In this document: positions 1 to 64,000 of the stretch, in pieces
Layout: each line of letters starts with the position of its first letter
Position numbering within the stretch: the stretch's first letter is position 1
Source of the DNA: Candidatus Thiodiazotropha sp. (ex Myrtea sp. 'scaly one' KF741663)
GTDB lineage: Bacteria > Pseudomonadota > Gammaproteobacteria > Chromatiales > Chromatiaceae
Assembly: GCA_025655555.1 (NCBI GenBank)
Contig: JAHXIQ010000005.1
Coordinates: forward strand, 186,001-250,000
Direction: 5' to 3'
Length of the DNA: 64,000 nt
Notes under the pieces: generated by a model
Seen by the model: only the letters and a program-made list of their open reading frames with translations
What the model was told of the DNA's origin: nothing
The model's database searches: none
Program-made: the position numbers and the translations under genes

Positions 1-857
1 ATCTCATGACTCATAGTGGCGAGAAATTGTGACTTTGCAAGGTTTGCAGCCTCTGCCTCATCCTTAGCTATCTGCAATTCCCGAAGTGTTGTCGCAAGTT
101 TTTGATCGCGGCTCTGTATCTGATGCAACATGGTATTGAAACCTTGAGTCAAGATGCCCAATTCGTCATCACTCACGGATTTTGCTCGTATACTGTAGTC
201 TCCGCTTTTTGACACTTCATGCATACTAGAGGTCAGTAGATTGATCGGTGTGGTGATCAGTCGTTGCAATCTGGCAGCCAACAGATAGGCTAGAAAAAAG
301 GCAAAGATCAGTACCACGCCCGCAATTATAATTTGCCGATGTGTGCTGGATCGTAAGACGGTCAGGTCTTGTTTGATATCAATATAACCCAGTCTCTTGT
401 CATTGAATCTGATCTCATGTAGCAGGTTCAGATGGTTTTCGTGAAACCGGTAGCGAGTCTGGTTGTTGTAGATATCTTCACTCATAAACCAATGATCAGT
501 ATTCTCTTCGAGTTCACTCAATAATTCTTGATGATTTTGGTTGGTACTTTTGTAGGTCGCAAAGATGGAACCGTCTGCATTGAGTATTTTTGCAAAAGCC
601 ACTGTCTTTTCAGTGCTTAGAGTGAAGAGTATCTCTTCAGCGGTAACTGGGTCACGAAACACCAGGGTGGCAGAAGCATCGACTCCCAATACCCGTGCCA
701 GAGTGGCTGTGGATGCCACCATGGATTCCCGTTTAGCGACAAACTCTGAGACCACAAAGGCAAGGGAGGCCAGAGAAAGCACCGCAATGCTGGTCACTAA
801 TGCGATAGTGATGACCTTTATACGGATCGGCCAATGATGGAAGTCGATGTCTATCAT
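1..857 (-). CDS. CHASE8-HAMP sensor histidine kinase, 3' part outside the window
   Basis: Membrane sensor kinase; the gene runs off the left edge and about 285 residues are visible. An N-terminal hydrophobic helix (about residues 10-35) is followed by a periplasmic CHASE8-like region (motif LARVLGVDASATLVFRDP), a second membrane helix (about 150-170), a HAMP linker, a coiled coil, and the start of the dimerisation/phosphoacceptor box (KSQFLATMSHE) just before the edge. The start ATG at 857 overlaps the TGA of the upstream yfiR-like gene (ATGA), which implies translational coupling. CHASE8 is the periplasmic domain of YfiN-type proteins that YfiR controls, so YfiR is probably the partner of this kinase (inference). 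Whether receiver or output domains follow cannot be seen here. Confidence 0.85.
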   Translation of the reverse strand, partial: MIDIDFHHWPIRIKVITIALVTSIAVLSLASLAFVVSEFVAKRESMVASTATLARVLGVDASATLVFRDPVTAEEILFTLSTEKTVAFAKILNADGSIFATYKSTNQNHQELLSELEENTDHWFMSEDIYNNQTRYRFHENHLNLLHEIRFNDKRLGYIDIKQDLTVLRSSTHRQIIIAGVVLIFAFFLAYLLAARLQRLITTPINLLTSSMHEVSKSGDYSIRAKSVSDDELGILTQGFNTMLHQIQSRDQKLATTLRELQIAKDEAEAANLAKSQFLATMSHE

Positions 858-1447
858 TGGCCAGGCATCTCCCTATCAGGAGGAATACGCTTTGCTAGAC
901 GCAGCAGCTTAGAACTGACCTTCAGCTCTCCCTGCTCTATGGCATCCATACTGATGAGTAGATCGATCTTTCTCTTTTTTTGCAAAAGACAGATAGTGCC
1001 CCCAGAGGGAATAAACGAGCTGTCGTCACTGACTGTTAGGACTGACTCCGTCGCTAGTTTCTGCATGATTTCAGCAGGGTATCCGTCTTCCTCTTGATGA
1101 ATGAAGAGAATGTGGCAAGCCGATAATCGTGATTTATCCATGAGTTCCAAGACTTGTACTTTTCTGCCTTTAATCATCTCGTTGGCGACTACAGCTTTGA
1201 GACTGGTATTGATACTGCTCTCTCCCAGTAAACAATAGTTGAAGGGGCTGTCCTTCGTTTGAAAGGATTTGTCCGGCCAGGCAATGTAGTTAGCGAAGTT
1301 GTAGAGAAATACAGCTTTGAGCTCATGTTCGGCAGCTGTTTCCGACAGCGCAGTATCCACAGGCAAATAGAACAATAGCGCAAGCAGGACAAACGGCCTG
1401 ATCAAAGACCGCCTCCTCTCTACACTTTTTGTTCGTGTTGTAGGCAT
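854..1447 (-). CDS. YfiR-family periplasmic protein (DUF4154)
   Basis: A 197-residue secreted protein. The N-terminus has basic residues and then a hydrophobic stretch (RPFVLLALLFYLPVDTALS) that reads as a signal peptide. The mature part begins with the family pattern AEHELKAVFLYNFANYIAWP and ends with a predicted strand series including GTICLLQKKRKIDLLI. Several cysteines are present (in FNYCLLGE, LSACHILF and GTICLLQ), in keeping with the redox/disulfide behaviour known for YfiR. In Pseudomonas, YfiR holds back the diguanylate cyclase YfiN in the periplasm; here the adjacent gene is a CHASE8 histidine kinase, so the output is probably phosphorylation instead (inference). It lies 10 bases after the TonB receptor and overlaps the kinase by 4 bases. 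Confidence 0.88.
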   Translation of the reverse strand: MPTTRTKSVERRRSLIRPFVLLALLFYLPVDTALSETAAEHELKAVFLYNFANYIAWPDKSFQTKDSPFNYCLLGESSINTSLKAVVANEMIKGRKVQVLELMDKSRLSACHILFIHQEEDGYPAEIMQKLATESVLTVSDDSSFIPSGGTICLLQKKRKIDLLISMDAIEQGELKVSSKLLRLAKRIPPDREMPGQ

Positions 1448-1457
1448 CGACAGGTAC

Positions 1458-3509
1458 TCAGAATTTCAACTTCAGTTGCAGTAGAAAACTGCGTTCGGAC
1501 TGGGTGGACTGCAGGCCGAGGGGGCCTGAAAAGCCAGAAAACTCTAAAAACTCAGCGTGCTCATTTTTCAGCAGGTTTTGTAGAGACAGGCTAAGATCAA
1601 GATCCTTATCAACATGCCAACCAAGTCTCATGTCGAGGCGGGTATAGCTGTCTATGTTGGAATTCGGGATTTTGCTCAGATAGTAGACTGAGGTATCAAA
1701 CTCCAGTTCATGGGGTAGATCAAGTAACGAACGTATTTGGGTCTGATGTTCAGGTGTAGTATCTGAGCTTAGCGCGGATGTGGTATCACTACTGTCACTA
1801 TCTGTTTTCAGGTTAACCTTGAGCCAGGCATGGGATGCCTTGATTCGCCAGTTATCGCTTACCTCCCAACTGGTAGCCAGTTCAAAACCGTAACTCTTAC
1901 CGCTCATGCGGTTATCAAGTTCGATTTGAGTGCCGCCAGGTGAGGGAGGGCCTGCCAGTTCGAATGTTGAGAGGTCGTCGTAATCGTTGTAAAAGGCAGC
2001 AATATCGAGAGATAATCCTGAGCTTGCCTGGGTTCGATAGCCCAACTCATAGGCAAGAAGTTTTTCTGTCTTAAATGTCTCATTACCCGATACTGAGACG
2101 GGACCGACCTGGATGTTGACATCAGTTTCGATGCGGGAGGGTGTGCGTACAGCGCGTGACACAGCGCCCCAGAAAGAGTTGCTGCCATCAGGTGTCCAGG
2201 TCATTCGTACGCTGGGTTGAAACTCGTTGCCGGTATAGTCGTTATGCTCATATTTGGTTCCCAGAATCAGGTGCCAACGATCCGTCGTCAGGGTGATGTC
2301 ATCCTGCACAAAGGCGCTAATGATACTGTCTCTGTTCTGTGGATGATTGAAGTTGAGCGCTGAAGTCGAGGGAGAGTCGATATCATCCTGTGTCGATCGG
2401 TAACCGGCACCCCAGATGATGGCATGCTTTTCACTAAGTAGAAAGTCGTGTTGAAACTCTAGGTCATAGGTATCCCGTCGCTCGGTTAACGTAGCATTTT
2501 TTCGCTTAGTTCTGTCGTAATAAAACTGCAGACTAAAATTGCTCCTGGAAGAGAAACTGTGGTTCCAGCGTGTCAGTAGATTGCCACCGGAGGTATCTGC
2601 CTGATCCTCATTGATAGTGCCAACAGGGGGAGGGAAGGGAATGAAGTTATTCTGTCCTGCAACGCCACGATAGAAATCACCCTGTAGTGTAAGATTGTCT
2701 CGCTCAGTGAGTTGACTGTCTGTTCTAAAGCCAAGACGCTTTCCCTTCCAGTCATCTTCTGCATCACTCCCATCAAAAAAGACACCGCTATCCCGTCGTA
2801 AGCCTTTTACATAAATTCTGTAAGCAACATCAGTTGCAGTTTTTCCGCTATAGCGTAGCATCCCTGATCCCGGTTCTTCACTGCCACTTGCCAGTGAGAT
2901 CAGTCCTCCTTGTGTTTGTTGTGCCGATTTAGTGATGATGTTGATAATGCCATTGACCGCATTGGCGCCCCATAAGGTTGCGCCTGGTCCGCGGATCACT
3001 TCAATGCGTTCAATATCTTCCAGGACAGTGTCCTGCACATCCCAATAGACACCGGAGTAGAGCGGTGTGTAGAGACTGCGGCCATCCATTAAAACCAGCA
3101 GTTTGTTGGCATACCGACCATTAAATCCACGTGCGCTGATGGCCCATTTGTTGGCATCGATTTGCGCTACATGCATCCCCGGTACCATGCGCAGTAGCTC
3201 AGGAATCTGAGTCATACCTGAACGACGGATATCTTCCTGTGTGATTACATAGATGGCACTTGCTGCATCGGAGAGTATCTGCTCTTTTCGCGAGACAGAG
3301 GTGACCGTCACGTCCAGTAGTTCATCCAGGCTCAGATGTTTTAGTCTGTACAGCTCATCAGGGTTCTGACCGATGTCTGCTGAGACGGACAGGCTGGTAA
3401 ACATCAGCACGACCAACAGAAATGGTAGATTGATAAGAGAACAATTTGTGCGTCTTATTACATCGTGGTCGGTGGATGTAGGTTTGTTCAGGAAAACAGT
3501 CTTCATCAT
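1458..3509 (-). CDS. TonB-dependent outer-membrane receptor
   Basis: A 683-residue receptor. After a signal segment (LPFLLVVLMFTSLSVSA) comes a plug domain with the usual landmarks: LDVTVTSVSRKEQ as TonB-box region, AISARGFNGRYANKLLVLMDGR, and IERIEVIRGPGATLWGANAVNGIINI. The rest is beta-barrel with alternating strands, ending in the terminal strand LLQLKLKF with the aromatic last residue needed for barrel assembly. The substrate cannot be read from sequence. It is the first gene of a three-gene unit with the YfiR and CHASE8 kinase genes. This order recurs in environmental gammaproteobacteria, which suggests that receptor occupancy or envelope state is passed to the kinase (inference). Confidence 0.92.
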   Translation of the reverse strand: MMKTVFLNKPTSTDHDVIRRTNCSLINLPFLLVVLMFTSLSVSADIGQNPDELYRLKHLSLDELLDVTVTSVSRKEQILSDAASAIYVITQEDIRRSGMTQIPELLRMVPGMHVAQIDANKWAISARGFNGRYANKLLVLMDGRSLYTPLYSGVYWDVQDTVLEDIERIEVIRGPGATLWGANAVNGIINIITKSAQQTQGGLISLASGSEEPGSGMLRYSGKTATDVAYRIYVKGLRRDSGVFFDGSDAEDDWKGKRLGFRTDSQLTERDNLTLQGDFYRGVAGQNNFIPFPPPVGTINEDQADTSGGNLLTRWNHSFSSRSNFSLQFYYDRTKRKNATLTERRDTYDLEFQHDFLLSEKHAIIWGAGYRSTQDDIDSPSTSALNFNHPQNRDSIISAFVQDDITLTTDRWHLILGTKYEHNDYTGNEFQPSVRMTWTPDGSNSFWGAVSRAVRTPSRIETDVNIQVGPVSVSGNETFKTEKLLAYELGYRTQASSGLSLDIAAFYNDYDDLSTFELAGPPSPGGTQIELDNRMSGKSYGFELATSWEVSDNWRIKASHAWLKVNLKTDSDSSDTTSALSSDTTPEHQTQIRSLLDLPHELEFDTSVYYLSKIPNSNIDSYTRLDMRLGWHVDKDLDLSLSLQNLLKNEHAEFLEFSGFSGPLGLQSTQSERSFLLQLKLKF

Positions 3510-3585
3510 TTACTCATGTCATGGATTTAAACGATCGGTATTCTAGTCAATCCATTCGCGCTGGTTCAGTCAGGTGCCGACATTG

Positions 3586-6489
3586 TTAACTTTTACCGGT
3601 TGTGGTATCTGGTTTGCACTCGAGCAGGCGTTCGAAGTCGTCTGCACATACCGGGGGGCTAAACAGGTATCCTTGATAGAAATCGCAATCATGTTGTTGT
3701 AAAAAGTAGTGCTGCTCGACGGTCTCTACTCCCTCTGCGAGTACGCTCAAGCCGAGATTATTAGCCATCGAGATTATTGTGGCGGTAATCTCCATGTCTT
3801 CTTTTTTGTAGGGTATCTCATCGACGAAGCTTTTATCGATCTTGAGTTCATCCAGAGGCAAGCGCTGTAGATAGGCCAGTGAGGAATAACCGGTACCAAA
3901 GTCATCGATTGAGAGGTGGATTCCCTTGTCGCGCAGTTGGCTGAGAGTGACCACTGCATCGTTTTCACGTTCCATCAGTGCGCTCTCGGTCACTTCCAGG
4001 GAGAGCTGTCCGGCCGGATAACCGGTTTGCTCTAATATGTGGGCAATTTTTTTAACAAGACCACTCTGCCTCAGTTGATGGACAGAAAGGTTGACTGCCA
4101 AAGAGAGTGGTGGGAAGTCACGCTTCAACCAAGCCCTGCCTTGAATACATACTTTACGTAGCACCCACTCTCCCAGGCGATTGATCAATCCTGTCTCTTC
4201 CGCAACAGGAATGAACTGACTCGGTGTGATATTGCCGTGTACAGGGTCTTGCCAGCGTAGTAGCGCCTCGGCCCCAACTATCCGCCCACTGTGAATGTCG
4301 AGTTGTGGCTGATAGAAGACAGAGAGCTTCTCTTCTGCCAGTGCATGACGCAGATTGTTATGTATCTCGATACGTTGGCGTGCCGCCTGCGTCAGTTCTT
4401 CAGAGAAATAGCGAAAGCAGCCCCGTCCCTCATTCTTTGCCTGGTAAAGTGCAGTATCTGCATGCTGCAGGAGAATTTCCGCGCTATCCCCGTGGTCAGG
4501 ATAGAGGCTGATGCCGATGCTGGTGCCGATCTGTAACTCCAATCCGTCAGAAAGTTGCCAGGGGTCATTGAGCGCTTGGATGATCTCGCTGGCCAGGATG
4601 GCCGCATCACCTGGATTGTCCAATCCTTGCATCAATACGGCGAACTCATCACCGCCGAGACGGGTGACCAAATCGCTTTCTCGAAGTCGGTTACTGAGCC
4701 GCCCGGCAACTTGTTGCAGTAGCTGATCACCAATCAGATGACCGTAACTGTCGTTGATATCTTTGAAACGATCGAGGTCCAGTACCAGTAGCGCCATCAT
4801 TTCATGCTTGCGAGATGCGGCTTTCAAGCCATATTCCAACTGCGACATCAGCAGTCGCCGGTTGGCCAGGCGGGTCAGGGGATCGTGATGAGCGAGGTAC
4901 TCAAGTTTGGCCTCGGTCTGTTTAAGCTGGCTGATATCGGAGAAGACACCAACATAGTATTGCAACTCATCCTGCTCTCCACGGACACTGCTGATGCTTA
5001 GCAATTCGGGAAAGATCTCACCATTTTTACGGCGATTCCAGATCTCACCCTGCCAATGCCCGGTTGATTTGATACTGCTCCAAAGCTTGTCGTAGTAGAG
5101 GTGATCATGTTTGCCTGATTGGAGCAGTTTGGGAGGTTTGCCCAGTACTTCTGATTCGGTATAGCCGGTCAGTTCGGTAAATGCATGATTTACCATGCAG
5201 ATAATGCCATCACTATCAGTCACCATCACACCTTCACGGGTGTTCTCAAAAAGTGTCGCATAGAGACGTTGACGTGCCATCTGCTTGTCTCGCATCGTCA
5301 TGTCTCTGGCAACTATCAGGGAGTAATCCTGCTCTTCATGACGAAGATATTTGGCATTGACCTCGACCGGGATGAGTGAGGCGTTATGTTTGCGATGTGA
5401 CGTGCGAAGCGTCAGGCTGCCCTCTTTTTTTAAGCGGGTCTGAATCTGTTTCCATTTCTCTATATCGTCGGTACCTGCCGATAATTCCCAAGCCATCATG
5501 CTGCGTAACTCATCTCGACTGTAGCCCAGCATCTCACAGGCCCGATCATTGATTTCGATAATGCGCCCGCTATCAGCCTCAATGATATAGATGGCATCGT
5601 CAATCTGTTCGATCAGACTTAAGAGGAATGCTTTCTGCTGTGTCTCTTGCAGGACATTGCGCGTAATCAGTAAATCACGATTAGTGCGCGCCAGGGTCTC
5701 GTGAAGATATTCCACATAGCGCCCTTGTAGCGCTTTGACGATATCGTGTCGGGTGATGAGTCCTGCAAGCTTACCTTCGAAATGGGTAACGACCAGGCGC
5801 CGGATACCCTGTTTTTCCATCAATCGAGCGGCCTCCTGCATTGGTAGATCTGCTTGACAGGAGATGACAGGCGTTTGCATCACAGTGTCGATGGTAATCT
5901 CATCGCTTTGGTTCAGCGTCCGGGCAAGATGGACAATGTCACGCTCTGTGAGCATGCCCACAGGGTATTGGTTTTCACAGATCACCACACAACTGATATG
6001 ACGCTGGGCCATCAGTCGTACTGCCTTGACCAAAGATGCAGACGGCTCCAGCGTGACAACTTCCCGGGACATGGTGGAGTCAACAGTCTTCAATTCGACC
6101 AGATACTCCATGCCCATATGGTGTAGGAAATCCGCCTCACTGACTAAGCCCGCGAGGCTGCCTTCATTATCGACAACCAGTAAGTGCCGGTAGGACTTCT
6201 CTGTCATCATGCGATAAGCATCGTGGAAGTCCAGATCAGTTCGTGCTGTGAGAGGAGGGGTGCTCATGACGTCCTTCATACAGAGATCACTCACTACTCC
6301 CTTATTCGCCATGACTCGTAGTGCATCCTGTTCGGTAAAAATGCCCAGGGGCCGTCTCTTATCATCAGTCGCTACGATACAACTGATCTGGCATCGCTCC
6401 ATGTGAGCTAAAACCTCCGACACTTTGGTATATACGGAGGTTGTCTCTACCTTGGCCGTCAGGATCTCATTGAGTGATAGTCTTGTCAT
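3586..6489 (-). CDS. Four-CBS, PAS, GGDEF, EAL c-di-GMP protein
   Basis: A 967-residue cytoplasmic protein. Four CBS motifs occupy roughly residues 1-265, followed by two PAS domains (about 280-525), GGDEF (about 535-695) and EAL (about 710-950). The cyclase motif GGDEF is intact (VTRLGGDEFAVL), and so are EAL (AEALLRW) and the loop DDFGTGYSS, so both synthesis and hydrolysis of c-di-GMP are possible on paper. CBS pairs usually bind adenine nucleotides, so the protein may couple energy charge and PAS signals to c-di-GMP (inference). A TTG in frame at 6525 would overlap the upstream kinase gene; the ATG at 6489 is preferred because it follows the kinase stop by 16 bases and the CBS region starts directly after it. 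Confidence 0.9.
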   Translation of the reverse strand: MTRLSLNEILTAKVETTSVYTKVSEVLAHMERCQISCIVATDDKRRPLGIFTEQDALRVMANKGVVSDLCMKDVMSTPPLTARTDLDFHDAYRMMTEKSYRHLLVVDNEGSLAGLVSEADFLHHMGMEYLVELKTVDSTMSREVVTLEPSASLVKAVRLMAQRHISCVVICENQYPVGMLTERDIVHLARTLNQSDEITIDTVMQTPVISCQADLPMQEAARLMEKQGIRRLVVTHFEGKLAGLITRHDIVKALQGRYVEYLHETLARTNRDLLITRNVLQETQQKAFLLSLIEQIDDAIYIIEADSGRIIEINDRACEMLGYSRDELRSMMAWELSAGTDDIEKWKQIQTRLKKEGSLTLRTSHRKHNASLIPVEVNAKYLRHEEQDYSLIVARDMTMRDKQMARQRLYATLFENTREGVMVTDSDGIICMVNHAFTELTGYTESEVLGKPPKLLQSGKHDHLYYDKLWSSIKSTGHWQGEIWNRRKNGEIFPELLSISSVRGEQDELQYYVGVFSDISQLKQTEAKLEYLAHHDPLTRLANRRLLMSQLEYGLKAASRKHEMMALLVLDLDRFKDINDSYGHLIGDQLLQQVAGRLSNRLRESDLVTRLGGDEFAVLMQGLDNPGDAAILASEIIQALNDPWQLSDGLELQIGTSIGISLYPDHGDSAEILLQHADTALYQAKNEGRGCFRYFSEELTQAARQRIEIHNNLRHALAEEKLSVFYQPQLDIHSGRIVGAEALLRWQDPVHGNITPSQFIPVAEETGLINRLGEWVLRKVCIQGRAWLKRDFPPLSLAVNLSVHQLRQSGLVKKIAHILEQTGYPAGQLSLEVTESALMERENDAVVTLSQLRDKGIHLSIDDFGTGYSSLAYLQRLPLDELKIDKSFVDEIPYKKEDMEITATIISMANNLGLSVLAEGVETVEQHYFLQQHDCDFYQGYLFSPPVCADDFERLLECKPDTTTGKS

Positions 6490-6505
6490 AGGTATTGCCT
6501 GAGAC

Positions 6506-8458
6506 TCATGATGTTTCCACTGCAATCTCTGGCTTAGGTTTCAACCAGCATTCAAGAACCTTGATGACCTGTCTGATTTCATAAGGCTTGCCAATAAAAT
6601 CGTCCATGCCTGCTGCTTTGCAGCGCTCCTGGTCCTCAAGGGTGACAAATGCAGTACAGGCAATGATCGGTAGGTGTGATCCATCTCCGATGGCTTGTTC
6701 CCACTGGCGGATTCGGTTGGCTGTTTGATAGCCGTCGAGAATCGGCATCTCACAGTCGAGCAGCAATAGATCAAACGGCTCGGACTGTAGGCGGTCAAGT
6801 GCTTCCAGGCCATTTTCAACGACCTGGTACTGGCAGCCAATGGTATCGAGCAAGGCTGTGGCAAGCTCAATATTGATTGGATTGTCTTCCGCCAGTAATA
6901 TTTTACCGGCCACTTGAGGGATAGATCCCGTCTCCACGGGTACAGATGGAGCCGAGTCAATTGTCTTATCCATTGTCAGCTTGAAAGGGAGTTCGAACCA
7001 GAAAGTTGTACCGCTCTCATTGTCAGAAAAAAGACCGATTTCACCCTTCATCAGGTCGATCAGTTCTTTACTAATGGTCAGCCCCAGTCCATGCCCATTG
7101 CTTTCTTGATTGTGCTCATTCGATGCCTGAGAAAAGTAGTCAAAAATAGAACGACTCTCTCCTTGTGGAATGCCTTGGCCGGTATCTTCGATTTCAAATC
7201 GGATACGATAGCCATCCTGGTCCATCGTATCTTTTTGTATTGCACGAAACGTTACATGACCCTGTGCCGTGAACTTGATGGCATTGCCAATCAGATTGAT
7301 CAGAACCTGCCGCAGACGGGTATTGTCTCCAATGATATTGGAGGAAATTTGACTGTCGACGTGGTATTCAACACATAGGCCCTTGGTTTCACCTTGGGAG
7401 AGAAATAGCTGATATAACTCCTCCATTAGCGCACGCAGGTCAAATGTGTTTTCTGTTATTTGCATCTTGCCTGCTTCGATTTTTGATAAATCGAGAAGCT
7501 CATTGATTAACTCCAAAAGGGATTTTCCAGAGCCCTGGATAATCTCTGCATAGCGTTTTTGTGTTCGCCCGAGTTTACTATTGAGCAACAGCTCCGTCAT
7601 CCCCAACACGCCGTTCATCGGTGTTCTGATTTCGTGAGACATCTTGGCAAGAAATTGTGATTTGGCTCGATTAGCAGATTCAGCAATCTCTTTCGCCCGA
7701 GTCAGTTCTTGGGTTTTTTCCTCAACCAACTCCTCCAGATTATTGCGATGCCGCTCCAGTTCAGATTGGATGTTGGATCGATCATTGATCTCATTTTTGA
7801 GTCCCTGGTTGAGACGTTTCATCTCATCGGAGGCCTGCTGTAGTCGATCGATAAGACCAATATTCTCGTATCTCAGTAAAAGACTGTCGATAATGGAGCG
7901 ATGAGTATTTCGTGCGATCATCATCATCATCAAGGTGTAGGCCAGGACACCGAGAAGCAGCCCTGCGGGGAAATCCAGGTCGATAAACAGATAGCGCAAA
8001 GCCAAGGCAATCGGCGCGGGCAGGCTGTAAGCGTACACAGTGGGCATGTGAACTGCCAACACACCACTACCGGCGGCAATGACACCTGAGATGACAATAA
8101 TGATGAAGGCTTGGTTGGTGATATCTTGCGGATAGAGCGGCAGCAAGAGCATGGCCCAGCCAATGCCTGTCATACCGGTGGCCAGGGTGTAGAGGCGCAT
8201 CCAGCCCGGATGCTCAGAGGGTAACCATCTTTTACGTCGACGCTGTAGGATCAGCAGCAGGCGTAGCCCGACAGTGGTCAGCATATAGGCGAACCAGATG
8301 GCAGTTGCCTGAGGATTACTGTTCCAGAGAATAGCAGCCACTACAGCTGAGATGACAGTTACAGTCAGATTGGCGGGAATGCCGTTCTTGTACATCAGGT
8401 CGAGCTGTTGCGGTTGTATCACGCTCAGCCTGTTATCGTTGATGCTGTGTTCTGACAT
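6506..8458 (-). CDS. Membrane hybrid histidine kinase with receiver
   Basis: A 650-residue sensor kinase. About six membrane helices lie in the first 190 residues, in three hairpins, with hardly any periplasmic loop, so it probably senses within the membrane or the cytoplasm. A coiled coil follows (about 200-260), then the phosphoacceptor box [17 protein letters not shown], an ATPase domain with the N box ([12 protein letters not shown]) and G boxes ([16 protein letters not shown]), and a receiver with DN acidic pair and phosphoacceptor in [15 protein letters not shown]. No Hpt domain is visible in this protein; the Hpt of the large kinase at 9661-13149 is the nearest candidate partner (inference). 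The CBS-GGDEF-EAL gene follows closely, which suggests a common transcript. Confidence 0.92.
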
Positions 8459-8560
8459 AAAAAGAGACTCAAAACCGGGTTTTCTCTACAGTGTTTATCG
8501 GATTCACCATGGGTATTTACAATCTAACAGTTTCCTCATCGAGTTGGAGTCAGTACTGCC

Positions 8561-9664
8561 TTACAGTCCACTGGAGAGAGTGGTGATCTCTTCCTGGTGA
8601 TCGGCGTATTTCAAAGCAATCTGCAGGAACTCCTCGGAGCAGGATTCGAAGGCATCCACGATATCGGGGTCAAACTGTGTACCCCTGCCTTGCAAGATGA
8701 TTTCAACAGCTTTGGAATGTGGGAATGGCGGTTTGTAGACCCGTTTACTAATCAGAGCGTCATAGACATCGGCAACCGCCATCAATCGACCACAGATTGG
8801 GATGGCTTTCCCGGCGATACCGTGTGGATAGCCAGTACCATCCCAGTTTTCATGGTGAAACTCAGCGATCTCTCTGGCCAGGCTGAGGAAGGAGTTACCA
8901 CCCATTTTTCTCTCTGCAATCATCAATGTGTTGCTGCCAAACAGGGTGTGCTGTTTCATCATTACGAACTCTTGTTCAGTCAGGCTTGCCGGCTTGCACA
9001 GAATGCTGTCGCTGATGCCAACCTTCCCGATATCGTGCAGGGGGGCACAAAGATAGAGTAACCGGATGGTCTCCTTGTCGAGATAGTCTCGGAATCGGGG
9101 ATGATCTTTCAGCGACTCAGCCAGCAATTTCATATAGTTTTGCGTACGTTTGATGTGGCCGCCAGTTTCCGGATCGCGGTACTCTGCCAGCGCACCCATG
9201 GCTTCGACAGTGGCTTCTTGTGTCAGCATCAATTCGTGAGTGCGTTCATGCACCAGGTCTTCCAAATGGTCCCGGTGGCGCTTGAGTTCGAGCTGGTTGT
9301 GTACGCGCGCCTGGACCAGCACCGGTTTGAAAGGTTTAGTAATATAGTCCACGGCACCTAGTGCAAGTCCCTTCTCCTCATCACCGGTATCCGACAGGGC
9401 GGTGATAAAGATGACTGGGATATGGGCAGTGTTGGTATTGGCCATCAACTGTGAGCAGGTTTCGTAGCCATCCATTTCCGGCATCATAATATCCAAAAGG
9501 ATCAGGTCGGGTGGTGGTGTTTCCTGGGCAATAGTTAGTGCCCTGATACCATTCTTTGCAGCACGTACATGATAGGTTGGCCGAAGTGTGCTGCTGAGGA
9601 CTTCGATGTTGCCAGGCGTATCGTCAACGATGAGGATCGTCGGTTTTTTATCAGACGAATTCAT
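8561..9664 (-). CDS. Response regulator with HD-GYP phosphodiesterase domain
   Basis: A 367-residue two-domain regulator of the RpfG type. The receiver (about 8-125) has the acidic pair in [11 protein letters not shown], the phosphoacceptor in [15 protein letters not shown] and the lysine in DYITKPFKP. After a helix, the HD-GYP domain (about 155-345) carries HDIGKVGI and [11 protein letters not shown], with further metal-ligand histidines in between, so c-di-GMP hydrolysis is expected. The ATG at 9664 overlaps the TGA of the large hybrid kinase (ATGA), so the kinase at 9661-13149 is the likely phosphodonor. The stop is followed by about 100 bases before the next gene. Confidence 0.93.
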
Positions 9665-12600
9665 TCTTTATTATCCTCTGTAACCCTTGTCTTTTGCTTG
9701 ATATCCAGAGCAAAAGACAAATCCTTCAACTCTTTGAGCGCCAGAGGGAAGTTGTATTCCTCCACGGCCATGTTCAGTCCCATCCAGGCATCCTTGAGTG
9801 GTGAACCTTCCAGCTGCTGACTCAGTGTCTCCATAATGTCGATGACGGCGGTATCATCATTTTCCAGTAAATGCCTGAGTTGTTCCAAAATCGGTACCAG
9901 GGTTTTTTTATCCGGCATCTGATTGGCATGGCTTGTTGTTGATTCCCCATGTGTGTACTTGAGTAAATCAAGCACAGGTATGAGATGAGCCTCTACGGTA
10001 GGCAATTCACCCAGCAGCTGTTGCCTGGGCATTTCACTGCGGCATGAGGTTTCAAGCTTCAGTGCCGCCTGCTGCAGATCAAGTGCGCCGATACTCCCGG
10101 CCGAACTCTTCAGCGAGTGGACGTGACGTGTGGCGCTGGTCTCGTCATTACTCTCCAGCGCGCTTAGAAAACGTTGTGGGAAGTCTGCTTCAGAGGTGAG
10201 GAACCGTTTCAGGATACGGTCGTAAAGCGCTTGATTTCCATTGCAGACTGTTAATCCGGCTTTCCTGTCGATGACTTCTTTTGGATGTGTAGAATCACGG
10301 GTTTGTGTCGTCTGTGCAACATCGTCGTGTGTATGGGAGAGATACTCAAACAGTTTAGTGTATAGCTCGTTGACTTTTATCGGCTTCGCAATATGATCGT
10401 TCATCCCGACTTCAATCGACATCTTACGGTCGCCTGACATGGCATTGGCTGTCATTGCGATAATCGGCAGCTTGTCAGATGTCAGTCTCATTTGGTTGCG
10501 GATAATCCGGGTGGCAGTGTAGCCGTCCATGATCGGCATTTGTACATCCATCAGGACAGCATCAACGGTTTCTGATTCCAGTTGCTTCACTGCCTCTTCA
10601 CCGTTGTTCGCAAGAGAGACCTCTATCTCGAGGTTTTTCAATAGCTCCCATGCCACTTCCCGGTTTAGCGCGTTGTCTTCAACCAATAAAACCTTTGCTC
10701 CCTTGAGGCGTTGCAGGTCGGCCTGGTTCACCGTAGGGGGGGTTATGTGTCTTGGTGCTCCAGTTGCTGGACCATTGGTCAAATGGCTGATGCCATCCAG
10801 CAGCGAGGATGGGCTGAGGGGTTTCTCGAGAATCTGGTCTGGTTGAACGGTTCTACATGCTTCCTTCAATCCGTCTGCCTCGTAAGCCGTAAGCATGACT
10901 ACTTTGGGTCTATGGGTCAGGACCGGTTCCTGATGAATTGCTTCCAGGACCTCGATGCCGTCCATGCCGGGCATTTTCCAGTCGAGCAGGACGATACCGA
11001 AGGGATTGTCTTGTGCCTGGGCTTTTAGCAGTTCGATCAGTGCTGCGCCGCCACTGGCACAGGTTTTGGTATGGAATCCGATCGACTCCAGCAACTTCTG
11101 GTGAATCAGGCGTGCATTGTAGTTGTCATCGACCACAAGCGCGGGCATATCAAGAATGGCTTTTGGTGCTGTCTGTTGCCCGGTGAGGGCGGAAGCATCC
11201 TTATCCAGGGTGAGGGTAAAGTGGAAACGACTCCCTTCACCCAGTGTGCTTTCAACCTGGATCTCTCCGCCCATGGCCTGTACGTATCGTTGTGATATGG
11301 CCAGGCCCAGTCCGCTGCCTCCATAGTGGCGGGTAGTGGAGCTGTCTGCCTGGGTAAAGGCCTGAAAGAGGTTCTTGAGTTGCTCGGCTTCGATACCGAT
11401 GCCGGTGTCAGCGACGGAGAAGTCCAATCTTACCCGTTCGTCATGTTGACTCAACTGCTCCACCCGGATGACGATCTCACCCTGGTCGGTAAACTTGACG
11501 GCATTGCCTCCCAGGTTGACCAGAGCCTGCTGGAGTTTGAACGGATCACCGAGCAGGTATGGTGGGATTTTCGGATCGATGTCGTAGATGATCTCCAGTT
11601 TTTTTTCAGCGGCTTTCTGGCTGATCAGATTATTCAGGTTGTCGAAGATGGATTCTAGGGAGAACTTCGTCTGTTCCAACTCGACGTCGCCCGCCTCTAT
11701 CTTGGAGAAATCGAGAACATCGTTGATGATTGTCAGCAGCATTTGTGAAGATTGACGAACCTTCTCAATATATCGCCGTTGTTTGGCGTCCATATTGTTT
11801 GAGAGTAGGGCAAGATGGGTCATGCCGATAATGGAATTCATCGGGGTTCGCAGTTCGTGGCTCATGGCGGCGAGGAATTCGGATTTTGCCTGGTTTGCCT
11901 GCTCGGCACGGCGTGCGGTATCCGCCAGCTCCTGAGTACGGTCCCTCACTTTTTGCTCCAACTCCTGATTGAGCTTGGCAAGCTTCTTTCTGGATCCTTC
12001 GATCGCCAGCATGCTCTCATCGGCCTCGTCAGATCGACACTGTAGATTGCTCACCATTTGATTAATGCCGTGGGCCAGTGGTTTGAACTCTTGCTGAGAG
12101 ACTTCAGGTATTCGGTAGGTGAGATCGCCGCTGGAAAATGCAGTGATCCCAAGCTGGAGTTGTTTGACAGGTCTTGAGATCGCGCGGGAGACACCAATCT
12201 GTGTGGTCAGGGTGATCAAAATGCCGATGGCGCTGATCAGGAAGAAGAGTCTGCGTTTTTCCTGGATCTGCAGTTCTGCCACACGCTGTTGCTGTTTGAA
12301 ATGGTCATTGATGAGCGATTGGGCCTTTTCCAGGTTTTCAATCAGACTGACTTTTACCGGCGCCAATTGCTGCAGAATGGTCAGCATATAAGAGGCGGAG
12401 GGATCCATCATCTTGTGTTCAGTCTGGTATAAATGGATCGCTGAGCGGAACTGCTTGAGGTTTGTCGCTACGTCTTTCAATGCTGATTTGATATTGGTAT
12501 GAGCAGGATGTTCGTTCTGATCTGCTGCTACGGCATTGTCGGAAAACAGGGTGGACAAGGCTTCCAGATCGGCTTGCACCTGTTGCAGAGGGGATGAGAT

Positions 12601-13149
12601 CTCTTCGAACTGCAGACTTTTTGATTCACTTTCACTGACCAGCTGAGCCTCCAACTCGATCAGCAGTCGTTGCAGCACTGATCGGGTTGCCTCCGGCAGT
12701 ATCTCCAGGGTTGTCTGTAAGCTATGGGTCAGCGCCAGTTGTTGCTGGAGTACCCCGCCTTTCTGCCCGGTATCCATCCTGGTTTCATGGTTTGTCACTG
12801 CCTCAAGCAGTAAGTGAAAAGCCTTATCGATCGCCTGGGGTGGCGTATCGTCCATTCTCTTTAGCCGCTGGCCGAAATTTTGTAAAATGCGATCACTGCT
12901 GGCAGCCTCAAGTCCCGATTGTTGGGTGTAGAGTTGGAAGTCTCTCTCGCCGCGGGTGATCGCAGCGGTGATGAGGGTGATGTGGTGTTGGGAGATAACA
13001 CGAATCTCGCTCATCACTTGATGGTTTTCATGCAGCTCATCAATGAGATCCTGACCGAGATAGATGACGACCAGCAGAGAGATCAACAGCCCCACTGTAC
13101 TGAGGCGGAAGAGCGCCTTAATCGAAGGTGACGTCATGTCCCACTTCAC
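9661..13149 (-). CDS. Hybrid histidine kinase: HAMP, kinase, two receivers, Hpt
   Basis: A 1162-residue phosphorelay sensor. It has a membrane helix near the N-terminus, a helical periplasmic sensor region (about 35-300), a second helix, HAMP and a coiled coil. The phosphoacceptor box is [18 protein letters not shown], followed by an ATPase domain with [18 protein letters not shown] and GSGLGLAIS. Receiver 1 has [11 protein letters not shown] and [11 protein letters not shown]; receiver 2 has [11 protein letters not shown] and [14 protein letters not shown]-terminal Hpt domain carries the phosphohistidine in [12 protein letters not shown]. The GTG start at 13149 is chosen because GAGG lies 7 bases before it and it overlaps the upstream stop as GTGA; the ATG at 13137 is an alternative. 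It is coupled to the secreted protein upstream and the HD-GYP regulator downstream. Confidence 0.94.
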
Positions 13150-14003
13150 CGCGTTACCTCAAGAATCAGTCGTTCACCAATCTCCCCACTGCCAAACAGC
13201 GGTACCTCAAGCCTGGGATCGGACCCGCGACCGGCAATCTCGTAGCGGGAGACACCGAACTGGTAGGACTTCCCGACCTTAAAGGCGATGTCATCGGCGT
13301 GTTCGGTATCCAGTTTGCGGGCAAACTCTATCTGCCAGACGCCTTGCTTCCATAGACCTTTGGCACGGATATCTGCCCGGCTGCCTTCCGGTTGCTTAAT
13401 GACATAGGCCTGTTTGTGGTCTCCTGTATATTCCAGCAGCATCTGGTTGTGATAGGCGGCTTTTCCACTGTCTCCACGCCGCAGCAGATAAAATCTGCCC
13501 CCATCCTTCGACAGCAAGGGCATGGCTCTTTTGGCTTTGTTCTCTGAGTAGAGTTGATATTTGTCGTCTGCGTAGCCTGCAGGATCGGTGCGTACCGACT
13601 TCCAATACCAGATGTCCGCTTTGTAAGGGGTGGTGGCGCTGAGACTCAAATCGGCATCCTGCGGAGTGATGGCCCATTTCAGCACCAGTGTGTCCTCACG
13701 CTGGAAGCCTTGACCGTAGAGTTTAGTCTCAGCATTCCACACCAGAGGTTTGTGTTGACGGTTCTCTGTGGAATCGGGGAAAACAGCCAGCAGATAGATG
13801 TTTTCACCGTCATGGCAGGCGCGTAGCGCGATATCGATATCCGCGACGGTATCTCTCGTCAACAGTGGGGGGATGCCGGACCAGGCATCATCGTTTGCCA
13901 GCCCATCGATAACGGGAGGGTGTGACACCATTGGAGCCTGAAGTGTTTGTTCAGCCAACAAAGGCTGACAAAGCAGCAGCAGAAGTAAAAACTTCAAGTG
14001 CAT
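13146..14003 (-). CDS. Secreted ethylbenzene-dehydrogenase-related / CBM9-like domain protein
   Basis: A 285-residue protein with a clear signal peptide ([15 protein letters not shown]). The mature part starts with the family-like pattern [22 protein letters not shown] and then alternating strands including [23 protein letters not shown]. This resembles the heme- or carbohydrate-binding beta-sandwich of the ethylbenzene dehydrogenase gamma / CBM9 superfamily. I see no CxxCH heme site. It ends with a TGA that overlaps the GTG of the hybrid kinase. A periplasmic binding protein translated together with a sensor kinase suggests that it presents a ligand or heme to the kinase (inference). The ligand is unknown. 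Confidence 0.7.
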
Positions 14004-14203
14004 AGTGGGTCGTTTTCCCCATTTTTATCCCTGAATCCATCGGGAGAATTAGCGGCAGTTGTGGCTATACCTTTATTTGTGAAATGTGAAATTTAGGAAT
14101 AAATCATCACTCCAGTCCGTAGTTGGAAGGTGATACAGTTTGCGGACTTGGCATTTAGTGCTTTTTATTCCTGTACGAAGCAGAAACCCACATGATTCCC
14201 CCC
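14004..14203. other. Non-coding stretch between signalling genes
   Basis: The bases between the CBM9-like gene start and the degenerate repeat copy at 14204 hold no supported gene. They should contain the promoter of the minus-strand operon that starts at 14003, but I cannot point to convincing -35 and -10 boxes. Confidence 0.4.
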
Positions 14204-14346
14204 GATGACGGGGAAAACCTACTCGACGTTGAGTATTCAATTGCCGATGCCGGGTGACAATACACATTGATTTGGCTTTGCCACTTGGCCGACGGCCCAA
14301 GAGCGTCGCCGACAGCCTTATCCGATGGTCATGGGTTGCGACTCAT
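14204..14346 (+). repeat. Copy A of a diverged intergenic repeat (short form)
   Basis: This stretch matches two parts of the longer element at 16822-17171. The first is GACGGGGAAAA-CTACTCGACG around the palindrome CTCGACGTTGAG (14222-14233). The second is a distal block that shares CCGATGGT-AT-GG-TGCGACT (about 14318-14344). The internal 21-base array of the long copy is here reduced to about two units, the second reading TGCCGATGCCGGG. The two copies lie in the same orientation on either side of the GGDEF-EAL gene. No open reading frame within it is convincing. Confidence 0.6.
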
Positions 14347-14437
14347 GCGGGCTCAGCGTTATTCACTTTGACCCCGTAGCTGCTCGGCGATACCGGAGAT
14401 TGAGGACGCTGGATTCGGTAGGTTGCAAAAACAGTCG

Positions 14438-16456
14438 CTATCGGCCATTGGGCGGTAGCAGACTGACGTTATTGTCAGTCTGTGAAATCATCAGGGTGCG
14501 TAGCTCATCACTACTCATTGGCATACCAAGCAGATAACCCTGAGCAAACTGACAGCCAAGTGAGCGGATAAACTGTTCTTGCTGCTGTGTTTCAATACCC
14601 TCAGCGACCACCTCCATGTCCATGCTCGTAGCAAGTTGCGCCATGTTATGCAAGATGGCATCCGCAGCCTTGTCTGTGTGGATCTCATTGATAAAGCTGC
14701 GATCGATCTTCAATGTTTTCGCCGGAAATTGGCGCAAGTAAGCCATCGAGGAATATCCGGTGCCAAAATCGTCAATGGCCAGATGAATGCCTCGACTGCG
14801 TAACTGTTGAAGTAGTATTTGGGTGTGCTCTGAGTTTTCCAGTAGTGCCGATTCAGTGAGTTCCAGTTCAAGCTCACCATCAAGGATGCAGTATTCAGCA
14901 ATATTCCTGGTGACGATATGAATCAGGTCCTGACGACCGAAGAGCGAGGCGGAAATATTGATGGCTAGCTTACCTGGATTTAAACCCTCAGTGCGCCATT
15001 CCCGGTACTGGCGGCAAGCTGATTCCAAAACCCAGATGTCTACTTTTTCAATCAGCCCGCTTGTCTCGGCAATGGGAATAAAGGCATTGGGTTGCAGCAA
15101 TCCCTCTTCAGGGTGATTCCAGCGCACCAATGCCTCGATACCGGCAAGTTTGTTACTCTGTACATTCCACTGCGGCTGGTAGTGGACAGTCAGTTGACCG
15201 TCTTCGATAGCGCTGCGAAGCTCGTTTTCTATCTGTAACTGACGCTGCACGCGTTGATTGATTTCCGGTGAGTGGAAAAGAAATTCATCCTTGTGGTTGG
15301 ATTTTGCTTCGAGCATTGCATGATCGGCATTGATCAGAAGTTCATCCCCGCTTTTCCCATCCTGAGGATAGATGGCAATACCGATACTGGCGGTAAGAAA
15401 TACGGTGTTTCCATTGAAAACGAATGGATCAGACAACTCCTGAAGTATTGAGCGCGACACTTTTTTCGCTGCATTCATTGCCCCTGTCATGCTGTCGATA
15501 TCCGATAAGATGACAGTAAATTCATCACCGGCAAGACGAGAGACCGAGTCATCTTCACGCACATGCTTTTGCAAGCGCTCGGCGGTGTGCTTAAGTACCT
15601 GATCACCTGAGATATGTCCGAGGCGATCGTTTACCGCCTTGAATTTATCCAGGTCTATATAAAGCAATACCACGTGTGCTGACTTACGATGGGCATGGGC
15701 CAGCGCCTGATCCAGACGATCCTTAAACAAGGTGCGATTGGGCAGCCCGGTCAAGCTGTCGAAATGGGCGAGATAGTTCAGTTCGGTATGGGTTTTTTGG
15801 ATTTCTACATTCGCCTGTTCAATGGCTGAAACGTGTGCCAGTCGTTGTTTTTCATGTCGGTATAAAACATAAGCGATAACCATAGAGATACTGATCGAGA
15901 GGCTGATGAGCAACAAAGCCATCTTGCGGAAATTCTTCAGATCCCTGTCGATTAAATGTTTCAACAGCCTTTCAACATGCTCGGCCTTGCCCATGAAGTC
16001 ATTAAATATCCGGTCAAACGCCTGATCGATATCTGAGCCTGGGGGGGATGACTGACGATTGAGGTAACGTTGGTAAGCGACCTGATCGAATTCATGTAGT
16101 GCAGCACGTACGGATTCGATATGCAGCCGCATGTCAGTATCCGTTAATGGAAAGAATACGCCCTTACTGTTAGTGCCGCCCTCCAGCATGGCCAATGCAT
16201 ACCAATCGGCTTGTTCGAGATACTCCCAGACCCTATCAATATCCTCATGACTATCGCCGGAGAGAATTTCCTCAAACCAGAGATGCCCCTGTGTTGCATT
16301 GAGTTTTATTTCATTTGCGGCATCGATCAGCGGTGAATGCCGTGTTGCCATGCGCTCACCGGTATAGAGCAGAAATATTGTGGTGGTCAGTGAAACCGAC
16401 ATGGCCAGGAGAAAGCCCATTAGCAAGTGGTTGAAGTGTAACTTGCTCGAAACCAT
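14438..16456 (-). CDS. Membrane-anchored GGDEF-EAL protein
   Basis: A 672-residue c-di-GMP turnover protein. Helix 1 (about 10-30) and helix 2 (about 178-200) enclose a helical periplasmic sensor region of about 145 residues. After a coiled coil comes a GGDEF domain whose signature reads AGDEF (VSRLAGDEFTVIL), a variant still seen in active cyclases, then an EAL domain with intact EAL (GIEALVRWNHP), N and E metal ligands, and DDFGTGYSSMAYL. The protein could therefore be bifunctional or mainly a phosphodiesterase. It is transcribed on its own, separated by about 430 bases from the CBM9-kinase operon, and it is bracketed by two copies of a diverged intergenic repeat. Confidence 0.93.
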   Translation of the reverse strand: MVSSKLHFNHLLMGFLLAMSVSLTTTIFLLYTGERMATRHSPLIDAANEIKLNATQGHLWFEEILSGDSHEDIDRVWEYLEQADWYALAMLEGGTNSKGVFFPLTDTDMRLHIESVRAALHEFDQVAYQRYLNRQSSPPGSDIDQAFDRIFNDFMGKAEHVERLLKHLIDRDLKNFRKMALLLISLSISISMVIAYVLYRHEKQRLAHVSAIEQANVEIQKTHTELNYLAHFDSLTGLPNRTLFKDRLDQALAHAHRKSAHVVLLYIDLDKFKAVNDRLGHISGDQVLKHTAERLQKHVREDDSVSRLAGDEFTVILSDIDSMTGAMNAAKKVSRSILQELSDPFVFNGNTVFLTASIGIAIYPQDGKSGDELLINADHAMLEAKSNHKDEFLFHSPEINQRVQRQLQIENELRSAIEDGQLTVHYQPQWNVQSNKLAGIEALVRWNHPEEGLLQPNAFIPIAETSGLIEKVDIWVLESACRQYREWRTEGLNPGKLAINISASLFGRQDLIHIVTRNIAEYCILDGELELELTESALLENSEHTQILLQQLRSRGIHLAIDDFGTGYSSMAYLRQFPAKTLKIDRSFINEIHTDKAADAILHNMAQLATSMDMEVVAEGIETQQQEQFIRSLGCQFAQGYLLGMPMSSDELRTLMISQTDNNVSLLPPNGR

Positions 16457-16821
16457 TTTCCGTGTCCCGGGTATCCAGTTAAAGGCGGTGGCTCACCTTC
16501 ACCGATGAGTAGAAGCGGATTGCCAAAGTACAAAAAGTCCTTGAAACAGGCTTCAGAGCCTATTTGAGAATGGTTCTTAAATCAAGTAGGTATAAACAGT
16601 ATCTCTAACTTGCGCGATTACCTCATTCGCAACCTAACCACTATAATATTTGATTGCTCGGCACTCTTAATTGATACGGTGGATGGAAAGCTGATCCACT
16701 GAATTATTTATTGAGCTTCAGTCCCTAAATTAGGCACTCGACGACTCTCAGGATGAACCAGGCGACTCATCTTCTAACCCCGGCTCAAAAAATTATCAGG
16801 TTGATTTCCAGGTATTCCTCA
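16457..16821. other. Intergenic region upstream of the GGDEF-EAL gene
   Basis: About 365 bases between the start of the GGDEF-EAL gene and the repeat array. I see no gene on either strand. It is AT-richer than the genes and probably contains the minus-strand promoter. Confidence 0.4.
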
Positions 16822-17171
16822 GTGACGGGGAAAATCTACTCGACGTTGAGTAAACGATTGTCGTTGCTGAGTAAAATTGACCCGGCGGCCAGCAAAATAA
16901 TATCTCTGTTCATTAAAATCCACTCAGCGTTGACTGAATTTTAGTCAATCACGAGTCTCGGGGACCCGGTGTCGAGCATAATCATCTCGGCATTGACTCA
17001 TTTATATACAATGACGTGTCTCAGAGACTCGATGTCGAGTAAAAACATCCCGGTGCCGGGAAAAAAGATCTCAATGCCCGGTTTCAATTACGCGTTGATT
17101 TAACTTTGCCCCTCAGCCACCTATCGAATAGTGCAGGCAGCCACATCCGATGGTTATAGGCTGCGACTCAT
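16822..17171 (+). repeat. Copy B: array of degenerate ~21-base palindromic units
   Basis: Between about 16835 and 17085 the sequence is built of roughly 21-base units with a palindromic core followed by an A/T run. Examples of cores are CTCGACGTTGAG (16839-16850), CTCAGCGTTGACTG, CTCGGCATTGACTC, CTCGATGTCGAG and CCCGGTGCCGGG, each followed by about 6-9 bases rich in A or T. Core positions keep complementarity although the bases change, which suggests selection for hairpins, or repeated copying. Because the period is a multiple of three, the plus-strand reading frame at 16753-16944 reads as heptads (KIYSTLS, KRLSLLS, KIDPAAS, KIISLFI, KIHSALT); I regard this as a by-product. The distal block to 17171 is shared with copy A. 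Confidence 0.65.
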
Positions 17172-17231
17172 GGATCCCCTCAATTTTCTAGCCAGCTGAT
17201 AGCTGGTGGCTTAAGACGCTTTTTTGAAATA

Positions 17232-17942
17232 TCAGTTTATTAAACACCTGAACCTTATTTTCCAAATATATTTTTTTACATTATCGTTGCCATGATCAGC
17301 GGATTTATTCGCCCAGTAAAGGGCTTTATCGCAATTCTTATCTACATCGTCACCATTAAAGTACATTGTTGATAATAAATATTGTGCCTTTGGGTTTCCT
17401 TGCTCGGCTGATTTTGTTAGCCACATAACAGCCTTTGGAATATCTTTAGGAATGGAAGTGCCGTTTTTGTATAGATTGCCTAAATAGTACTGGGCACTAA
17501 CTAGCCCTCCATCAGCTGCTTCATGCAGCCAATAAAGTGCTTTTTCAATGTTTTTGTCTGTGCCTCGACCGTCAAAATACATTGCTGCCAAGTTATTTTT
17601 AGCTTCTAATAAACCACTTGAAGCAGAACTTTTATAGAATTTAAATGCTTTTTCAAAATCTTTTTTTGTTCCAAGGCCTTGTTCATATAATAAACCAAGC
17701 ATGTATTTCGCTTCAGGGATATCAGAGTGACTAGCCATCTTTAGCCAGTCGATGCCTTCTTTATAGTTTTTCTTTAATACCTTAATACGACCATAATTAT
17801 AAGCAGCTAAGGGATCACCGTCAGTCGCTCTATCTTTTAATTCAACCTCTGAAGTCTCTTCTGATCCATAGGAGGATGCTGCTACAACAAGCAATAATCC
17901 AAGTAGCATTATAAATAATGATTTTAAAATGGCTTTATTCAT
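17232..17942 (-). CDS. Secreted Sel1-repeat protein
   Basis: A 236-residue protein with a signal peptide (LKSLFIMLLGLLLVVAASSYG) and about five Sel1-like repeats from residue 35 to the end. They are recognised by the spacing A..NLG.LY..G...DI.KA..WL..AA, for example AKNNLAAMYFDGRGTDKNIEKALYWLHEAA. Such repeats form a helical solenoid for protein binding, usually in the periplasm when secreted. Codon use is clearly more AT-rich than in the neighbouring operons. With the attC-like fragment directly upstream this suggests that it arrived by transfer. The next gene upstream (118 residues) lies 75 bases away on the same strand. Confidence 0.85.
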   Translation of the reverse strand: MNKAILKSLFIMLLGLLLVVAASSYGSEETSEVELKDRATDGDPLAAYNYGRIKVLKKNYKEGIDWLKMASHSDIPEAKYMLGLLYEQGLGTKKDFEKAFKFYKSSASSGLLEAKNNLAAMYFDGRGTDKNIEKALYWLHEAADGGLVSAQYYLGNLYKNGTSIPKDIPKAVMWLTKSAEQGNPKAQYLLSTMYFNGDDVDKNCDKALYWANKSADHGNDNVKKYIWKIRFRCLIN

Positions 17943-17977
17943 TATATGTTTCTACTACCTAAATATAGGACATTCCG

Positions 17978-18012
17978 GCGAACGAGAGTGAGTAACATGA
18001 TTTTCTTGTTAA
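17978..18012 (-). other. Degenerate integron attC-like fragment
   Basis: On the minus strand this segment begins with TAACAAG shortly after the stop of the 118-residue gene and continues with a run of about 34 bases that matches the attC-like site at 60255-60288 at 31 of 34 positions. In both places it follows directly on a gene's stop codon, which is where an attC begins. The opposite arm (R') is not clear here; only a small palindrome CCTAAATATAGG (17958-17969) follows. I read it as a decayed attC. Confidence 0.55.
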
Positions 18013-18017
18013 CTGCA

Positions 18018-18374
18018 TTACGTGAAATATGCGTATGCCACTAACCCTGCCACCCAAGGCCCGAGCCAGAGAGAAATAAAGCCCATGAAGAGTAAAGCGC
18101 CTTCAACTCCTCTCGTATGTGTTAAGTACCATGGAAAAGCTACTGGCCAAAATATGTATATTAAGAAACCAAAATCGAAAGGTTTATAAACACCTTTTTT
18201 ATCTGCATCTTTCTGAGCCCACAGAATGGTCACAATGATAAATACAAAGCTCCATACTGATTGGGTAGCGTCAGATACCACCTTACCTTGTAGATTTAGC
18301 AGTACTTCAAGAATACCCATACATGCAGCAAGAAGCATTAAGGTGTACAGGTATATATGTTGGATTCCTTTCAT
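18018..18374 (-). CDS. Small four-helix membrane protein, unknown function
   Basis: A 118-residue protein with about four hydrophobic segments (LYTLMLLAACMGILEVLL, SVWSFVFIIVTILWA, DFGFLIYIFWPVAFPWYL, LLFMGFISLWLGPWVAGLVAY) and a short charged loop QKDADKKG between helices 2 and 3. I do not recognise the family. The gene is AT-rich and is followed at its stop by an attC-like sequence, so it fits the profile of an integron gene cassette (small, orphan, foreign composition). No partner can be named. The start ATG at 18374 has no strong ribosome binding site that I can see, which is common for cassettes. Confidence 0.7.
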   Translation of the reverse strand: MKGIQHIYLYTLMLLAACMGILEVLLNLQGKVVSDATQSVWSFVFIIVTILWAQKDADKKGVYKPFDFGFLIYIFWPVAFPWYLTHTRGVEGALLFMGFISLWLGPWVAGLVAYAYFT

Positions 18375-18565
18375 ATCTCGTACAGCTGACAGTGGATTAT
18401 CTTAAATGCACTGATATTGGAATAAACAGCAGACGCAGATAATGCAATATATAGCGCGGGGTTAAAGAAAGGTGACACTCTTTTGCTTCCATTCACGTTG
18501 TTGAATTTTTATTTGTGCTTCTCTATCCAATGAGCCACAAGACGGTGTAACTGTCCACCTGTCCT

Positions 18566-19984
18566 CTATACCCCAATATCAAGATACGATCTGGCCAGTT
18601 TCTGTAGAGCAATGACATAAGCTGCAGTACGAAAGTCTTCGATCTCCGGTTTGCGGCTGCGGATGTCGATGATCTCCTGCATGGCCTGACGCATGCTGTC
18701 GTCGAGGCCGGAACGGACCAGGTCGAGTTCGTCGGCGCCGCGGGAGAGGTTGTCACTGATCCATTCCGGGACTTTACGGCCGGTGGTCTCTTCCAGCGCC
18801 TTGATGACATGGCGTCCTCTGGCTTCGTCGAGGCGCCGTTCGATACGGCCGAAGCGCATGTGGCTGAGGTTGCGGATCCATTCGAAATAGGAGACCACCA
18901 CACCACCGGCATTGACGTAGGCATCGGGCAGGATGGTGATCCCCCGGTTACGCAGGATGCGGTCGGCTTCGAAAGTGATGGGACCGTTGGCGGCTTCCGC
19001 GATGAGTTTGGCGCGGATGTTGGGGGCGTTGCTCTCGGTGATCACCCCCTCGATAGCGGCTGGGATAAGAATGTCGCACTCCAACTCCAGGGCGCTGGCA
19101 CTGTCCTCGATGAACTCACCGCCGGCAAATCCTTTCAAGCCGCCATGAGAACAACGGTGGTAGTAGGCCTCTTCCACATGGACACCGTCAGGATTGTAGA
19201 CGGCACCATCGTGCTCGACGATGGCGATGATCTTGGCGCCGTCTTCTTCGGTGAGAAACTTGGCAGCGTGATAGCCAACATTGCCGAGGCCCTGGATGAT
19301 GATGTTTTTACCTTCCAGATCGCCATCCAGGCCGCAGGCGTTGAGTTCCTCTTTATGTCGGAAGAACTCCTGCAGGGCGTATTGGACACCACGCCCGGTG
19401 GCCTCGGTGCGGCCGTTGACGCCACCGTGGGCGACTGGCTTGCCGGTGACGCAGGCGAGGGCGTTGACGTCCTCCGGGTAGAGGTGTTTGTAGGTATCGG
19501 CGATCCAGGCCATTTCGCGCTGACCGGTACCCATGTCGGGCGCCGGTACGTTGGTGGCGGGGTTCAAGAATCCGGCGGCTGCCAGCTCACGGGCAAAGCG
19601 CCGGGTAATCCGTTTCAGTTCATCGCGGGAGTAGTTGTCAGGATTGATGTAGAGCCCGCCCTTGGAGCCGCCGAAGGGGACATCGACTATGGCGCACTTA
19701 TAGGTCATCAGTGCGGCCAGGGCTTCTACCTCCTGCTGATCTACCGATTCCGAGTAGCGCAGTCCTCCCTTGGCGGGGAGGCGGTGGATGCTGTGGACTG
19801 CGCGCCAGCCGGTGAACAGTTCGACTTTGCCGCGGATCTCTACCGGGAAGCTGACCTGCAACACCGAGGTACAACATTTGATCGCGTTGGCGATGCCGGG
19901 GTCCAGATCCATCAGTGTGAGTGCCCGGTCGACCATGTGATCGACACTTTGTCTGAACGTCAGACCTGAGGTTACTTCAGCCAT
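18566..19984 (-). CDS. Glu/Leu/Phe/Val dehydrogenase (glutamate dehydrogenase)
   Basis: A 472-residue enzyme catalysing reversible oxidative deamination of glutamate to 2-oxoglutarate. The dimerisation/substrate domain contains GGLRYSESVDQQEVEALAALMTYKCAIVDVPFGGSKGGL with the two substrate lysines (MTYK and GGSK) and NVPAPDMGT. The Rossmann domain begins at IIIQGLGNVGYHAAKFL, with an acidic residue (E of IVEHDGAVY) after strand 2, in line with NAD preference, though this is not decisive. The length is a little above the usual 410-450. It stands alone, with about 80 bases to the next gene upstream. A strong antisense open frame exists but is a shadow. Confidence 0.93.
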   Translation of the reverse strand: MAEVTSGLTFRQSVDHMVDRALTLMDLDPGIANAIKCCTSVLQVSFPVEIRGKVELFTGWRAVHSIHRLPAKGGLRYSESVDQQEVEALAALMTYKCAIVDVPFGGSKGGLYINPDNYSRDELKRITRRFARELAAAGFLNPATNVPAPDMGTGQREMAWIADTYKHLYPEDVNALACVTGKPVAHGGVNGRTEATGRGVQYALQEFFRHKEELNACGLDGDLEGKNIIIQGLGNVGYHAAKFLTEEDGAKIIAIVEHDGAVYNPDGVHVEEAYYHRCSHGGLKGFAGGEFIEDSASALELECDILIPAAIEGVITESNAPNIRAKLIAEAANGPITFEADRILRNRGITILPDAYVNAGGVVVSYFEWIRNLSHMRFGRIERRLDEARGRHVIKALEETTGRKVPEWISDNLSRGADELDLVRSGLDDSMRQAMQEIIDIRSRKPEIEDFRTAAYVIALQKLARSYLDIGV

Positions 19985-20067
19985 GGTTTCTCACTTCTTG
20001 TTGTGGCTCACTACGTTGTCTGATCCAGCATGGAATCACTATCAAGTGTAGCCGATTCAGCGGCTTA

Positions 20068-20565
20068 TCATTCAGATGTTGGATTGTCCCTGTTCGATGC
20101 CAGCAATGCCTGGAGGGTTTTCATGGGATCGTTCTCCTGCTGCTGCCGGATCTTTTCCAGTGGTGTCCAGGATCTGTCGCTCTCGAGCCGGAAGCTGCCG
20201 ATGAATTGATTGGGCGGCTTACCATGCCAGTCGTCCGGCGAGAGCAGGGAGAGAATCGGTTCCTGCCGCTGATTCTGGTAGAGGTGGTAGACCTGCCCCG
20301 GCTTCTTCTGAAAGTTGCAGCGGGCGCGATGAAGCTGTTGATCCCGCTGGGTCTGCTGCAGGATCTCCCGGGCCTGCGCCTGCAGTTGTTTCACCTGTTG
20401 TGCGATCACTTGAAGTTGTGCACCGGCCCGGTTGGCGAGCATCTCATCCGCTTCGGCGATCTCGCGAGCGAGATCGACCAGACCAAAGGCGGGGGCCAGT
20501 CGGCTGACCGGATAGGGTGAGCTCTGGTCGCCGGTTTTGTTGATGGGCGTGTCGTCTTGATTCAT
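20068..20565 (-). CDS. DUF2452-family protein
   Basis: A 165-residue cytoplasmic protein. The N-terminal part (YPVSRLAPAFGLVDLAREIAEADEML) is followed by a glutamine-rich helix (about 50-85) and a conserved block CNFQKKPGQVYHLYQN....LSLLSPDDWHGKPPNQFIGSFRLESDRSW. This fits the DUF2452 family, for which no activity is known. The gene begins 2 bases after the stop of the pteridine reductase gene, so both are on one transcript. The C-terminus is polar and probably disordered. Confidence 0.8.
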   Translation of the reverse strand: MNQDDTPINKTGDQSSPYPVSRLAPAFGLVDLAREIAEADEMLANRAGAQLQVIAQQVKQLQAQAREILQQTQRDQQLHRARCNFQKKPGQVYHLYQNQRQEPILSLLSPDDWHGKPPNQFIGSFRLESDRSWTPLEKIRQQQENDPMKTLQALLASNRDNPTSE

Positions 20566-20567
20566 GG

Positions 20568-21323
20568 CTATTGCTGCAGGGTGCGGCCACCGTCGACAGA
20601 GAGGATCTGTCCGGTGATATAGGGCGCATCCCGTAACAGGAACAGCAGGGTGTTGGCGATATCCTCCGGCGTACCGGGTCGTTTCAGCGCAGTGCGGTCG
20701 AGGATCTCCTCACGGGCGGCATCGCTCAAGCCCTGTTCCGGCCAGAGGATGGCGCCGGGTGCGATGCCGTTGACACGGATATCGGGTCCCAGTTCGCGGG
20801 CCAGGGACTTCACCAGCATGGCATTACCCGCCTTGGCAATGGAGTAGATGGGGTGATTCTTCAGCGGTCGTTCCGCATGGATATCGATCAGGTTGATGAT
20901 AGCGCCATTGTGTTCCCGCAATGCGGGGGCTGCGGCCTGTGAAAGAAAAAATGGGGCCTTGAGATTACTGCCAATCAGGTCATTCCAATCATTTTCGGTG
21001 GCAGTCTCTACAGGGGTTGGATAGAAACTGGAGGCATTGTTAACCAGGAGATCGAGGCGTCCGCTAAACTCAATCGCAACATCGATCATTTGCTGATAGC
21101 AACGGCTGTCGTGCAGATCTGCCTGGACCAGGCCGACAGAGGAGGCCCGGCGGTTTTCCAATTCTTCCTGCAACGCCTGAGCGGGTGTTGCCGAGTGGCG
21201 ATAGTGGATCAGGATATCCATGCCCTCGGCGTGCAGCAGGCGCGCAATGGCCGCACCGATACGGTGTGCTGCTCCGGTGATCAGGGCACATTTGCCATTC
21301 AGCTTGTGCTCTTCGTTTGTCAC
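20568..21323 (-). CDS. Pteridine reductase (short-chain dehydrogenase)
   Basis: A 251-residue SDR enzyme. The coenzyme motif reads ITGAAHRIGAAIARLLHAEG, where the basic residue in TGxxxRIG marks the NADPH-dependent pteridine/dihydromonapterin reductase branch (FolM type). NNASSFYPTPV and the catalytic pair Y-x-x-x-K (PIYSIAKAG) are present, with DIHAERP before. It probably reduces dihydropterins or dihydrofolate. The GTG start at 21323 is supported by GGAG 9 bases upstream. The MidA-like methyltransferase gene is divergent, an arrangement often seen in gammaproteobacteria, so the 260 bases between them should hold both promoters. Confidence 0.9.
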   Translation of the reverse strand: MTNEEHKLNGKCALITGAAHRIGAAIARLLHAEGMDILIHYRHSATPAQALQEELENRRASSVGLVQADLHDSRCYQQMIDVAIEFSGRLDLLVNNASSFYPTPVETATENDWNDLIGSNLKAPFFLSQAAAPALREHNGAIINLIDIHAERPLKNHPIYSIAKAGNAMLVKSLARELGPDIRVNGIAPGAILWPEQGLSDAAREEILDRTALKRPGTPEDIANTLLFLLRDAPYITGQILSVDGGRTLQQ

Positions 21324-21580
21324 GCTGGTAACTCCGTGTTTGTCTCTTTTCGTATCTGGACTGGTTGGCTGACGATAGTGATAGTACTTCTGCCGACTGG
21401 CCGCTTATCAATCATGTAATAGGGAACCATTGCTACCTGCGATGTCCCAAACACTAGGGTAGAATGCACGCCTTTGCGGATAGTGACATCGATGTTTAAC
21501 AGAATGTCCCTTCAGGTCGTTCTACTATCGATACCGATCCTTCCACCTACTCTAACGGATTCAAATAGGTTTCTGAACTC

Positions 21581-22786
21581 ATGCCCGACTGTTTAAGCCC
21601 GACGCCTTCACCTTCAGTGAAAAACCTACCGCCACCAGATGACATGGCACAGGCGGTCAGTGACCGGCTACTGAAACAGGTCAAGCGGGCTATCGACCAG
21701 TCAGAGACGGGTATCCCCTTCGACCGCTTCATGGAGATGGCGCTCTACGCCCCCGGCCTGGGCTACTATGTGGCCGGCAGCCGTAAGTTTGGCGAGGATG
21801 GGGATTTCATTACTTCACCTGAGGTGTCACCTCTGTTTGCTCAGTGCCTGGCCAGACAGGCACAGCAGGTTCTGGATGGCTTGGGGCAGGGCGATATTCT
21901 GGAGTTCGGTGCGGGTTCCGGCATTTTGGCTGCTGACATGTTGGCTGAACTGGAGCGACTGGACAGCCTGCCCGGATGTTATGCCATTCTTGAAATCAGC
22001 CCGGAACTGCAGGCTCGGCAGCGGGAGACGATCGAGCAGCGGGTGCCCCACCTGCTGACGCGGGTCGAATGGTTGCAAACACTGCCGACGGCATTCAGTG
22101 GTTTCGTTATTGCCAATGAGCTACTGGATGCCATGCCGGTGAACCGTTTTCGCTTGGGTGAGGACGGTATCGAAGAGTCTTTTGTGGTGTATGACGATGC
22201 AGGATTGAAAGAGCGATTCGGTGAGCCTGAGACACCGGGTCTGAGGGAGGCGGTCGAGTCTGCCATTGGTTCCCAGGAAGAGATGTCCGAGGGCTATATC
22301 TCGGAGATTAATCTGCGTCAGGCCTCCTGGCTTCGTGCCCTGGCCGATTCCATACGAAGCGGCGTGGTGATATTGATCGATTACGGCTACTGCGCCAGGG
22401 AGTATTTTCATACCCAGCGCAACCGGGGCACCTTGATGTGCCACTATCGTCATCGGGCGCATACCGATCCCTTCCGCTGGGTGGGCCTGCAGGATATCAC
22501 CAGTCATGTGGACTTTACCGCGGCGGCCAGAGTCGGCCTGGAAGCGGGATTCCATCTGGGCGGCTATACCACCCAGGCCCATTTTCTCCTGGCCAACGGG
22601 CTCGATACCCTGCTGGCGGATTCGGATCCCGGTGATGTGGCCAAGCACATGGCATTGGTGCAGGGTGTGAAGCGGCTGACACTGCCCTCGGAGATGGGGG
22701 AGCGCTTCAAGGTCCTCGGTTTGATCAAGGGCATTGAGATGAATCTGCAGGGATTCGGTTTGCGGGATTTCTGCGAACGACTTTAA
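21581..22786 (+). CDS. Class I SAM-dependent methyltransferase, MidA/NDUFAF7 family
   Basis: A 401-residue protein of the DUF185/NDUFAF7 family, whose mitochondrial member methylates an arginine of a complex I subunit. Visible landmarks are FDRFMEMALYAPGLGYYVAG near the N-terminus, the SAM-binding glycine loop ILEFGAGSGILAADML, VIANELLDAMPVNRF and VILIDYGYCAREYFHTQRNRGTLMCHYRHR. The bacterial substrate is not established. The ATG at 21581 lies after a short AT-rich leader; I see no strong ribosome binding site. A vWA lipoprotein gene follows after 75 bases. Confidence 0.93.
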   Translation: MPDCLSPTPSPSVKNLPPPDDMAQAVSDRLLKQVKRAIDQSETGIPFDRFMEMALYAPGLGYYVAGSRKFGEDGDFITSPEVSPLFAQCLARQAQQVLDGLGQGDILEFGAGSGILAADMLAELERLDSLPGCYAILEISPELQARQRETIEQRVPHLLTRVEWLQTLPTAFSGFVIANELLDAMPVNRFRLGEDGIEESFVVYDDAGLKERFGEPETPGLREAVESAIGSQEEMSEGYISEINLRQASWLRALADSIRSGVVILIDYGYCAREYFHTQRNRGTLMCHYRHRAHTDPFRWVGLQDITSHVDFTAAARVGLEAGFHLGGYTTQAHFLLANGLDTLLADSDPGDVAKHMALVQGVKRLTLPSEMGERFKVLGLIKGIEMNLQGFGLRDFCERL

Positions 22787-22861
22787 TGGAAAAATAATTT
22801 AACCCCATTCTGCGCTTTCCTGCGTTCTCCTGAATACCAAGCACATTCAGGAGTAAAAACC

Positions 22862-24544
22862 ATGTCATCTTTATACAGCCTTTTTCGATTTGTGGTGGCC
22901 GCCTTGCTGTCAGCCATTCTTGCCGCCTGTGGTACAGCCGTAGACACTGGCAACGCCGGTCCTGTTGAGCAGAGCACAGGCAGCAGTGTGGTCGCCAAGC
23001 CAAAAGTAGAACTCGAGGAGCTGGACAGCCTGGCTGCCTCAGAGAGACGGGCCGAGGCGCCCATGGCTGCCGTCATGCGGCATAAACAGGCATTTGATAT
23101 GACGGCTATCCGCCAGCCATCGGCCGGGGTAAACCGGGAGAACTACGCCAATATCAAGGACAACGGCGTCAAGGCCGTGGCTGAACAGCCTGTCTCAACC
23201 TTCAGTATCGATGTGGACAGTGGCGCTTATGCACTGGTAAGACGTTTTCTCAATCAGGGGAATTTGCCGCCCAAGGACGCAGTGCGGGCGGAGGAGTTGA
23301 TCAACTATTTCAGCTACGACTATCCGGTTCCCCAAGCGGGGAAGCAGCCATTCTCTGTCTCCACTGAAGTTGCCCGTACACCCTGGAACCGGAATAGTCT
23401 GTTGGTTCATGTGGGGATTCAGGGCTATGTGCCCCAGCGGGAGGTCAGGCCTGCCAGCAATCTGGTGTTTCTGATGGATGTATCGGGTTCCATGAATGCG
23501 CCGGATAAGTTGCCTCTGCTCAAGTCAGCTTTCAAGCTTTTGGTCAAACAGCTGGATGAGAACGACAGCGTCTCTTTGGTGGTCTATGCAGGCGCTTCCG
23601 GTGTGGTGCTGGAGCCGACACCCGGTGATCAGCAGGGTAAGATCATGGCGGCACTGGCGCGCCTGACCGCGGGTGGATCGACACATGGATCAGCGGGAAT
23701 CCAGCTTGCTTACGCCATGGCGGAGCAGGCTAAGGTTGAAGGTGGAATCAACCGGGTGATTCTGGCCACCGACGGTGATTTCAATGTGGGTACGGTGAAT
23801 CATGAGCAGTTGATGGATCTGATCGAAGAGAAGCGCGAACAGGGCATCACGCTGACTACCCTGGGGTTCGGACAGGGTAACTACAACGACCATCTGATGG
23901 AGCAGTTGGCCGACAAGGGCAACGGCAACTATGCCTATATCGATACCATCAACGAGGCGCAGAAGGTGTTGGTGGATGAGCTGGATGCGACGCTGGAAGT
24001 GATCGCCAAGGATGTGAAGATACAGATTGAATGGAATCCCGCCGTGGTCACTGAGTACCGTCTGATCGGCTATGAAAACCGCCTGCTGGCACGTGAGGAT
24101 TTCAATAACGATAAAGTCGATGCGGGCGATATCGGTGCCGGTCATACGGTAACTGCGCTCTACGAGATCGTCCTGGCGGGAGGTAAGGGGCAGCGTCTCG
24201 AACCTCTGCGCTATACATCCGGTAGCAAGGTATCCGGCAAACAGAATGAGATTGCCCATCTGCGTCTGCGGTATAAGGCACCTGACGGAGATCGCTCGAA
24301 GCTGATCGAAGCACCGATTCTCACTCGTTCCATCGAGGAAAATCTGGCCAAGGCGAGTGACGACTTCCGTTTCAGCGCTTCGGTAGCAGCATTTGCCCAG
24401 TTATTGCGGGGTGGGCGCTATACTGAGTCGTTCGGTTATTCGGATGTGACAAGCCTCGCTCAGGGATCCCGTGGCAATGATCCTTATGGCTATCGGGGCG
24501 AGTTCCTGCGCCTGGTCAATTTGGCGTCAAGTTTGGGTGGATAG
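22862..24544 (+). CDS. vWA-domain lipoprotein (YfbK-like)
   Basis: A 560-residue protein. The signal ends in a lipobox (LLSAILAACGTAVD), so it should be a lipoprotein. Before the vWA domain is the family segment PVSTFSIDVDSGAYALVRRFLNQG and RAEELINYFSYDYP. The vWA domain has an intact MIDAS metal site (LVFLMDVSGSMNAPDKL with later threonine and aspartate in VILATDGDFNVG). The C-terminal third matches the DUF3520 part of YfbK (ALYEIVLAG, LRLRYKAPDG, FRFSASVAAFAQLLRGG). A good ribosome binding site (AGGAG, 8 bases before ATG) supports the start. ECF sigma and partner genes follow, so it may be part of an envelope-stress module. Confidence 0.92.
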   Translation: MSSLYSLFRFVVAALLSAILAACGTAVDTGNAGPVEQSTGSSVVAKPKVELEELDSLAASERRAEAPMAAVMRHKQAFDMTAIRQPSAGVNRENYANIKDNGVKAVAEQPVSTFSIDVDSGAYALVRRFLNQGNLPPKDAVRAEELINYFSYDYPVPQAGKQPFSVSTEVARTPWNRNSLLVHVGIQGYVPQREVRPASNLVFLMDVSGSMNAPDKLPLLKSAFKLLVKQLDENDSVSLVVYAGASGVVLEPTPGDQQGKIMAALARLTAGGSTHGSAGIQLAYAMAEQAKVEGGINRVILATDGDFNVGTVNHEQLMDLIEEKREQGITLTTLGFGQGNYNDHLMEQLADKGNGNYAYIDTINEAQKVLVDELDATLEVIAKDVKIQIEWNPAVVTEYRLIGYENRLLAREDFNNDKVDAGDIGAGHTVTALYEIVLAGGKGQRLEPLRYTSGSKVSGKQNEIAHLRLRYKAPDGDRSKLIEAPILTRSIEENLAKASDDFRFSASVAAFAQLLRGGRYTESFGYSDVTSLAQGSRGNDPYGYRGEFLRLVNLASSLGG

Positions 24545-24580
24545 TCAAATTTAGGATTTGGTTTACATTCATGACAAGGT

Positions 24581-24613
24581 GTAGGTTGGGCCTCCTTTAT
24601 CGGCCCAACCTAC
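24581..24613. repeat. REP-like palindrome GTAGGTTGGGC
   Basis: A perfect inverted repeat with 12-base arms: GTAGGTTGGGCC then GGCCCAACCTAC with a short loop CTCCTTTATC. The same family occurs as a head-to-head pair at 44928-45033. It lies between the vWA gene and the sigma gene and may affect the transcript between them. Confidence 0.8.
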
Positions 24614-24633
24614 AAGATGAGGAGACAAGAGAA

Positions 24634-25176
24634 GTGGATGGGATGAGTGATGAGGCGCTCTTCAACCTTTATCGCAAGGGCGATGCGTCGGCCTTTGAGG
24701 TGCTTTATCAGCGCTATCGTCAATCTCTCTATCTCTTTCTTCTCAGAACCTGCGATTCACCTGCGGATGCGGATGAGCTCTACCAGGATGCCTGGTCCCG
24801 GATTATTACTGCGACCAAACCGTTTGGTGAGGGCTCGTTCAAGGCTTATGTTTTTCGTATTGCACGCAATCTGCAGATTGACCGGTTTCGGCGTGCACAC
24901 CTGAAGCCTGTCAGTGATGATGAGGCGATGCAGCAGGTATCCGACCCTGCACCGACACCCGATGTCAGGGCCAATGATCTGGATTGTACGGAACGTATGA
25001 AGCGACAATTGGCCAGCTTGCCCAAAGAGCAATCGGAGGCATTTCTGCTCAAGGAGGAGGGGGGCTTCACGCTGGAGCAGATCGCGGAGATGGTCAGTGT
25101 CGGACGTGAGACGATCAAGAGTCGCCTGCGTTATGCTCTGAAACAGTTGCGTAAAATGCTGGAGGATTGTCTGTGA
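24634..25176 (+). CDS. ECF-type RNA polymerase sigma factor
   Basis: A 180-residue sigma-70 family factor. Region 2 is seen in FEVLYQRYRQSLYLFLLRTC and ADELYQDAWSRII....FKAYVFRIARNLQIDRFRR; region 4 in LPKEQSEAFLLKEEGGFTLEQIAEMVSVGRETIKSRLRYALKQLRKML. The GTG at 24634 is chosen because AGGAG ends 9 bases before it; ATG at 24643 is the alternative. A longer frame back to 24571 would translate the REP palindrome and is unlikely. The stop overlaps the next gene (GTGA), whose product has the form of a membrane partner. Confidence 0.9.
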   Translation: MDGMSDEALFNLYRKGDASAFEVLYQRYRQSLYLFLLRTCDSPADADELYQDAWSRIITATKPFGEGSFKAYVFRIARNLQIDRFRRAHLKPVSDDEAMQQVSDPAPTPDVRANDLDCTERMKRQLASLPKEQSEAFLLKEEGGFTLEQIAEMVSVGRETIKSRLRYALKQLRKMLEDCL

Positions 25177-25835
25177 CACAGCAAGATCAACAGCGAAACC
25201 CGACCGATGATCGGCAGCTCAGTGAGCTCTACCGTGCTTCGCGTAACGAGCAGCCAGCAGCTGAACTGGATAAGGCGATTCTGGCTCAGGCACATGCGCA
25301 AGCAAGAAGTCGGCGACGGCGTTGGATGCTCCCGCTCTCTACCGCAGCGGTTATTTTGCTGGGGACCTCGCTGACACTGACACTGGTGCAACCGCCGGTA
25401 AGCACGCAGCTACCGGATGAAAAGACCGATGTAATGTCCGAAGCGCTGGAGGAGATGACACCCAAGGCCAGCTCGCCGCCCGCGGCGGCTCCGGCCATGA
25501 AACGCCAGGCAGTGGCCCCTGCGGGAGAGCCGCCTGTCTTGGAACTGCAAAGCGCCATGCCATCCCGTGCCGAAATGGATAAGGATGTTTTGGCTCCGAT
25601 GGAGAGACGGGCCAGTGAGAAGAAGCGGGAAAACTCCAGTTTCGGTCAAGCGATGGCTGAGAAAGAGGCGATAGAAGTCCTCCGAACGCCAGAAGCATGG
25701 ATCAATGACATGCATTTACTGCTGAGAGACGGGGAGGTTGACGCATTGGAGCAGGAACTGGCGGCTTTCCGCGAGCACTATCCCGATACACCTTTGCCGC
25801 CAGAGCTAGAGGTGATAAGGAAGCGTCCTAAGTGA
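25173..25835 (+). CDS. Single-helix membrane protein, probable anti-sigma partner
   Basis: A 220-residue protein. The cytoplasmic N-terminus has LSELYRASRNEQPAAELDKAILAQAHAQ, a pattern common in proteins encoded after ECF sigma genes. It is followed by an arginine cluster, one membrane helix (WMLPLSTAAVILLGTSLTL), a proline/alanine-rich periplasmic linker and a small C-terminal helical region. There is no zinc anti-sigma motif. The GTG start at 25173 overlaps the sigma stop and is preceded by GGAGG at 7 bases; a TTG at 25167 would be too close to that site. Anti-sigma activity is inferred from gene order only. Confidence 0.7.
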   Translation: MTQQDQQRNPTDDRQLSELYRASRNEQPAAELDKAILAQAHAQARSRRRRWMLPLSTAAVILLGTSLTLTLVQPPVSTQLPDEKTDVMSEALEEMTPKASSPPAAAPAMKRQAVAPAGEPPVLELQSAMPSRAEMDKDVLAPMERRASEKKRENSSFGQAMAEKEAIEVLRTPEAWINDMHLLLRDGEVDALEQELAAFREHYPDTPLPPELEVIRKRPK

Positions 25836-25836
25836 T

Positions 25837-26337
25837 CTATTGATCCGGATCTGGGGTGGCCGTCTCTATCGCCTCTTCGATATAGAACAGCAGAAAGTCG
25901 ATAGTGTTGATACCGAGAATACGCTCTGCCGACTCTTTGCCATTGGTGTCGAGAAACACCAGGGTTGGCGTGACAAATACGCCATAACGGTCAGCAAATA
26001 TAGAGGCGGCTTCACGCTTGCCCTGAAAATTGGTGATCATCTCGCCCGGATCGATCATCACTTCACGCATAACGACCTGATTCTCGTATTCGCCGCTGAG
26101 CTGCATCGGATCGAGGACTTCGGTTTTCATCAACTCACAGAATTCACAGTGGTATTGTGAGAACATCAGCATGATGGGTGATTGCTGTTGCTTCGCTTTG
26201 TCAGCAAGCTCTCTGAGGTTGTCGGCGAGGGGAATACTGGCGTATTCCGCTTGCAGGCTGCCAAAGCAGGCAAGTCCAAGGAGGGCGAGGGTAAAACGGG
26301 TAAAAAGCTGGCGCAAACCTTGTGATGCGTGGCGCAT
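25837..26337 (-). CDS. Secreted thioredoxin-fold protein (CEFC)
   Basis: A 166-residue protein with a signal peptide ending in FGSLQA. The thioredoxin-fold core has the motif CEFC (Cys64 and Cys67) in MLMFSQYHCEFCELMKTEVLDP and the cis-proline strand VTPTLVFLDTNG. This is the SoxW/YyaL-like thioredoxin-fold pattern with the insertion typical of 'thioredoxin fold domain' reductants. It probably reduces or isomerises disulfides in the periplasm. The next gene upstream on the strand encodes a second, related protein. It converges with the anti-sigma-like gene with only one base between the stops. Confidence 0.85.
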   Translation of the reverse strand: MRHASQGLRQLFTRFTLALLGLACFGSLQAEYASIPLADNLRELADKAKQQQSPIMLMFSQYHCEFCELMKTEVLDPMQLSGEYENQVVMREVMIDPGEMITNFQGKREAASIFADRYGVFVTPTLVFLDTNGKESAERILGINTIDFLLFYIEEAIETATPDPDQ

Positions 26338-26417
26338 TTGTCAGGACCTTTTCAGTTCATCCGCGTGGCACATTTGCCATGACGGGAGGCGGATGGAGGG
26401 TCCATCTCCAGTGATCT

Positions 26418-26879
26418 CTATTCCAGGGCTTCCAGTGAACTGACCAGCGAAGCGTTAAGCAGTTCCCGGTACTCAGGTGCTGAATTATAACCCACGATAG
26501 GTTCGGACAGGAGTCTGCCGTCTGCATCCAGGATCAATAGGGTAGGCGTGGCGTAGACGTCATAACGACGCTTGAACTGGCGGCTGCGGATGGCATCGCC
26601 ATCGAAATCGATGATTTTACCTCCGGCATTGATGTCGAATTCCCGGATCAGGATGTTTTGATCGCCGGATGTATCCTGCGAAAGCGGGTCGATGATCTCT
26701 TCTTTCAGCCTGACGCAGTAGCTGCAGCTGTCCGCGCTGAAGACCACTAGAATGGGACTCTGATGCAGTCGGGCAATCTGAGCCACGCTGGACCAATCTA
26801 TGGCAGAAGCGGGGGGCTCGGCAGGTGTGGATAGGGAAAAAAGAATCAGAACAACGAAAATCAGGGACTGCTTCAACAT
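26418..26879 (-). CDS. Secreted thioredoxin-fold protein (CSYC)
   Basis: A 153-residue protein with an N-terminal signal (LIFVVLILFSLSTPAEP) and the active-site motif CSYC (Cys52 and Cys55) in VVFSADSCSYCVRLKEEIIDPL. The cis-proline strand is YATPTLLILDADGRLL, and the sequence YDVYATPT aligns with YGVFVTPT of the neighbour, so the pair looks like an old tandem duplication. In sulfur oxidisers such proteins (SoxW type) keep SoxYZ or other thiol proteins reduced; no sox genes are adjacent here, so this is only a possibility. Confidence 0.85.
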   Translation of the reverse strand: MLKQSLIFVVLILFSLSTPAEPPASAIDWSSVAQIARLHQSPILVVFSADSCSYCVRLKEEIIDPLSQDTSGDQNILIREFDINAGGKIIDFDGDAIRSRQFKRRYDVYATPTLLILDADGRLLSEPIVGYNSAPEYRELLNASLVSSLEALE

Positions 26880-26990
26880 AGCAACAACTTCAGCTATTGG
26901 AATGAAAACAGTATATCAAAATATACTTATATATCCATAAACAAACGTAAAATCATAGGTGTTTAGATCGTTTTTTGGCTGACTTTGTGA

Positions 26991-27950
26991 TCAGGTTCTT
27001 GTTGTGAACTCGCGACGATAACGGTCCAGGCGGCCTCGGTAGCCAGCTTGAGCCAGATAATGGGGCACAACGCTCTCAATGGCTTGCGGCTGTATACCGA
27101 GTTTTTCGAAGCCATTTCCCTCGCAGACACTATCCGTCTGCAATGAGAGATAGTTGTCCATTGAGAAGGGGCGGCCTGGCAGATGTCCCAGCAGGCGGGC
27201 CTGCATTTTAGACAATCCATTGCCCAGAGGCAGAATAAATCGACGCAAGCCTAGTGTCTTTGCCGTAAACGAAACCAACTCCTGCAGGGTGTAGACTGAA
27301 GGGCCGCATAGGTCGTAGTGCGCGTCCACAGTTTTGTCGTCGGTCAGACATCGGGCGAATGCCTCGGCCACGTCCTCTACCCAGACCGGGGCGAAACGGC
27401 TCTTGGGACAGGCCAGGGGAAAGAAAACCGGAGAGAGTTTCAACAGCGCAGCAAAGCGGTTGAAAAAGCTGTCTCCACGACCGAATATCACCGAAGGACG
27501 AATACTGGTGACATTCAGTGCTGTCCCGCCATGGGTATGAGCGCGGTTTTCCCCCTCACCCTTGCTACGAAGGTATTCGCTGGTACCTCTGGCGGCATCT
27601 GCATGTAATGCGCTCATGTGGAGCAGCCTGCCGACACGGGCTTTGATGGCCGCTTCGACGATGGTATCGACCAGCTCCGTATGAATTTTCCTGAAAGTGT
27701 CGCGTTTGCCGGATTCGTTGAGTATGCCGATTAGGTTAATCACCGCATCACAACCCTCAAACTGACCGGCGAGATAATCTGCATCCATAGACTGGGACTT
27801 AATGAGTTCCATGCCAGGATTGATCTGGAGATTGGCATGTCGCTGGGGATGTCGCGTTAGGACACGGCAACGGATACCCCGTTTTGCCAGGTTGGCGATC
27901 AGGTGCTGTCCAACGAATCCACTTCCACCTAGAATACAGACCCTGTTCAT
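26991..27950 (-). CDS. NAD(P)-binding atypical SDR, NDUFA9-like
   Basis: A 319-residue protein of the complex-I NDUFA9-like / NmrA-type epimerase group. The nucleotide motif at the N-terminus is ILGGSGFVGQHLIANLAKRG, then CRVLTRHPQR, DAVINLIGIL and LHMSALHADA with a serine but no clear catalytic tyrosine-lysine pair at the standard site, as in other non-catalytic atypical SDRs. The C-terminal half is helical. The ATG at 27950 is used; a frame extends to 28049, but the glycine motif belongs directly after a start. It is monocistronic, with TauE divergent. Confidence 0.85.
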   Translation of the reverse strand: MNRVCILGGSGFVGQHLIANLAKRGIRCRVLTRHPQRHANLQINPGMELIKSQSMDADYLAGQFEGCDAVINLIGILNESGKRDTFRKIHTELVDTIVEAAIKARVGRLLHMSALHADAARGTSEYLRSKGEGENRAHTHGGTALNVTSIRPSVIFGRGDSFFNRFAALLKLSPVFFPLACPKSRFAPVWVEDVAEAFARCLTDDKTVDAHYDLCGPSVYTLQELVSFTAKTLGLRRFILPLGNGLSKMQARLLGHLPGRPFSMDNYLSLQTDSVCEGNGFEKLGIQPQAIESVVPHYLAQAGYRGRLDRYRREFTTRT

Positions 27951-28101
27951 AATATTTGTAATCCACCATAGTCGTTTATCTACTCGGCGAAATTCTGAAC
28001 GTGAATAGCTCCACTGACAATAGCTAAATGATATCTGCCCTGTCTGCAATGCAATTTTCTTACCCTATGGTCCGCAGGGAGCGCCCAGGCGTTAACGCTC
28101 C

Positions 28102-28917
28102 GTGACATCATTAGTTAGTACATTCTCCATTGAGGCGATACTGCTGTTTCTTCTGCTCGGCAGCGTGGTCGGCCTGATTGCTGGGTTGTTCGGTGTTGGC
28201 GGGGGGTTAGTCATCGTACCGGCGCTGGTCTGGGGGCTGCCACTGATTGGTGTGAGCGGGAACCACAATATGCATCTGGCCGTGGGTACTTCCCTGGCAA
28301 CCATTGTCATTACCTCGATTTCGTCGATTTACGCACACCATAAGCGGGGTGGTGTGATCTGGCACGAGTTCTGGCGACTGACGCCGGGCATCCTGCTGGG
28401 GGCGTGGTTGGGAGGAGTGGTGGCCGGTATGCTCGATGGCCTGGTGCTTCAGCGTATTTTTGGCCTCTTTGCAATCTCAGTAGGACTACGCATGTTCTTT
28501 ACCGGCAATCTCGAGGATACGGTTCGTGAGGTGAGTCAGATAGTCAGGCTGCTTGCCGGCTTGGTGATCGGTTTGATCTCAGCCATCGTCGGTATCGGCG
28601 GAGGGTCGATGACCGTACCCTTTCTGCATGCCACAGGTATCGAGATGAAACGGGCGGTGGCCACATCGAGTGCCTGTGGGTTGCCCATCGCCTTATCCGG
28701 TACTGCCAGTTTCGTTGTTGCAGGCTGGGGTATGGAACAGCTGCCGTCGGGTAGCAGTGGGTTCGTTTATTGGCCAGTTGCGTTGATCATTATTGTCACC
28801 AGTTCACTACTGGCGCCGGTGGGGGCTTCGTTGGCCCATCGCCTGCCAGGTGCGCTACTGAAGCGTATCTTCTCCATCTTCCTGCTGGGGATAGGCGTCA
28901 AGTTGCTGATTGGTTGA
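28102..28917 (+). CDS. Sulfite exporter TauE/SafE-family permease
   Basis: A 271-residue membrane protein with about eight helices in two related halves, each starting with the glycine-rich family motif (VVGLIAGLFGVGGGLVIVPAL and VIGLISAIVGIGGGSMTVPFL). Members move sulfur-containing anions or organic acids; here sulfite or sulfoacetate export would fit a sulfur oxidiser (inference). The GTG at 28102 is the first possible start before helix 1, but I see no strong ribosome binding site. The last 63 bases overlap the 3' end of the convergent gene at 28855. Confidence 0.88.
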   Translation: MTSLVSTFSIEAILLFLLLGSVVGLIAGLFGVGGGLVIVPALVWGLPLIGVSGNHNMHLAVGTSLATIVITSISSIYAHHKRGGVIWHEFWRLTPGILLGAWLGGVVAGMLDGLVLQRIFGLFAISVGLRMFFTGNLEDTVREVSQIVRLLAGLVIGLISAIVGIGGGSMTVPFLHATGIEMKRAVATSSACGLPIALSGTASFVVAGWGMEQLPSGSSGFVYWPVALIIIVTSSLLAPVGASLAHRLPGALLKRIFSIFLLGIGVKLLIG

Positions 28918-29619
28918 GGGGGCGTTCGAAAAAAGGTTGTAGGGCGGAATCGGTATGGGTAGCTGCTTGAAGAGTATGATAGAACCCGATTCGCTGCGCA
29001 GGATCATACGTCCATCGTCCAGCAGATAATCAAACTCCATGATGCGTCCCGATTGGGGGTCGAGCATGGCGAGTCTGTCCCCAGAAATCTCGAATCGACC
29101 ATCACGATAGGTCTCTGCACTCGCATAGATACGAAAGTGTCCGTACATGACCAGTACGATCTCACCATTCTGTCCCAACCAGATACCATCTACCGCTGAA
29201 TAGGTTTGTATGGGGTCGGGAATAGCAGGTGAGTATGGTGTTGGTCCCTGAAGTGGGAATCCCCCCGCTCCAGGTACGGGGGATTGCAAGGGAAGTCCAC
29301 CCGGCCATCCACTGCCAGGATTCATACCTCCCGGTACACCATAGGGGCTCATGGGATAACCCCTTTGGCCAGAAAAGCCGCTATATGGCCTGTAACTGTT
29401 TCCAAATGACCAGTTACCTTTACTTTTGAACTCATGGGCCAGATCACCCATGGTATCCATCATGGCGATCATCGCTCTGCTCATGATGCGGGAAGGGGTC
29501 TCTGCCGAAGATGTTTCCATGCCGAAAAGCAGGCAGAACAGGACAAACAAAGTCGAGAAGCGGTTGTGAAATCTTGTAAAAAACCAGCTCATGATCAATC
29601 TACTAGGTGACATGTTCAT
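28855..29619 (-). CDS. Secreted proline/glycine-rich protein, unknown function
   Basis: A protein of about 254 residues (start uncertain: ATGs at 29619, 29613 and 29592). A signal peptide (FSTLFVLFCLLFGMETSSA) precedes a low-complexity stretch rich in Gly, Pro and Tyr (PMSPYGVPGGMNPGSG...). The C-terminal domain of about 90 residues (AVDGIWLGQNGEIVLVMYGHFRIYASAETYRDGRFEISGDRLAMLDPQSG) looks like a small beta-barrel with repeating G-x-W/I-x strands. I do not recognise a family. The 3' end overlaps the TauE-like gene tail to tail, so transcripts from the two may interfere. Confidence 0.65.
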   Translation of the reverse strand: MNMSPSRLIMSWFFTRFHNRFSTLFVLFCLLFGMETSSAETPSRIMSRAMIAMMDTMGDLAHEFKSKGNWSFGNSYRPYSGFSGQRGYPMSPYGVPGGMNPGSGWPGGLPLQSPVPGAGGFPLQGPTPYSPAIPDPIQTYSAVDGIWLGQNGEIVLVMYGHFRIYASAETYRDGRFEISGDRLAMLDPQSGRIMEFDYLLDDGRMILRSESGSIILFKQLPIPIPPYNLFSNAPSTNQQLDAYPQQEDGEDTLQ

Positions 29620-29812
29620 CTTGTGACAAGCAGAAAATACAATCATAGCCGATGTGGGTAACAACAATCGACTCTTGCCAGACGCATGTAATGGTGGTTA
29701 GCTTTACAAAGTGAACGAAAGGGGTTGAAGCTTAGCAGGTTTTTCCTGGTTTGAGGTTTCAGTTCAATAAACCAACAGATGGATGATAAAAATGGTTTCC
29801 GGAGGGGGGTAC

Positions 29813-30262
29813 ATGAGTTCTCAAAAAGAGAGAACCGAGGAACGCAGAACAACAACACAGGATCTCATTGATAAGCTTTTGGCCGAGCGCCAGGAGGTGC
29901 TGGTGCTGTTCTGCAGTGTGGCTGGTTTGGAGCCCTATCGTCGCTCCGAATCCCTCGATAAATTACTGCAGACGTTTTGCCAGGTACTCATTGACTACAC
30001 GGCATTCGGTCATTTCGAGGTCTTTGGCCGTATCAGCAGCGGCAATGAGCGTCGTAGTGGTGTGGTTCGGGTGGCTGAGGAGATCTATCCCGATTTCGTC
30101 TTGGCGAGTGAAACAGCCGTCGCTTTCAACGACAAATACGATCTTTCTGATCATGCTCTGGAATTGGATCATTTGCCGGAGGATCTCTCCCGCCTGGGAG
30201 AAGAACTGGCTGTACGCGTCGAGCTGGAGGACCAACTCCTGGCAAGCATGCTCGCGAGATAG
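29813..30262 (+). CDS. rsd: Regulator of sigma D, Rsd/AlgQ family
   Basis: A 149-residue helical protein of the Rsd/AlgQ family, which binds region 4 of the housekeeping sigma factor. Recognisable segments are RRTTTQDLIDKLLAERQEVLVLFCSVAGLEPY and LQTFCQVLIDYTAFGHFEVFGRI. The start at 29813 is chosen because GGAGGGGGG stands right before it; an in-frame ATG at 29783 has no such site. It is probably transcribed alone. In Pseudomonas AlgQ influences alginate and siderophore expression, but here only sigma binding can be inferred. Confidence 0.9.
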   Translation: MSSQKERTEERRTTTQDLIDKLLAERQEVLVLFCSVAGLEPYRRSESLDKLLQTFCQVLIDYTAFGHFEVFGRISSGNERRSGVVRVAEEIYPDFVLASETAVAFNDKYDLSDHALELDHLPEDLSRLGEELAVRVELEDQLLASMLAR

Positions 30263-30521
30263 AACCTCGGATGCTACAGGTGCGTCCAGTGCCTGTACAT
30301 ACGATTCCGGCAGCTATGTGTCGTACATAATTACCAAACGCCGTTCACATTTCTATATTCCGGTGATTCGAATTCTGCAATAGGACTTTTCCAGAGCATT
30401 GCTCATCAACTATGCTTGTTTGATGTAAGTGACTGAAGCACATTGCACTTTAAGTATACTGTTCTGCATGTTCTAGAATATCGGCTGACATAGGATGATG
30501 CTGATGTGATCTGTTTCTGTC
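30263..30521. other. Intergenic stretch after rsd
   Basis: About 260 bases with no supported gene. It is AT-rich towards 30400-30500, where a promoter for the large gene at 30522 would be expected. No hairpin terminator stands out. Confidence 0.35.
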
Positions 30522-32942
30522 ATGTATTCAGCAACGAATAAGAGGATTGGCAAGCTGCTAAATCGTACACCGGAAGTCGAAGAGTTCCTGCTGCCACTAC
30601 GTAGTTGTGTGGCGCCGCAGGTCCGTTTGAATCAATTTCAGATCGGCATCGATAACCAGCATATCGATGTGGCGTTGAGTCATAAATTCCGCCAAGTACT
30701 CTCCGAGTTGACGGATAAGATCGTCAATGAAGATCTGGTCAAGCACGGTTGGGCCAAGATGGGCAAGCCGCCATCGAATCATGATTTCGACGGGCTGAGG
30801 GAAGTCTATCGGGATATCATGCGGGGAGCACTCGAGCAGGTGCACGAAAACGAGGCGCTCAAGGACCTGCTTCAATTACTGCATTTGGTTTTACTGAAGA
30901 TGTTGTTGGAGTCACCGGCTGAGGCTGTCAATCGATTGCGCAGCAAATTGCAGCAGGATGCCGATTCGCCAGCGGGTATGGACAATGGCCGATCCCTGGA
31001 GCTTCACGAACGTATCGCCAATCTGGCAAGACTTGAGCCCGGTATTCGATATCGGGCACTGCGTAGACTATTCAAGATAGTCATGCGTCTCGAGTCCAAA
31101 GAACTGAGGAAGTTGAGAAAGTCGGTGGTGGGACGCTCCTGGACCGTACCGAAACAGGTTTTATTTAACCCTCTGTTGCATCTGCCCGATCTCACGAGTG
31201 AAGAGTTCATCATCAACCACTATCCATTGTTGTGTGTGGATCGTGTAGATGAGAACTATTTTGCACTGACAAATCGGATTATTACTGAGATCTTTCAAGG
31301 CTATCTGCCTGTTTTTACAAAGGCGGTGGAAAAGGCAGATGCGAAGGCGACGGGTCAGACAGCAACACAGCCATTTCAGATTAGAAACAGGGAATTACAT
31401 AGTGGATTTTCTGAGTTTCTTCAGGGGCAGCGCCTGCTCGAACGAAGCCTGAATGAGGAGGAGTTCAAATCCATCGATGTCTCATGGCTCGATGTGCCGG
31501 CCAATATCGAGATCCTGATGCGTAGACCTTCACAGGATGGCGGTTGGTTTTCCCGAAATACCTCGCAGAATGTGAGTCCGTGGCAGAACCCGGAGTGTGA
31601 CAAGTTACAGCAGAAGCTACAGTCCGAGCTCTATAAGCGTTTGGAGCGGGAGGGTATCACCCGGCGGGCTATTGCCTCTTATCGTGCGCCGAGACTCTAT
31701 CGTCAGTTGAAAGGACAACTACCGCTTAAGGAAGTCTATCTCTACCTTGCTGATCAGCTGCCTAGAAAGGCATTGAGCAAGCGTTTGGCGTCAACCCCTG
31801 ACAAAGGCGCCTCGGCATTCAAGGCACTGGATGTGGTGTTGAGTTATATCCGCAAAATGCCTAGCGCCAAACAGCAGGACTATGTGTCTCGTTATCTCAA
31901 GGACTTCCTGACATTTCGCAGAGATCTCAAACTGGCCTATTACAGCTACCAGCAAATGAGCCGTCTGCGGGTCTTACAAGATGCAGAAAGTATCAAACTC
32001 TCCCGCGATAACGGTTCGCTGTACGAATTTCGTCTGGGTAGTGACCAGGAAACTGGAGACCAGAAGGTCAAGGCACATGTAGTGCTCAAGGCAGATGTAC
32101 GAGGCTCGACAGAGATTACTCGGCAACTGGTTGAGAAGCGGCTCAATCCAGCTACCCATTTCAGTATGAATTTCTTCGGTCCCATCACCAAATTGCTGGA
32201 CCGTTTCGGTGCGCAAAAGGTTTTTGTGGAGGGGGATGCATTGATTCTCACTGTGTTGGAGACAGGAGGTGTCTCTACACAGGCGATGACAGTGGCGAAT
32301 GCTTGTGGCTTGGCGCGAAAGATGCTGTTAGTCATGGAGGCGCAAAATAGCCAGAACCGAGCCTATGATCTGCCTAAACTGGAGCTGGGGCTGGGGATTG
32401 CTTTTTGTGACGACACGCCGGCATATCTCTATGATGAAAAAAGAAAAATCATGATTTCTCCAGCTATTAATCAGGCAGACCGGCTGTCCTCCTGCTCAGC
32501 TGAATTACGCAAGGACACCAGTTGGCGTAGAAGCCAACGCCATCGTGTGGAAGTTATGCAGCTGGAAAATCAACAGCCTGCTGATCGTGGTAAGCGTTTA
32601 CGTTATAACGTCAATGGAATAGAACTTGATCCCCCCGCCTTCGAAAAACTGAAATCGGAAATGGTCCTGCACAAGGTAAAATTGCGTAGCCGTTCCGGCG
32701 AAACGCACTACTATCATGTTGGCCGCTTCATGGATCGGTTGGGCTCATCCCACTGGCTCGTGGTCAGGGAAGCTAAGCTTAAAGTCTGGCAAAGCGGTCA
32801 ATTATCAGATGATGGTGATACTGAGCACTTCTTCTACGAGGTTGTCACCAATACCGATCTTGTGGGAAGGGTGAAAGAGAAGTTGGGCAAAGGGCGGAGC
32901 AGCAAGCGGGATCAATCTGCTGAAACTGCAGGCCTGACCTGA
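30522..32942 (+). CDS. 806-residue protein with class III nucleotide-cyclase-like domain
   Basis: The first 500 residues are mostly helical with no family I recognise. From about 515 to 690 there is a class III cyclase-like fold: the first metal aspartate in VVLKADVRGSTEITRQL, the second in KVFVEGDALILTVL, and ISPAINQADRLSSCSAEL, which matches the transition-state N-x-x-x-R motif. The base-specifying positions cannot be assigned safely. The C-terminal 110 residues form a beta-rich unit (THYYHVGRFMDRLGSSHWLVV...). There is no signal peptide or membrane helix. It could make a cyclic nucleotide or be a binding relic. It ends 1 base before the convergent slt gene. Confidence 0.7.
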   Translation: MYSATNKRIGKLLNRTPEVEEFLLPLRSCVAPQVRLNQFQIGIDNQHIDVALSHKFRQVLSELTDKIVNEDLVKHGWAKMGKPPSNHDFDGLREVYRDIMRGALEQVHENEALKDLLQLLHLVLLKMLLESPAEAVNRLRSKLQQDADSPAGMDNGRSLELHERIANLARLEPGIRYRALRRLFKIVMRLESKELRKLRKSVVGRSWTVPKQVLFNPLLHLPDLTSEEFIINHYPLLCVDRVDENYFALTNRIITEIFQGYLPVFTKAVEKADAKATGQTATQPFQIRNRELHSGFSEFLQGQRLLERSLNEEEFKSIDVSWLDVPANIEILMRRPSQDGGWFSRNTSQNVSPWQNPECDKLQQKLQSELYKRLEREGITRRAIASYRAPRLYRQLKGQLPLKEVYLYLADQLPRKALSKRLASTPDKGASAFKALDVVLSYIRKMPSAKQQDYVSRYLKDFLTFRRDLKLAYYSYQQMSRLRVLQDAESIKLSRDNGSLYEFRLGSDQETGDQKVKAHVVLKADVRGSTEITRQLVEKRLNPATHFSMNFFGPITKLLDRFGAQKVFVEGDALILTVLETGGVSTQAMTVANACGLARKMLLVMEAQNSQNRAYDLPKLELGLGIAFCDDTPAYLYDEKRKIMISPAINQADRLSSCSAELRKDTSWRRSQRHRVEVMQLENQQPADRGKRLRYNVNGIELDPPAFEKLKSEMVLHKVKLRSRSGETHYYHVGRFMDRLGSSHWLVVREAKLKVWQSGQLSDDGDTEHFFYEVVTNTDLVGRVKEKLGKGRSSKRDQSAETAGLT

Positions 32943-34937
32943 TCAGACACCGGAAATCGCCGTATCGACACTACCACTCTCCGCTTTTTGTCCCTCTATG
33001 GGCTGTAGCCAGGAAGATGAGGATCGGCTGGGGTCGAGTCCTAATCGGTAGTTGTAGATTACCGTATAGGCCAGGACCCGTTTGAGGTATTCACGGGTCT
33101 CTCGAAAAGGTACGGTTTCGATCCAGATATCGGCTGCTTGCGTCTTTTCCGGCAGCCATCGCTGGACCCGCCAGGGACCGGCATTATAGGCCGCAGTAGC
33201 CAACACCGGGTTCTCCTGTAGTTGGCGGTAGATTTTGTTCAGATAGCTCGTTCCCAACTTGATGTTAACTTCAGGCAGGTAGAGATCCTCTGGAAATTGG
33301 ATGGATTCGCTCAATTCACTGGCGACGGCTTTGGCAGTTTTCGGCATCAATTGCATCAGGCCACGGGCGCCTACACTGGATTTTGCATCAGTCATGAATG
33401 CGCTTTCCTGCCGTAATATGGCATAGACCCATGCTTTGTCGATTCCATGACCCTGGGCAAGCGTGGCGATAGCTTCCTGGTGAGCAAGGGGAAAGCGTAA
33501 CTCCAAGTCGTTCCATTGGCGCAAGCGGGCCAAGGTGATGATGACTTGAGAGGGCCAATGCCATTTTTCTGCAAGCCGGACAGCCGCGCTCAACTGAGGA
33601 TTGTTTTTTTCTCCAAGTGCCAGATTCCATTCACGCCGAGCTTGCAGGGATCTCCCAAGTAGATGCAGCTCGTGGGCGCGTAGTAGCCCCGGTAGTTGTT
33701 CCAACTGTTCTACCAGGGCGACATCAACCTCTAACTTTTCGTGTACTAGGTTGGGACTGTAGCCAAGTCGTTGAGCGGCCAGGAAGCCGTAATAACTGCG
33801 GTCGCTAGAGAGGGTTTTCAGGATCGCTTCGCCTTCGCTGTTCTGACCCAGATTGATCAGTGCTCTGGCTCGCCAGTAACGCCAGCGGTTACTGTCTTGC
33901 TCCTGCTTAGGGATGCCATCGAGGGTGAGAAGCAAACTTTTCCAGTCATTGTTCTGTAGCGCGAACTGGATTTGCTTATCGGAGAGAGTGCTATCCAGAT
34001 GCAGGTATTTTTTAGGTAATAGACCGGTGATCTGTTGACTCTTCAGGTTTGTGTCCTGTCTCGATATCTGTCCCATCAGGCTGCGGGCAACCTGCAGGTG
34101 CTGAAAGTCTGAGAAGTCGATCGTATGAGTCAGGCGTTGCCAGGCGTTAAAAGCCTTGTCGATATCCGTCCAGGCCAGCCGTCTGACTGTTTGGACTGCC
34201 ATCTCATCGAGCATCGGGTGATCCATGTCGATCAACTGAGTCCAACGTGACGGATCTCCATGGAGTGTCAGCCAACGGTCTGCCCATTGCACTTCATCCG
34301 CGCTCAAGAACCGCTTGACGTATCGGGCCAGGCGGGTTTGCCCGGCCTTCATGGCTAGCTGGAATCGTTGCCAGACAAGGCTCTGGTCCAAGTGACCGGC
34401 GGCTATCCATGTGTTCAGGACAGGATCGCATGCTTTGGGACGGGAATGGCCGCTCAACCAGATGGGTGCGACCGACTCAAAAGCAAGCTCCCGCTTCCCC
34501 GTTTTTATCAATGCCTGCAGATGCTGGCACTGGCGGCTGATGCTTCCCCCTGGTTGGTGGAAGTGCAGATAACTGAGCCAGAGTCGCTCTTCAGCAAGCA
34601 ACACTAACCAGTGATCGAGTAGTTGCTTCTGCAGCGGTGTGTCTTGCAGAAGTTTGAGTGCTTTTCTGATGTTTGCGGATGTCTGATTTTTCAGACTATG
34701 GAGAGTCTCCTGATAGACCAGGTAGGGAAAGAGCGGGTAGTCCGAGAGCGATGCTTTGAGGTTTTGATATTCTTCGCTGTCGTTTGCCGTTAAGGCCTCT
34801 TCTGCCGCTAGGAACTGCATGCGCTGCTGGGTGAAGTCGAGCGTCTCATGCGCAGTCTCCGTGCTCAGTGCTTGTGGCGATAGGCTCAGATTTGCCAGCA
34901 GAGCAAGGAGTAGAAAAGGATACCGTATTTTCATCAT
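32943..34937 (-). CDS. slt: Soluble lytic murein transglycosylase (Slt70 type)
   Basis: A 664-residue periplasmic enzyme. It has a signal peptide (FLLLALLANLSLSPQALS), then a long alpha-superhelical U/L domain (about 35-470), then the lysozyme-like catalytic domain. The catalytic glutamate lies in YAILRQESAFMTDAKSSVGARGLMQLMPKTA, with AAYNAGPWRVQRWL and TREYLKRVLAYTVIYNYRLG following. It cleaves peptidoglycan to 1,6-anhydro products during turnover. Length and order agree with Slt70. The stop is directly next to the convergent 806-residue gene. Confidence 0.95.
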   Translation of the reverse strand: MMKIRYPFLLLALLANLSLSPQALSTETAHETLDFTQQRMQFLAAEEALTANDSEEYQNLKASLSDYPLFPYLVYQETLHSLKNQTSANIRKALKLLQDTPLQKQLLDHWLVLLAEERLWLSYLHFHQPGGSISRQCQHLQALIKTGKRELAFESVAPIWLSGHSRPKACDPVLNTWIAAGHLDQSLVWQRFQLAMKAGQTRLARYVKRFLSADEVQWADRWLTLHGDPSRWTQLIDMDHPMLDEMAVQTVRRLAWTDIDKAFNAWQRLTHTIDFSDFQHLQVARSLMGQISRQDTNLKSQQITGLLPKKYLHLDSTLSDKQIQFALQNNDWKSLLLTLDGIPKQEQDSNRWRYWRARALINLGQNSEGEAILKTLSSDRSYYGFLAAQRLGYSPNLVHEKLEVDVALVEQLEQLPGLLRAHELHLLGRSLQARREWNLALGEKNNPQLSAAVRLAEKWHWPSQVIITLARLRQWNDLELRFPLAHQEAIATLAQGHGIDKAWVYAILRQESAFMTDAKSSVGARGLMQLMPKTAKAVASELSESIQFPEDLYLPEVNIKLGTSYLNKIYRQLQENPVLATAAYNAGPWRVQRWLPEKTQAADIWIETVPFRETREYLKRVLAYTVIYNYRLGLDPSRSSSSWLQPIEGQKAESGSVDTAISGV

Positions 34938-35089
34938 AGGACTGGTAGGTGCCTTTTTGTGGATTGTCAGGACTCTGCCTGAATACTAGCACTTGTCCGT
35001 CTGCTTTGAAGTCTATTGAGAGATGAGTTTATGCGTTATGCTGCTAGTGGGTCGGGCTCTGATCGTTAACCTATTTGCTGCATGGCCCA

Positions 35090-35110
35090 CTAGGACCTAT
35101 TAACATTAAA
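35090..35110. repeat. Solitary MITE-end-like sequence
   Basis: CTAGGACCTATTAACATTAA resembles the terminal repeat of the element at 54521-54791 (CTAGGGCCTGTTAACACTAA), differing in three bases. There is no second end near it, so it is a decayed or solo end, or a coincidence. It lies in the 258 bases between slt and the thioesterase gene. Confidence 0.45.
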
Positions 35111-35195
35111 TTTAATTGAATATCTGCAGATCCCATGAGAAGCAAAAGGGAGTTCGGCGAGTCATGAATGTTATAACATTTTTTCAGTTCGAAAC

Positions 35196-35684
35196 ATGAC
35201 TGAGAAGCGCACCGATTCTGCGGCTCGTCATCTGGAGCGCTTCCCGCCTTTTCAATTGCTTGGTATCCGTGTATTGGAACTGGATGAGAATTGGCGAAGG
35301 GTACGTATTCTGCTCCCATTGAACGCGGATAATCGCAATCCGGGCGGGTCTATGTTTGGTGGTAGTATCGCCTCGTTGGCCGATCCGATCCCAGCGTTGG
35401 CATGTCATGGCAGTTTCCCCCAATTTGCGGTTTGGACGCGGGAGCTGCAGGTCGACTTCCGCTCCCCGGGTCTTAGTGATCTCGAGTTGCGCTTTGAGTT
35501 AACCGAAGCTGCGGTCGGTACGATCGCCGAGGAGCTGACAAAACGTGGCCGCAGCACGCCAAGCTTTGAGTTTGGCTTCTACGATCAGGAGGGCAGTCTG
35601 GTGGCCTGGGTAAAAAACCGGGTAGCATTGCGTCCCCAGGGCGCTTCTACCAGAACTGTAGGTGCCGTACCTCGCAAGAGATGA
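35196..35684 (+). CDS. Hotdog-fold thioesterase-like protein (DUF4442)
   Basis: A 162-residue hotdog protein. Its main landmarks are ERFPPFQLLGIRVLELDENWRRVRILLPLNADNRNPGGSMFGGSIASLADPIPALAC, where GGSMFGGSIASLAD corresponds to the long helix of the fold, and the substrate strand TRELQVDFRSPG. Family members hydrolyse acyl-CoA or related thioesters; the substrate is not known here. A small Sel1 protein gene follows after 27 bases on the same strand, so the two are likely cotranscribed. Confidence 0.82.
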   Translation: MTEKRTDSAARHLERFPPFQLLGIRVLELDENWRRVRILLPLNADNRNPGGSMFGGSIASLADPIPALACHGSFPQFAVWTRELQVDFRSPGLSDLELRFELTEAAVGTIAEELTKRGRSTPSFEFGFYDQEGSLVAWVKNRVALRPQGASTRTVGAVPRKR

Positions 35685-35711
35685 TGTAACGAGACTATCG
35701 AGAGAGATGTG

Positions 35712-36146
35712 ATGAATGACAGAGATGAGAATGTCGATTTTGAGTTGAGCAGCGGAATAGCCGCTTTTGAGGGAAAGAACTTCACCCGAGCCGCCTCACT
35801 GCTCTCCCCACTGGCAGAGAGTGGTCACCCGGAAGCACAGTATCGTATGGCGATAATGGCGCAGGGAGGGTTGAGCATGGTGGTCAATGAACTGATGGCC
35901 TATAAGTTCATGAAGGCGGCTGCCGAAGCAGGACATCCCATGGCGCAGCATGGTTTAGGATTTATGTACCTGGAAGGTGAGTGTGTCGATCAGAATCTGA
36001 CAAAAGCCGTTGAGTGGTTCAAGCAGGCTGCGGAACAGGGGCTGGCTGGCTCTCAGACAACCCTCGCAATGCTCTATGAGGAGGGCAGGGGTGTGGAGAA
36101 AGATCCTGAGGAGGCCAAGCGTTGGTACAAGAAAGCAGGTTTCTGA
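35712..36146 (+). CDS. Cytoplasmic Sel1-repeat protein
   Basis: A 144-residue protein without a signal peptide. About three Sel1-like repeats are visible (HPEAQYRMAIMAQGGLSMVVNELMAYKFMKAAAEAG, HPMAQHGLGFMYLEGECVDQNLTKAVEWFKQAAEQG, LAGSQTTLAMLYEEGRGVEKDPEEAKRWYKKAGF). ATG at 35712 is preferred over the GTG one codon before it, as GAGAGATG precedes it at a usable distance. It probably serves as a protein-binding adaptor. It converges with the PilZ-like gene. Confidence 0.85.
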   Translation: MNDRDENVDFELSSGIAAFEGKNFTRAASLLSPLAESGHPEAQYRMAIMAQGGLSMVVNELMAYKFMKAAAEAGHPMAQHGLGFMYLEGECVDQNLTKAVEWFKQAAEQGLAGSQTTLAMLYEEGRGVEKDPEEAKRWYKKAGF

Positions 36147-36171
36147 CTTAAGCTTAAATCCTTTTAAGTGC

Positions 36172-37989
36172 TTACAGGTTCGACCAGAGGTTGTCGAAGT
36201 CGGTTTCTCCACCTGATTCATCTTGTGACTCGTCACCATCCGCTATCTCGCCCTGGTCCAGATAAGCAAACTGGAATTGAGAGACAGCACCGCTTGCCTC
36301 CAGCAGTCTGGTCAGCTTGATTTCACGCAGATTCTCGCCTTCGTTCACGATCAGTTCATGACCGAGCTTGAACGGGTACGAGGAACAGATGAAGCTGGTG
36401 GGTTGTCCGGAAGTGCCGACTTCGGGCAGTAACAGGCACTCCTGAGGTTCATCCTTTTTGTTGCTCTCCAGTCTGGCGTTTACGGCCATGGCGTTGGGTG
36501 CGACCATTTGTACGCCTACCTGGAGACAGTCGTCTCGTGTTCTGCGCATCCAGCGCACCATACCAACACCAAACTGGTTGGCCGACATGGCAGATTGCAC
36601 GCCAATCAGCTCTCCCACCTGAATTTTTGGTATTTGTTCACCTTTCCAGTCCAGGCAGTATCCCCCTGCACTCTCATTGATGGTCTTTAGGATATTTGTG
36701 GCCGGCTCCTCCAGCTTTGTGGTTTCGCTTTCCCAGATTTGGGAGCTCGGCTCTATGGCATCAAAATCCCGCGAGTTGGGGCCAAATTCCTCAAAGTCTC
36801 CACGTCTCGGATTATAGTTGTCCGCTTCCATGGGCATGAGGGAAAAGTGGGGGGATATCTTTGGGTTATTACCTTCTGCAAAGGCCGTTTCAATCCAGGT
36901 GCCGTCGTCGATTTCCTTCTCTTCTTCACGCCCCACGTCACCACCGAAAGTGATCAGCTTGTGAATGGATCGCAGGCCGACGGCGATCCTTAGTTCAAAA
37001 TTGAGCTTGGTGCGTACAAACGCCCTTTTTTGGGCCTTTGACCAGAGCTTGATCAACTGTCTGACGAGGCTCTTATCCAGCGCATTAATTCCCCAGAGTT
37101 GGGCGCCTTCCTGTTGCTCGGCAAACTGTCCGCGCAGTTTGACGATCAGTTGAGAGGCGTCCAGTTTTAACAGGTACTTGTAATCGGCATCACCCTCAAT
37201 GGTTTCATGGGTCGGCGCCAGGTCGGTGTCCTGGCGAACGACGATGGAAGCCTCTTCGGGAGCATCTTCATAGGTGTGGAAATCGACAAGATGGCTCCAT
37301 TCGAGCAGTGTATCGAAGACCAGGACATTATCCTTTTGGCGCATCTTATAGGGGGATGCCAGAGAGAAAAGCACACAACGCCGGTAGGCCTCATCTATGC
37401 TGGAACTTTTCCCGTGAGATTCCAGTGGGTCGGTTACATCGACGGTTTCAAGACCATACCGGGCGGCAAGCCTGTGAAGGACATGCAGTTCCCGCCAAAT
37501 ACGCTTTGGATAGGGATCGTAGACGAGTACAGAGAGTAGGATCACTCTTGAGAGATAACTCAGGCAACGATGGATAGCCTGAACCAGGAGTTTTCTATCA
37601 GGCTTACCCTGGTTTTCTAATAGAAGATCGACGATGACCGCCTTATAAGCAGTTGCCAGCCCACTGTGGAGTTCCCTGTTTAAGACGGCGATCTTATAGG
37701 CCTTGTCGCTTAGTGGAAAACCATTGTCTAAATAGTGCTTATTCAGATTGGTGGCGATGTAGCTGAGTGGATCGCGAAAATATTCAGCACTCAACAGGCG
37801 GCGTTTGGCTGGGACAAGCGTGCGATTGAATGTCCTCAGGGCCTGGAATATCTGTCGTGAAGTCTCACCGATGTTGGCGATCGGTAGTTGTTCTACCCAA
37901 GCGTTTAATTCCTTATCGCTCAGAAAGAAGGGGCTACCCTTTGGGGGCAGCTGCTCGGGAACGCGTAGACCGATACGATTGGTTACCAT
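36172..37989 (-). CDS. 605-residue protein with C-terminal PilZ-like region
   Basis: A large cytoplasmic protein. About 430 N-terminal residues are helical (RQIFQALRTFNRTLVPAKRRLLSAEYFRDPLSYIATNL...) and do not match a family I can name. Near residue 445-500 there is a PilZ-like stretch: INESAGGYCLDWKGE corresponds to the (D/N)xSxxG motif, then VGELIGVQSA...FGVGMVRWMRR. The basic RxxxR half of the c-di-GMP site is not obvious, so binding is uncertain. Given the many c-di-GMP enzymes in this genome a receptor role is plausible (inference). It is transcribed alone; a 560-base gap lies upstream. Confidence 0.65.
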   Translation of the reverse strand: MVTNRIGLRVPEQLPPKGSPFFLSDKELNAWVEQLPIANIGETSRQIFQALRTFNRTLVPAKRRLLSAEYFRDPLSYIATNLNKHYLDNGFPLSDKAYKIAVLNRELHSGLATAYKAVIVDLLLENQGKPDRKLLVQAIHRCLSYLSRVILLSVLVYDPYPKRIWRELHVLHRLAARYGLETVDVTDPLESHGKSSSIDEAYRRCVLFSLASPYKMRQKDNVLVFDTLLEWSHLVDFHTYEDAPEEASIVVRQDTDLAPTHETIEGDADYKYLLKLDASQLIVKLRGQFAEQQEGAQLWGINALDKSLVRQLIKLWSKAQKRAFVRTKLNFELRIAVGLRSIHKLITFGGDVGREEEKEIDDGTWIETAFAEGNNPKISPHFSLMPMEADNYNPRRGDFEEFGPNSRDFDAIEPSSQIWESETTKLEEPATNILKTINESAGGYCLDWKGEQIPKIQVGELIGVQSAMSANQFGVGMVRWMRRTRDDCLQVGVQMVAPNAMAVNARLESNKKDEPQECLLLPEVGTSGQPTSFICSSYPFKLGHELIVNEGENLREIKLTRLLEASGAVSQFQFAYLDQGEIADGDESQDESGGETDFDNLWSNL

Positions 37990-38556
37990 GTTACAGACAC
38001 TTTCAATTATTACTCACACCTTATGTCACAGAATAGTCACTATCAGGTTATCATCCAACATAGAAGATGCCTGAGTGCCTTGTCCCGAAACAGTCGGATA
38101 CGCAGTGGTTTTCTCTCTGAAGAAATGGAAGCAGAAATAACAAATCGACGATCCATGTCCCTTGTGTGTAGATAGAGGCGCCCTGGCTGGCGTGAAGCTT
38201 GCTCTGAGGTAACCGCACTGCCAGTCAGGTGCCAACCAATTGTCCACATCCCTGAACTTTACCAACCAACATAAAACTGTTAACTGAGTCACAAAATACC
38301 GACTTTGAACCAATATGTAAATTTCATAATGCCTGGCCGGCAAATTCCACAGATTTTTAAAGTATATACTAAAAACGATGCTAATCGACTGATAAGGAAA
38401 AGATTTTTTCAGTCAACTCTTGGTAGGCTTGTGGTATCCCTCGATGTCAGCCATCAATAGCTGAATCAACTCAGTCATTTTATTCCCTGGAATCAGAAGA
38501 AAAGTTATTGAAATCGGGTGGTTGTGTTCGAGTGGATAGTCTGGCAGTTTGTCATT
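37990..38556. other. Intergenic region between PilZ-like gene and GST gene
   Basis: About 565 bases. Frames of 105 and 91 codons on the minus strand have no family character and no ribosome binding site, and the second overlaps the GST start. The region should hold the divergent promoters for both flanking genes. Around 38330-38390 it is strongly AT-rich. I see nothing else. Confidence 0.35.
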
Positions 38557-39213
38557 ATGAGTATCAAATTGGTCAGTTTCGTCCTCTGCCCTTTCGTTCA
38601 GCGAGCCGTCATTATCTTGCGGGAGAAGGGAGTACCCCATGATATCGAATATATTGAGCTGGATGATCCGCCTGAGTGGTTCAGACAACTTTCACCCTTG
38701 GGTAAGGTGCCCCTGCTGCTGGTGGACGAAGGGGTGCTGTTCGAGTCTTCGGTGATCCTCGATTATCTCGATGAGGTCAATCCACCGAGGCTGCACCCAG
38801 GTGATCCTTTGCGCAGAGCTCAGCACAAGTCCTGGATCGAGTTCGGTTCTGGCCTGCTGATGCTGCAGCACGGAATTGCGATGGCGGAAAATGAGTCCCT
38901 GTTCTACGAAAAGCTCGGCGAATTGAATAAGAATCTAGAGCGGCTGCTGCCACCGTTGCGTCAAAGCCTGTTTGGTGACAAGGAACACTTCTCCCTGGTG
39001 GATATGGCCTACGCACCTTTTTTTATGCGGCAATCTATTCTGGCGACACGCCGTCCTGAAATCACTTCAAGCCAATCAGCAGAGATATTGGACTGGGCTC
39101 ATACCCTGCTTGCCAGACCCTGTGTCGAGTCTTCCGTAGTGCCTGATTTCTCCACAAGGTATATGGCTTTCTTGCAGGGCAAGGGCTCCTGGTTGGCAGG
39201 TAAAACGGGGTGA
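38557..39213 (+). CDS. Glutathione S-transferase family protein, cysteine type
   Basis: A 218-residue GST-like protein. The N-terminal thioredoxin-like domain begins with KLVSFVLCPFVQRAVIILREKG, where the cysteine in CPFVQR takes the place of the usual serine/tyrosine, as in omega-class or SspA-like proteins. KVPLLLVDEGVLFESSVILDYLDE supplies the cis-proline and the ES pair for glutathione. The C-terminal helical domain follows. It may act as a thiol transferase or dehalogenase-type lyase. The ATG at 38557 is used; the frame could extend to 38518, but the fold begins right after MSIK. Confidence 0.88.
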   Translation: MSIKLVSFVLCPFVQRAVIILREKGVPHDIEYIELDDPPEWFRQLSPLGKVPLLLVDEGVLFESSVILDYLDEVNPPRLHPGDPLRRAQHKSWIEFGSGLLMLQHGIAMAENESLFYEKLGELNKNLERLLPPLRQSLFGDKEHFSLVDMAYAPFFMRQSILATRRPEITSSQSAEILDWAHTLLARPCVESSVVPDFSTRYMAFLQGKGSWLAGKTG

Positions 39214-39220
39214 TGAAAAA

Positions 39221-39246
39221 CTTAGGGCCTTCTAATAGGCCCTAAG
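39221..39246 (+). terminator. Inverted repeat after the GST gene
   Basis: CTTAGGGCCT and AGGCCCTAAG form a perfect 10-base stem with a 6-base loop (TCTAAT), 8 bases after the stop. There is no T-run after it on the plus strand, so it is either a weak terminator or a stabilising 3' hairpin. Confidence 0.6.
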
Positions 39247-39362
39247 CATGTGCTGATCGGAGCGCCATTCCGCGCGATGCGAGCGGCGGGTCAACAATCC
39301 AGGCTGGATGAATCAAGCGTCAGTTCGACACGTTTTTCCCTGTTATGAAGTTGACTGGCCCG

Positions 39363-39986
39363 CTAATGTGTTGGATTTGAGGCCTCGGCTACCAATTGAC
39401 TGACAATCTCGAACATACGACTGTAAGTGCCGGCCAAGCTACCGCTGGTTTTATATTTGCCGTCGATCCCAATTGCAGGAACCCCGTCCAGACCGTATCG
39501 CTGACCCAGTTTACGCGCTTGTTGGACCTTGACGTAGACACCAAACGAGTTCCAGGCATCGCTGAATTTTTGTCTGTCGACACCATTTTCAACGGCGAAA
39601 TCAATCAGGGAGTTCTTGTCGAATAACTTGCGTTTTTTAACATGCATGGCTTCGAACAGAGGTTCGTGTAGTTGATCTGTGACACCTAGTGCCTCGGCCG
39701 CGTAGTAGAACTGGGCATGAACCGTCCAACTGGCATTCAATGGGGAGGGAACCCGTTTAAAAACAACGTTTTCAGGCTTATTTTTGAGCCAGGTCTCCAG
39801 AGCGGGTTCCATGCTGTAGCAGTGTGGGCAGCCGTACCAGAAGAATTCAACGACTTCCACCTTGCCGTCAGGAACAGATGTGGCGATGGGTGGATCGATC
39901 GGATCCCAACCTTCGCCCCACTCAGCGTAAACGGTGGACATTGAAAGCAGCAGTACAGGTATCAGTAAGCGTTTAATCCAGGGCAT
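39363..39986 (-). CDS. dsbA: Thiol:disulfide interchange protein DsbA
   Basis: A 207-residue periplasmic oxidase of the DsbA family. It has a signal peptide (LLIPVLLLSMSTVYA) and the active site CPHC (Cys53-Cys56) in VEFFWYGCPHCYSMEPAL, an inserted helical domain, and the cis-proline loop YGLDGVPAIGIDGKYKTSG. It introduces disulfides in exported proteins and is reoxidised by DsbB. The ATG at 39986 has AAGGAA at a suitable distance. It stands alone; no second dsb gene is near. Confidence 0.95.
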   Translation of the reverse strand: MPWIKRLLIPVLLLSMSTVYAEWGEGWDPIDPPIATSVPDGKVEVVEFFWYGCPHCYSMEPALETWLKNKPENVVFKRVPSPLNASWTVHAQFYYAAEALGVTDQLHEPLFEAMHVKKRKLFDKNSLIDFAVENGVDRQKFSDAWNSFGVYVKVQQARKLGQRYGLDGVPAIGIDGKYKTSGSLAGTYSRMFEIVSQLVAEASNPTH

Positions 39987-40134
39987 TTTTATTCCTTATA
40001 CGGGAAAGTGAGTATCATAACAGGCAATCCTATTGAATCTTGTTAGAAATTTGAATAGTGCTATGGTTCCCGGTACCTTATGGCTTCATGAGTGAATTCT
40101 AATAAAGCCAAGTGTCGGCACGCGGTATTCGATC

Positions 40135-40383
40135 ATGCGAAACAAACAGATTGAACATTGTATTGAAGTCCTTTGCCAGAAGGGATGTCAGTCGGTCAGA
40201 GACGATATCCGCTTGCTTGAGCAGGGGGTGGTGTTGCCCGAATTGTCTGTACTGGATGATCTGGCACGACTCAAGGTATTGAAGGAGCTTCGTGCAATTA
40301 TGGCGGTTTACGGAGACAGTTGTCCCGTTAGCGTGTCGAGTCAGATATTGAGAGGCAAACGAGGACATGGCGGGAACTCCTAA
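40135..40383 (+). CDS. Small hypothetical protein upstream of the SET gene
   Basis: An 82-residue, mainly helical protein (QIEHCIEVLCQKGCQSVRDDIRLLEQG...LPELSVLDDLARLKVLKELRAIM). Three cysteines lie in the first half, without a metal motif. I do not recognise it. Its end overlaps the SET-domain gene by 17 bases, so coupled translation with that gene is likely and is the best support for it being real. Confidence 0.65.
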   Translation: MRNKQIEHCIEVLCQKGCQSVRDDIRLLEQGVVLPELSVLDDLARLKVLKELRAIMAVYGDSCPVSVSSQILRGKRGHGGNS

Positions 40384-40708
40384 GAAAAAAGCGCGGCTCG
40401 GGGACATTGTCTACAGGGCGCCATCAAAAATTCATGGAAATGGTCTTTTTGCAAAAGTAGGTATTGGCAAGGGTGAATATATCGGTACCTATGAAGGGCC
40501 TTACGCCAAGCGTGACGGTACCTACGTTCTCTGGGTATTCGAGGAGGGGGAGTCCCCTGTGGGGCGCAGCGGAAGAAACCTTTTGCGATACCTAAACCAC
40601 CATGATGAGGGAAATGCAGAGTTTGACGGTTTTGACCTCTTTGCCCTTCAAGACATTGAGCCTCACCATGAGATTACCTTTGATTATGGAGGCTGGGAAG
40701 AGGAGTGA
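40367..40708 (+). CDS. Minimal SET-domain protein
   Basis: A 113-residue protein consisting almost entirely of a SET domain. SKIHGNGLFAKVGIGKGEYIGTYEG is the N-terminal SET signature, NLLRYLNHHDEGNAEF corresponds to the NHxxxxN cofactor motif, and EITFDYGGW is the C-terminal catalytic motif. It lacks pre- and post-SET zinc regions. Bacterial SET proteins methylate lysines, for example on ribosomal or histone-like proteins, or on host histones in symbionts and pathogens; the target here is unknown. The start lies inside the preceding small gene. Confidence 0.85.
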   Translation: MAGTPKKKARLGDIVYRAPSKIHGNGLFAKVGIGKGEYIGTYEGPYAKRDGTYVLWVFEEGESPVGRSGRNLLRYLNHHDEGNAEFDGFDLFALQDIEPHHEITFDYGGWEEE

Positions 40709-40721
40709 TTCCCGGCTCGTC

Positions 40722-42473
40722 CTAGGGATTGAGCGGTAATAGATGCTCTTCCTCACATTCTCGCGGCAGTTCTTGTGTATAAGGTATTTTGAGTGTGTCG
40801 GGATCAAACTCAGCCCATCCACTCTCTTCCCCAGGACTGTATAGGGTCTTCTCCAGGGCCAATATCACTGCTGATAACTCAGCATCACATCTGCCAGCCA
40901 GTCGGGTAAGATTCTTCGGAGGATTCTCTGGCCATTGCGCTTGGCCCCATTTTAGCCATGACTCCCGAGCAGCGGGAGCGTTGGCGTGTTGATAGGCCCT
41001 TTTTAATGCTTCTATAGCTTCTGCCAGCTCCTGCTGAACCAGGGAGGGTGGTGCTGTCTCCGGCTGAGAGGATTTGGCGGGTGATGTTTTATTTTTGCGA
41101 TGTGTGTACCACCAGGCCAGCAAGGTGGCAAGCCATGCGGCTCCCAATAACCAAACCAACCAAGACCGATTGCCGTTGTCAGCGGCCAGTGGAGTACCGT
41201 CCAATAGCTCTCCAACTGGTTGTGGCGCTATCTCACTGGTGGGCGTATCGACGGTGTCTTGAAATGTGTCGATGGGGGCAGTAGCTGCTGGGTTGGCCAT
41301 GACATCCAACTCAATGGCGGGGAGTCGTGAGGTTTCCTGCTTGTCTAACTCAGTGTTCCACCAAGCTACCTCAATGGGTGGCAGCGTATAGCGCCCGGCC
41401 TGAGTCGGTATCAGCGTGATGACATGCTGCCGGCTGCTGCTGATGCCTGATTTGCGTGGGGTGTCAGTGAGTTGCGGACGCTCTTCGTAAGGCTTGATGC
41501 CTTCAGGGACTTCCTGAGTTATCGAAGGCAATTGAGAAGCCATCAGACCGTCGGCAATCAGCATGATGCGACGGGTGAGGGGTTTGCCCGCAGTGACCGG
41601 TGATTGGCTATCGAGCCCTGCATCTTCCAGTATCAGATGCTTCGCTGGCAGCCATTGGCTGCCGGTAAAGGTAGTGGGAATTGGAGATATCTCTAGGGAA
41701 ACAGGTTCAGACACAGTTCTGACTGGGCGACTGACTTGCCGCCTTTGTCTGAATGGGTCATCTAACAGGCTGAATATGGAACTGCTGCCTGTGCGACCAC
41801 GAAAAGATACGGGGGCAATCTCGAGCCGGCCGGCCTGGTAGGCAAAGAGCCCATAGGTTCGCTCCAAAACACGATAAACTTCTCCATCCTTTTCAGTGGT
41901 GTATTGAGATTCGTCGAGTAATTCGATGCGTGTGTCACTGAGTGAGGGGACAGGGTCATCCAAATGCTCCCCTCGTACACTGGCCTGCTGGAAGAGTTTC
42001 AGTGTCAGAATGACCTCTTCTTCGGGGTAAGCTTTGGCTTTGTTCAGACTGAGTTCCACCCAGGCCAGTTGTTGGTTGGCATCCTGCTCAATGGGCTGGT
42101 CGGTGACATCGAGTGTCAGCGGTTCGGTCTGCTGATCACCAAACGGAATCGCTGGAATGGTCAGTGTGCCTGACTGCTTAGGTAGCAGCGTCAGTACCAG
42201 AGATCGTTTCGATGACATCTTGCCGTTGATGATGGAGATGCTTTGCTGCGTGGCCCGTTCGAGGATCTCAAAGTCATTTTCCAATACTGTCAGGTCTGGA
42301 GGGTCCGTCTGTTCCCCCTCCATTTCGAGGGTCAGTCTGACCGGTTGCTCCTGATTTATTACCTGGCTCGATAATCTGGCTGAAACACCTGCATGGGCCG
42401 GTATGGTTAAAACCAGCAACATGATGAGCAGGTATCTAATAGGTGATCTGTCGAATGTGGTCTGTAGTTTCAT
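40722..42473 (-). CDS. BatD-family oxygen-tolerance protein
   Basis: A 583-residue membrane-anchored protein with a signal peptide (RYLLIMLLVLTIPAHAG) and beta-rich repeats typical of BatD (VSARLSSQVINQEQPVRLTLEMEG, YPEEEVILTLKLFQQ, ITLIPTQAGRYTLPPIEVAWWNTE). One membrane helix (WLVWLLGAAWLATLLAWWYTH) and a cytoplasmic helical tail follow. BatD usually forms an operon with MoxR, BatA and BatB (vWA proteins); none is next to it in this window, as the upstream gene recJ is divergent. The ATG at 42473 is preferred over a TTG at 42497. Confidence 0.88.
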   Translation of the reverse strand: MKLQTTFDRSPIRYLLIMLLVLTIPAHAGVSARLSSQVINQEQPVRLTLEMEGEQTDPPDLTVLENDFEILERATQQSISIINGKMSSKRSLVLTLLPKQSGTLTIPAIPFGDQQTEPLTLDVTDQPIEQDANQQLAWVELSLNKAKAYPEEEVILTLKLFQQASVRGEHLDDPVPSLSDTRIELLDESQYTTEKDGEVYRVLERTYGLFAYQAGRLEIAPVSFRGRTGSSSIFSLLDDPFRQRRQVSRPVRTVSEPVSLEISPIPTTFTGSQWLPAKHLILEDAGLDSQSPVTAGKPLTRRIMLIADGLMASQLPSITQEVPEGIKPYEERPQLTDTPRKSGISSSRQHVITLIPTQAGRYTLPPIEVAWWNTELDKQETSRLPAIELDVMANPAATAPIDTFQDTVDTPTSEIAPQPVGELLDGTPLAADNGNRSWLVWLLGAAWLATLLAWWYTHRKNKTSPAKSSQPETAPPSLVQQELAEAIEALKRAYQHANAPAARESWLKWGQAQWPENPPKNLTRLAGRCDAELSAVILALEKTLYSPGEESGWAEFDPDTLKIPYTQELPRECEEEHLLPLNP

Positions 42474-42682
42474 TGGGCTGATGCAGGTTGGGTCCAATGA
42501 TCTGTTAGTGTTTCGCTTGGTTTCACTGACCTATTCCTTCCGGGGCAGTATAATGAGCAACCTGTTAGATTGGGCTTGAAGCCATAAGTTTCCAGAGGAT
42601 TCCCCTCTATTTTGGCGCTCATGTCGGTATTGGTCCAGCATCATGGGCTACACCTCTCCCACAACATGCGGCAAGGTCATCC

Positions 42683-44404
42683 GTGAAGATAGTACAGAGA
42701 GAGTCGGCGTTCGGTGCAGACAGTTTTTCAATGGGCATTCATCCTGTCCTGCAACGTATCTATGCGTCCAGAGGGATATGCAATGAAGATGAACTGGACC
42801 TCTCCCTGGCGCACCTGTTGCCGGTGAGTCGTCTGAAGGGGGTTGAGGCCGCTGCAGAGCTGCTGATTGAGACCCTGAAACAGGGTCAGCCCATACTAAT
42901 CGTCGGTGACTACGACGCGGATGGAGCAACCAGCACGGCATTGGCGATTCTGGCCCTCAACGCCTTTGGTGCAAAAGACGTTTCATACATCGTCCCCAAC
43001 CGCTTCGAGTTTGGTTACGGCTTGTCACCAGAGATCGTCGAGCTGGCTGCAGCGAGGGAGCCGGGACTGATTATCACTGTCGATAACGGTATCTCCAGTC
43101 ACTCCGGGGTTGAGCGGGCCAACGAGCTGGGGATACCCGTGTTGGTGACGGATCATCATCTGCCTGCTGAAACCTTGCCTGCTGCCGCTGCCATCGTCAA
43201 TCCGAGCCAGCCGGGGGATGATTTCCCCAGTAAAAATCTTGCAGGTGTCGGGGTGATTTTTTATCTCATGGCAGCACTCAACAATTGTCTGAAATCTGCT
43301 GGATGGTTTGAACAGCAGGCGTTGGCGTCACCCAATGTGGCTGACTGGCTCGACCTGGTGGCGCTGGGTACTGTTACCGATCTGGTGCCGTTGGACAGAA
43401 ACAACCGGATACTGGTGTCCCAAGGATTGAAACGAATCCGTGCCGGTTGTTGCCGCCCCGGTATCCGTGCACTGCTCGAGGTGGCCAAGCGCCCTTTGTC
43501 ACGCGTGGTGGCATCGGACATTGGATTTGCCATTGGTCCCCGACTCAATGCCGCTGGCCGGTTGGAGGATATGGGGGTGGGCATCGAATGCCTGCTGACG
43601 GAGTCGCTGACAGTTGCACTTGAGATGGCAGCTATGCTGGATGAATTGAATCGTTCCAGGCGTACCATTGAGCAGGAGATGCGGTTTCAGGCAGAGCGCA
43701 TTCTAGAGCGGCTTCATGAGATGAGTGAGGGTGAACTGCCAGCCGGACTCTGTCTTTATGATGGTAGTTGGCATCAGGGTGTGGTCGGCATATTGGCCTC
43801 ACGTATCAAGGACCAGTATCATCGGCCGGTGATAGCTTTCGCCGATGGTGGAGAGGGGGTCCTGAAGGGTTCTGCCCGTTCAATCAAAGGTCTGCATATG
43901 CGGGATCTGCTGGACCGTATCGCAACCCTTCACCCGGGAATGTTAAAGCGTTTCGGTGGTCACGCCATGGCTGCGGGGGTAACCCTCGATACCGGCTCTT
44001 TTCAAACCTTCAAGACGGCATTTGAGCAGGAGGTCGAGAACATGATCGACCCTGGCATGCTGCAAGGTCTGCTGTTGACAGATGGTGAACTCAGAGTCGA
44101 TGAGTTGAGCTTGGAAATGGCTCAATTACTGAGAGATGGTGGGCCTTGGGGGCAGGCTTTTCCGGAGCCGCTGTTCGAGGGAGAGTTCCGTCTGCAACAT
44201 CAGCGTGTCGTGGGGGAGAGTCACCTCAAGTTAAAGCTGTCTGCAGGCCCGGGTGAGGAAACCATAGAGGGCATTGCCTTTAACCAGCCGGCATTACCGG
44301 AGAATACCCAGGCGGTGAAACTCGCCTATCGTCTCGACGTCAACGAGTTTCGCGGCCTGAAACAAGCACAACTGATTGTGGAGTACATCCAATCGAACCG
44401 CTAG
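42683..44404 (+). CDS. recJ: Single-stranded-DNA exonuclease RecJ
   Basis: A 573-residue DHH-family nuclease, 5'-3' on single-stranded DNA, in recombination and mismatch repair. Motifs are ILIVGDYDADGATSTALAIL, IITVDNGISSHSGVERA, VLVTDHHLPAE (the DHH triad), LVALGTVTDLVPL and the DHHA1 part with GGHAMAAGVTL. The start is a GTG at 42683; the MHPVLQRIY-like segment near residue 20 agrees with the family. Its 3' end appears to overlap the start of darP, so the two are translationally linked. Confidence 0.95.
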   Translation: MKIVQRESAFGADSFSMGIHPVLQRIYASRGICNEDELDLSLAHLLPVSRLKGVEAAAELLIETLKQGQPILIVGDYDADGATSTALAILALNAFGAKDVSYIVPNRFEFGYGLSPEIVELAAAREPGLIITVDNGISSHSGVERANELGIPVLVTDHHLPAETLPAAAAIVNPSQPGDDFPSKNLAGVGVIFYLMAALNNCLKSAGWFEQQALASPNVADWLDLVALGTVTDLVPLDRNNRILVSQGLKRIRAGCCRPGIRALLEVAKRPLSRVVASDIGFAIGPRLNAAGRLEDMGVGIECLLTESLTVALEMAAMLDELNRSRRTIEQEMRFQAERILERLHEMSEGELPAGLCLYDGSWHQGVVGILASRIKDQYHRPVIAFADGGEGVLKGSARSIKGLHMRDLLDRIATLHPGMLKRFGGHAMAAGVTLDTGSFQTFKTAFEQEVENMIDPGMLQGLLLTDGELRVDELSLEMAQLLRDGGPWGQAFPEPLFEGEFRLQHQRVVGESHLKLKLSAGPGEETIEGIAFNQPALPENTQAVKLAYRLDVNEFRGLKQAQLIVEYIQSNR

Positions 44405-44901
44405 ACGACAATTTTGAAGAGGACGAGGGACCCAGTAAAAGCCAGCTCAAACGGGACATGGTGGCGCTGCAGAAACTCGGCGAGCGTCTGACCCAGATAC
44501 CGGCCTCCCAATTGGCGAGAATGTCCTTGAGTGAAGAGATGCAGGCGGCACTGAAGGAGTCCGCTCGGATTAAATCCCATAATGCACTGCGTCGTCACTA
44601 TCGACGATTGGGTAAGCTGCTGAGGAACGAAGAGCTGGAACCGATCCAGCAGGTCATCGATGAAATTGATGGTAAGCATCAGGCTGGTGTGGCCCATTTT
44701 CATATGCTGGAACGCTGGCGGGATCGACTGATAGACGGAGAAAGTGGTGATTTTGGTGAATTCCTGGACAACTACCCCAATGCCGACCGGCAGCACCTGC
44801 GCCATCTGATCCAGGCTGTCCACCGGGAGCGTGAAAAAGAGCAACCACCGGCGGCTTTTCGCAAGCTTTTTAAATATCTGCGGGAAGTGAGTGGGATCTG
44901 A
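44392..44901 (+). CDS. darP: Ribosome-associated protein DarP/YjgA, probable ATC start
   Basis: The first ATG in frame (44458) would cut off a conserved N-terminus: the codons before it read DDNFEEDEGPSKSQLKRD, which aligns with the start of other YjgA proteins (SKSQ-KR). No ATG, GTG or TTG occurs in frame between there and deep inside recJ. An ATC at 44392 lies 8 bases after GGAG and would give the peptide IEPLDDNFEEDEG..., so a non-canonical ATC start overlapping the recJ stop is the best reading (inference). The rest (ALQKLGERL, HMLERWRDRLI, DRQHLRHLIQAVHREREK) is typical. The product is a 169-residue factor for late 50S assembly. Confidence 0.8.
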   Translation: MEPLDDNFEEDEGPSKSQLKRDMVALQKLGERLTQIPASQLARMSLSEEMQAALKESARIKSHNALRRHYRRLGKLLRNEELEPIQQVIDEIDGKHQAGVAHFHMLERWRDRLIDGESGDFGEFLDNYPNADRQHLRHLIQAVHREREKEQPPAAFRKLFKYLREVSGI

Positions 44902-44927
44902 TTTGTGGCGTTTAACTGAATTCAGCT

Positions 44928-45033
44928 CGTAGGTTAGGCCGACGAAGGAGGCCCAACAACGCATCCTTCCACATAAGACTCATTTGATAGTAACAATGGT
45001 GATGTCGGGCCTCCTTCGTCGGCCCAACCTACG
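44928..45033. repeat. Head-to-head REP pair (BIME-like)
   Basis: Two arms of about 27 bases, beginning CGTAGGTTAGGCCGACGA and ending TCGTCGGCCCAACCTACG, are inverted copies with one mismatch, separated by about 50 bases. The element belongs to the same family as the palindrome at 24581-24613. It lies between the converging darP and gluQ genes and could act as a two-way transcript end. Confidence 0.85.
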
Positions 45034-45093
45034 GTTTGTCTTATGCGGTGCGAGACCTGGTTTCGCCAAGTGTGATATCCCTTTGATGGGTGA

Positions 45094-46017
45094 TCACTGG
45101 ATGGCGGGACTGACCGGTATTTGTCTTTGTGCCGGAACTTTTTTCAAAGACCAGTGTTCAATAGCCCAAGTCCAGAACTCGCTCAGATCGGCAGGTTTTT
45201 CCGTAGGCAACGGCTGTCTGAGAAACGCAAGGGCCTGTAGCAGGCTGTCTATGGGTTGTCTGGAATCCACTGGTGCATCTTGGTACTGCTTGCTGAGTTT
45301 GCGGCCCTGGGGATCGACGGCCAGGGGAAGATGAGCGTAGTCGGGTTTTGGCAATGTCAGGAGTTGTTGAAGGTAGCGCTGTCGAGGTGTCGACATCAGC
45401 AGGTCTGCACCCCGCACAACCTGATTGATACCCTGCCAGCCATCGTCCACCACTACGGCCAGCTGATAGGCATGAAAGCCATCGCTGCGGCGTATGATGA
45501 AATCACCGAGTTCCCGGCCGGGGTTCTGCTGAATAGGACCCTGAACCTGGTCTGTACAGATGATCTCCTCGTGCCGTGTCAGTAGCCGGATACTGTGTGT
45601 ATCCCTGTATTTTTTCAGGTTGTTGCGGCATGTGCCTGGATAGATCGGGCCTTCTTCGCCCATCTGTGCGATTTGGGCAATCTCCTTACGGCTGCAACAG
45701 CACGCGTAAGCAAGGCCCATCTGGATCAGGGTTTGTAGTGCCGTCTCATAGGCCTCGGTGCGCTGAGATTGGTAGACGACAGGGCCGTCCCAGGAGAATC
45801 CGAAGTCATCGAGGGTTTGAAGAATCTGATCGGAGGCGCCTTTGATTTCCCGGGTGTGATCGAGATCCTCCATGCGCAGCAGCCATTCTCCCTGATGGCT
45901 GCGGGCATCAAGGTAGCTGCCCAGTGCGGCTACAAGTGAGCCGAAGTGGAGTGGCCCGGTAGGGGAGGGAGCGAAACGACCCCGATAGGCCGTTACCCTG
46001 CCGCTTTTTTCGCTCAT
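45094..46017 (-). CDS. gluQ: Glutamyl-Q tRNA(Asp) synthetase
   Basis: A 307-residue truncated glutamyl-tRNA synthetase paralogue that attaches glutamate to queuosine in tRNA-Asp. RGRFAPSPTGPLHFGSL holds the HIGH-like motif, followed by LLRMEDLDHTRE, the zinc cysteines in AYACCCSRKEI and CRNNL, and the KMSKS-like RKLSKQY. It lacks the anticodon-binding domain, as expected. The ATG at 46017 is used; TTG at 46029 lies within the terminator. It follows dksA on the same strand, the conserved gammaproteobacterial order, with a terminator-like hairpin between them. Confidence 0.94.
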   Translation of the reverse strand: MSEKSGRVTAYRGRFAPSPTGPLHFGSLVAALGSYLDARSHQGEWLLRMEDLDHTREIKGASDQILQTLDDFGFSWDGPVVYQSQRTEAYETALQTLIQMGLAYACCCSRKEIAQIAQMGEEGPIYPGTCRNNLKKYRDTHSIRLLTRHEEIICTDQVQGPIQQNPGRELGDFIIRRSDGFHAYQLAVVVDDGWQGINQVVRGADLLMSTPRQRYLQQLLTLPKPDYAHLPLAVDPQGRKLSKQYQDAPVDSRQPIDSLLQALAFLRQPLPTEKPADLSEFWTWAIEHWSLKKVPAQRQIPVSPAIQ

Positions 46018-46027
46018 GCCGAAACGC

Positions 46028-46052
46028 AAAAAACCGGCGCAAGCCGGTTTTT
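46028..46052 (-). terminator. Rho-independent terminator between dksA and gluQ
   Basis: On the minus strand AAACCGGC-TTGC-GCCGGTTT forms an 8-base stem with a 4-base loop and is followed by a T-run. It ends the dksA message, or attenuates read-through into gluQ, whose start lies only about 10 bases beyond. Confidence 0.85.
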
Positions 46053-46074
46053 GTTGCGAAGGTGTCGGCCGGAG

Positions 46075-46518
46075 TCAGCCCATCTGCTTTTCGCGGATCT
46101 CATCCAGGGTCTTGCAGTCGATGCAAAGCGAAGCCGTTGGGCGCGCTTCTAGACGGCGGATGCCGATCTCCACCCCACAGGAGTCACAAAAGCCATAATC
46201 ACGGCTGTCGATCTTTTCCAGCGTCGAGTCGATCTTTTTGATCAGTTTACGTTCCCGATCACGGGTACGAAGCTCGAGACTGAACTCGGATTCCTGGGTA
46301 GCACGATCATTCGGATCAGGGAAGTTCGCGGCCTCATCCTGCATATGGTGGACGGTGCGGTCGACTTCCTCCATGAGATTGGCTTTCCAGGCCTGCAGGA
46401 TGGCACGGAAGTGGTCTTCCTGCTTCTCATTCATGTACTCTTCGCCCTTCTTGGGCTCATAGGGTTCGATGCCGAAGGCTGCTGAACCCTGCTGTGCTTT
46501 GGCTTTCTTTTGGGCCAT
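46075..46518 (-). CDS. dksA: RNA polymerase-binding transcription factor DksA
   Basis: A 147-residue factor acting with ppGpp on RNA polymerase. The coiled coil (about 35-105) includes the tip aspartates in [28 protein letters not shown]; the C-terminal zinc finger has four cysteines ([25 protein letters not shown]). The ATG at 46518 is preceded by GAGG at about 9 bases. The N-terminus is lysine-rich and slightly longer than in E. coli only by composition. A terminator follows it. Confidence 0.96.
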
Positions 46519-46766
46519 TCAAGATACCTCTTCAGTGAAGGCGCCTATCTATACCAGAAAGGGAAGAGCGAAACAACAGATGAGGCCCCTCACTGCCAAC
46601 TGCTTTCCCATACAGAATCATGGTCTAAATCGGCTATTTTAAATAGGTTGAAATCCCTGTCCCGATTGATCTACAGGGCTTTACTCGCCCTGTTTATCGG
46701 CGGGAGGGATGAAAGCTGAATAGCCTTTGGTTAAGCTGGCACAAAATAACGACTTTGGAAGGAAAT

Positions 46767-47540
46767 ATGACGCAATTATCAGCATTGATCTTTGATGTGG
46801 ACGGCACCCTGGCGGATACCGAGCGGGATGGCCACCGGGTAGCCTTCAATCGGGCTTTTACCGATGCCGGACTCGATTGGGACTGGTCGGCACAACTCTA
46901 CGGGAAGTTGTTGGCGGTCACCGGAGGGAAAGAGCGAATCCGCCACTATCTCGATAACTATAATCAGAATTTCCAGCGACCAGACGATCTGGATGGTTTC
47001 ATTGCCGGATTGCATGCCAGCAAGACGGAACACTACACCCGTATGCTCTCCGAGGGGTTGATTCCCATGCGAAATGGGGTGAAACGACTGCTTCAGGAAG
47101 CCAGGGATGTGGGATTGCGTCTGGCCATTGCCACCACGACCACACCAGCCAATGTCAGTGCACTCCTGCAGCATAGTCTGGCACCCGATGCGGAATCCTG
47201 GTTTGAGGTCATCGCTGCCGGCGATATCGTCCCAGCCAAGAAGCCGGCGCCGGATATCTATGAGTGGGCAATGCAACAGATGGCGCTGTCTCCTGAAAAC
47301 TGCCTCGCCATCGAAGACTCCCATAATGGGGTGCAGTCGGCATTGCGGGCAGATATCCATTCAATTCTGGTAACCACCAACGGTTATACAGTGAATGATG
47401 ATTTTAACGGCGCAACGCTGGTTGTGGATCAGATGGGAGAGCCGGATGAATCATTTCAGTTGCAGTCGGGGCAGGCCAACGGCCACAACTTCGTCAATCT
47501 TTCCCTGCTGAGGGATCTGCATGGGAGTATCCAGGCGTGA
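46767..47540 (+). CDS. HAD phosphatase, CbbY type
   Basis: A 257-residue HAD hydrolase. The nucleophile and acid/base are in ALIFDVDGTLADTE (Asp10, Asp12), motif II in LAIATTTTPANVSALL, the lysine in VPAKKPAPDIYEWA and motif IV in CLAIEDSHNGVQSA. CbbY enzymes dephosphorylate the Rubisco inhibitor xylulose-1,5-bisphosphate, and this one has the family features, in keeping with an autotroph (inference). GGAAGGA before the ATG at 46767 decides the start; a TTG at 46755 is less likely. The stop overlaps the aminotransferase start (GTGA). Confidence 0.88.
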   Translation: MTQLSALIFDVDGTLADTERDGHRVAFNRAFTDAGLDWDWSAQLYGKLLAVTGGKERIRHYLDNYNQNFQRPDDLDGFIAGLHASKTEHYTRMLSEGLIPMRNGVKRLLQEARDVGLRLAIATTTTPANVSALLQHSLAPDAESWFEVIAAGDIVPAKKPAPDIYEWAMQQMALSPENCLAIEDSHNGVQSALRADIHSILVTTNGYTVNDDFNGATLVVDQMGEPDESFQLQSGQANGHNFVNLSLLRDLHGSIQA

Positions 47541-48703
47541 GCCATGTCGCCAAGCGGATGCAGCGCATTGCACCTTTTTACGTGATGGATCTGTTGGCGC
47601 AGGCAAGAAAGCTGGAGGCAGAGGGACGTTCCATTATCCACATGGAGATCGGTGAGCCTGATTTCGATACGCCGGCACCGATTATTGCTGCAGGACAGCG
47701 GGCTCTGGCATCCGGCCAGACTCACTATACGCCGGCAAGAGGGCTTCCGGCGCTTCGCCAGTCAATTGCCGGTTTTTACCGAGAACGCTACGCAACACCC
47801 ATAGATCCTGATCGAATCATCGTGACGCCGGGTGCTTCCGGAGCCTTGCAACTGGTATTGAGTGTGCTGGTCAATCCTGGAGAATCGGTATTGATGGCCG
47901 ATCCCGGTTACCCGTGCAATCGCCATTTTGTGGAACTGGTAGAAGGCAAGCCTGTATCGATACCTGTCGGTCCTGAGACGGGCTATCAGCTGACGGCAGA
48001 GATGGTGGAGGCGGCTTGGCGGGAGGATACCAAGGCGGTCTTGATCGCCTCACCTTCCAATCCTACCGGTACACTGGTCTCCGATGGGGAGATGCAGCGT
48101 CTACACGATACCGTGCAACGCCTTGGCGGTGTGCTTATTGTAGATGAGATCTACCAGGGGCTGGTCTATGGCCAAGCAGGGGGCACCGCGCTTCGCTTCG
48201 CTGATGATCTATTTGTGGTCAACAGCTTCTCTAAATTTTTTGGTATGACCGGCTGGCGGCTTGGCTGGCTGGTGGCGCCGCAGAATTATATCGACCCGCT
48301 TGACCGGTTGGCACAGAACATCTTCCTCTCCGCGCCTACGCTTTCACAGTTCGCTGCCTTGAGCGCCTTTACGCCAGAGGTGATGGAGATTCTTGAACAA
48401 CGCAGGCAGGCCTTCGAGGCGCGGCGCGATTTTTTATTGCCGGCCCTGCGTGATTTGGGATTCTCCATACCCGTGACGCCTCAGGGTGCCTTTTATCTCT
48501 ATGCGGGTTGCGAAAATATGTGTGATGACAGTCATGCCCTGGCAAAAGAGCTGCTGGAGCAGGCCGGTGTGGCGGTGACGCCAGGCTTGGATTTTGGCGC
48601 TCACCGGCCCGAGGCCCATCTGCGATTTGCCTATACCACCGATTTGGAAAAGCTTTCGGAGGGCGTGGAGCGCATTCGGCGTTTCATCTCCATGGCAGGA
48701 TAG
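47537..48703 (+). CDS. PLP-dependent aminotransferase, class I/II
   Basis: A 388-residue fold-type I enzyme. IIHMEIGEPDFDTPAPI starts the family signature, then YTPARGLPALRQSIAGFY, IIVTPGASGALQL, ASPSNPTGTLVSD, VDEIYQGLVYG and the PLP lysine in VNSFSKFFGMTGWRLGW. The specificity may be aspartate, alanine or aromatic; I cannot tell. The GTG start at 47537 overlaps the CbbY stop, so both are translated together, though no pathway link is obvious. Confidence 0.92.
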   Translation: MSHVAKRMQRIAPFYVMDLLAQARKLEAEGRSIIHMEIGEPDFDTPAPIIAAGQRALASGQTHYTPARGLPALRQSIAGFYRERYATPIDPDRIIVTPGASGALQLVLSVLVNPGESVLMADPGYPCNRHFVELVEGKPVSIPVGPETGYQLTAEMVEAAWREDTKAVLIASPSNPTGTLVSDGEMQRLHDTVQRLGGVLIVDEIYQGLVYGQAGGTALRFADDLFVVNSFSKFFGMTGWRLGWLVAPQNYIDPLDRLAQNIFLSAPTLSQFAALSAFTPEVMEILEQRRQAFEARRDFLLPALRDLGFSIPVTPQGAFYLYAGCENMCDDSHALAKELLEQAGVAVTPGLDFGAHRPEAHLRFAYTTDLEKLSEGVERIRRFISMAG

Positions 48704-48777
48704 GTCTGGAGATTCTGAGGTTAAGCATCGGCGCAGATGGGCCGCACTATTGCCTGCCCGGGAAACGGCGGATCCGG

Positions 48778-49518
48778 CTAATCCGCCATACCCTGTAGGC
48801 GCTCCCGCCAGAATACAGTGGCACCCGCTACAGCTGCCGGCATGGCGAGAAAATTGAGCAACGGCACCATCATCATCAGTGTCAGACTGCCGCCGAAGGC
48901 AAGCGCTGTGAGACGGGACTGTTTAAGGCGTTGATGTTGTGCCTTGAATGTCAGCTTATGGTTGGCCATCGGGAAGTCAGCATACTCCAGGGCCAGGAAC
49001 CAGGCGCTGAAAGCGATCCAAAGGAAGGGCGCGACCAGATTGATCCCAGGTATGATGAAAAGGATCAATAGGGGAATGGCGCGCAACAGAAAATAACTCA
49101 TCTTTCGCACTTCAGAGAGCAGGGAAGGCGCGACATCCTTCATTACCTGTTTGACCCCGCTGGGTTGCTGCGGTAAATCACCCCCGAGATAGCGCTCGAC
49201 TTTTTCCGCCAGCAGACCATTGAAGGGGGCTGCGATGAGATTGGCGATGACGGTAAAGGTGTAGAAAATGATCAGTACCAGTGCGATGGCAAATAGAGGC
49301 CAGAGCAGCCAGCGCAGCCAGGAGAGCCAACTCTCGTCTGAAGGCAGGAAACGATCCATCAGCCCCTCGAACTGATCGAGTCCGAGCCAGACCAGCAGGC
49401 TGAAGACGACGATATTTACTGTCAACGGAATCAGTACAAAGGGCCGCAGTCCCGGTTTTGTGATCAGGCTCAGGCCGCGAATCAGATAGCCGGCCCCGTC
49501 GAGGGGAGTGTTTGCCAT
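48778..49518 (-). CDS. cysZ: Sulfate transporter CysZ
   Basis: A 246-residue membrane protein of the EI24/CysZ family. Landmarks are GAGYLIRGLSLITKPGLRPFVLIPLTVNIVVF near the N-terminus, the helix-rich core, FIIPGINLVAPFLWIAFSAWFLALEYADFPM and the C-terminal SLTLMMMVPLLNFLAMPAAVAGAT. It takes up sulfate for cysteine synthesis. AAGGA before the ATG at 49518 supports this start; an in-frame TTG at 49536 overlaps that site. It is convergent with the aminotransferase gene. Confidence 0.94.
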   Translation of the reverse strand: MANTPLDGAGYLIRGLSLITKPGLRPFVLIPLTVNIVVFSLLVWLGLDQFEGLMDRFLPSDESWLSWLRWLLWPLFAIALVLIIFYTFTVIANLIAAPFNGLLAEKVERYLGGDLPQQPSGVKQVMKDVAPSLLSEVRKMSYFLLRAIPLLILFIIPGINLVAPFLWIAFSAWFLALEYADFPMANHKLTFKAQHQRLKQSRLTALAFGGSLTLMMMVPLLNFLAMPAAVAGATVFWRERLQGMAD

Positions 49519-49628
49519 GGCGAAATCCTTGCTCAAAAGTGCGGCATTTTAGCAGACTTCATAGTGAGAAGATGGGGGTGTGGTATAACCCCATCCGAAG
49601 ATTCCTTTCGGTGTAAGAGACCATTGAA

Positions 49629-49646
49629 ATAGTGCTAACAGGCCCA
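49629..49646. repeat. Solitary MITE-end-like sequence
   Basis: ATAGTGCTAACAGGCCCA resembles the inner-to-outer end of the element at 54521-54791 (TTAGTGTTAACAGGCCCT). It is a single end in the cysZ-lysE gap and shows no partner. The support is weak. Confidence 0.35.
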
Positions 49647-49671
49647 AACATAGGAGGCCCAGAGGTGATGC

Positions 49672-50301
49672 TTGATCGGATTTGAGTCGATGACCGGGTT
49701 GTTTTTCACCGCAGTCATTCTTGCGCTGGTACCCGGACCGGACAATATCTTTGTCTTGACTCAGTCAGTTATATTGGGACGCTGGGCCGGTCTGATGGCT
49801 ACCTTGGGTTTCTCTACAGGACTCATCTTCCATACCCTTGCCGTCACCCTCGGGGTGGCAGCCATCTTCCAGACATCTGAAGTGGCCTTTACCTTGCTGA
49901 AGTTCTGTGGTGCGGCTTATCTTCTCTACCTGGCATGGCGTTTTTTGCAACCCTCTGCAATCGCGGCTGGTCAGTCAGACACGGCTCGACCCAGGCCCTG
50001 GTTGCTCTATCGCCGGGGCGTTATCATGAACGTCACCAATCCGAAGGTATCGCTTTTTTTCCTGGCATTCCTGCCACAGTTTACCGATCCCCAGGCTGGT
50101 TCAGTAGTCTGGCAGATGATCGTCTTCGGCCTGTTGTTTATCATCGCCACACTCCTGGTCTTTGGTGGATTGGCCCTGCTGGCAGGGGCAATCAGTCCCT
50201 GGCTGACCCAAAAGCCTGAGCGGATGCGAGTCATCAATCGGGTGGCTGCGCTGATTTTCGTGGTCCTGGCGATCAGGCTTATATTGGCGCAACCGTTCTG
50301 A
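49672..50301 (+). CDS. LysE/RhtB-family exporter
   Basis: A 209-residue membrane protein with about six helices. The family signature TAVILALVPGPDNIFVLTQSVILGRWAGLMATLGFSTG stands at the N-terminus, then KFCGAAYLLYLAWRFL and the loop NVTNPKVSLFFLAFLPQF. Such proteins export amino acids or related metabolites. The start is taken as TTG at 49672 because GAGG lies 6 bases before it and the distance to the PGPDN motif is normal; ATG at 49690 is the alternative. Confidence 0.9.
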   Translation: MIGFESMTGLFFTAVILALVPGPDNIFVLTQSVILGRWAGLMATLGFSTGLIFHTLAVTLGVAAIFQTSEVAFTLLKFCGAAYLLYLAWRFLQPSAIAAGQSDTARPRPWLLYRRGVIMNVTNPKVSLFFLAFLPQFTDPQAGSVVWQMIVFGLLFIIATLLVFGGLALLAGAISPWLTQKPERMRVINRVAALIFVVLAIRLILAQPF

Positions 50302-50365
50302 GCGGGAAGGCTGCCGTTTGTTTCGGGTGGAGTCTTTCCGCCCCTTGATTTGGAAGTGATTTAAC

Positions 50366-51205
50366 ATGAAATATGTCGGTGCCCACGTCAGTGCTTCTGG
50401 TGGTGTTCAGAACGCGCCTCTCAATGCCCAAGCTATTGGCGCCAGGGCCTTTGCCCTATTCACCAAGAACCAGCGTCAATGGCGCGCAAAACCCCTGACC
50501 ATGGAATCCATAGAGGCTTTCCGGGAAAATCTGCAAGCAGCAGATATCAATACCCGTCATGTGCTGCCCCACGATAGCTATCTGATCAACTTGGGACACC
50601 CGGAGCCAGAAGGGCTGGAGAAATCCCGCAATGCCTTTCTCGAAGAGATGCAGCGTTGTGAACAGCTGGGTCTGTCGCTGCTGAATTTCCATCCCGGTGC
50701 GACCCTGAGAAAGATTGACGAAACGAAGAGCCTACGGTTGGTGGCTGATTCGATCAATTGGGTGTTGGAACAGACCGAGGGTGTTACCGCAGTGATCGAA
50801 AATACCGCCGGGCAGGGCAGTACGCTGGGTTATTGCTTCGAACACCTGGCGGAGATTATTGATAGCGTGGAGGATAAATCCCGTGTTGGGGTTTGTCTGG
50901 ACACCTGTCATACGTTCGTTTCCGGTTACGATCTGCGAACGGCGGAGGCGTGTGACGAGACCTTCTCACAGTTTGAGACGACGGTGGGTTTTGGTTATCT
51001 ACGGGGCATGCATCTCAATGACAGCAAGCCTGATCTTGGTGCGCGGGTCGATCGCCATCACAGTCTCGGTCAGGGCAAACTGGGGTGGGATGTCTTCCGT
51101 TACATCATGCGGGATGATCGGTTCGATGATATCCCCATGGTGCTGGAAACCATTGATGAGACGCTTTGGGCGGAAGAGATTCAAGCGCTCTATGGGTTCC
51201 AGTGA
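50366..51205 (+). CDS. nfo: Deoxyribonuclease IV (AP endonuclease family 2)
   Basis: A 279-residue Nfo-type endonuclease. [19 protein letters not shown] is the N-terminal zinc motif (His), then [41 protein letters not shown] and [28 protein letters not shown], together giving the usual nine metal ligands. It cuts DNA at abasic sites in base-excision repair. The ATG at 50366 follows an AT-rich leader. An unknown conserved gene follows after about 100 bases. Confidence 0.95.
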
Positions 51206-51309
51206 GTTTTTCATGTAGATTTTCTGTGTCACACATGGATATTGCCGAGAGGCTCCACCTCACTTAGACTGTGACCCGCGAAATAAGGAATAACACGCCG
51301 GTAAGTATC

Positions 51310-52113
51310 ATGTCTCTATTGGATGATCTCAAAAAGGAAGCAGACGAGCTCAAAGCGGCAGAAGATGTCGATGAAACGCAGGCACGGCTCGATGCTGATT
51401 ATCGCAAGAGAGTCAGACCAGCCATGCTGGCAATTCTCCACTACCTTTCGGAACTCACCGACCAGCTCAAACTGGTTGATCCCGATGTGCGTCAGGACTA
51501 TACCCTGCCGGGGTTCGGCTTGGTCAAGGGACTGCATCAGGATGGCTACGTGGTGAATGCGGACAGTACCGAGAATACCAAGACCATTCGGCTCCGCTTC
51601 AGTTGTAAGGATGAGCGAGAGAGAGAGTTCTCAGTCAAACCAAAGTCGGAAGCGGATGAGACCCGGGATTTTCTCGAATCTCAAACTATGCGCTATGCCG
51701 AATGGCCAATCAGAGATCCCCAACAAGGTGTGATCGGTCTCAACTTCCAGTTGACCGTCAAGGTGGATATTAACTTCATCTTCAAGGTGGACATGGAACA
51801 GGGAGCCATCACGTTATTAGTCTCGAACTTTCACGATTTCAAAGTGGAAAAGAGTGTAGTGCAACCCGAGCGGATCGACGATGCCTGGCTGGATAATCTG
51901 GGGAACTACCTGTTGCGCCGGAGACGCAATCTCTATGAGTTGGAGATCGACGACAGCGACAAAGCGGCTATCCGTCAACAGCTCGAAGCGGCCAAGCTTC
52001 AGCGCGAGGCCGAACTGGAAGCGGCAATTCAGAGAGAGCGGGAAGAGCAGGAAGAAGCGCAGCGTAATTCCTTGCTTGGCAAGCTGAAATCCTTTGCCAG
52101 ACCTGGAGAGTAG
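51310..52113 (+). CDS. Conserved hypothetical protein with C-terminal coiled coil
   Basis: A 267-residue cytoplasmic protein. The N-terminal helix (MSLLDDLKKEADELKAAEDVDE) leads into a beta-rich centre (LPGFGLVKGLHQDGYVVNADSTENTKTIRLRFSCKDE..., YAEWPIRDPQQGVIGLNFQLTVKVDINFIFKVDME), and the last 60 residues are a strongly charged helix (KLQREAELEAAIQREREEQEEAQRN). I know no function for it. The ATG at 51310 is used; an upstream in-frame ATG-like start at 51271 adds a poorly conserved-looking 13 residues. Confidence 0.75.
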   Translation: MSLLDDLKKEADELKAAEDVDETQARLDADYRKRVRPAMLAILHYLSELTDQLKLVDPDVRQDYTLPGFGLVKGLHQDGYVVNADSTENTKTIRLRFSCKDEREREFSVKPKSEADETRDFLESQTMRYAEWPIRDPQQGVIGLNFQLTVKVDINFIFKVDMEQGAITLLVSNFHDFKVEKSVVQPERIDDAWLDNLGNYLLRRRRNLYELEIDDSDKAAIRQQLEAAKLQREAELEAAIQREREEQEEAQRNSLLGKLKSFARPGE

Positions 52114-52248
52114 TGAAATTCGTTCCAGTCCGATCCCTGAACTTCCTGCATCACGACTGTTTTTCGGAATTTGTCGGGCCGAATAGTCGACCCTGAGAGG
52201 AAAATTCGGAATTGCTTGACACTTTTTCAGGCACAAGGGTGGCAATCA

Positions 52249-52270
52249 ATTAGTGTTAACAGGCCTTAGA
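52249..52270. repeat. Solitary MITE end
   Basis: ATTAGTGTTAACAGGCCTTA matches the right end of the element at 54521-54791 in all but one base over 20. There is no second end near it, so it is a truncated copy. It lies in the 300-base gap between the coiled-coil gene and the secreted His/Cys protein gene. Confidence 0.65.
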
Positions 52271-52308
52271 CAATTTCTCTCCATTCTTGGATTTCAAGTA
52301 CACTGACC

Positions 52309-52349
52309 CCTTGGTCCGCTCCTTGGTCCGCTCTTGGTCCCTTGGTCTG
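52309..52349. repeat. Short tandem repeat of CCTTGGTCCGCT
   Basis: Two perfect adjacent 12-base units (52309-52320 and 52321-52332) are followed by two partial ones (CTTGGTCC and CTTGGTCT). It is non-coding, just downstream of the terminal part of the gene at 52414, in its 3' flank. It may vary in copy number. Confidence 0.8.
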
Positions 52350-52413
52350 TTTTATTGGGGGGAAGCTCAGTGTGAACCTCCCCCCTTTTGATGCTATGAG
52401 TCTTTATTTAGTA

Positions 52414-54105
52414 TCAGGAACCACCTGAGAGACGCCAATAGCCGCCTACCTGACTTGCTGGAATATCCGGCCCGACACTGCCTTTACCCCAGTAGTGATC
52501 ATTGTAGTTGGACAGATTACCATTGCTGATAACCCCCATGGTCGCCCAGATAACCTGTGCAGGCTGATCATCAATTGACGCTTGAGCCCAGGCCTGGCGT
52601 ACTGTCATTGGGTTGTTCCTCAGCATATAGTTGGCAAATATCCCTCCATGTTGCGAGCTGTGATAGGAGACAGTATCGAAACTGTTGATTTGGTGAAGAC
52701 GATCAAAGGCAGATCCCCATCTTTCCCACCACCAATCGCCTCCTGATTCAGACGCCAGTACAAGACAGGTAAAGAGGCTGATCCACTCTACATTACGATT
52801 ACCCCATAACGCATCGCTGTTTGATAAAAATGTATCATCATTTGAGCTACATCCAGAGAAACTGAACCCGCCTGGAGATCCATGCCCTTGCCAGTAGGCC
52901 ATATCCACATCATCAACCCAATCCTGGTCATCGCCTGAAAAACTGGGGTCCTTCCAATCCTGCTCCCATGCGTTGGCATCCAGCCAGCTAAATTGAACCG
53001 CCACGCCATCCAAGATCATTCGGTCATTGAAGCTTGCGATATTCGTTGCGGTATGGGGCAACCCTGAACAGGGTCCTGTTCCCTCGCTACCAACATCCCT
53101 ACGATTAAATGCTGCGTGTGCATCACGAATAATGCCGAGATTAATATCGAAATCGAACATCCCAAGAAACTTGCTTCTATATTTTTGCTCTGTGGGGTCA
53201 ATCTGAGCCGGTTTGGCATCTACAGCGGCGGGTACAAAATAGATCTGACTCGCCACACCTTCGGCATCCACTGCTTCGCATCGAATGCTTGGCTCTAGAA
53301 TCTCGATTCGTTCTGACATGGGTGGTGCAAAATATGCGAGGCTAGGGGTGATATCCCGAGCAAGCTCTTTTTTGAACGTCGTTGTCCAGGTTGCGCAGCG
53401 GTTCCTGGCTTCATTCTCATCTACGACCAGAACCTTACCCGCCTCCTTTAGGCTTCTGAATGCATAACTGAGCTGGGTGACATTGCCGTCGCCCCCAAAA
53501 GCGGCTCGTATGTTAGCACCCGGGCCTTCGAGCGATACATCGTTCAATCTGAATTGCAGCGATACAGCTGTATCTATCGGCTGATCCGCAATCACCTTAC
53601 CTTTGGATGAGATCGCCTCGAACCGGCTATGACTGGTAAGCGGTACAGCCCCAGACGGCAATAATCTCGTTTCTCTTAGAACACCGGAAAACTTAGCCGT
53701 AGCACTTTTTACATCTAATACTTTAATTTTCTCTATGGCCTTATAGTCGAAACCCTCATAGATAATCCCACCCTCATCCTCGCTGTCGCGGGGATACTCT
53801 GGTGCCTCCGCTTTCATAGGCAGCGATAGAAACGTATTGATATCGGAGAAATGGGCGGCACCATATTGATCCAGTTCAAGCGCTTTTATATTGAGCGCTT
53901 TCGCTAACACGTCTACCTGATCTTTTGATATTCCATGCTTGGTTACCTTGTAGACCGGTAATGCTTCAGGAAAATCACTTTGCTTTTTCACCACCTTAGT
54001 TGTACTTACCGTGCTGATCTCTCTTGCTTCGGCCTGGACTATACCCATTGATGAAACAATGGGAACAAGTGCCGTCATCCCTATCCTTTTGAGTAACAAA
54101 TTCAT
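52414..54105 (-). CDS. Secreted DUF6345-like protein with His/Cys dyad
   Basis: A 563-residue exported protein. The signal peptide is NLLLKRIGMTALVPIVSSMGIVQAEA. The middle part holds repeated beta-hairpin character (about 60-330). From about 390 the sequence RMILDGVAVQFSWLDANAWEQDWKDPSF leads to VDMAYWQGHGSPGGFSFSG and VEWISLFTCLVLAS. A hydrophobic strand ending in HG followed by a second ending in a cysteine is the layout of clan CD (caspase/gingipain-like) cysteine peptidases. I therefore suggest a peptidase-like fold; activity is not shown. GGAG 6 bases before ATG 54105 fixes the start. A short tandem repeat and a MITE end lie downstream. Confidence 0.65.
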   Translation of the reverse strand: MNLLLKRIGMTALVPIVSSMGIVQAEAREISTVSTTKVVKKQSDFPEALPVYKVTKHGISKDQVDVLAKALNIKALELDQYGAAHFSDINTFLSLPMKAEAPEYPRDSEDEGGIIYEGFDYKAIEKIKVLDVKSATAKFSGVLRETRLLPSGAVPLTSHSRFEAISSKGKVIADQPIDTAVSLQFRLNDVSLEGPGANIRAAFGGDGNVTQLSYAFRSLKEAGKVLVVDENEARNRCATWTTTFKKELARDITPSLAYFAPPMSERIEILEPSIRCEAVDAEGVASQIYFVPAAVDAKPAQIDPTEQKYRSKFLGMFDFDINLGIIRDAHAAFNRRDVGSEGTGPCSGLPHTATNIASFNDRMILDGVAVQFSWLDANAWEQDWKDPSFSGDDQDWVDDVDMAYWQGHGSPGGFSFSGCSSNDDTFLSNSDALWGNRNVEWISLFTCLVLASESGGDWWWERWGSAFDRLHQINSFDTVSYHSSQHGGIFANYMLRNNPMTVRQAWAQASIDDQPAQVIWATMGVISNGNLSNYNDHYWGKGSVGPDIPASQVGGYWRLSGGS

Positions 54106-54256
54106 GCTGATCTCCATATAAATAAATGAACGTTGCGTCAAACTCTCCTGTCTGACGGTTGCAATCATAAAGATCAACTCATACTTGTCGGTGTGTACTT
54201 TTTCGCTTCAGCGATGGTAATAGTTCACAGCTTAGGGTGCAGAAAATCGCTAGAAA
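54106..54256. other. Upstream region of the secreted His/Cys protein gene
   Basis: Non-coding DNA that should hold the promoter of the minus-strand gene at 54105. An AT-rich patch near 54110-54130 is just before the start. I see no operator-like symmetry. Confidence 0.3.
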
Positions 54257-54392
54257 ACTGGGACAGGTTTATTTTTCAGTCGTGATCGAAGAACCACCCA
54301 CCAACAACGGGATACAGGGTGACGTAGGATCAAATGGAAGTAATTGGGGACAGAAGTAATTGGAAGTAATTGGGGACAGACCACGGTTTACT
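54257..54392. repeat. Dispersed GGGGACAG-type repeats
   Basis: The words AACTGGGACAGGTTTATTT (54256-54274) and two copies of AAGTAATTGGGGACAGA (54341-54357 and 54365-54381) occur here. Motifs of this form are scattered in many gammaproteobacterial intergenic regions, often near REP-associated transposase genes. No gene is present between 54178 and 54520. Confidence 0.55.
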
Positions 54393-54520
54393 AATCGTAT
54401 ACCCGGCAATTATTTCCAGTACCATCTGTAGTGAATATTGGTTTCCGGTGTCTGTCTGTTTCAGCGGAAGCAGCAACCATATTCTGTCTTGTAAGGGGCA
54501 GTTGTTTCCAATAACCTCTA

Positions 54521-54791
54521 CTAGGGCCTGTTAACACTAATCCAATGCGCCCTGTTGAGCCTGAAAAAGCGCCAATCAAGGCGTGAGGAGAGAAGTTTGG
54601 TTGTTCCAAATGAGCGACGAGCAACGCCGAGTGGCGCTTTTTCAGGCTTAACCCGAAGGGCTGGGGCTGTTTTTGCACCCAGCGGCGTTATCATTCGCTC
54701 ATGTAGCCGGGCTACACCACGCTCATTCTGTCTTGCTGGGTACAAAAACAGCTCCAGCAGGGTGCATTGGATTAGTGTTAACAGGCCCTAG
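54521..54791. mobile_element. 271-base MITE-like element with nested hairpins
   Basis: The terminal inverted repeats are 34 bases (54521-54554 and 54758-54791), beginning CTAGGGCCTGTTAACACTAA and matching at all but one or two positions. Inside are two further hairpins: arms 54558-54574 with 54632-54648 (AGCCTGAAAAAGCGCCA, perfect 17), and arms 54660-54683 with 54735-54758 (24 bases, two mismatches). The bases ATGAGCGA (54610-54617) in loop 1 and TCGCTCAT (54695-54702) in loop 2 are complementary, so a kissing contact is possible. It carries no transposase, hence a MITE or a REP-like cloverleaf. Its right end abuts the start codon of the sensor kinase. Confidence 0.85.
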
Positions 54792-56957
54792 ATGAAGCGC
54801 TCAAGGCTAGTTTTCAGGCATGTCGGACAGTTATTGCTCATCATGCTGCTGCTTCCCGTACTATCGCCATCATGGGCCGACGAGGAGGTCCGAATCGGCG
54901 TGCTGAGTCATCGTGGCGATGTGGTCACCCGTGCCATGTGGGGCCCCACTGCCGACTATCTCTCAGCCATCATCCCAGGACACCGATTTACCATCCGGCC
55001 GTTGAAGTTCGATGAAGTGAATCCTGTGGTCGATGCCGGTGAAGTGGATTTCGTGCTGGTCAATCCGGGTATCTACGTCAATCTGGAGGTGAAGTATCGT
55101 GTCTCGCGTATCGCCACTCTCTACAACCGACGTAACGATGTACCCTACAAAATCTTCGGTGGGGTAATTTTTACCCGCAAGGATCACCCGGAGATCAACA
55201 CGCTGGAGGATCTGAGAGACCACAGTTTTATGGCGGTCTACTCGACTTCTTTGGGTGGATTCCAGATGGCCATGCGTGAAATGCTCGATAGCGGTATCGA
55301 TCCCTATCGGGATCTCAAGTCCCTTGAGTTCGGTGGTATTCACGATCTGGTGGTGATGTCCGTTTTGCAGGGTGAGGTGGATGTGGGCACCGTGCGTACG
55401 GATATTCTGGAGCGTATGGCCTCTGCCGGCACGATCGATATTAATGATTTCCACATCATCAACCCGAGGCAGGAACCGGAGTTCCCTTTCGCCCTCAGTA
55501 CCCGGCTCTATCCTGAGTGGCCCTTCAGTAAGGTGGCGCACACGGCAGACACCTTGGCGCAGCAGGTGGCGGTGGCGTTGTTGCAGATGCCCCACGACCA
55601 TACGGCAGCGCTGGCAGGGAAGTATGCGGGCTGGACCATCCCACTCGATTATCAGCCGGTACACGATCTGTTTCTGGAGTTGAAACTGCCGCCCTATCAG
55701 AATCTCGGCAAGTTCACCCTCTCCGATGCCATTGATCGTTATCGCTATTGGCTCATGGGTGGTCTGCTGGTGCTGCTGTTCATGCTCTTTATGACGTTCT
55801 GGGTGATGCGACTCAATCAGGAACTGCACAAGGCCAAGAACCGGTTGGAGCAGCAACATGAACTGATTCTCGATTCTGTGGCCGATGGTATTTATGGGGT
55901 TGATCTGCGTGGGCGCTCGACCTTTTTCAACAGAGCTGCGGAGCGCATCACGGGTTGGGCGGCCGATGAGGTCATTGGGTTCAATCAGCATGAAATCCTC
56001 CACCATACACATGCCGACGGTTCTCCCCATCGGGCTGAAGAGTGTCCGGTCTATCAGACGTTTCGTGACAGTCAGGCGAGGTATATCTCGGATGATGTCT
56101 TCTGGCGCAAGGACGGCAACAGCTTTCCCGTGGAGTACAGCAGTACGCCTATCTGGGATGAAAACGGTAAGACCGTGGGTAGCGTGGTGGTGTTTCGCGA
56201 TACCACCCGGCGCAAGAAGGCGGAAGAGGATTCGCGTCAGCATCAGGTGGAGCTCGCCCGTGTCGGGCGGCTGAGTACCTTGGGTGAGATGGCCTCAGGT
56301 ATCGCTCATGAACTGAATCAGCCACTGACAGCGATATCCACCAATGCCCAGGCGAGTATTCGCTTGCTGGAGTCCAATAGCTCAAATCTTGATGTGTGTA
56401 TCGATGTGATGGAGCGCATCGCAGGCCAGGCAGATCGGGCGGGGGAGATCATTCGGCAACTGCGGCGGTTTGTCAGGAAGGAGCCACTGGAACGCGCTGA
56501 GGTTAATATCAACAATTTGGTGAATGCGGTTGTGGTACTGATCAGACCGGAGATCAGGCGTGCTAACGTCACCCTCGAGCTCGTACTTGATCGGGATCTC
56601 CCGAAGATCTCGGTACAGCCGATACAGATCGAACAGGTGATACTCAATCTGGCTCGGAATGCCATAGAGGCCCTGCAGGAGAATCAACAGGATGAGCGTA
56701 AGCTGAGCATCCATACCCGTCGGGTCGGTGAGCAGCGGATCGAAGTATGGGTCAGAGATAACGGACCAGGCATCAAGCCTGAAGTGGCCGACACGCTATT
56801 TGATCCCTTCGTTACCAGCAAATCCCAGGGTATGGGGCTTGGGCTCTCCATCAGTCACGGGATCATTGGCGCTCACGGTGGTAAACTGGTAGTCAATTCC
56901 GCCTATCAAGAAGGCGCCGAGTTCACCTTTTATCTACCCTTATTGGAGGCCAGCTGA
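54792..56957 (+). CDS. TtrS-like sensor kinase: PhnD-type binding domain, PAS, kinase
   Basis: A 721-residue membrane kinase. A signal sequence (LLLIMLLLPVLSPSWA) precedes a periplasmic PhnD/TtrS-type substrate-binding domain (RIGVLSHRGDVVTRAMWGPTADYLSAIIPGHRF...VDFVLVNPGIYVNLEVKY). One membrane helix (YWLMGGLLVLLFMLFMTFWVM) and a PAS domain follow, then a kinase core with phosphoacceptor GEMASGIAHELNQPLTAIS, N box LNLARNAIEAL and glycine boxes DNGPGIKP and GMGLGLSIS. TtrS proteins sense tetrathionate. The start ATG directly follows the MITE, whose last bases provide AGGCCC as the only upstream purine patch. The regulator gene follows after 2 bases, and soxB is next. Confidence 0.92.
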   Translation: MKRSRLVFRHVGQLLLIMLLLPVLSPSWADEEVRIGVLSHRGDVVTRAMWGPTADYLSAIIPGHRFTIRPLKFDEVNPVVDAGEVDFVLVNPGIYVNLEVKYRVSRIATLYNRRNDVPYKIFGGVIFTRKDHPEINTLEDLRDHSFMAVYSTSLGGFQMAMREMLDSGIDPYRDLKSLEFGGIHDLVVMSVLQGEVDVGTVRTDILERMASAGTIDINDFHIINPRQEPEFPFALSTRLYPEWPFSKVAHTADTLAQQVAVALLQMPHDHTAALAGKYAGWTIPLDYQPVHDLFLELKLPPYQNLGKFTLSDAIDRYRYWLMGGLLVLLFMLFMTFWVMRLNQELHKAKNRLEQQHELILDSVADGIYGVDLRGRSTFFNRAAERITGWAADEVIGFNQHEILHHTHADGSPHRAEECPVYQTFRDSQARYISDDVFWRKDGNSFPVEYSSTPIWDENGKTVGSVVVFRDTTRRKKAEEDSRQHQVELARVGRLSTLGEMASGIAHELNQPLTAISTNAQASIRLLESNSSNLDVCIDVMERIAGQADRAGEIIRQLRRFVRKEPLERAEVNINNLVNAVVVLIRPEIRRANVTLELVLDRDLPKISVQPIQIEQVILNLARNAIEALQENQQDERKLSIHTRRVGEQRIEVWVRDNGPGIKPEVADTLFDPFVTSKSQGMGLGLSISHGIIGAHGGKLVVNSAYQEGAEFTFYLPLLEAS

Positions 56958-56959
56958 GC

Positions 56960-57586
56960 ATGGATCAGACGACACCGACGGTCTTTGTCGTGGATGATGA
57001 CGAAGAGGTGCGTAATGCACTGAAATTACTGCTCGAGTCGGTTGGGCTGCCTGTGATCTGTTATGCCTCGGCACTCGACTATCTGGAAAAATTCGACGAG
57101 CGTCTGCCGGGGTGTCTGGTGGTGGATATTCGTATGCCCGGCATGAGTGGGCTCGATATGCAGGAGAAGCTGGCTGAAAATCCGATCCACCCGCCGGTCA
57201 TCATCATCACCGGTCATGGTGATGTGCCGATGGCAGTTCGCGCCGTGCAGGCGGGGGCGGTGGACTTTATCGAAAAACCGTTTCGCGACCAGATCCTGCT
57301 CGACAGTGTGCATCGTGCGATCGAGATGGATGCGGAGCGGCGGGGTGAGGCTTCGCGTCAGTCAGAGATCCACGAGCATCTCAGCCAGCTCACACCGAGA
57401 GAGCGCGAAGTGCTGGACCTGGTCATCGGTGGTATGCGCAATAAGAATATCTCGGAAAAGCTGGGTATCACGCTGTCTACCGTGGAGGCGCATCGTTCCC
57501 GGGTCATGGAGAAGATGCAGGCGGATTCACTCTCCCATCTCATGCGTATGATGCTTACCCTTGAACAGGATTATGGAAAACCATAA
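56960..57586 (+). CDS. FixJ/TtrR-like response regulator
   Basis: A 208-residue regulator. The receiver (about 5-120) has FVVDDDEEVRNALKLL, the phosphoacceptor in CLVVDIRMPGMSGLDM, ITGHGDVPMAVRAVQAGAVDFIEKPF. The LuxR-type helix-turn-helix is LTPREREVLDLVIGGMRNKNISEKLGITLSTVEAHRSRVMEKM. It is probably phosphorylated by the kinase encoded 2 bases upstream. Its location next to soxB suggests control of sulfur oxidation genes (inference); the 430-base gap to soxB is large enough for its operator. Confidence 0.94.
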   Translation: MDQTTPTVFVVDDDEEVRNALKLLLESVGLPVICYASALDYLEKFDERLPGCLVVDIRMPGMSGLDMQEKLAENPIHPPVIIITGHGDVPMAVRAVQAGAVDFIEKPFRDQILLDSVHRAIEMDAERRGEASRQSEIHEHLSQLTPREREVLDLVIGGMRNKNISEKLGITLSTVEAHRSRVMEKMQADSLSHLMRMMLTLEQDYGKP

Positions 57587-57725
57587 TTTACTGTCCAGTA
57601 TCTCGGAATTTTAAATCACAACAGTAGGTTACATAATAAAGCCTCCCCGATAGAAGCCCGGAGCAGGTGGTTGGGGATGACTTGTTGGCCTCTGTAATCG
57701 GTATCGAGGATGAGGCACTGAACAG
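57587..57725. other. Leader part of the regulator-soxB intergenic region
   Basis: Non-coding bases after the regulator stop. There is no gene. An AT-rich stretch near 57590-57650 precedes the structured element at 57726. Confidence 0.3.
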
Positions 57726-57797
57726 GGCCGGCTGGATGGTGGGAGAGGTAGTTGATTAAGACAGGCACCTTCCCGCAATACAGCCGGCCATTTTTTT
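57726..57797 (+). terminator. Long hairpin with T-run (terminator or small RNA end)
   Basis: GGCCGGCTG (57726-57734) pairs with CAGCCGGCC (57781-57789), followed by ATTTTTTT. The 46-base loop has its own pairing (GGGAGAGGT with ACCTTCCC, one bulge). This is a two-tier structure with the layout of a rho-independent terminator. It may end the kinase-regulator transcript or be the 3' end of a small RNA. Confidence 0.75.
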
Positions 57798-58013
57798 CAG
57801 TGGCAGCGACTGGAGTCGGGATGTCCGTGAAACACCTCGGCTAACAGGGTGATTCCGCTTCCATCCACTCTTATACTGATGAGCCACGAGTGCCGTTGGT
57901 GGGCATGAAGCCTGACGATAGGCAAACTGTATTCAGTACGCCAATAAACAACTGCATCTATAAGGCGTGCATTTAATAAGAAACAGCATCCATATACCGG
58001 AGGATGAGAGACA
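57798..58013. other. Region upstream of soxB
   Basis: Contains the soxB promoter region by position. GGAGG lies about 10 bases before the ATG. I can see no clear operator, but an inverted-repeat search here would be worthwhile. Confidence 0.4.
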
Positions 58014-59789
58014 ATGAGTATTTCGCGACGTGAATTTCTTCGCCTGATGGGGCTCGCCGGCGCGGCCGGTATGATGCCTGCATCGGTCTTTGCTGCAGCA
58101 CGCCAGCCTGCCGATCTCTATGAGGTTCCCAAGTTCGGTAATGTTTCTCTGTTACACATAACCGATACCCACGCCCAGCTCAATCCGATCTATTTTCGCG
58201 AGCCCAATGTCAACCTGGGTCTCGACTACGCCTTCAATAAAGCGCCCCATCTGGTGGGTGATAATCTGCTAAAACATTTTGGTATTGAATCGGGCGGCAT
58301 CGAATCCCATGCTTTTACTTACCTCGATTTCGATAACGCCGCTGGTAAGTATGGCAAGGTTGGTGGTTTCTCACACTTGAAGACACTGGTGCAGCGTCTC
58401 CGTGATGACCGCGGTCCGGGTAACAGTCTGCTGCTCGACGGTGGCGACACCTGGCAGGGTTCAGGTACTGCCTATTGGACCCGTGGCAAAGACATGGTCG
58501 GTGCCTGCAATAAGCTGGGTGTGGATGTGATGACCGGTCACTGGGAGTTTACCTATCTTGACGAAGAGGTGATCTCCAATGTGGCTGACTTCAAAGGGGA
58601 CTTCGTGGCGCAGAACGTGATGGTGCGGGAAGAAGCCCTGTTCGATTACAAGTTTCCTGATTTCGATGGTTTTGATGAAGACAGCGGAAATGCCTTCAAG
58701 CCCTACGTGATGAAGAATGTGGGCGGCGCCCGGGTGGCGGTTATTGGTCAGGCCTTCCCCTACACGCCGATCGCCAATCCACAACGCTTTATTCCAGACT
58801 GGACCTTCGGTATTCAGGACGAGTTGATGCAGGGTGTGGTGGATACTGTGCGTGAAAACGAAAAGCCGGATGTGGTTGTGGTGCTCTCCCACAACGGTAT
58901 GGACGTGGACTTGAAGATGGCATCACGGGTCTCCGGTATCGACGTGATCTTTGGTGGCCATACCCACGACGGCATGCCTGCGCCTACCGTTGTGAAGAAT
59001 GCCGGCGGTAAGACGCTGGTCACCAACGCCGGTTCCAACGGCAAGTTCCTCGGTGTCATGGATCTTGATGTGAAAGGTGGCAAAGTACGTGATTTCCGCT
59101 ACCGTCTGCTGCCGATATTCTCTAACCTGCTACCGGCAGACAAGGAGATGCAGAGCTATATCGATGGGGTGCGTGCACCTTATCAGGACAAGCTCAACGA
59201 GGAGTTGGCAGTGGCCGAGGAGACCCTCTATCGCCGTGGTAACTTTAACGGTACCTTCGATCAAGTGATCTGTGATGCTCTGACCACCGTCAACGATGCG
59301 CAGATCTCTCTCTCACCCGGATTCCGCTGGGGCACCACTGTGCTGCCGGGGCAGAAGATCACTATGGATAACGTCATGGATCAGACCTGTATCACCTATC
59401 CCGAAACCTACCGCCGGGAGATGAAGGGCAGTGAGATCAAGGCCATCCTCGAGGATGTCTGTGACAATCTCTTCAACAAAGACCCCTACTACCAGCAGGG
59501 TGGCGATATGGTGCGGGTAGGCGGATTGGACTACGTCTGTGAACCCGGTTCGAGCTTCGGTAAGCGTATTACCAACATGACGCTGGATGACGGTACCAAG
59601 ATCGATGCCAACAAAAACTATGTTGTTTCCGGTTGGGCTACTGTTGGTTCCAAAGCACCGGGAGAGCCAATCTGGGATACCGTGGCAACTTACCTGAGAG
59701 ACCAGAAAACAGTGAAGATTAAAAAACTCAACACACCCAAGTTGGTTGGTGTGGATGACAATCCTGGGATTTCTGGTTATCAGTCTTAA
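58014..59789 (+). CDS. soxB: Thiosulfohydrolase SoxB
   Basis: A 591-residue Tat-exported protein. The signal SRREFLRLMGLAGAAGM holds the twin arginine. The metallophosphoesterase-type core has ITDTHAQLNP (Asp51, His53), LLLDGGDTWQGSG, TGHWEFTY, VVVLSHNGMDVDLK and VIFGGHTHDGMP, which together bind the two manganese ions. The C-terminal 5'-nucleotidase-like part follows (NAGSNGKFLG..., FRWGTTVLPGQKITMDNVMDQ). SoxB releases sulfate from SoxY-bound thiosulfonate in the periplasm. No soxXYZA or soxCD is next to it. A strong terminator follows at 59816. Confidence 0.96.
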   Translation: MSISRREFLRLMGLAGAAGMMPASVFAAARQPADLYEVPKFGNVSLLHITDTHAQLNPIYFREPNVNLGLDYAFNKAPHLVGDNLLKHFGIESGGIESHAFTYLDFDNAAGKYGKVGGFSHLKTLVQRLRDDRGPGNSLLLDGGDTWQGSGTAYWTRGKDMVGACNKLGVDVMTGHWEFTYLDEEVISNVADFKGDFVAQNVMVREEALFDYKFPDFDGFDEDSGNAFKPYVMKNVGGARVAVIGQAFPYTPIANPQRFIPDWTFGIQDELMQGVVDTVRENEKPDVVVVLSHNGMDVDLKMASRVSGIDVIFGGHTHDGMPAPTVVKNAGGKTLVTNAGSNGKFLGVMDLDVKGGKVRDFRYRLLPIFSNLLPADKEMQSYIDGVRAPYQDKLNEELAVAEETLYRRGNFNGTFDQVICDALTTVNDAQISLSPGFRWGTTVLPGQKITMDNVMDQTCITYPETYRREMKGSEIKAILEDVCDNLFNKDPYYQQGGDMVRVGGLDYVCEPGSSFGKRITNMTLDDGTKIDANKNYVVSGWATVGSKAPGEPIWDTVATYLRDQKTVKIKKLNTPKLVGVDDNPGISGYQS

Positions 59790-59815
59790 AATAAAAAATT
59801 GATACAAGATAATAG

Positions 59816-59839
59816 AAGCACCCGAAAGGGTGCTTTTTT
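59816..59839 (+). terminator. Rho-independent terminator of soxB
   Basis: AAGCACCC-GAAA-GGGTGCTT is a perfect 8-base stem with a stable GAAA tetraloop, followed directly by TTTT. It begins 27 bases after the soxB stop codon. Confidence 0.95.
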
Positions 59840-60205
59840 ATTGCCTGTATAGAAAACGGTTTTTTTTTCAAAACCCATGAATTGCGAAACGGACTAACTG
59901 AGAAGGGCGAAAGGCAAGTTGCTAACCAAATAACAGTATGGAAGTGCAGATGATTTCTTCTACTAATGATAGATGTCCGTCTCTCACGAAAAACTACTTT
60001 ATTGGATCTATGTGGATGGTGAAAACAATACGTAATCTGTAAAGCTAGTGAACACTAAACTGACAGATTGAAAATTTAGTTTCGATGTCACCTGACAGTA
60101 GCCACTGTGACCCATGCGAGAACGGACATAAAAAGAATCAGTTTCGACGCCCGCTACGCGACCGAAGCGGGCGTTAAGGCGAATCTCAGTACTTCCGGAT
60201 AGCGG
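59840..60205. other. Non-coding region between soxB and the FKBP cassette
   Basis: About 365 bases without a supported gene. The only clear structure is a hairpin with 9-base perfect arms, ACGCCCGCT (60147-60155) and AGCGGGCGT (60166-60174). The motif CGGACAT recurs (60123, 60203). It could include remains of a further cassette on the minus strand. Confidence 0.4.
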
Positions 60206-60291
60206 ACATTAACGCTTAAATATGGGGCGATGGAGCGGTAGCGACAGCGTCCCAGCGAACGATAGTGAGCGACATGATTTTCTTGTTATGT
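60206..60291 (-). other. Integron attC-like recombination site
   Basis: Read on the minus strand, the site begins with ACATAAC (60291-60285), which includes the TAA stop of the FKBP gene, continues with CAAGAAAATCATGTCGCTCA, and ends with AAGCGTTAATGT (60217-60206). The two halves form an imperfect palindrome of about 86 bases with unpaired bases, as attC sites do. Its left end also matches GTTATGT (minus strand) at 60632-60638, just before the FKBP gene, so the gene is bounded as a cassette. The 1R core GTTAATG deviates from GTTRRRY. No integrase gene is in the window. Confidence 0.65.
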
Positions 60292-60618
60292 GCTTGATTC
60301 AATACCTTCTACCTCTATTTCGTAAACTAATACAGCGTTTGATGGTATTTTGCCGGGGACACCTTTTTCACCATACCCAAGATGAGGACTGAGTTTCACC
60401 TTACGCTTTCCTCCAACTTTCATGCCCTCGATAGAATACTCTATACCTGGTATTACATTGCGTGCCCCTAAAACAACTTCGCAGGTAAACTCACTCTGAA
60501 TTATTTCACCTTTATTTAGCCAACCATTTAACAGTACTTTTACACTGTCACCTTTTTTAGTCTCAACACCAGAGCCTTCAGTTTCTGAGATCAATTTGAT
60601 ACCAGGCTTAAGTGTCAT
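60286..60618 (-). CDS. FKBP-type peptidyl-prolyl isomerase in a cassette-like setting
   Basis: A 110-residue single-domain FKBP. GVETKKGDSVKVLLNGWLNKGEIIQSEF matches the first half, then VVLGARNVIPGIEYSIEGMKVGGKRKVKLSPHLGYGEKGVPGKIPSNAVLVYEIEVEGIE. The key aromatic and G-Y-G residues for proline binding are mostly present; the usual YTG.L..G.VFDSS segment is modified to LNGWLNKGEIIQSE, so activity may differ. It has no signal peptide, and codon use is AT-rich compared with soxB. The stop codon lies inside an attC-like site and a half-site lies before the start. Confidence 0.87.
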   Translation of the reverse strand: MTLKPGIKLISETEGSGVETKKGDSVKVLLNGWLNKGEIIQSEFTCEVVLGARNVIPGIEYSIEGMKVGGKRKVKLSPHLGYGEKGVPGKIPSNAVLVYEIEVEGIESST

Positions 60619-60670
60619 ATTGTTCTTTTACACATAACAGCTTTATTAACGAGACCCCTTGTCTCAATGG

Positions 60671-60683
60671 TATGGACTCCTCC
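60671..60683 (+). repeat. Left subterminal inverted repeat of the IS
   Basis: TATGGACTCCTCC, exact inverted match of 62014-62026. It lies about 60 bases before the transposase start. Confidence 0.9.
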
Positions 60684-60742
60684 CCTTTAAACGAGAGGCC
60701 CGTTAAAGTGGAAGGTCACCACAACCTAAAGGAGCCCATACC

Positions 60743-61768
60743 ATGGATAATACTACCACCATCACGATAGATCTTGCCAAAGACATCTTTCAGATCGCCG
60801 TCTTCAATAAATACGGTAAATCCCTGACAAATAAATCCATAAGCCCGAAGAAGATCAGGCAATTTGTCACCAACCACCCCGAGGCAGTGATCTATATGGA
60901 AGCCTGCGGCTCGGCACACTACTGGGGGCGTCAATTCAAACAGCTGGGCCACGAGGTAAAGTTGATACCGCCACATATTGTTGCCCGCTACCGCAATGGC
61001 AATAAAAATGACAAGAATGATGCCTTTGCGATCTATGAAGCGGCAAAGAATCCCAACATCTATTTCGTCACCATTCGAACGCTTGAGCAGCAAGACCTGG
61101 CCACACAGCACAAATTACGCGCCGGCTATATCAAACAGCGCACGCAACTGGGTAATCGTATCCGGGGATTTGCCCTGGAGTATGGCGTCAAGTTCCCCAA
61201 AGGGATTCAGCACCTACGCAAAAAGGTCCCCGCCGCGCTGGAGGATGCAGAGAACGAGTTAACCGTGGTGGCTCGGGCCTGTTTGAGACAGTTGCTTGAT
61301 CAACTCATTTTACTCGATGAGGTGATTAAAGCGGCAACCGAGACCTTAGTGAATCAGGCCAAGCAGATCGATGCCTGTGTCCGACTTGAAAAGATACCCG
61401 GTGTCGGGTGGCTGGTGGCCAGTATGTTGTATGCGCGTCTGGGTGATGGCAGCGCATTCCGGCGTGGACGTGATGCCAGTGCAAGCCTTGGGTTGGTGCC
61501 CGCACATGCCGGCAGTGGAGAAAAAAACAGGTTGGGCAAGATCACAAAGCGCGGAGATCGCTATCTACGTTGCCTGGTGGTCCACGGTGCTCGCTCAACG
61601 CTTCACCGTGTGGGTAATAAGAGCGATGGTTTGAGCGCCTGGATTCGTCAACAACAACTCACCAAACATGCCAACAATACGGCAGTCGCATTGGCCAACA
61701 AGATCGTGAGAATGGCATGGTCGATCTTAAGAACCGGTGAAGCGTATCGGGCGCCTGTCGCTCAGTAG
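60743..61768 (+). CDS. IS110-family transposase
   Basis: A 341-residue recombinase. The N-terminal RuvC-like domain has the DEDD residues Asp10 ([10 protein letters not shown]), Glu53 (IYMEACGS), Asp90 and Asp93 ([12 protein letters not shown]). The C-terminal Tnp_IS116/IS110/IS902 domain contains [18 protein letters not shown] and [20 protein letters not shown] with the serine expected as nucleophile. AAGGAG lies 9 bases before the ATG. Full length with no frame breaks, so the element may still be active. IS110 enzymes use a structured guide RNA from the non-coding end to choose the target. Confidence 0.95.
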
Positions 61769-62013
61769 CCCAGCTTTCACGCTTAACCGACTGCTGTAAG
61801 CCAGGTGAGAGTAGCTGTGTGAATGGAGAATGACAAAATAGTCAGACCAGATAAAACCTGAGTATAACGATGGCGCTTGACGTCACTGTCTCGAGAAGGA
61901 ATCTGGTTAACGGTGGATTAAACCGTTCCGGTCAGGGGTCGCCCCCCATAGTAAAGACCGGATATACGTGAACTAACCTATTTGTTTTTCTTCGTCAGTA
62001 CAGTTGCTCAACT
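61769..62013 (+). ncRNA. Candidate bridge/seek RNA region of the IS
   Basis: The 245-base non-coding end between the transposase stop and the right repeat. Visible structures are a hairpin AACGG-CCGTT near 61912-61925, and CCGGTC (61928-61933) pairing with GACCGG (61956-61961), enclosing GGGG-TCG-CCCC. IS1111-type elements carry their guide RNA downstream of the transposase gene, so this is the expected place. Exact ends and target/donor loops cannot be set by eye. Confidence 0.55.
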
Positions 62014-62026
62014 GGAGGAGTCCATA
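62014..62026 (-). repeat. Right subterminal inverted repeat of the IS
   Basis: GGAGGAGTCCATA on the plus strand, exact inverse of the left repeat at 60671-60683. Confidence 0.9.
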
Positions 62027-62029
62027 TAC

Positions 62030-62454
62030 GCCATACATTTTTTAACAAAACCTCTATATAACACTTTAAATGACTTATAATCAACAAGTTAGCTTCCTCC
62101 TGCCTCGTTATGATTCACAGAAAGTCGTGACAGAGGCAAACTGTGCATTATTAGGGGTAACTAATGGGGTTATCCTAAGTAGTTGGTGGCGTTCAGTGAG
62201 TATATCTGCTTTCAGGGTACGGCTCGTTTTCACCCAGATGACTCGTTCGGTCCGAGATTGTAGAACAACAGACACTGTATAGAGCTTGTACAGTTACCCG
62301 CTATCGGTCTCAAAGCGGTCATAGGGTGTCAAATTGCAGAAATAAAATAGTAGACATATTTCCCAAAAAGCTATAAAAATCGCTGGCCAACGGCTAGATC
62401 AAATATTGAGGCAACCGTCGGCTTCTGTGAGTTTAACTATTTCAGGAGTTTATG
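62030..62454. other. AT-rich intergenic region after the IS
   Basis: About 425 bases. Short frames here show no family character. The region just after the IS (62030-62090) is very AT-rich, and AGGAG stands at 62444-62448 as ribosome binding site for the next gene. Otherwise I see nothing. Confidence 0.4.
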
Positions 62455-64000
62455 ATGAAAGTTGCCGTCATTTACAACAGAGAATCTCAAAAAGTTATCA
62501 ATCTTTTTGGCCAACCAAATCGCGAAAAATATGGATTGGCTGCCATCAGGCGTATTACAAATTCACTCAAGAAAGGTGGGCATCAAGTTCAGGCTTTTGA
62601 AGGTGATAAAGACCTGATCGATAATTTAGAAGAATTCATGCCGCGAACACTAGTCGGTGAACGCCCTGGTATGGCCTTCAATTTGTCATACGGCATTCAA
62701 GGACAGGCCCGTTACACCCATGTGCCCGGTATTCTTGAAATGGTTGGTGTGCCTTATGTGGGTTCAGGGCCATTAGCACACTCGCTTGCCCTGGATAAGG
62801 TTGTGGCGAAAATGCTGTTCGTTCAAAACGGTGTACCTACGCCAGCCTTTGCGGTTCTTGATGCATCAGGCTTTGAAATGCCGAAACTGGATTTTCCACT
62901 TATCGTGAAGCCAAAGAATGAGGCAGTTTCTTTTGGAATTCGTATAGTCAATAGCGAAGAAGAATTACGAGAGGCTTCAGATGTTATTTTCAAGGAATTT
63001 GAACAGCCGGTTTTGGTCGAGCAGTTTGTAGAAGGAAGGGAAATCAATATTGGTCTGCTGGGCAACGGTTCAACGCTCGAAACTTTCCAGCCCGCTGAAC
63101 TGACTTTTGGAGAATGCGGTCCACAAATATATACCGAAGAAGATAAACGCCGTACTTCAGGGCGTGAAGTTGGTGTGGTCTGTCCCGCAAATCTGGATGC
63201 TGAGATAGCCAGCAAAGCGCAAGAAATTGCCCGTAAGGCCTTTATTGTATTGGGGTGCTATGACTGTGCACGCGTTGATATCCGCATGGACAAAGATGGA
63301 AATCTGTATGTGCTTGAGGTGAATAGTCTTCCAAGCCTGGGTGAACATGGTTCATACGTAGCAGCCGCAGATGCAATGGGACTGAATTTTGCTGCATTGG
63401 TCAACCGTCTTGTTGAAGTTGCGTCTTCCCGTTACTTTGGTACGCCTAATCCACCGGAACTGGTTAAGGCGAGGAAAACTCCGGAAGAAAAGGTTTTCGC
63501 GTATTTAACTGAACGTCGTGATCAGTTGGAAAAACGTATTGAACAATGGGTTGGTATATCCAGTCATAGCAATGATGTAGTAGGGATTCGCCAAGCTGCC
63601 AGACAAGTCACGAATATGATGAAAGAGATGGGGCTGCAATTAAACGAACCCCTGACAGATTCGCCACATATTTGGACATGGGAAACCGATAAAGGGCTTA
63701 AAAACGGAACACTGATTATTTGCCATGTTGATGTGCCCTATAACTCTTCCATGGGTGGTGAGCATTTTCATCGTGACCCCGAGTGGCTGTATGGTGAAGG
63801 CATCGGAGCTTCCAGAGCGCCGCTGGTACAATTGGAGTTTGCTTTACGGGCATTGCAGCGTGCAAGAAAACTGAAAATGGTCCCTTTGGGGGTAATGGTT
63901 TATGCTGATGAAGGACGTGACTGTGATGAAAGTGCAGAATTTATTACCAAGGCCACTGCTGAAGCCAAGGAAGTGCTTGTATTAAGACCTGGGAATATTA
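62455..64000 (+). CDS. ATP-grasp (Ddl-like) ligase fused to M20-like peptidase domain, 3' end outside
   Basis: Open for 515 codons up to the window edge. Residues 1-315 form an ATP-grasp ligase like D-Ala-D-Ala ligase: GERPGMAFNLSYGIQG, GVPYVGSGPLAHSLALDK, FPLIVKPKNEAVSFGIRIV, VEQFVEGREINIGLLGN, and the Mg site RVDIRMDKDGNLYVLEVNSLPSL. From about 340 a second domain starts with an M20-like pattern: THxD-type LIICHVDVPYN, then WLYGEGIGASRAPLVQ and VMVYADEGRDCDES. The bridging aspartate of M20 enzymes is not seen at GIGASRAP, so peptidase activity is in doubt. ATG at 62455 has AGGAG 6 bases before it. Function may be dipeptide synthesis with linked hydrolysis (inference). Confidence 0.8.
   Translation, partial: MKVAVIYNRESQKVINLFGQPNREKYGLAAIRRITNSLKKGGHQVQAFEGDKDLIDNLEEFMPRTLVGERPGMAFNLSYGIQGQARYTHVPGILEMVGVPYVGSGPLAHSLALDKVVAKMLFVQNGVPTPAFAVLDASGFEMPKLDFPLIVKPKNEAVSFGIRIVNSEEELREASDVIFKEFEQPVLVEQFVEGREINIGLLGNGSTLETFQPAELTFGECGPQIYTEEDKRRTSGREVGVVCPANLDAEIASKAQEIARKAFIVLGCYDCARVDIRMDKDGNLYVLEVNSLPSLGEHGSYVAAADAMGLNFAALVNRLVEVASSRYFGTPNPPELVKARKTPEEKVFAYLTERRDQLEKRIEQWVGISSHSNDVVGIRQAARQVTNMMKEMGLQLNEPLTDSPHIWTWETDKGLKNGTLIICHVDVPYNSSMGGEHFHRDPEWLYGEGIGASRAPLVQLEFALRALQRARKLKMVPLGVMVYADEGRDCDESAEFITKATAEAKEVLVLRPGNI

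Follow-up and report, generated by a model that had tools for sequence, protein, structure and literature searches.

The window, by which we mean the whole 64,000-nt stretch of DNA analysed here, carries a MITE of 265 bp (54524–54788) between two TA dinucleotides, the left (54522–54523) and right (54789–54790) copies of the target duplication. Its terminal inverted repeats are 31 bp long and pair with each other (left, 54524–54554, plus strand; right, 54758–54788, minus strand); with the CTA/TAG flanks counted in, 54521–54554 and 54758–54791 agree in 33 of 34 positions. The outer ~18 bp of the left repeat are similar to IS5-family ends and the inner 13 bp vary from copy to copy, still pairing with the other end. 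The repeats enclose two hairpin modules separated by a 7-nt spacer (54653–54659) with CCCGAAGGG at its centre. Module A (54554–54652, plus strand) has a perfect 17-bp stem (54558–54574/54632–54648), a purine-rich top strand and a type-1 tip, TTTGG/CCAAA. Module B (54660–54758, minus strand) has a 24-nt stem (54660–54683/54735–54758) that is 92% complementary, its purine-rich strand below and a type-2 tip, TGTAG/CTACA. In addition, ATGAGCGA at 54610–54617 is the exact reverse complement of 54695–54702. An earlier note on this DNA had listed the terminal repeats, the 17-base and 24-base hairpins and the 8-base complementarity between their loops, and all of these are present.

The predicted RNA fold of 54511–54801 has an energy of −167.9 kcal/mol, versus −93.6 (sd 5.1) for 200 dinucleotide shuffles, none of which was as low (z-score −14.46). 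A search of Rfam gave no matches at the gathering score, the best one having an E-value of 0.27 and 18.6 bits against a cut-off of 73. Among ORFs of 80 aa or more, a single one overlaps the MITE (95 aa, 54391–54678, minus strand), and it extends into the flank.

An ORF encoding phosphonate-binding, PAS and histidine-kinase domains (54792–57586) begins with an ATG 3 bp beyond the end of the MITE, and a LuxR-type response regulator comes after it. The leader of this ORF may have been replaced by the insertion. Just upstream of the MITE, GTAATTGGGGACAGA is found as a direct repeat (54340–54354 and 54366–54380), with no such repeat expected by chance; it resembles repeats found beside Y1 transposases. 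The window also contains two solitary terminal-repeat-like sites on the minus strand (49628–49645 and 52249–52266, with two mismatches and one, respectively), with 0.02 matches expected by chance across the whole window.

Copies, target site and mobility

The genome from which the window comes (3.98 Mb in 9 contigs) yielded 103 BLAST matches to the element, many of them to the palindromic ends only; 23 span the query end to end. Among the 56 genomes searched, 28 had matches, including all 22 members of the genus (own genome counted) and 6 of the 34 others, and there was no match in phages. TA is found on both sides in 104 of the 112 distinct extracted copies longer than 150 bp, and the target pattern YTAR fits 100 of the 112. 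One relative (G013) has the same gene start with the element absent, that is, an empty site, whereas another (G018) carries the element at the same place as in the window. Its many copies, terminal inverted repeats, TA duplication with an empty site and non-coding sequence bear out the earlier identification of the element as a MITE. Some copies of 53–57 bp, with TA on both sides, contain nothing but the two terminal repeats (L070, 2229–2281; L074, 1407–1463; L079, 2502–2558), so that the ends can persist without the body.

Several copies in genome G000 and its relatives carry a 24-nt hairpin, ACCCCAAGGGCACTTCCTTCGGGG, inserted at various positions of the MITE, which thereby grows from 265 to 292 and 319 bp (e.g. 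L013, L014, L024 and L026); the window copy has no such insert. This hairpin follows GGYGY-like sites and is also arrayed at 27-bp spacing; 14 of its 29 contexts show identical direct repeats of 3 bp. It has 23 matches in the own genome and is present in 17 of 22 genomes of the genus and in none of 18 others (at most two mismatches), with look-alikes in other genera at L057 and L239. It looks like an ultra-small mobile or slippage-spread repeat. The small dispersed repeats of cyanobacteria, too, are tiny hairpin-forming repeats found at several places inside other repeats, but the 24-nt insert has another sequence and other hosts and often comes with a 3-bp direct repeat.

Two inverted copies of one module

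Hairpins A and B turned out to be a single 99-nt module present twice, head to head and 7 nt apart: A and the reverse complement of B share 51 of 99 letters, whereas 2000 shuffles gave 25.4 on average and never more than 40. The 8-base complementarity of the loops exists because the hairpins are inverted homologues, i.e. it is a matter of descent. The earlier note had proposed a kissing contact in addition to a three-way junction, and one possible reading is that the kissing loops hold this junction fold. The complementarity is indeed exact, and 93.0% of the cells are paired in 80 copies. However, the inverted homology explains this match, the eight pairs covary no better than shuffled ones (0.062 vs 0.059; 79 of 500 shuffles reach this score), and one particular pair is broken in 34 of the 80 copies. 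No compensation for the kissing bases, which the note had suggested looking for, was found in other copies, and the bases belong to the core helix within each module. We therefore consider the kissing contact extremely improbable. At locus L118 (genome G016), the tip of module B is of the TTTGG/CCAAA type usual for module A, as if the tips had been exchanged between the modules.

Phylogenetic distribution of the module

Model R1 was built from 22 modules, those of the window copy among them (module A, which also has its stem pairs, scores 105.8 bits and module B 88.3 bits). Matches to R1 were found in 72 of 274 genomes of the class sample (62 of the 236 good genomes, and 59 of 222 genera) and in 80 of 398 genomes of the phylum sample, 26 within the class and 54 outside it, 44 of the latter from one family; these counts refer to drawn genomes and the filters lose weak matches. 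Carriers among plasmid records include Halomonas, Azotobacter and Pseudomonas aeruginosa, as well as Methylophaga and Candidatus Magnetococcus massalia, in each of which one module was matched. Metagenome-assembled carriers come from Salinisphaerales, Nitrococcus, Zetaproteobacteria and one bin called Acidobacteria, which may contain a misbinned contig.

Of the 57 loci searched with R1, 44 had two adjacent modules (convergent in 43) and 13 had one, a count based on 101 of the 106 R1 hits, with weak or same-stretch hits in L198, L200, L205, L211 and L228 excluded. Among 60 module pairs, which include a few near-duplicates, the gap is 7–9 nt in 55 and the body is 204–208 bp long in 54.

Compensatory changes in the stems

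In alignment A1, made of 80 copies (all 81 that are 265 bp long except L054, which comes from another family of the class), 94.2% of the stem cells pair. Double changes are seen in 34 of 95 pairs versus 15.8 in shuffled data (none of 500 as high), and the signal is lost when the pairing partners are slid. Thus, both internal stems are kept in other copies and their changes are compensated, and the claim that the element is more elaborate than a normal MITE holds in a stronger form than was first proposed. The terminal repeats are paired in 98.6% of the cells in the 80 copies; their inner 13 positions are copy-variable, yet 1017 of 1040 cells are paired between the two ends of a copy, although a single fixed sequence should be enough for a transposase.

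Covariation extends beyond the genus. The covariation score is 0.656 for 22 modules from several genera (0.177 when shuffled) and 0.676 for the 105 modules of alignment A3 (0.176 when shuffled). There are 848 double-changed cells in A3 versus 287 in shuffled data, in an alignment that was made by model and so leans to structure, takes in the model-building modules and some near-duplicates, and has cells that count sequences, not events. The least extreme of five measures was the number of pairs with double changes in A3 (26 vs 23.1, with 12 of 500 shuffles as high). Helix 27–30/72–75 has no double changes in A3, and 27–75 pairs were no better than shuffled in A4 (13 of 35). The outer stem, the tip helix and parts of the tandem G.A core described below are kept by compensating changes across Proteobacteria. 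With a mean column identity of 65% (alignment A2), it is the shape of the module, but not the sequence of its stems, that is maintained in many bacterial groups.

A tandem G.A core with strand polarity

The 51-nt 'loops' of the hairpins are largely helical, with non-canonical pairs. In module A of the window copy, the 5' side of this core (54583–54594, plus strand) is the partner of the 3' side (54611–54622, plus strand), with the pairs G54588.A54617, A54589.G54616 and G54592.A54613. The core was tested in a register with one base bulged next to the tip. In A3, positions 30–69, 31–68 and 34–65 form Watson–Crick pairs in 97, 83 and 95 of the 105 modules (shuffled means 62, 55 and 39; none of 1000 shuffles as high), and G35.A64 (88/105), A36.G63 (91/105), G37–C62 (91/105) and G39.A60 (95/104) lie between or beside these covarying pairs. 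Pairs 40–59 and 41–58, next to the tip, show no covariation in A3. In alignment A4 (35 modules from 19 loci), the Watson–Crick counts for 30–69, 31–68 and 34–65 were 30, 30 and 31, and those for G35.A64, A36.G63, G37–C62 and G39.A60 were 27, 28, 29 and 30 of 35, although this set is only nearly independent: L266 and L239 (in A3) appear to be one locus, and L270 and L274 are close. Without the bulge, 2 of 12 pairs exceeded all shuffles by small margins (28 vs 21.5; 24 vs 18.0) and no pair reached half of the modules with Watson–Crick covariation. An AAC bulge near the G.A pairs was likened by eye to a K-turn, but the strand order is wrong.

Because G.A on one strand is C.T on the other, the core has polarity. 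Owing to the inversion of the modules, one of them has the right sense on each strand of the element. The inner part of the purine strand folds better than its complement in 115 of 136 modules with RNA parameters and in 91 of 136 with DNA parameters (136 of 140 modules compared). Against side-shuffled controls, in which the letters of each side were kept (83 modules of exactly 99 nt), the purine strand is more stable under both parameter sets, with p 1e-6 for its inner part under RNA parameters. The strand difference exceeds the control with RNA parameters (p 5e-4) and falls below it with DNA parameters (−0.34 vs −0.75). The stems of A3 have no excess of G.T over A.C (118:108). This argues against one fixed strand being the sole target of selection and agrees both with a cruciform and with an element that can be read from either side. 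On the top strand of A1, the G.T to A.C counts are 57:16 in stem A and 47:119 in stem B; this lean towards G.T on both purine strands was set aside, since it comes largely from single pairs shared by descent. As for the earlier suggestion of a functional RNA or a single-stranded transposition substrate, the strand-polar tandem G.A core supports a folded strand, which may be RNA or single-stranded DNA.

Terminal repeats and the IS5 family

Around the 60 bodies, 41 have GGGCCTGTT-like sequences at both ends by a loose pattern. Other ends are GAGCCTRTC (3 bodies), GGGGGYGTT (2), CTGATT-containing sequences at both ends (2) and a GTGYCRTCA-like sequence (1), with the rest mixed or unclassified; the ends of L218 and L220 are GAACCTATCTCA. 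Similar ends were found on IS5_3 transposons (NCBIfam NF033580, IS427-like). In L258 and L259 they are GGGCCTGTTAACAC / GGGCGTGTTAACACTAAT, of the same kind as GGGCCTGTT, and in L250, L251 and L260 they are GAACC.ATCTCAAAATT-like, close to those of L218 and L220. Annotated IS5 elements, such as ISAba31, share the GGGCCTGTT-like ends and the TA target, and IS5 transposons with similar ends also occur at L148–L150, none of them from the own genome; of the 22 IS5 loci inspected for ends, 12 had them. The element is a TA-inserting MITE with terminal repeats like those of IS5-family (transpos_IS5_3) transposons, and at least two of the repeat types around the body resemble the ends of such transposons.

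In a tree of 51 of the 60 bodies (5 with unclear ends and 4 longer than 212 bp were excluded; L219, L270, L278, L279 and L280 were relabelled by eye as the commonest end type), the other end types are nested among the GGGCCTGTT-like ones. End types are clustered, with 6 changes in all versus a shuffled mean of 8.0 (as low in 1 of 200), and the commonest type needs at least 4 label changes, counted on starred branches alone. Since just 16 of the 48 inner branches carry a star, and there are long rows, the change count belongs to this tree and not to history. Different lineages of the body have different terminal repeats around them.

The ends are shared with IS5 transposons, but a helper was not found in the same genome by searches for IS5_3, PF13340 and P0001. 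The own genome has no full IS5_3 transposase (one match, E-value 4e-6, was below the cut-off) and no P0001 match. PF13340 had no match in 15 of the 16 genus genomes scanned, the own one included, and a helper search in the genus with PF13340 and an Aeromonas IS5 transposase gave clear matches in G006 only. Among 274 genomes, the presence of the module was not associated with that of IS5_3, either for all matches (32/72 vs 72/202, odds ratio 1.44, p 0.20) or for those over the cut-off (5/72 vs 20/202, p 0.63). Perhaps the helper has been lost, is a member of a different IS5 group or acts only occasionally. At L061, a 1642-bp stretch between paired ends was considered as an autonomous copy and rejected, its ORFs being not transposase-like by eye.

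Selection or templating between the arms

The matched arms could, in principle, belong to a neutral MITE, with palindromes kept matched by template switching or arm conversion and with loops whose likeness is due to shared ancestry alone. Some nearly identical copies are separated by double changes, which points that way, for example at columns 15–251, GC to TA, in copies with 2 differences in all. At 4–7 differences, doubles exceed the number expected under independence (15, 13 of them Watson–Crick to Watson–Crick, vs 3.1). However, near-identical copies mostly differ one-sidedly, with 132 single versus 10 double changes in 40 nearest-neighbour pairs (at most 10 differences). The ratio of single to double changes is 24:1 at 0–3 differences and 249:15 at 4–7, and the double share of the changed pairs rises with divergence from 0.04 to about 0.65 at the largest distances, in a comparison of sequence pairs that are not independent. 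This is the course expected of mutation followed by compensation. Furthermore, templating would not keep G.A, A.G and G.A at set positions while their neighbours switch between GC, TA, CG and AT, as they do in modules with a mean column identity of 65% (A2), and the length of module and spacer is nearly constant. A neutral origin of the pairing is thus unlikely, although the doubles between almost identical copies indicate that templating between arms probably also takes part.

Possible function of the folded strand

The best reading, in our view (with a probability of about 0.6), is that the element belongs to an old lineage of MITEs mobilised by IS5 transposases, in which the body is maintained as a folded single strand, with one correctly oriented module per strand. 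The data show the architecture, mobility, covariation, G.A core, spread and differing ends around one body; that IS5 transposases move the element in trans and that its folded strand has a function is inferred. The transposase, of the IS5 family, would come from elsewhere and need the outer repeats only, and the body would be kept for its folding once a strand is single, in read-through transcripts or as single-stranded DNA. Owing to the inverted modules, either strand, in either direction of insertion, would present exactly one module competent to form the G.A core; the likeliest partner of this fold would be a protein recognizing it. Several observations fit this reading poorly: the missing full IS5_3 transposase of the own genome and the lack of association between module and IS5_3, the few doubles in almost identical copies (one at 2 differences), the absence of a G.T over A.C excess, which would be expected of RNA from one fixed strand, the lack of double changes in helix 27–30/72–75 and of covariation at 40–59 and 41–58, and the DNA-parameter strand difference that is smaller than the control.

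A role as a cis-acting RNA, in which copies are transcribed into adjoining mRNAs and the fold either is cut by RNase III or shields or regulates the message, has been proposed for other bacterial MITEs. It would be consistent with the RNA-parameter stability of the purine strand and the strand difference (p 1e-6 and 5e-4), with the position of the window copy 3 bp before the ATG of the histidine-kinase-domain ORF and with the ORFs present within about 350 bp on each side of 28 own-genome copies by a rough ORF call. The orientation of these neighbours, however, is unbiased in the same 28 copies (−+ 8, ++ 8, +− 7, −− 5), and the fold is tied to no one gene class. Stable stem-loops are described for MITE transcripts in PMC10969869. 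On balance, we regard a cis-acting role as rather doubtful.

Less probable still, and in our opinion improbable, is the recognition of single-stranded DNA hairpins by a Y1 transposase of the REP-associated type, which would make the element a REPIN within a MITE. An inverted hairpin pair with conserved mismatches does resemble REP doublets, the own genome has 3 Y1_Tnp matches and Y1_Tnp (PF01797) co-occurs with the module (63/72 vs 123/202, odds ratio 4.5, p 1.7e-5). On the other hand, 9 of the 72 module-positive genomes have no Y1_Tnp match, and Y1_Tnp also goes with IS5_3 (p 0.007), so that mobile-element load confounds the co-occurrence. The module consensus begins g..g and has neither a GTAG-like nor a CGTC-type foot, the tags of REP sequences according to the title of PMC3733652.

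Returning to the lineage of IS5-mobilised MITEs, we tentatively suggest, as a more speculative extension, that the body and not the ends is under selection. The body would then be a previously undescribed ~205-nt two-module tandem-G.A device that spreads in Proteobacteria on ends borrowed from successive IS5-family helpers, its folded single strand (RNA or single-stranded DNA) being bound by a putative protein through one functional module per strand. The interiors of MITEs are usually regarded as leftover filler, whereas here the interior is the more durable part: the fold and its non-canonical core outlast a large turnover of the stems, within several kinds of terminal repeats. The finding is real, and more interesting in another way than was first noted, as a widely conserved structured body in an IS5-type MITE and not as a kissing complex. 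It makes selection for structure within a non-coding transposon testable; the covariance model now allows such bodies to be found in other genomes, and the module is a defined substrate in the search for a binding partner.

Comparison with known systems

Like this MITE, the Correia/NEMIS and ERIC elements are palindromic MITEs located next to genes, with folded transcripts proposed. Their terminal repeats are different from those found here, and they are not known to have a conserved paired-module body.

Titles, the beginnings of abstracts, and the accessible parts of PMC10969869 and PMC3116915 contain no description of the element, subscription papers being mostly outside this coverage. REPINs and BIMEs (PMC3116915) share with this MITE two inverted hairpin units, a short spacer and a conserved form. 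Unlike REPINs and BIMEs, however, it has modules of 99 nt instead of 20–40 nt, set inside 31-bp repeats with a TA duplication, has no REP-type foot and is linked to Y1 transposases by a confounded co-occurrence only.

This MITE is also like the MITEs mobilised by the IS5 family (NF033580), which have terminal repeats, a TA target, non-coding sequence, many copies and IS5_3-like ends. It differs from them in that no full-length helper was found in its own genome and in its two-module body, which covaries, is widely conserved and occurs within terminal repeats of several kinds.
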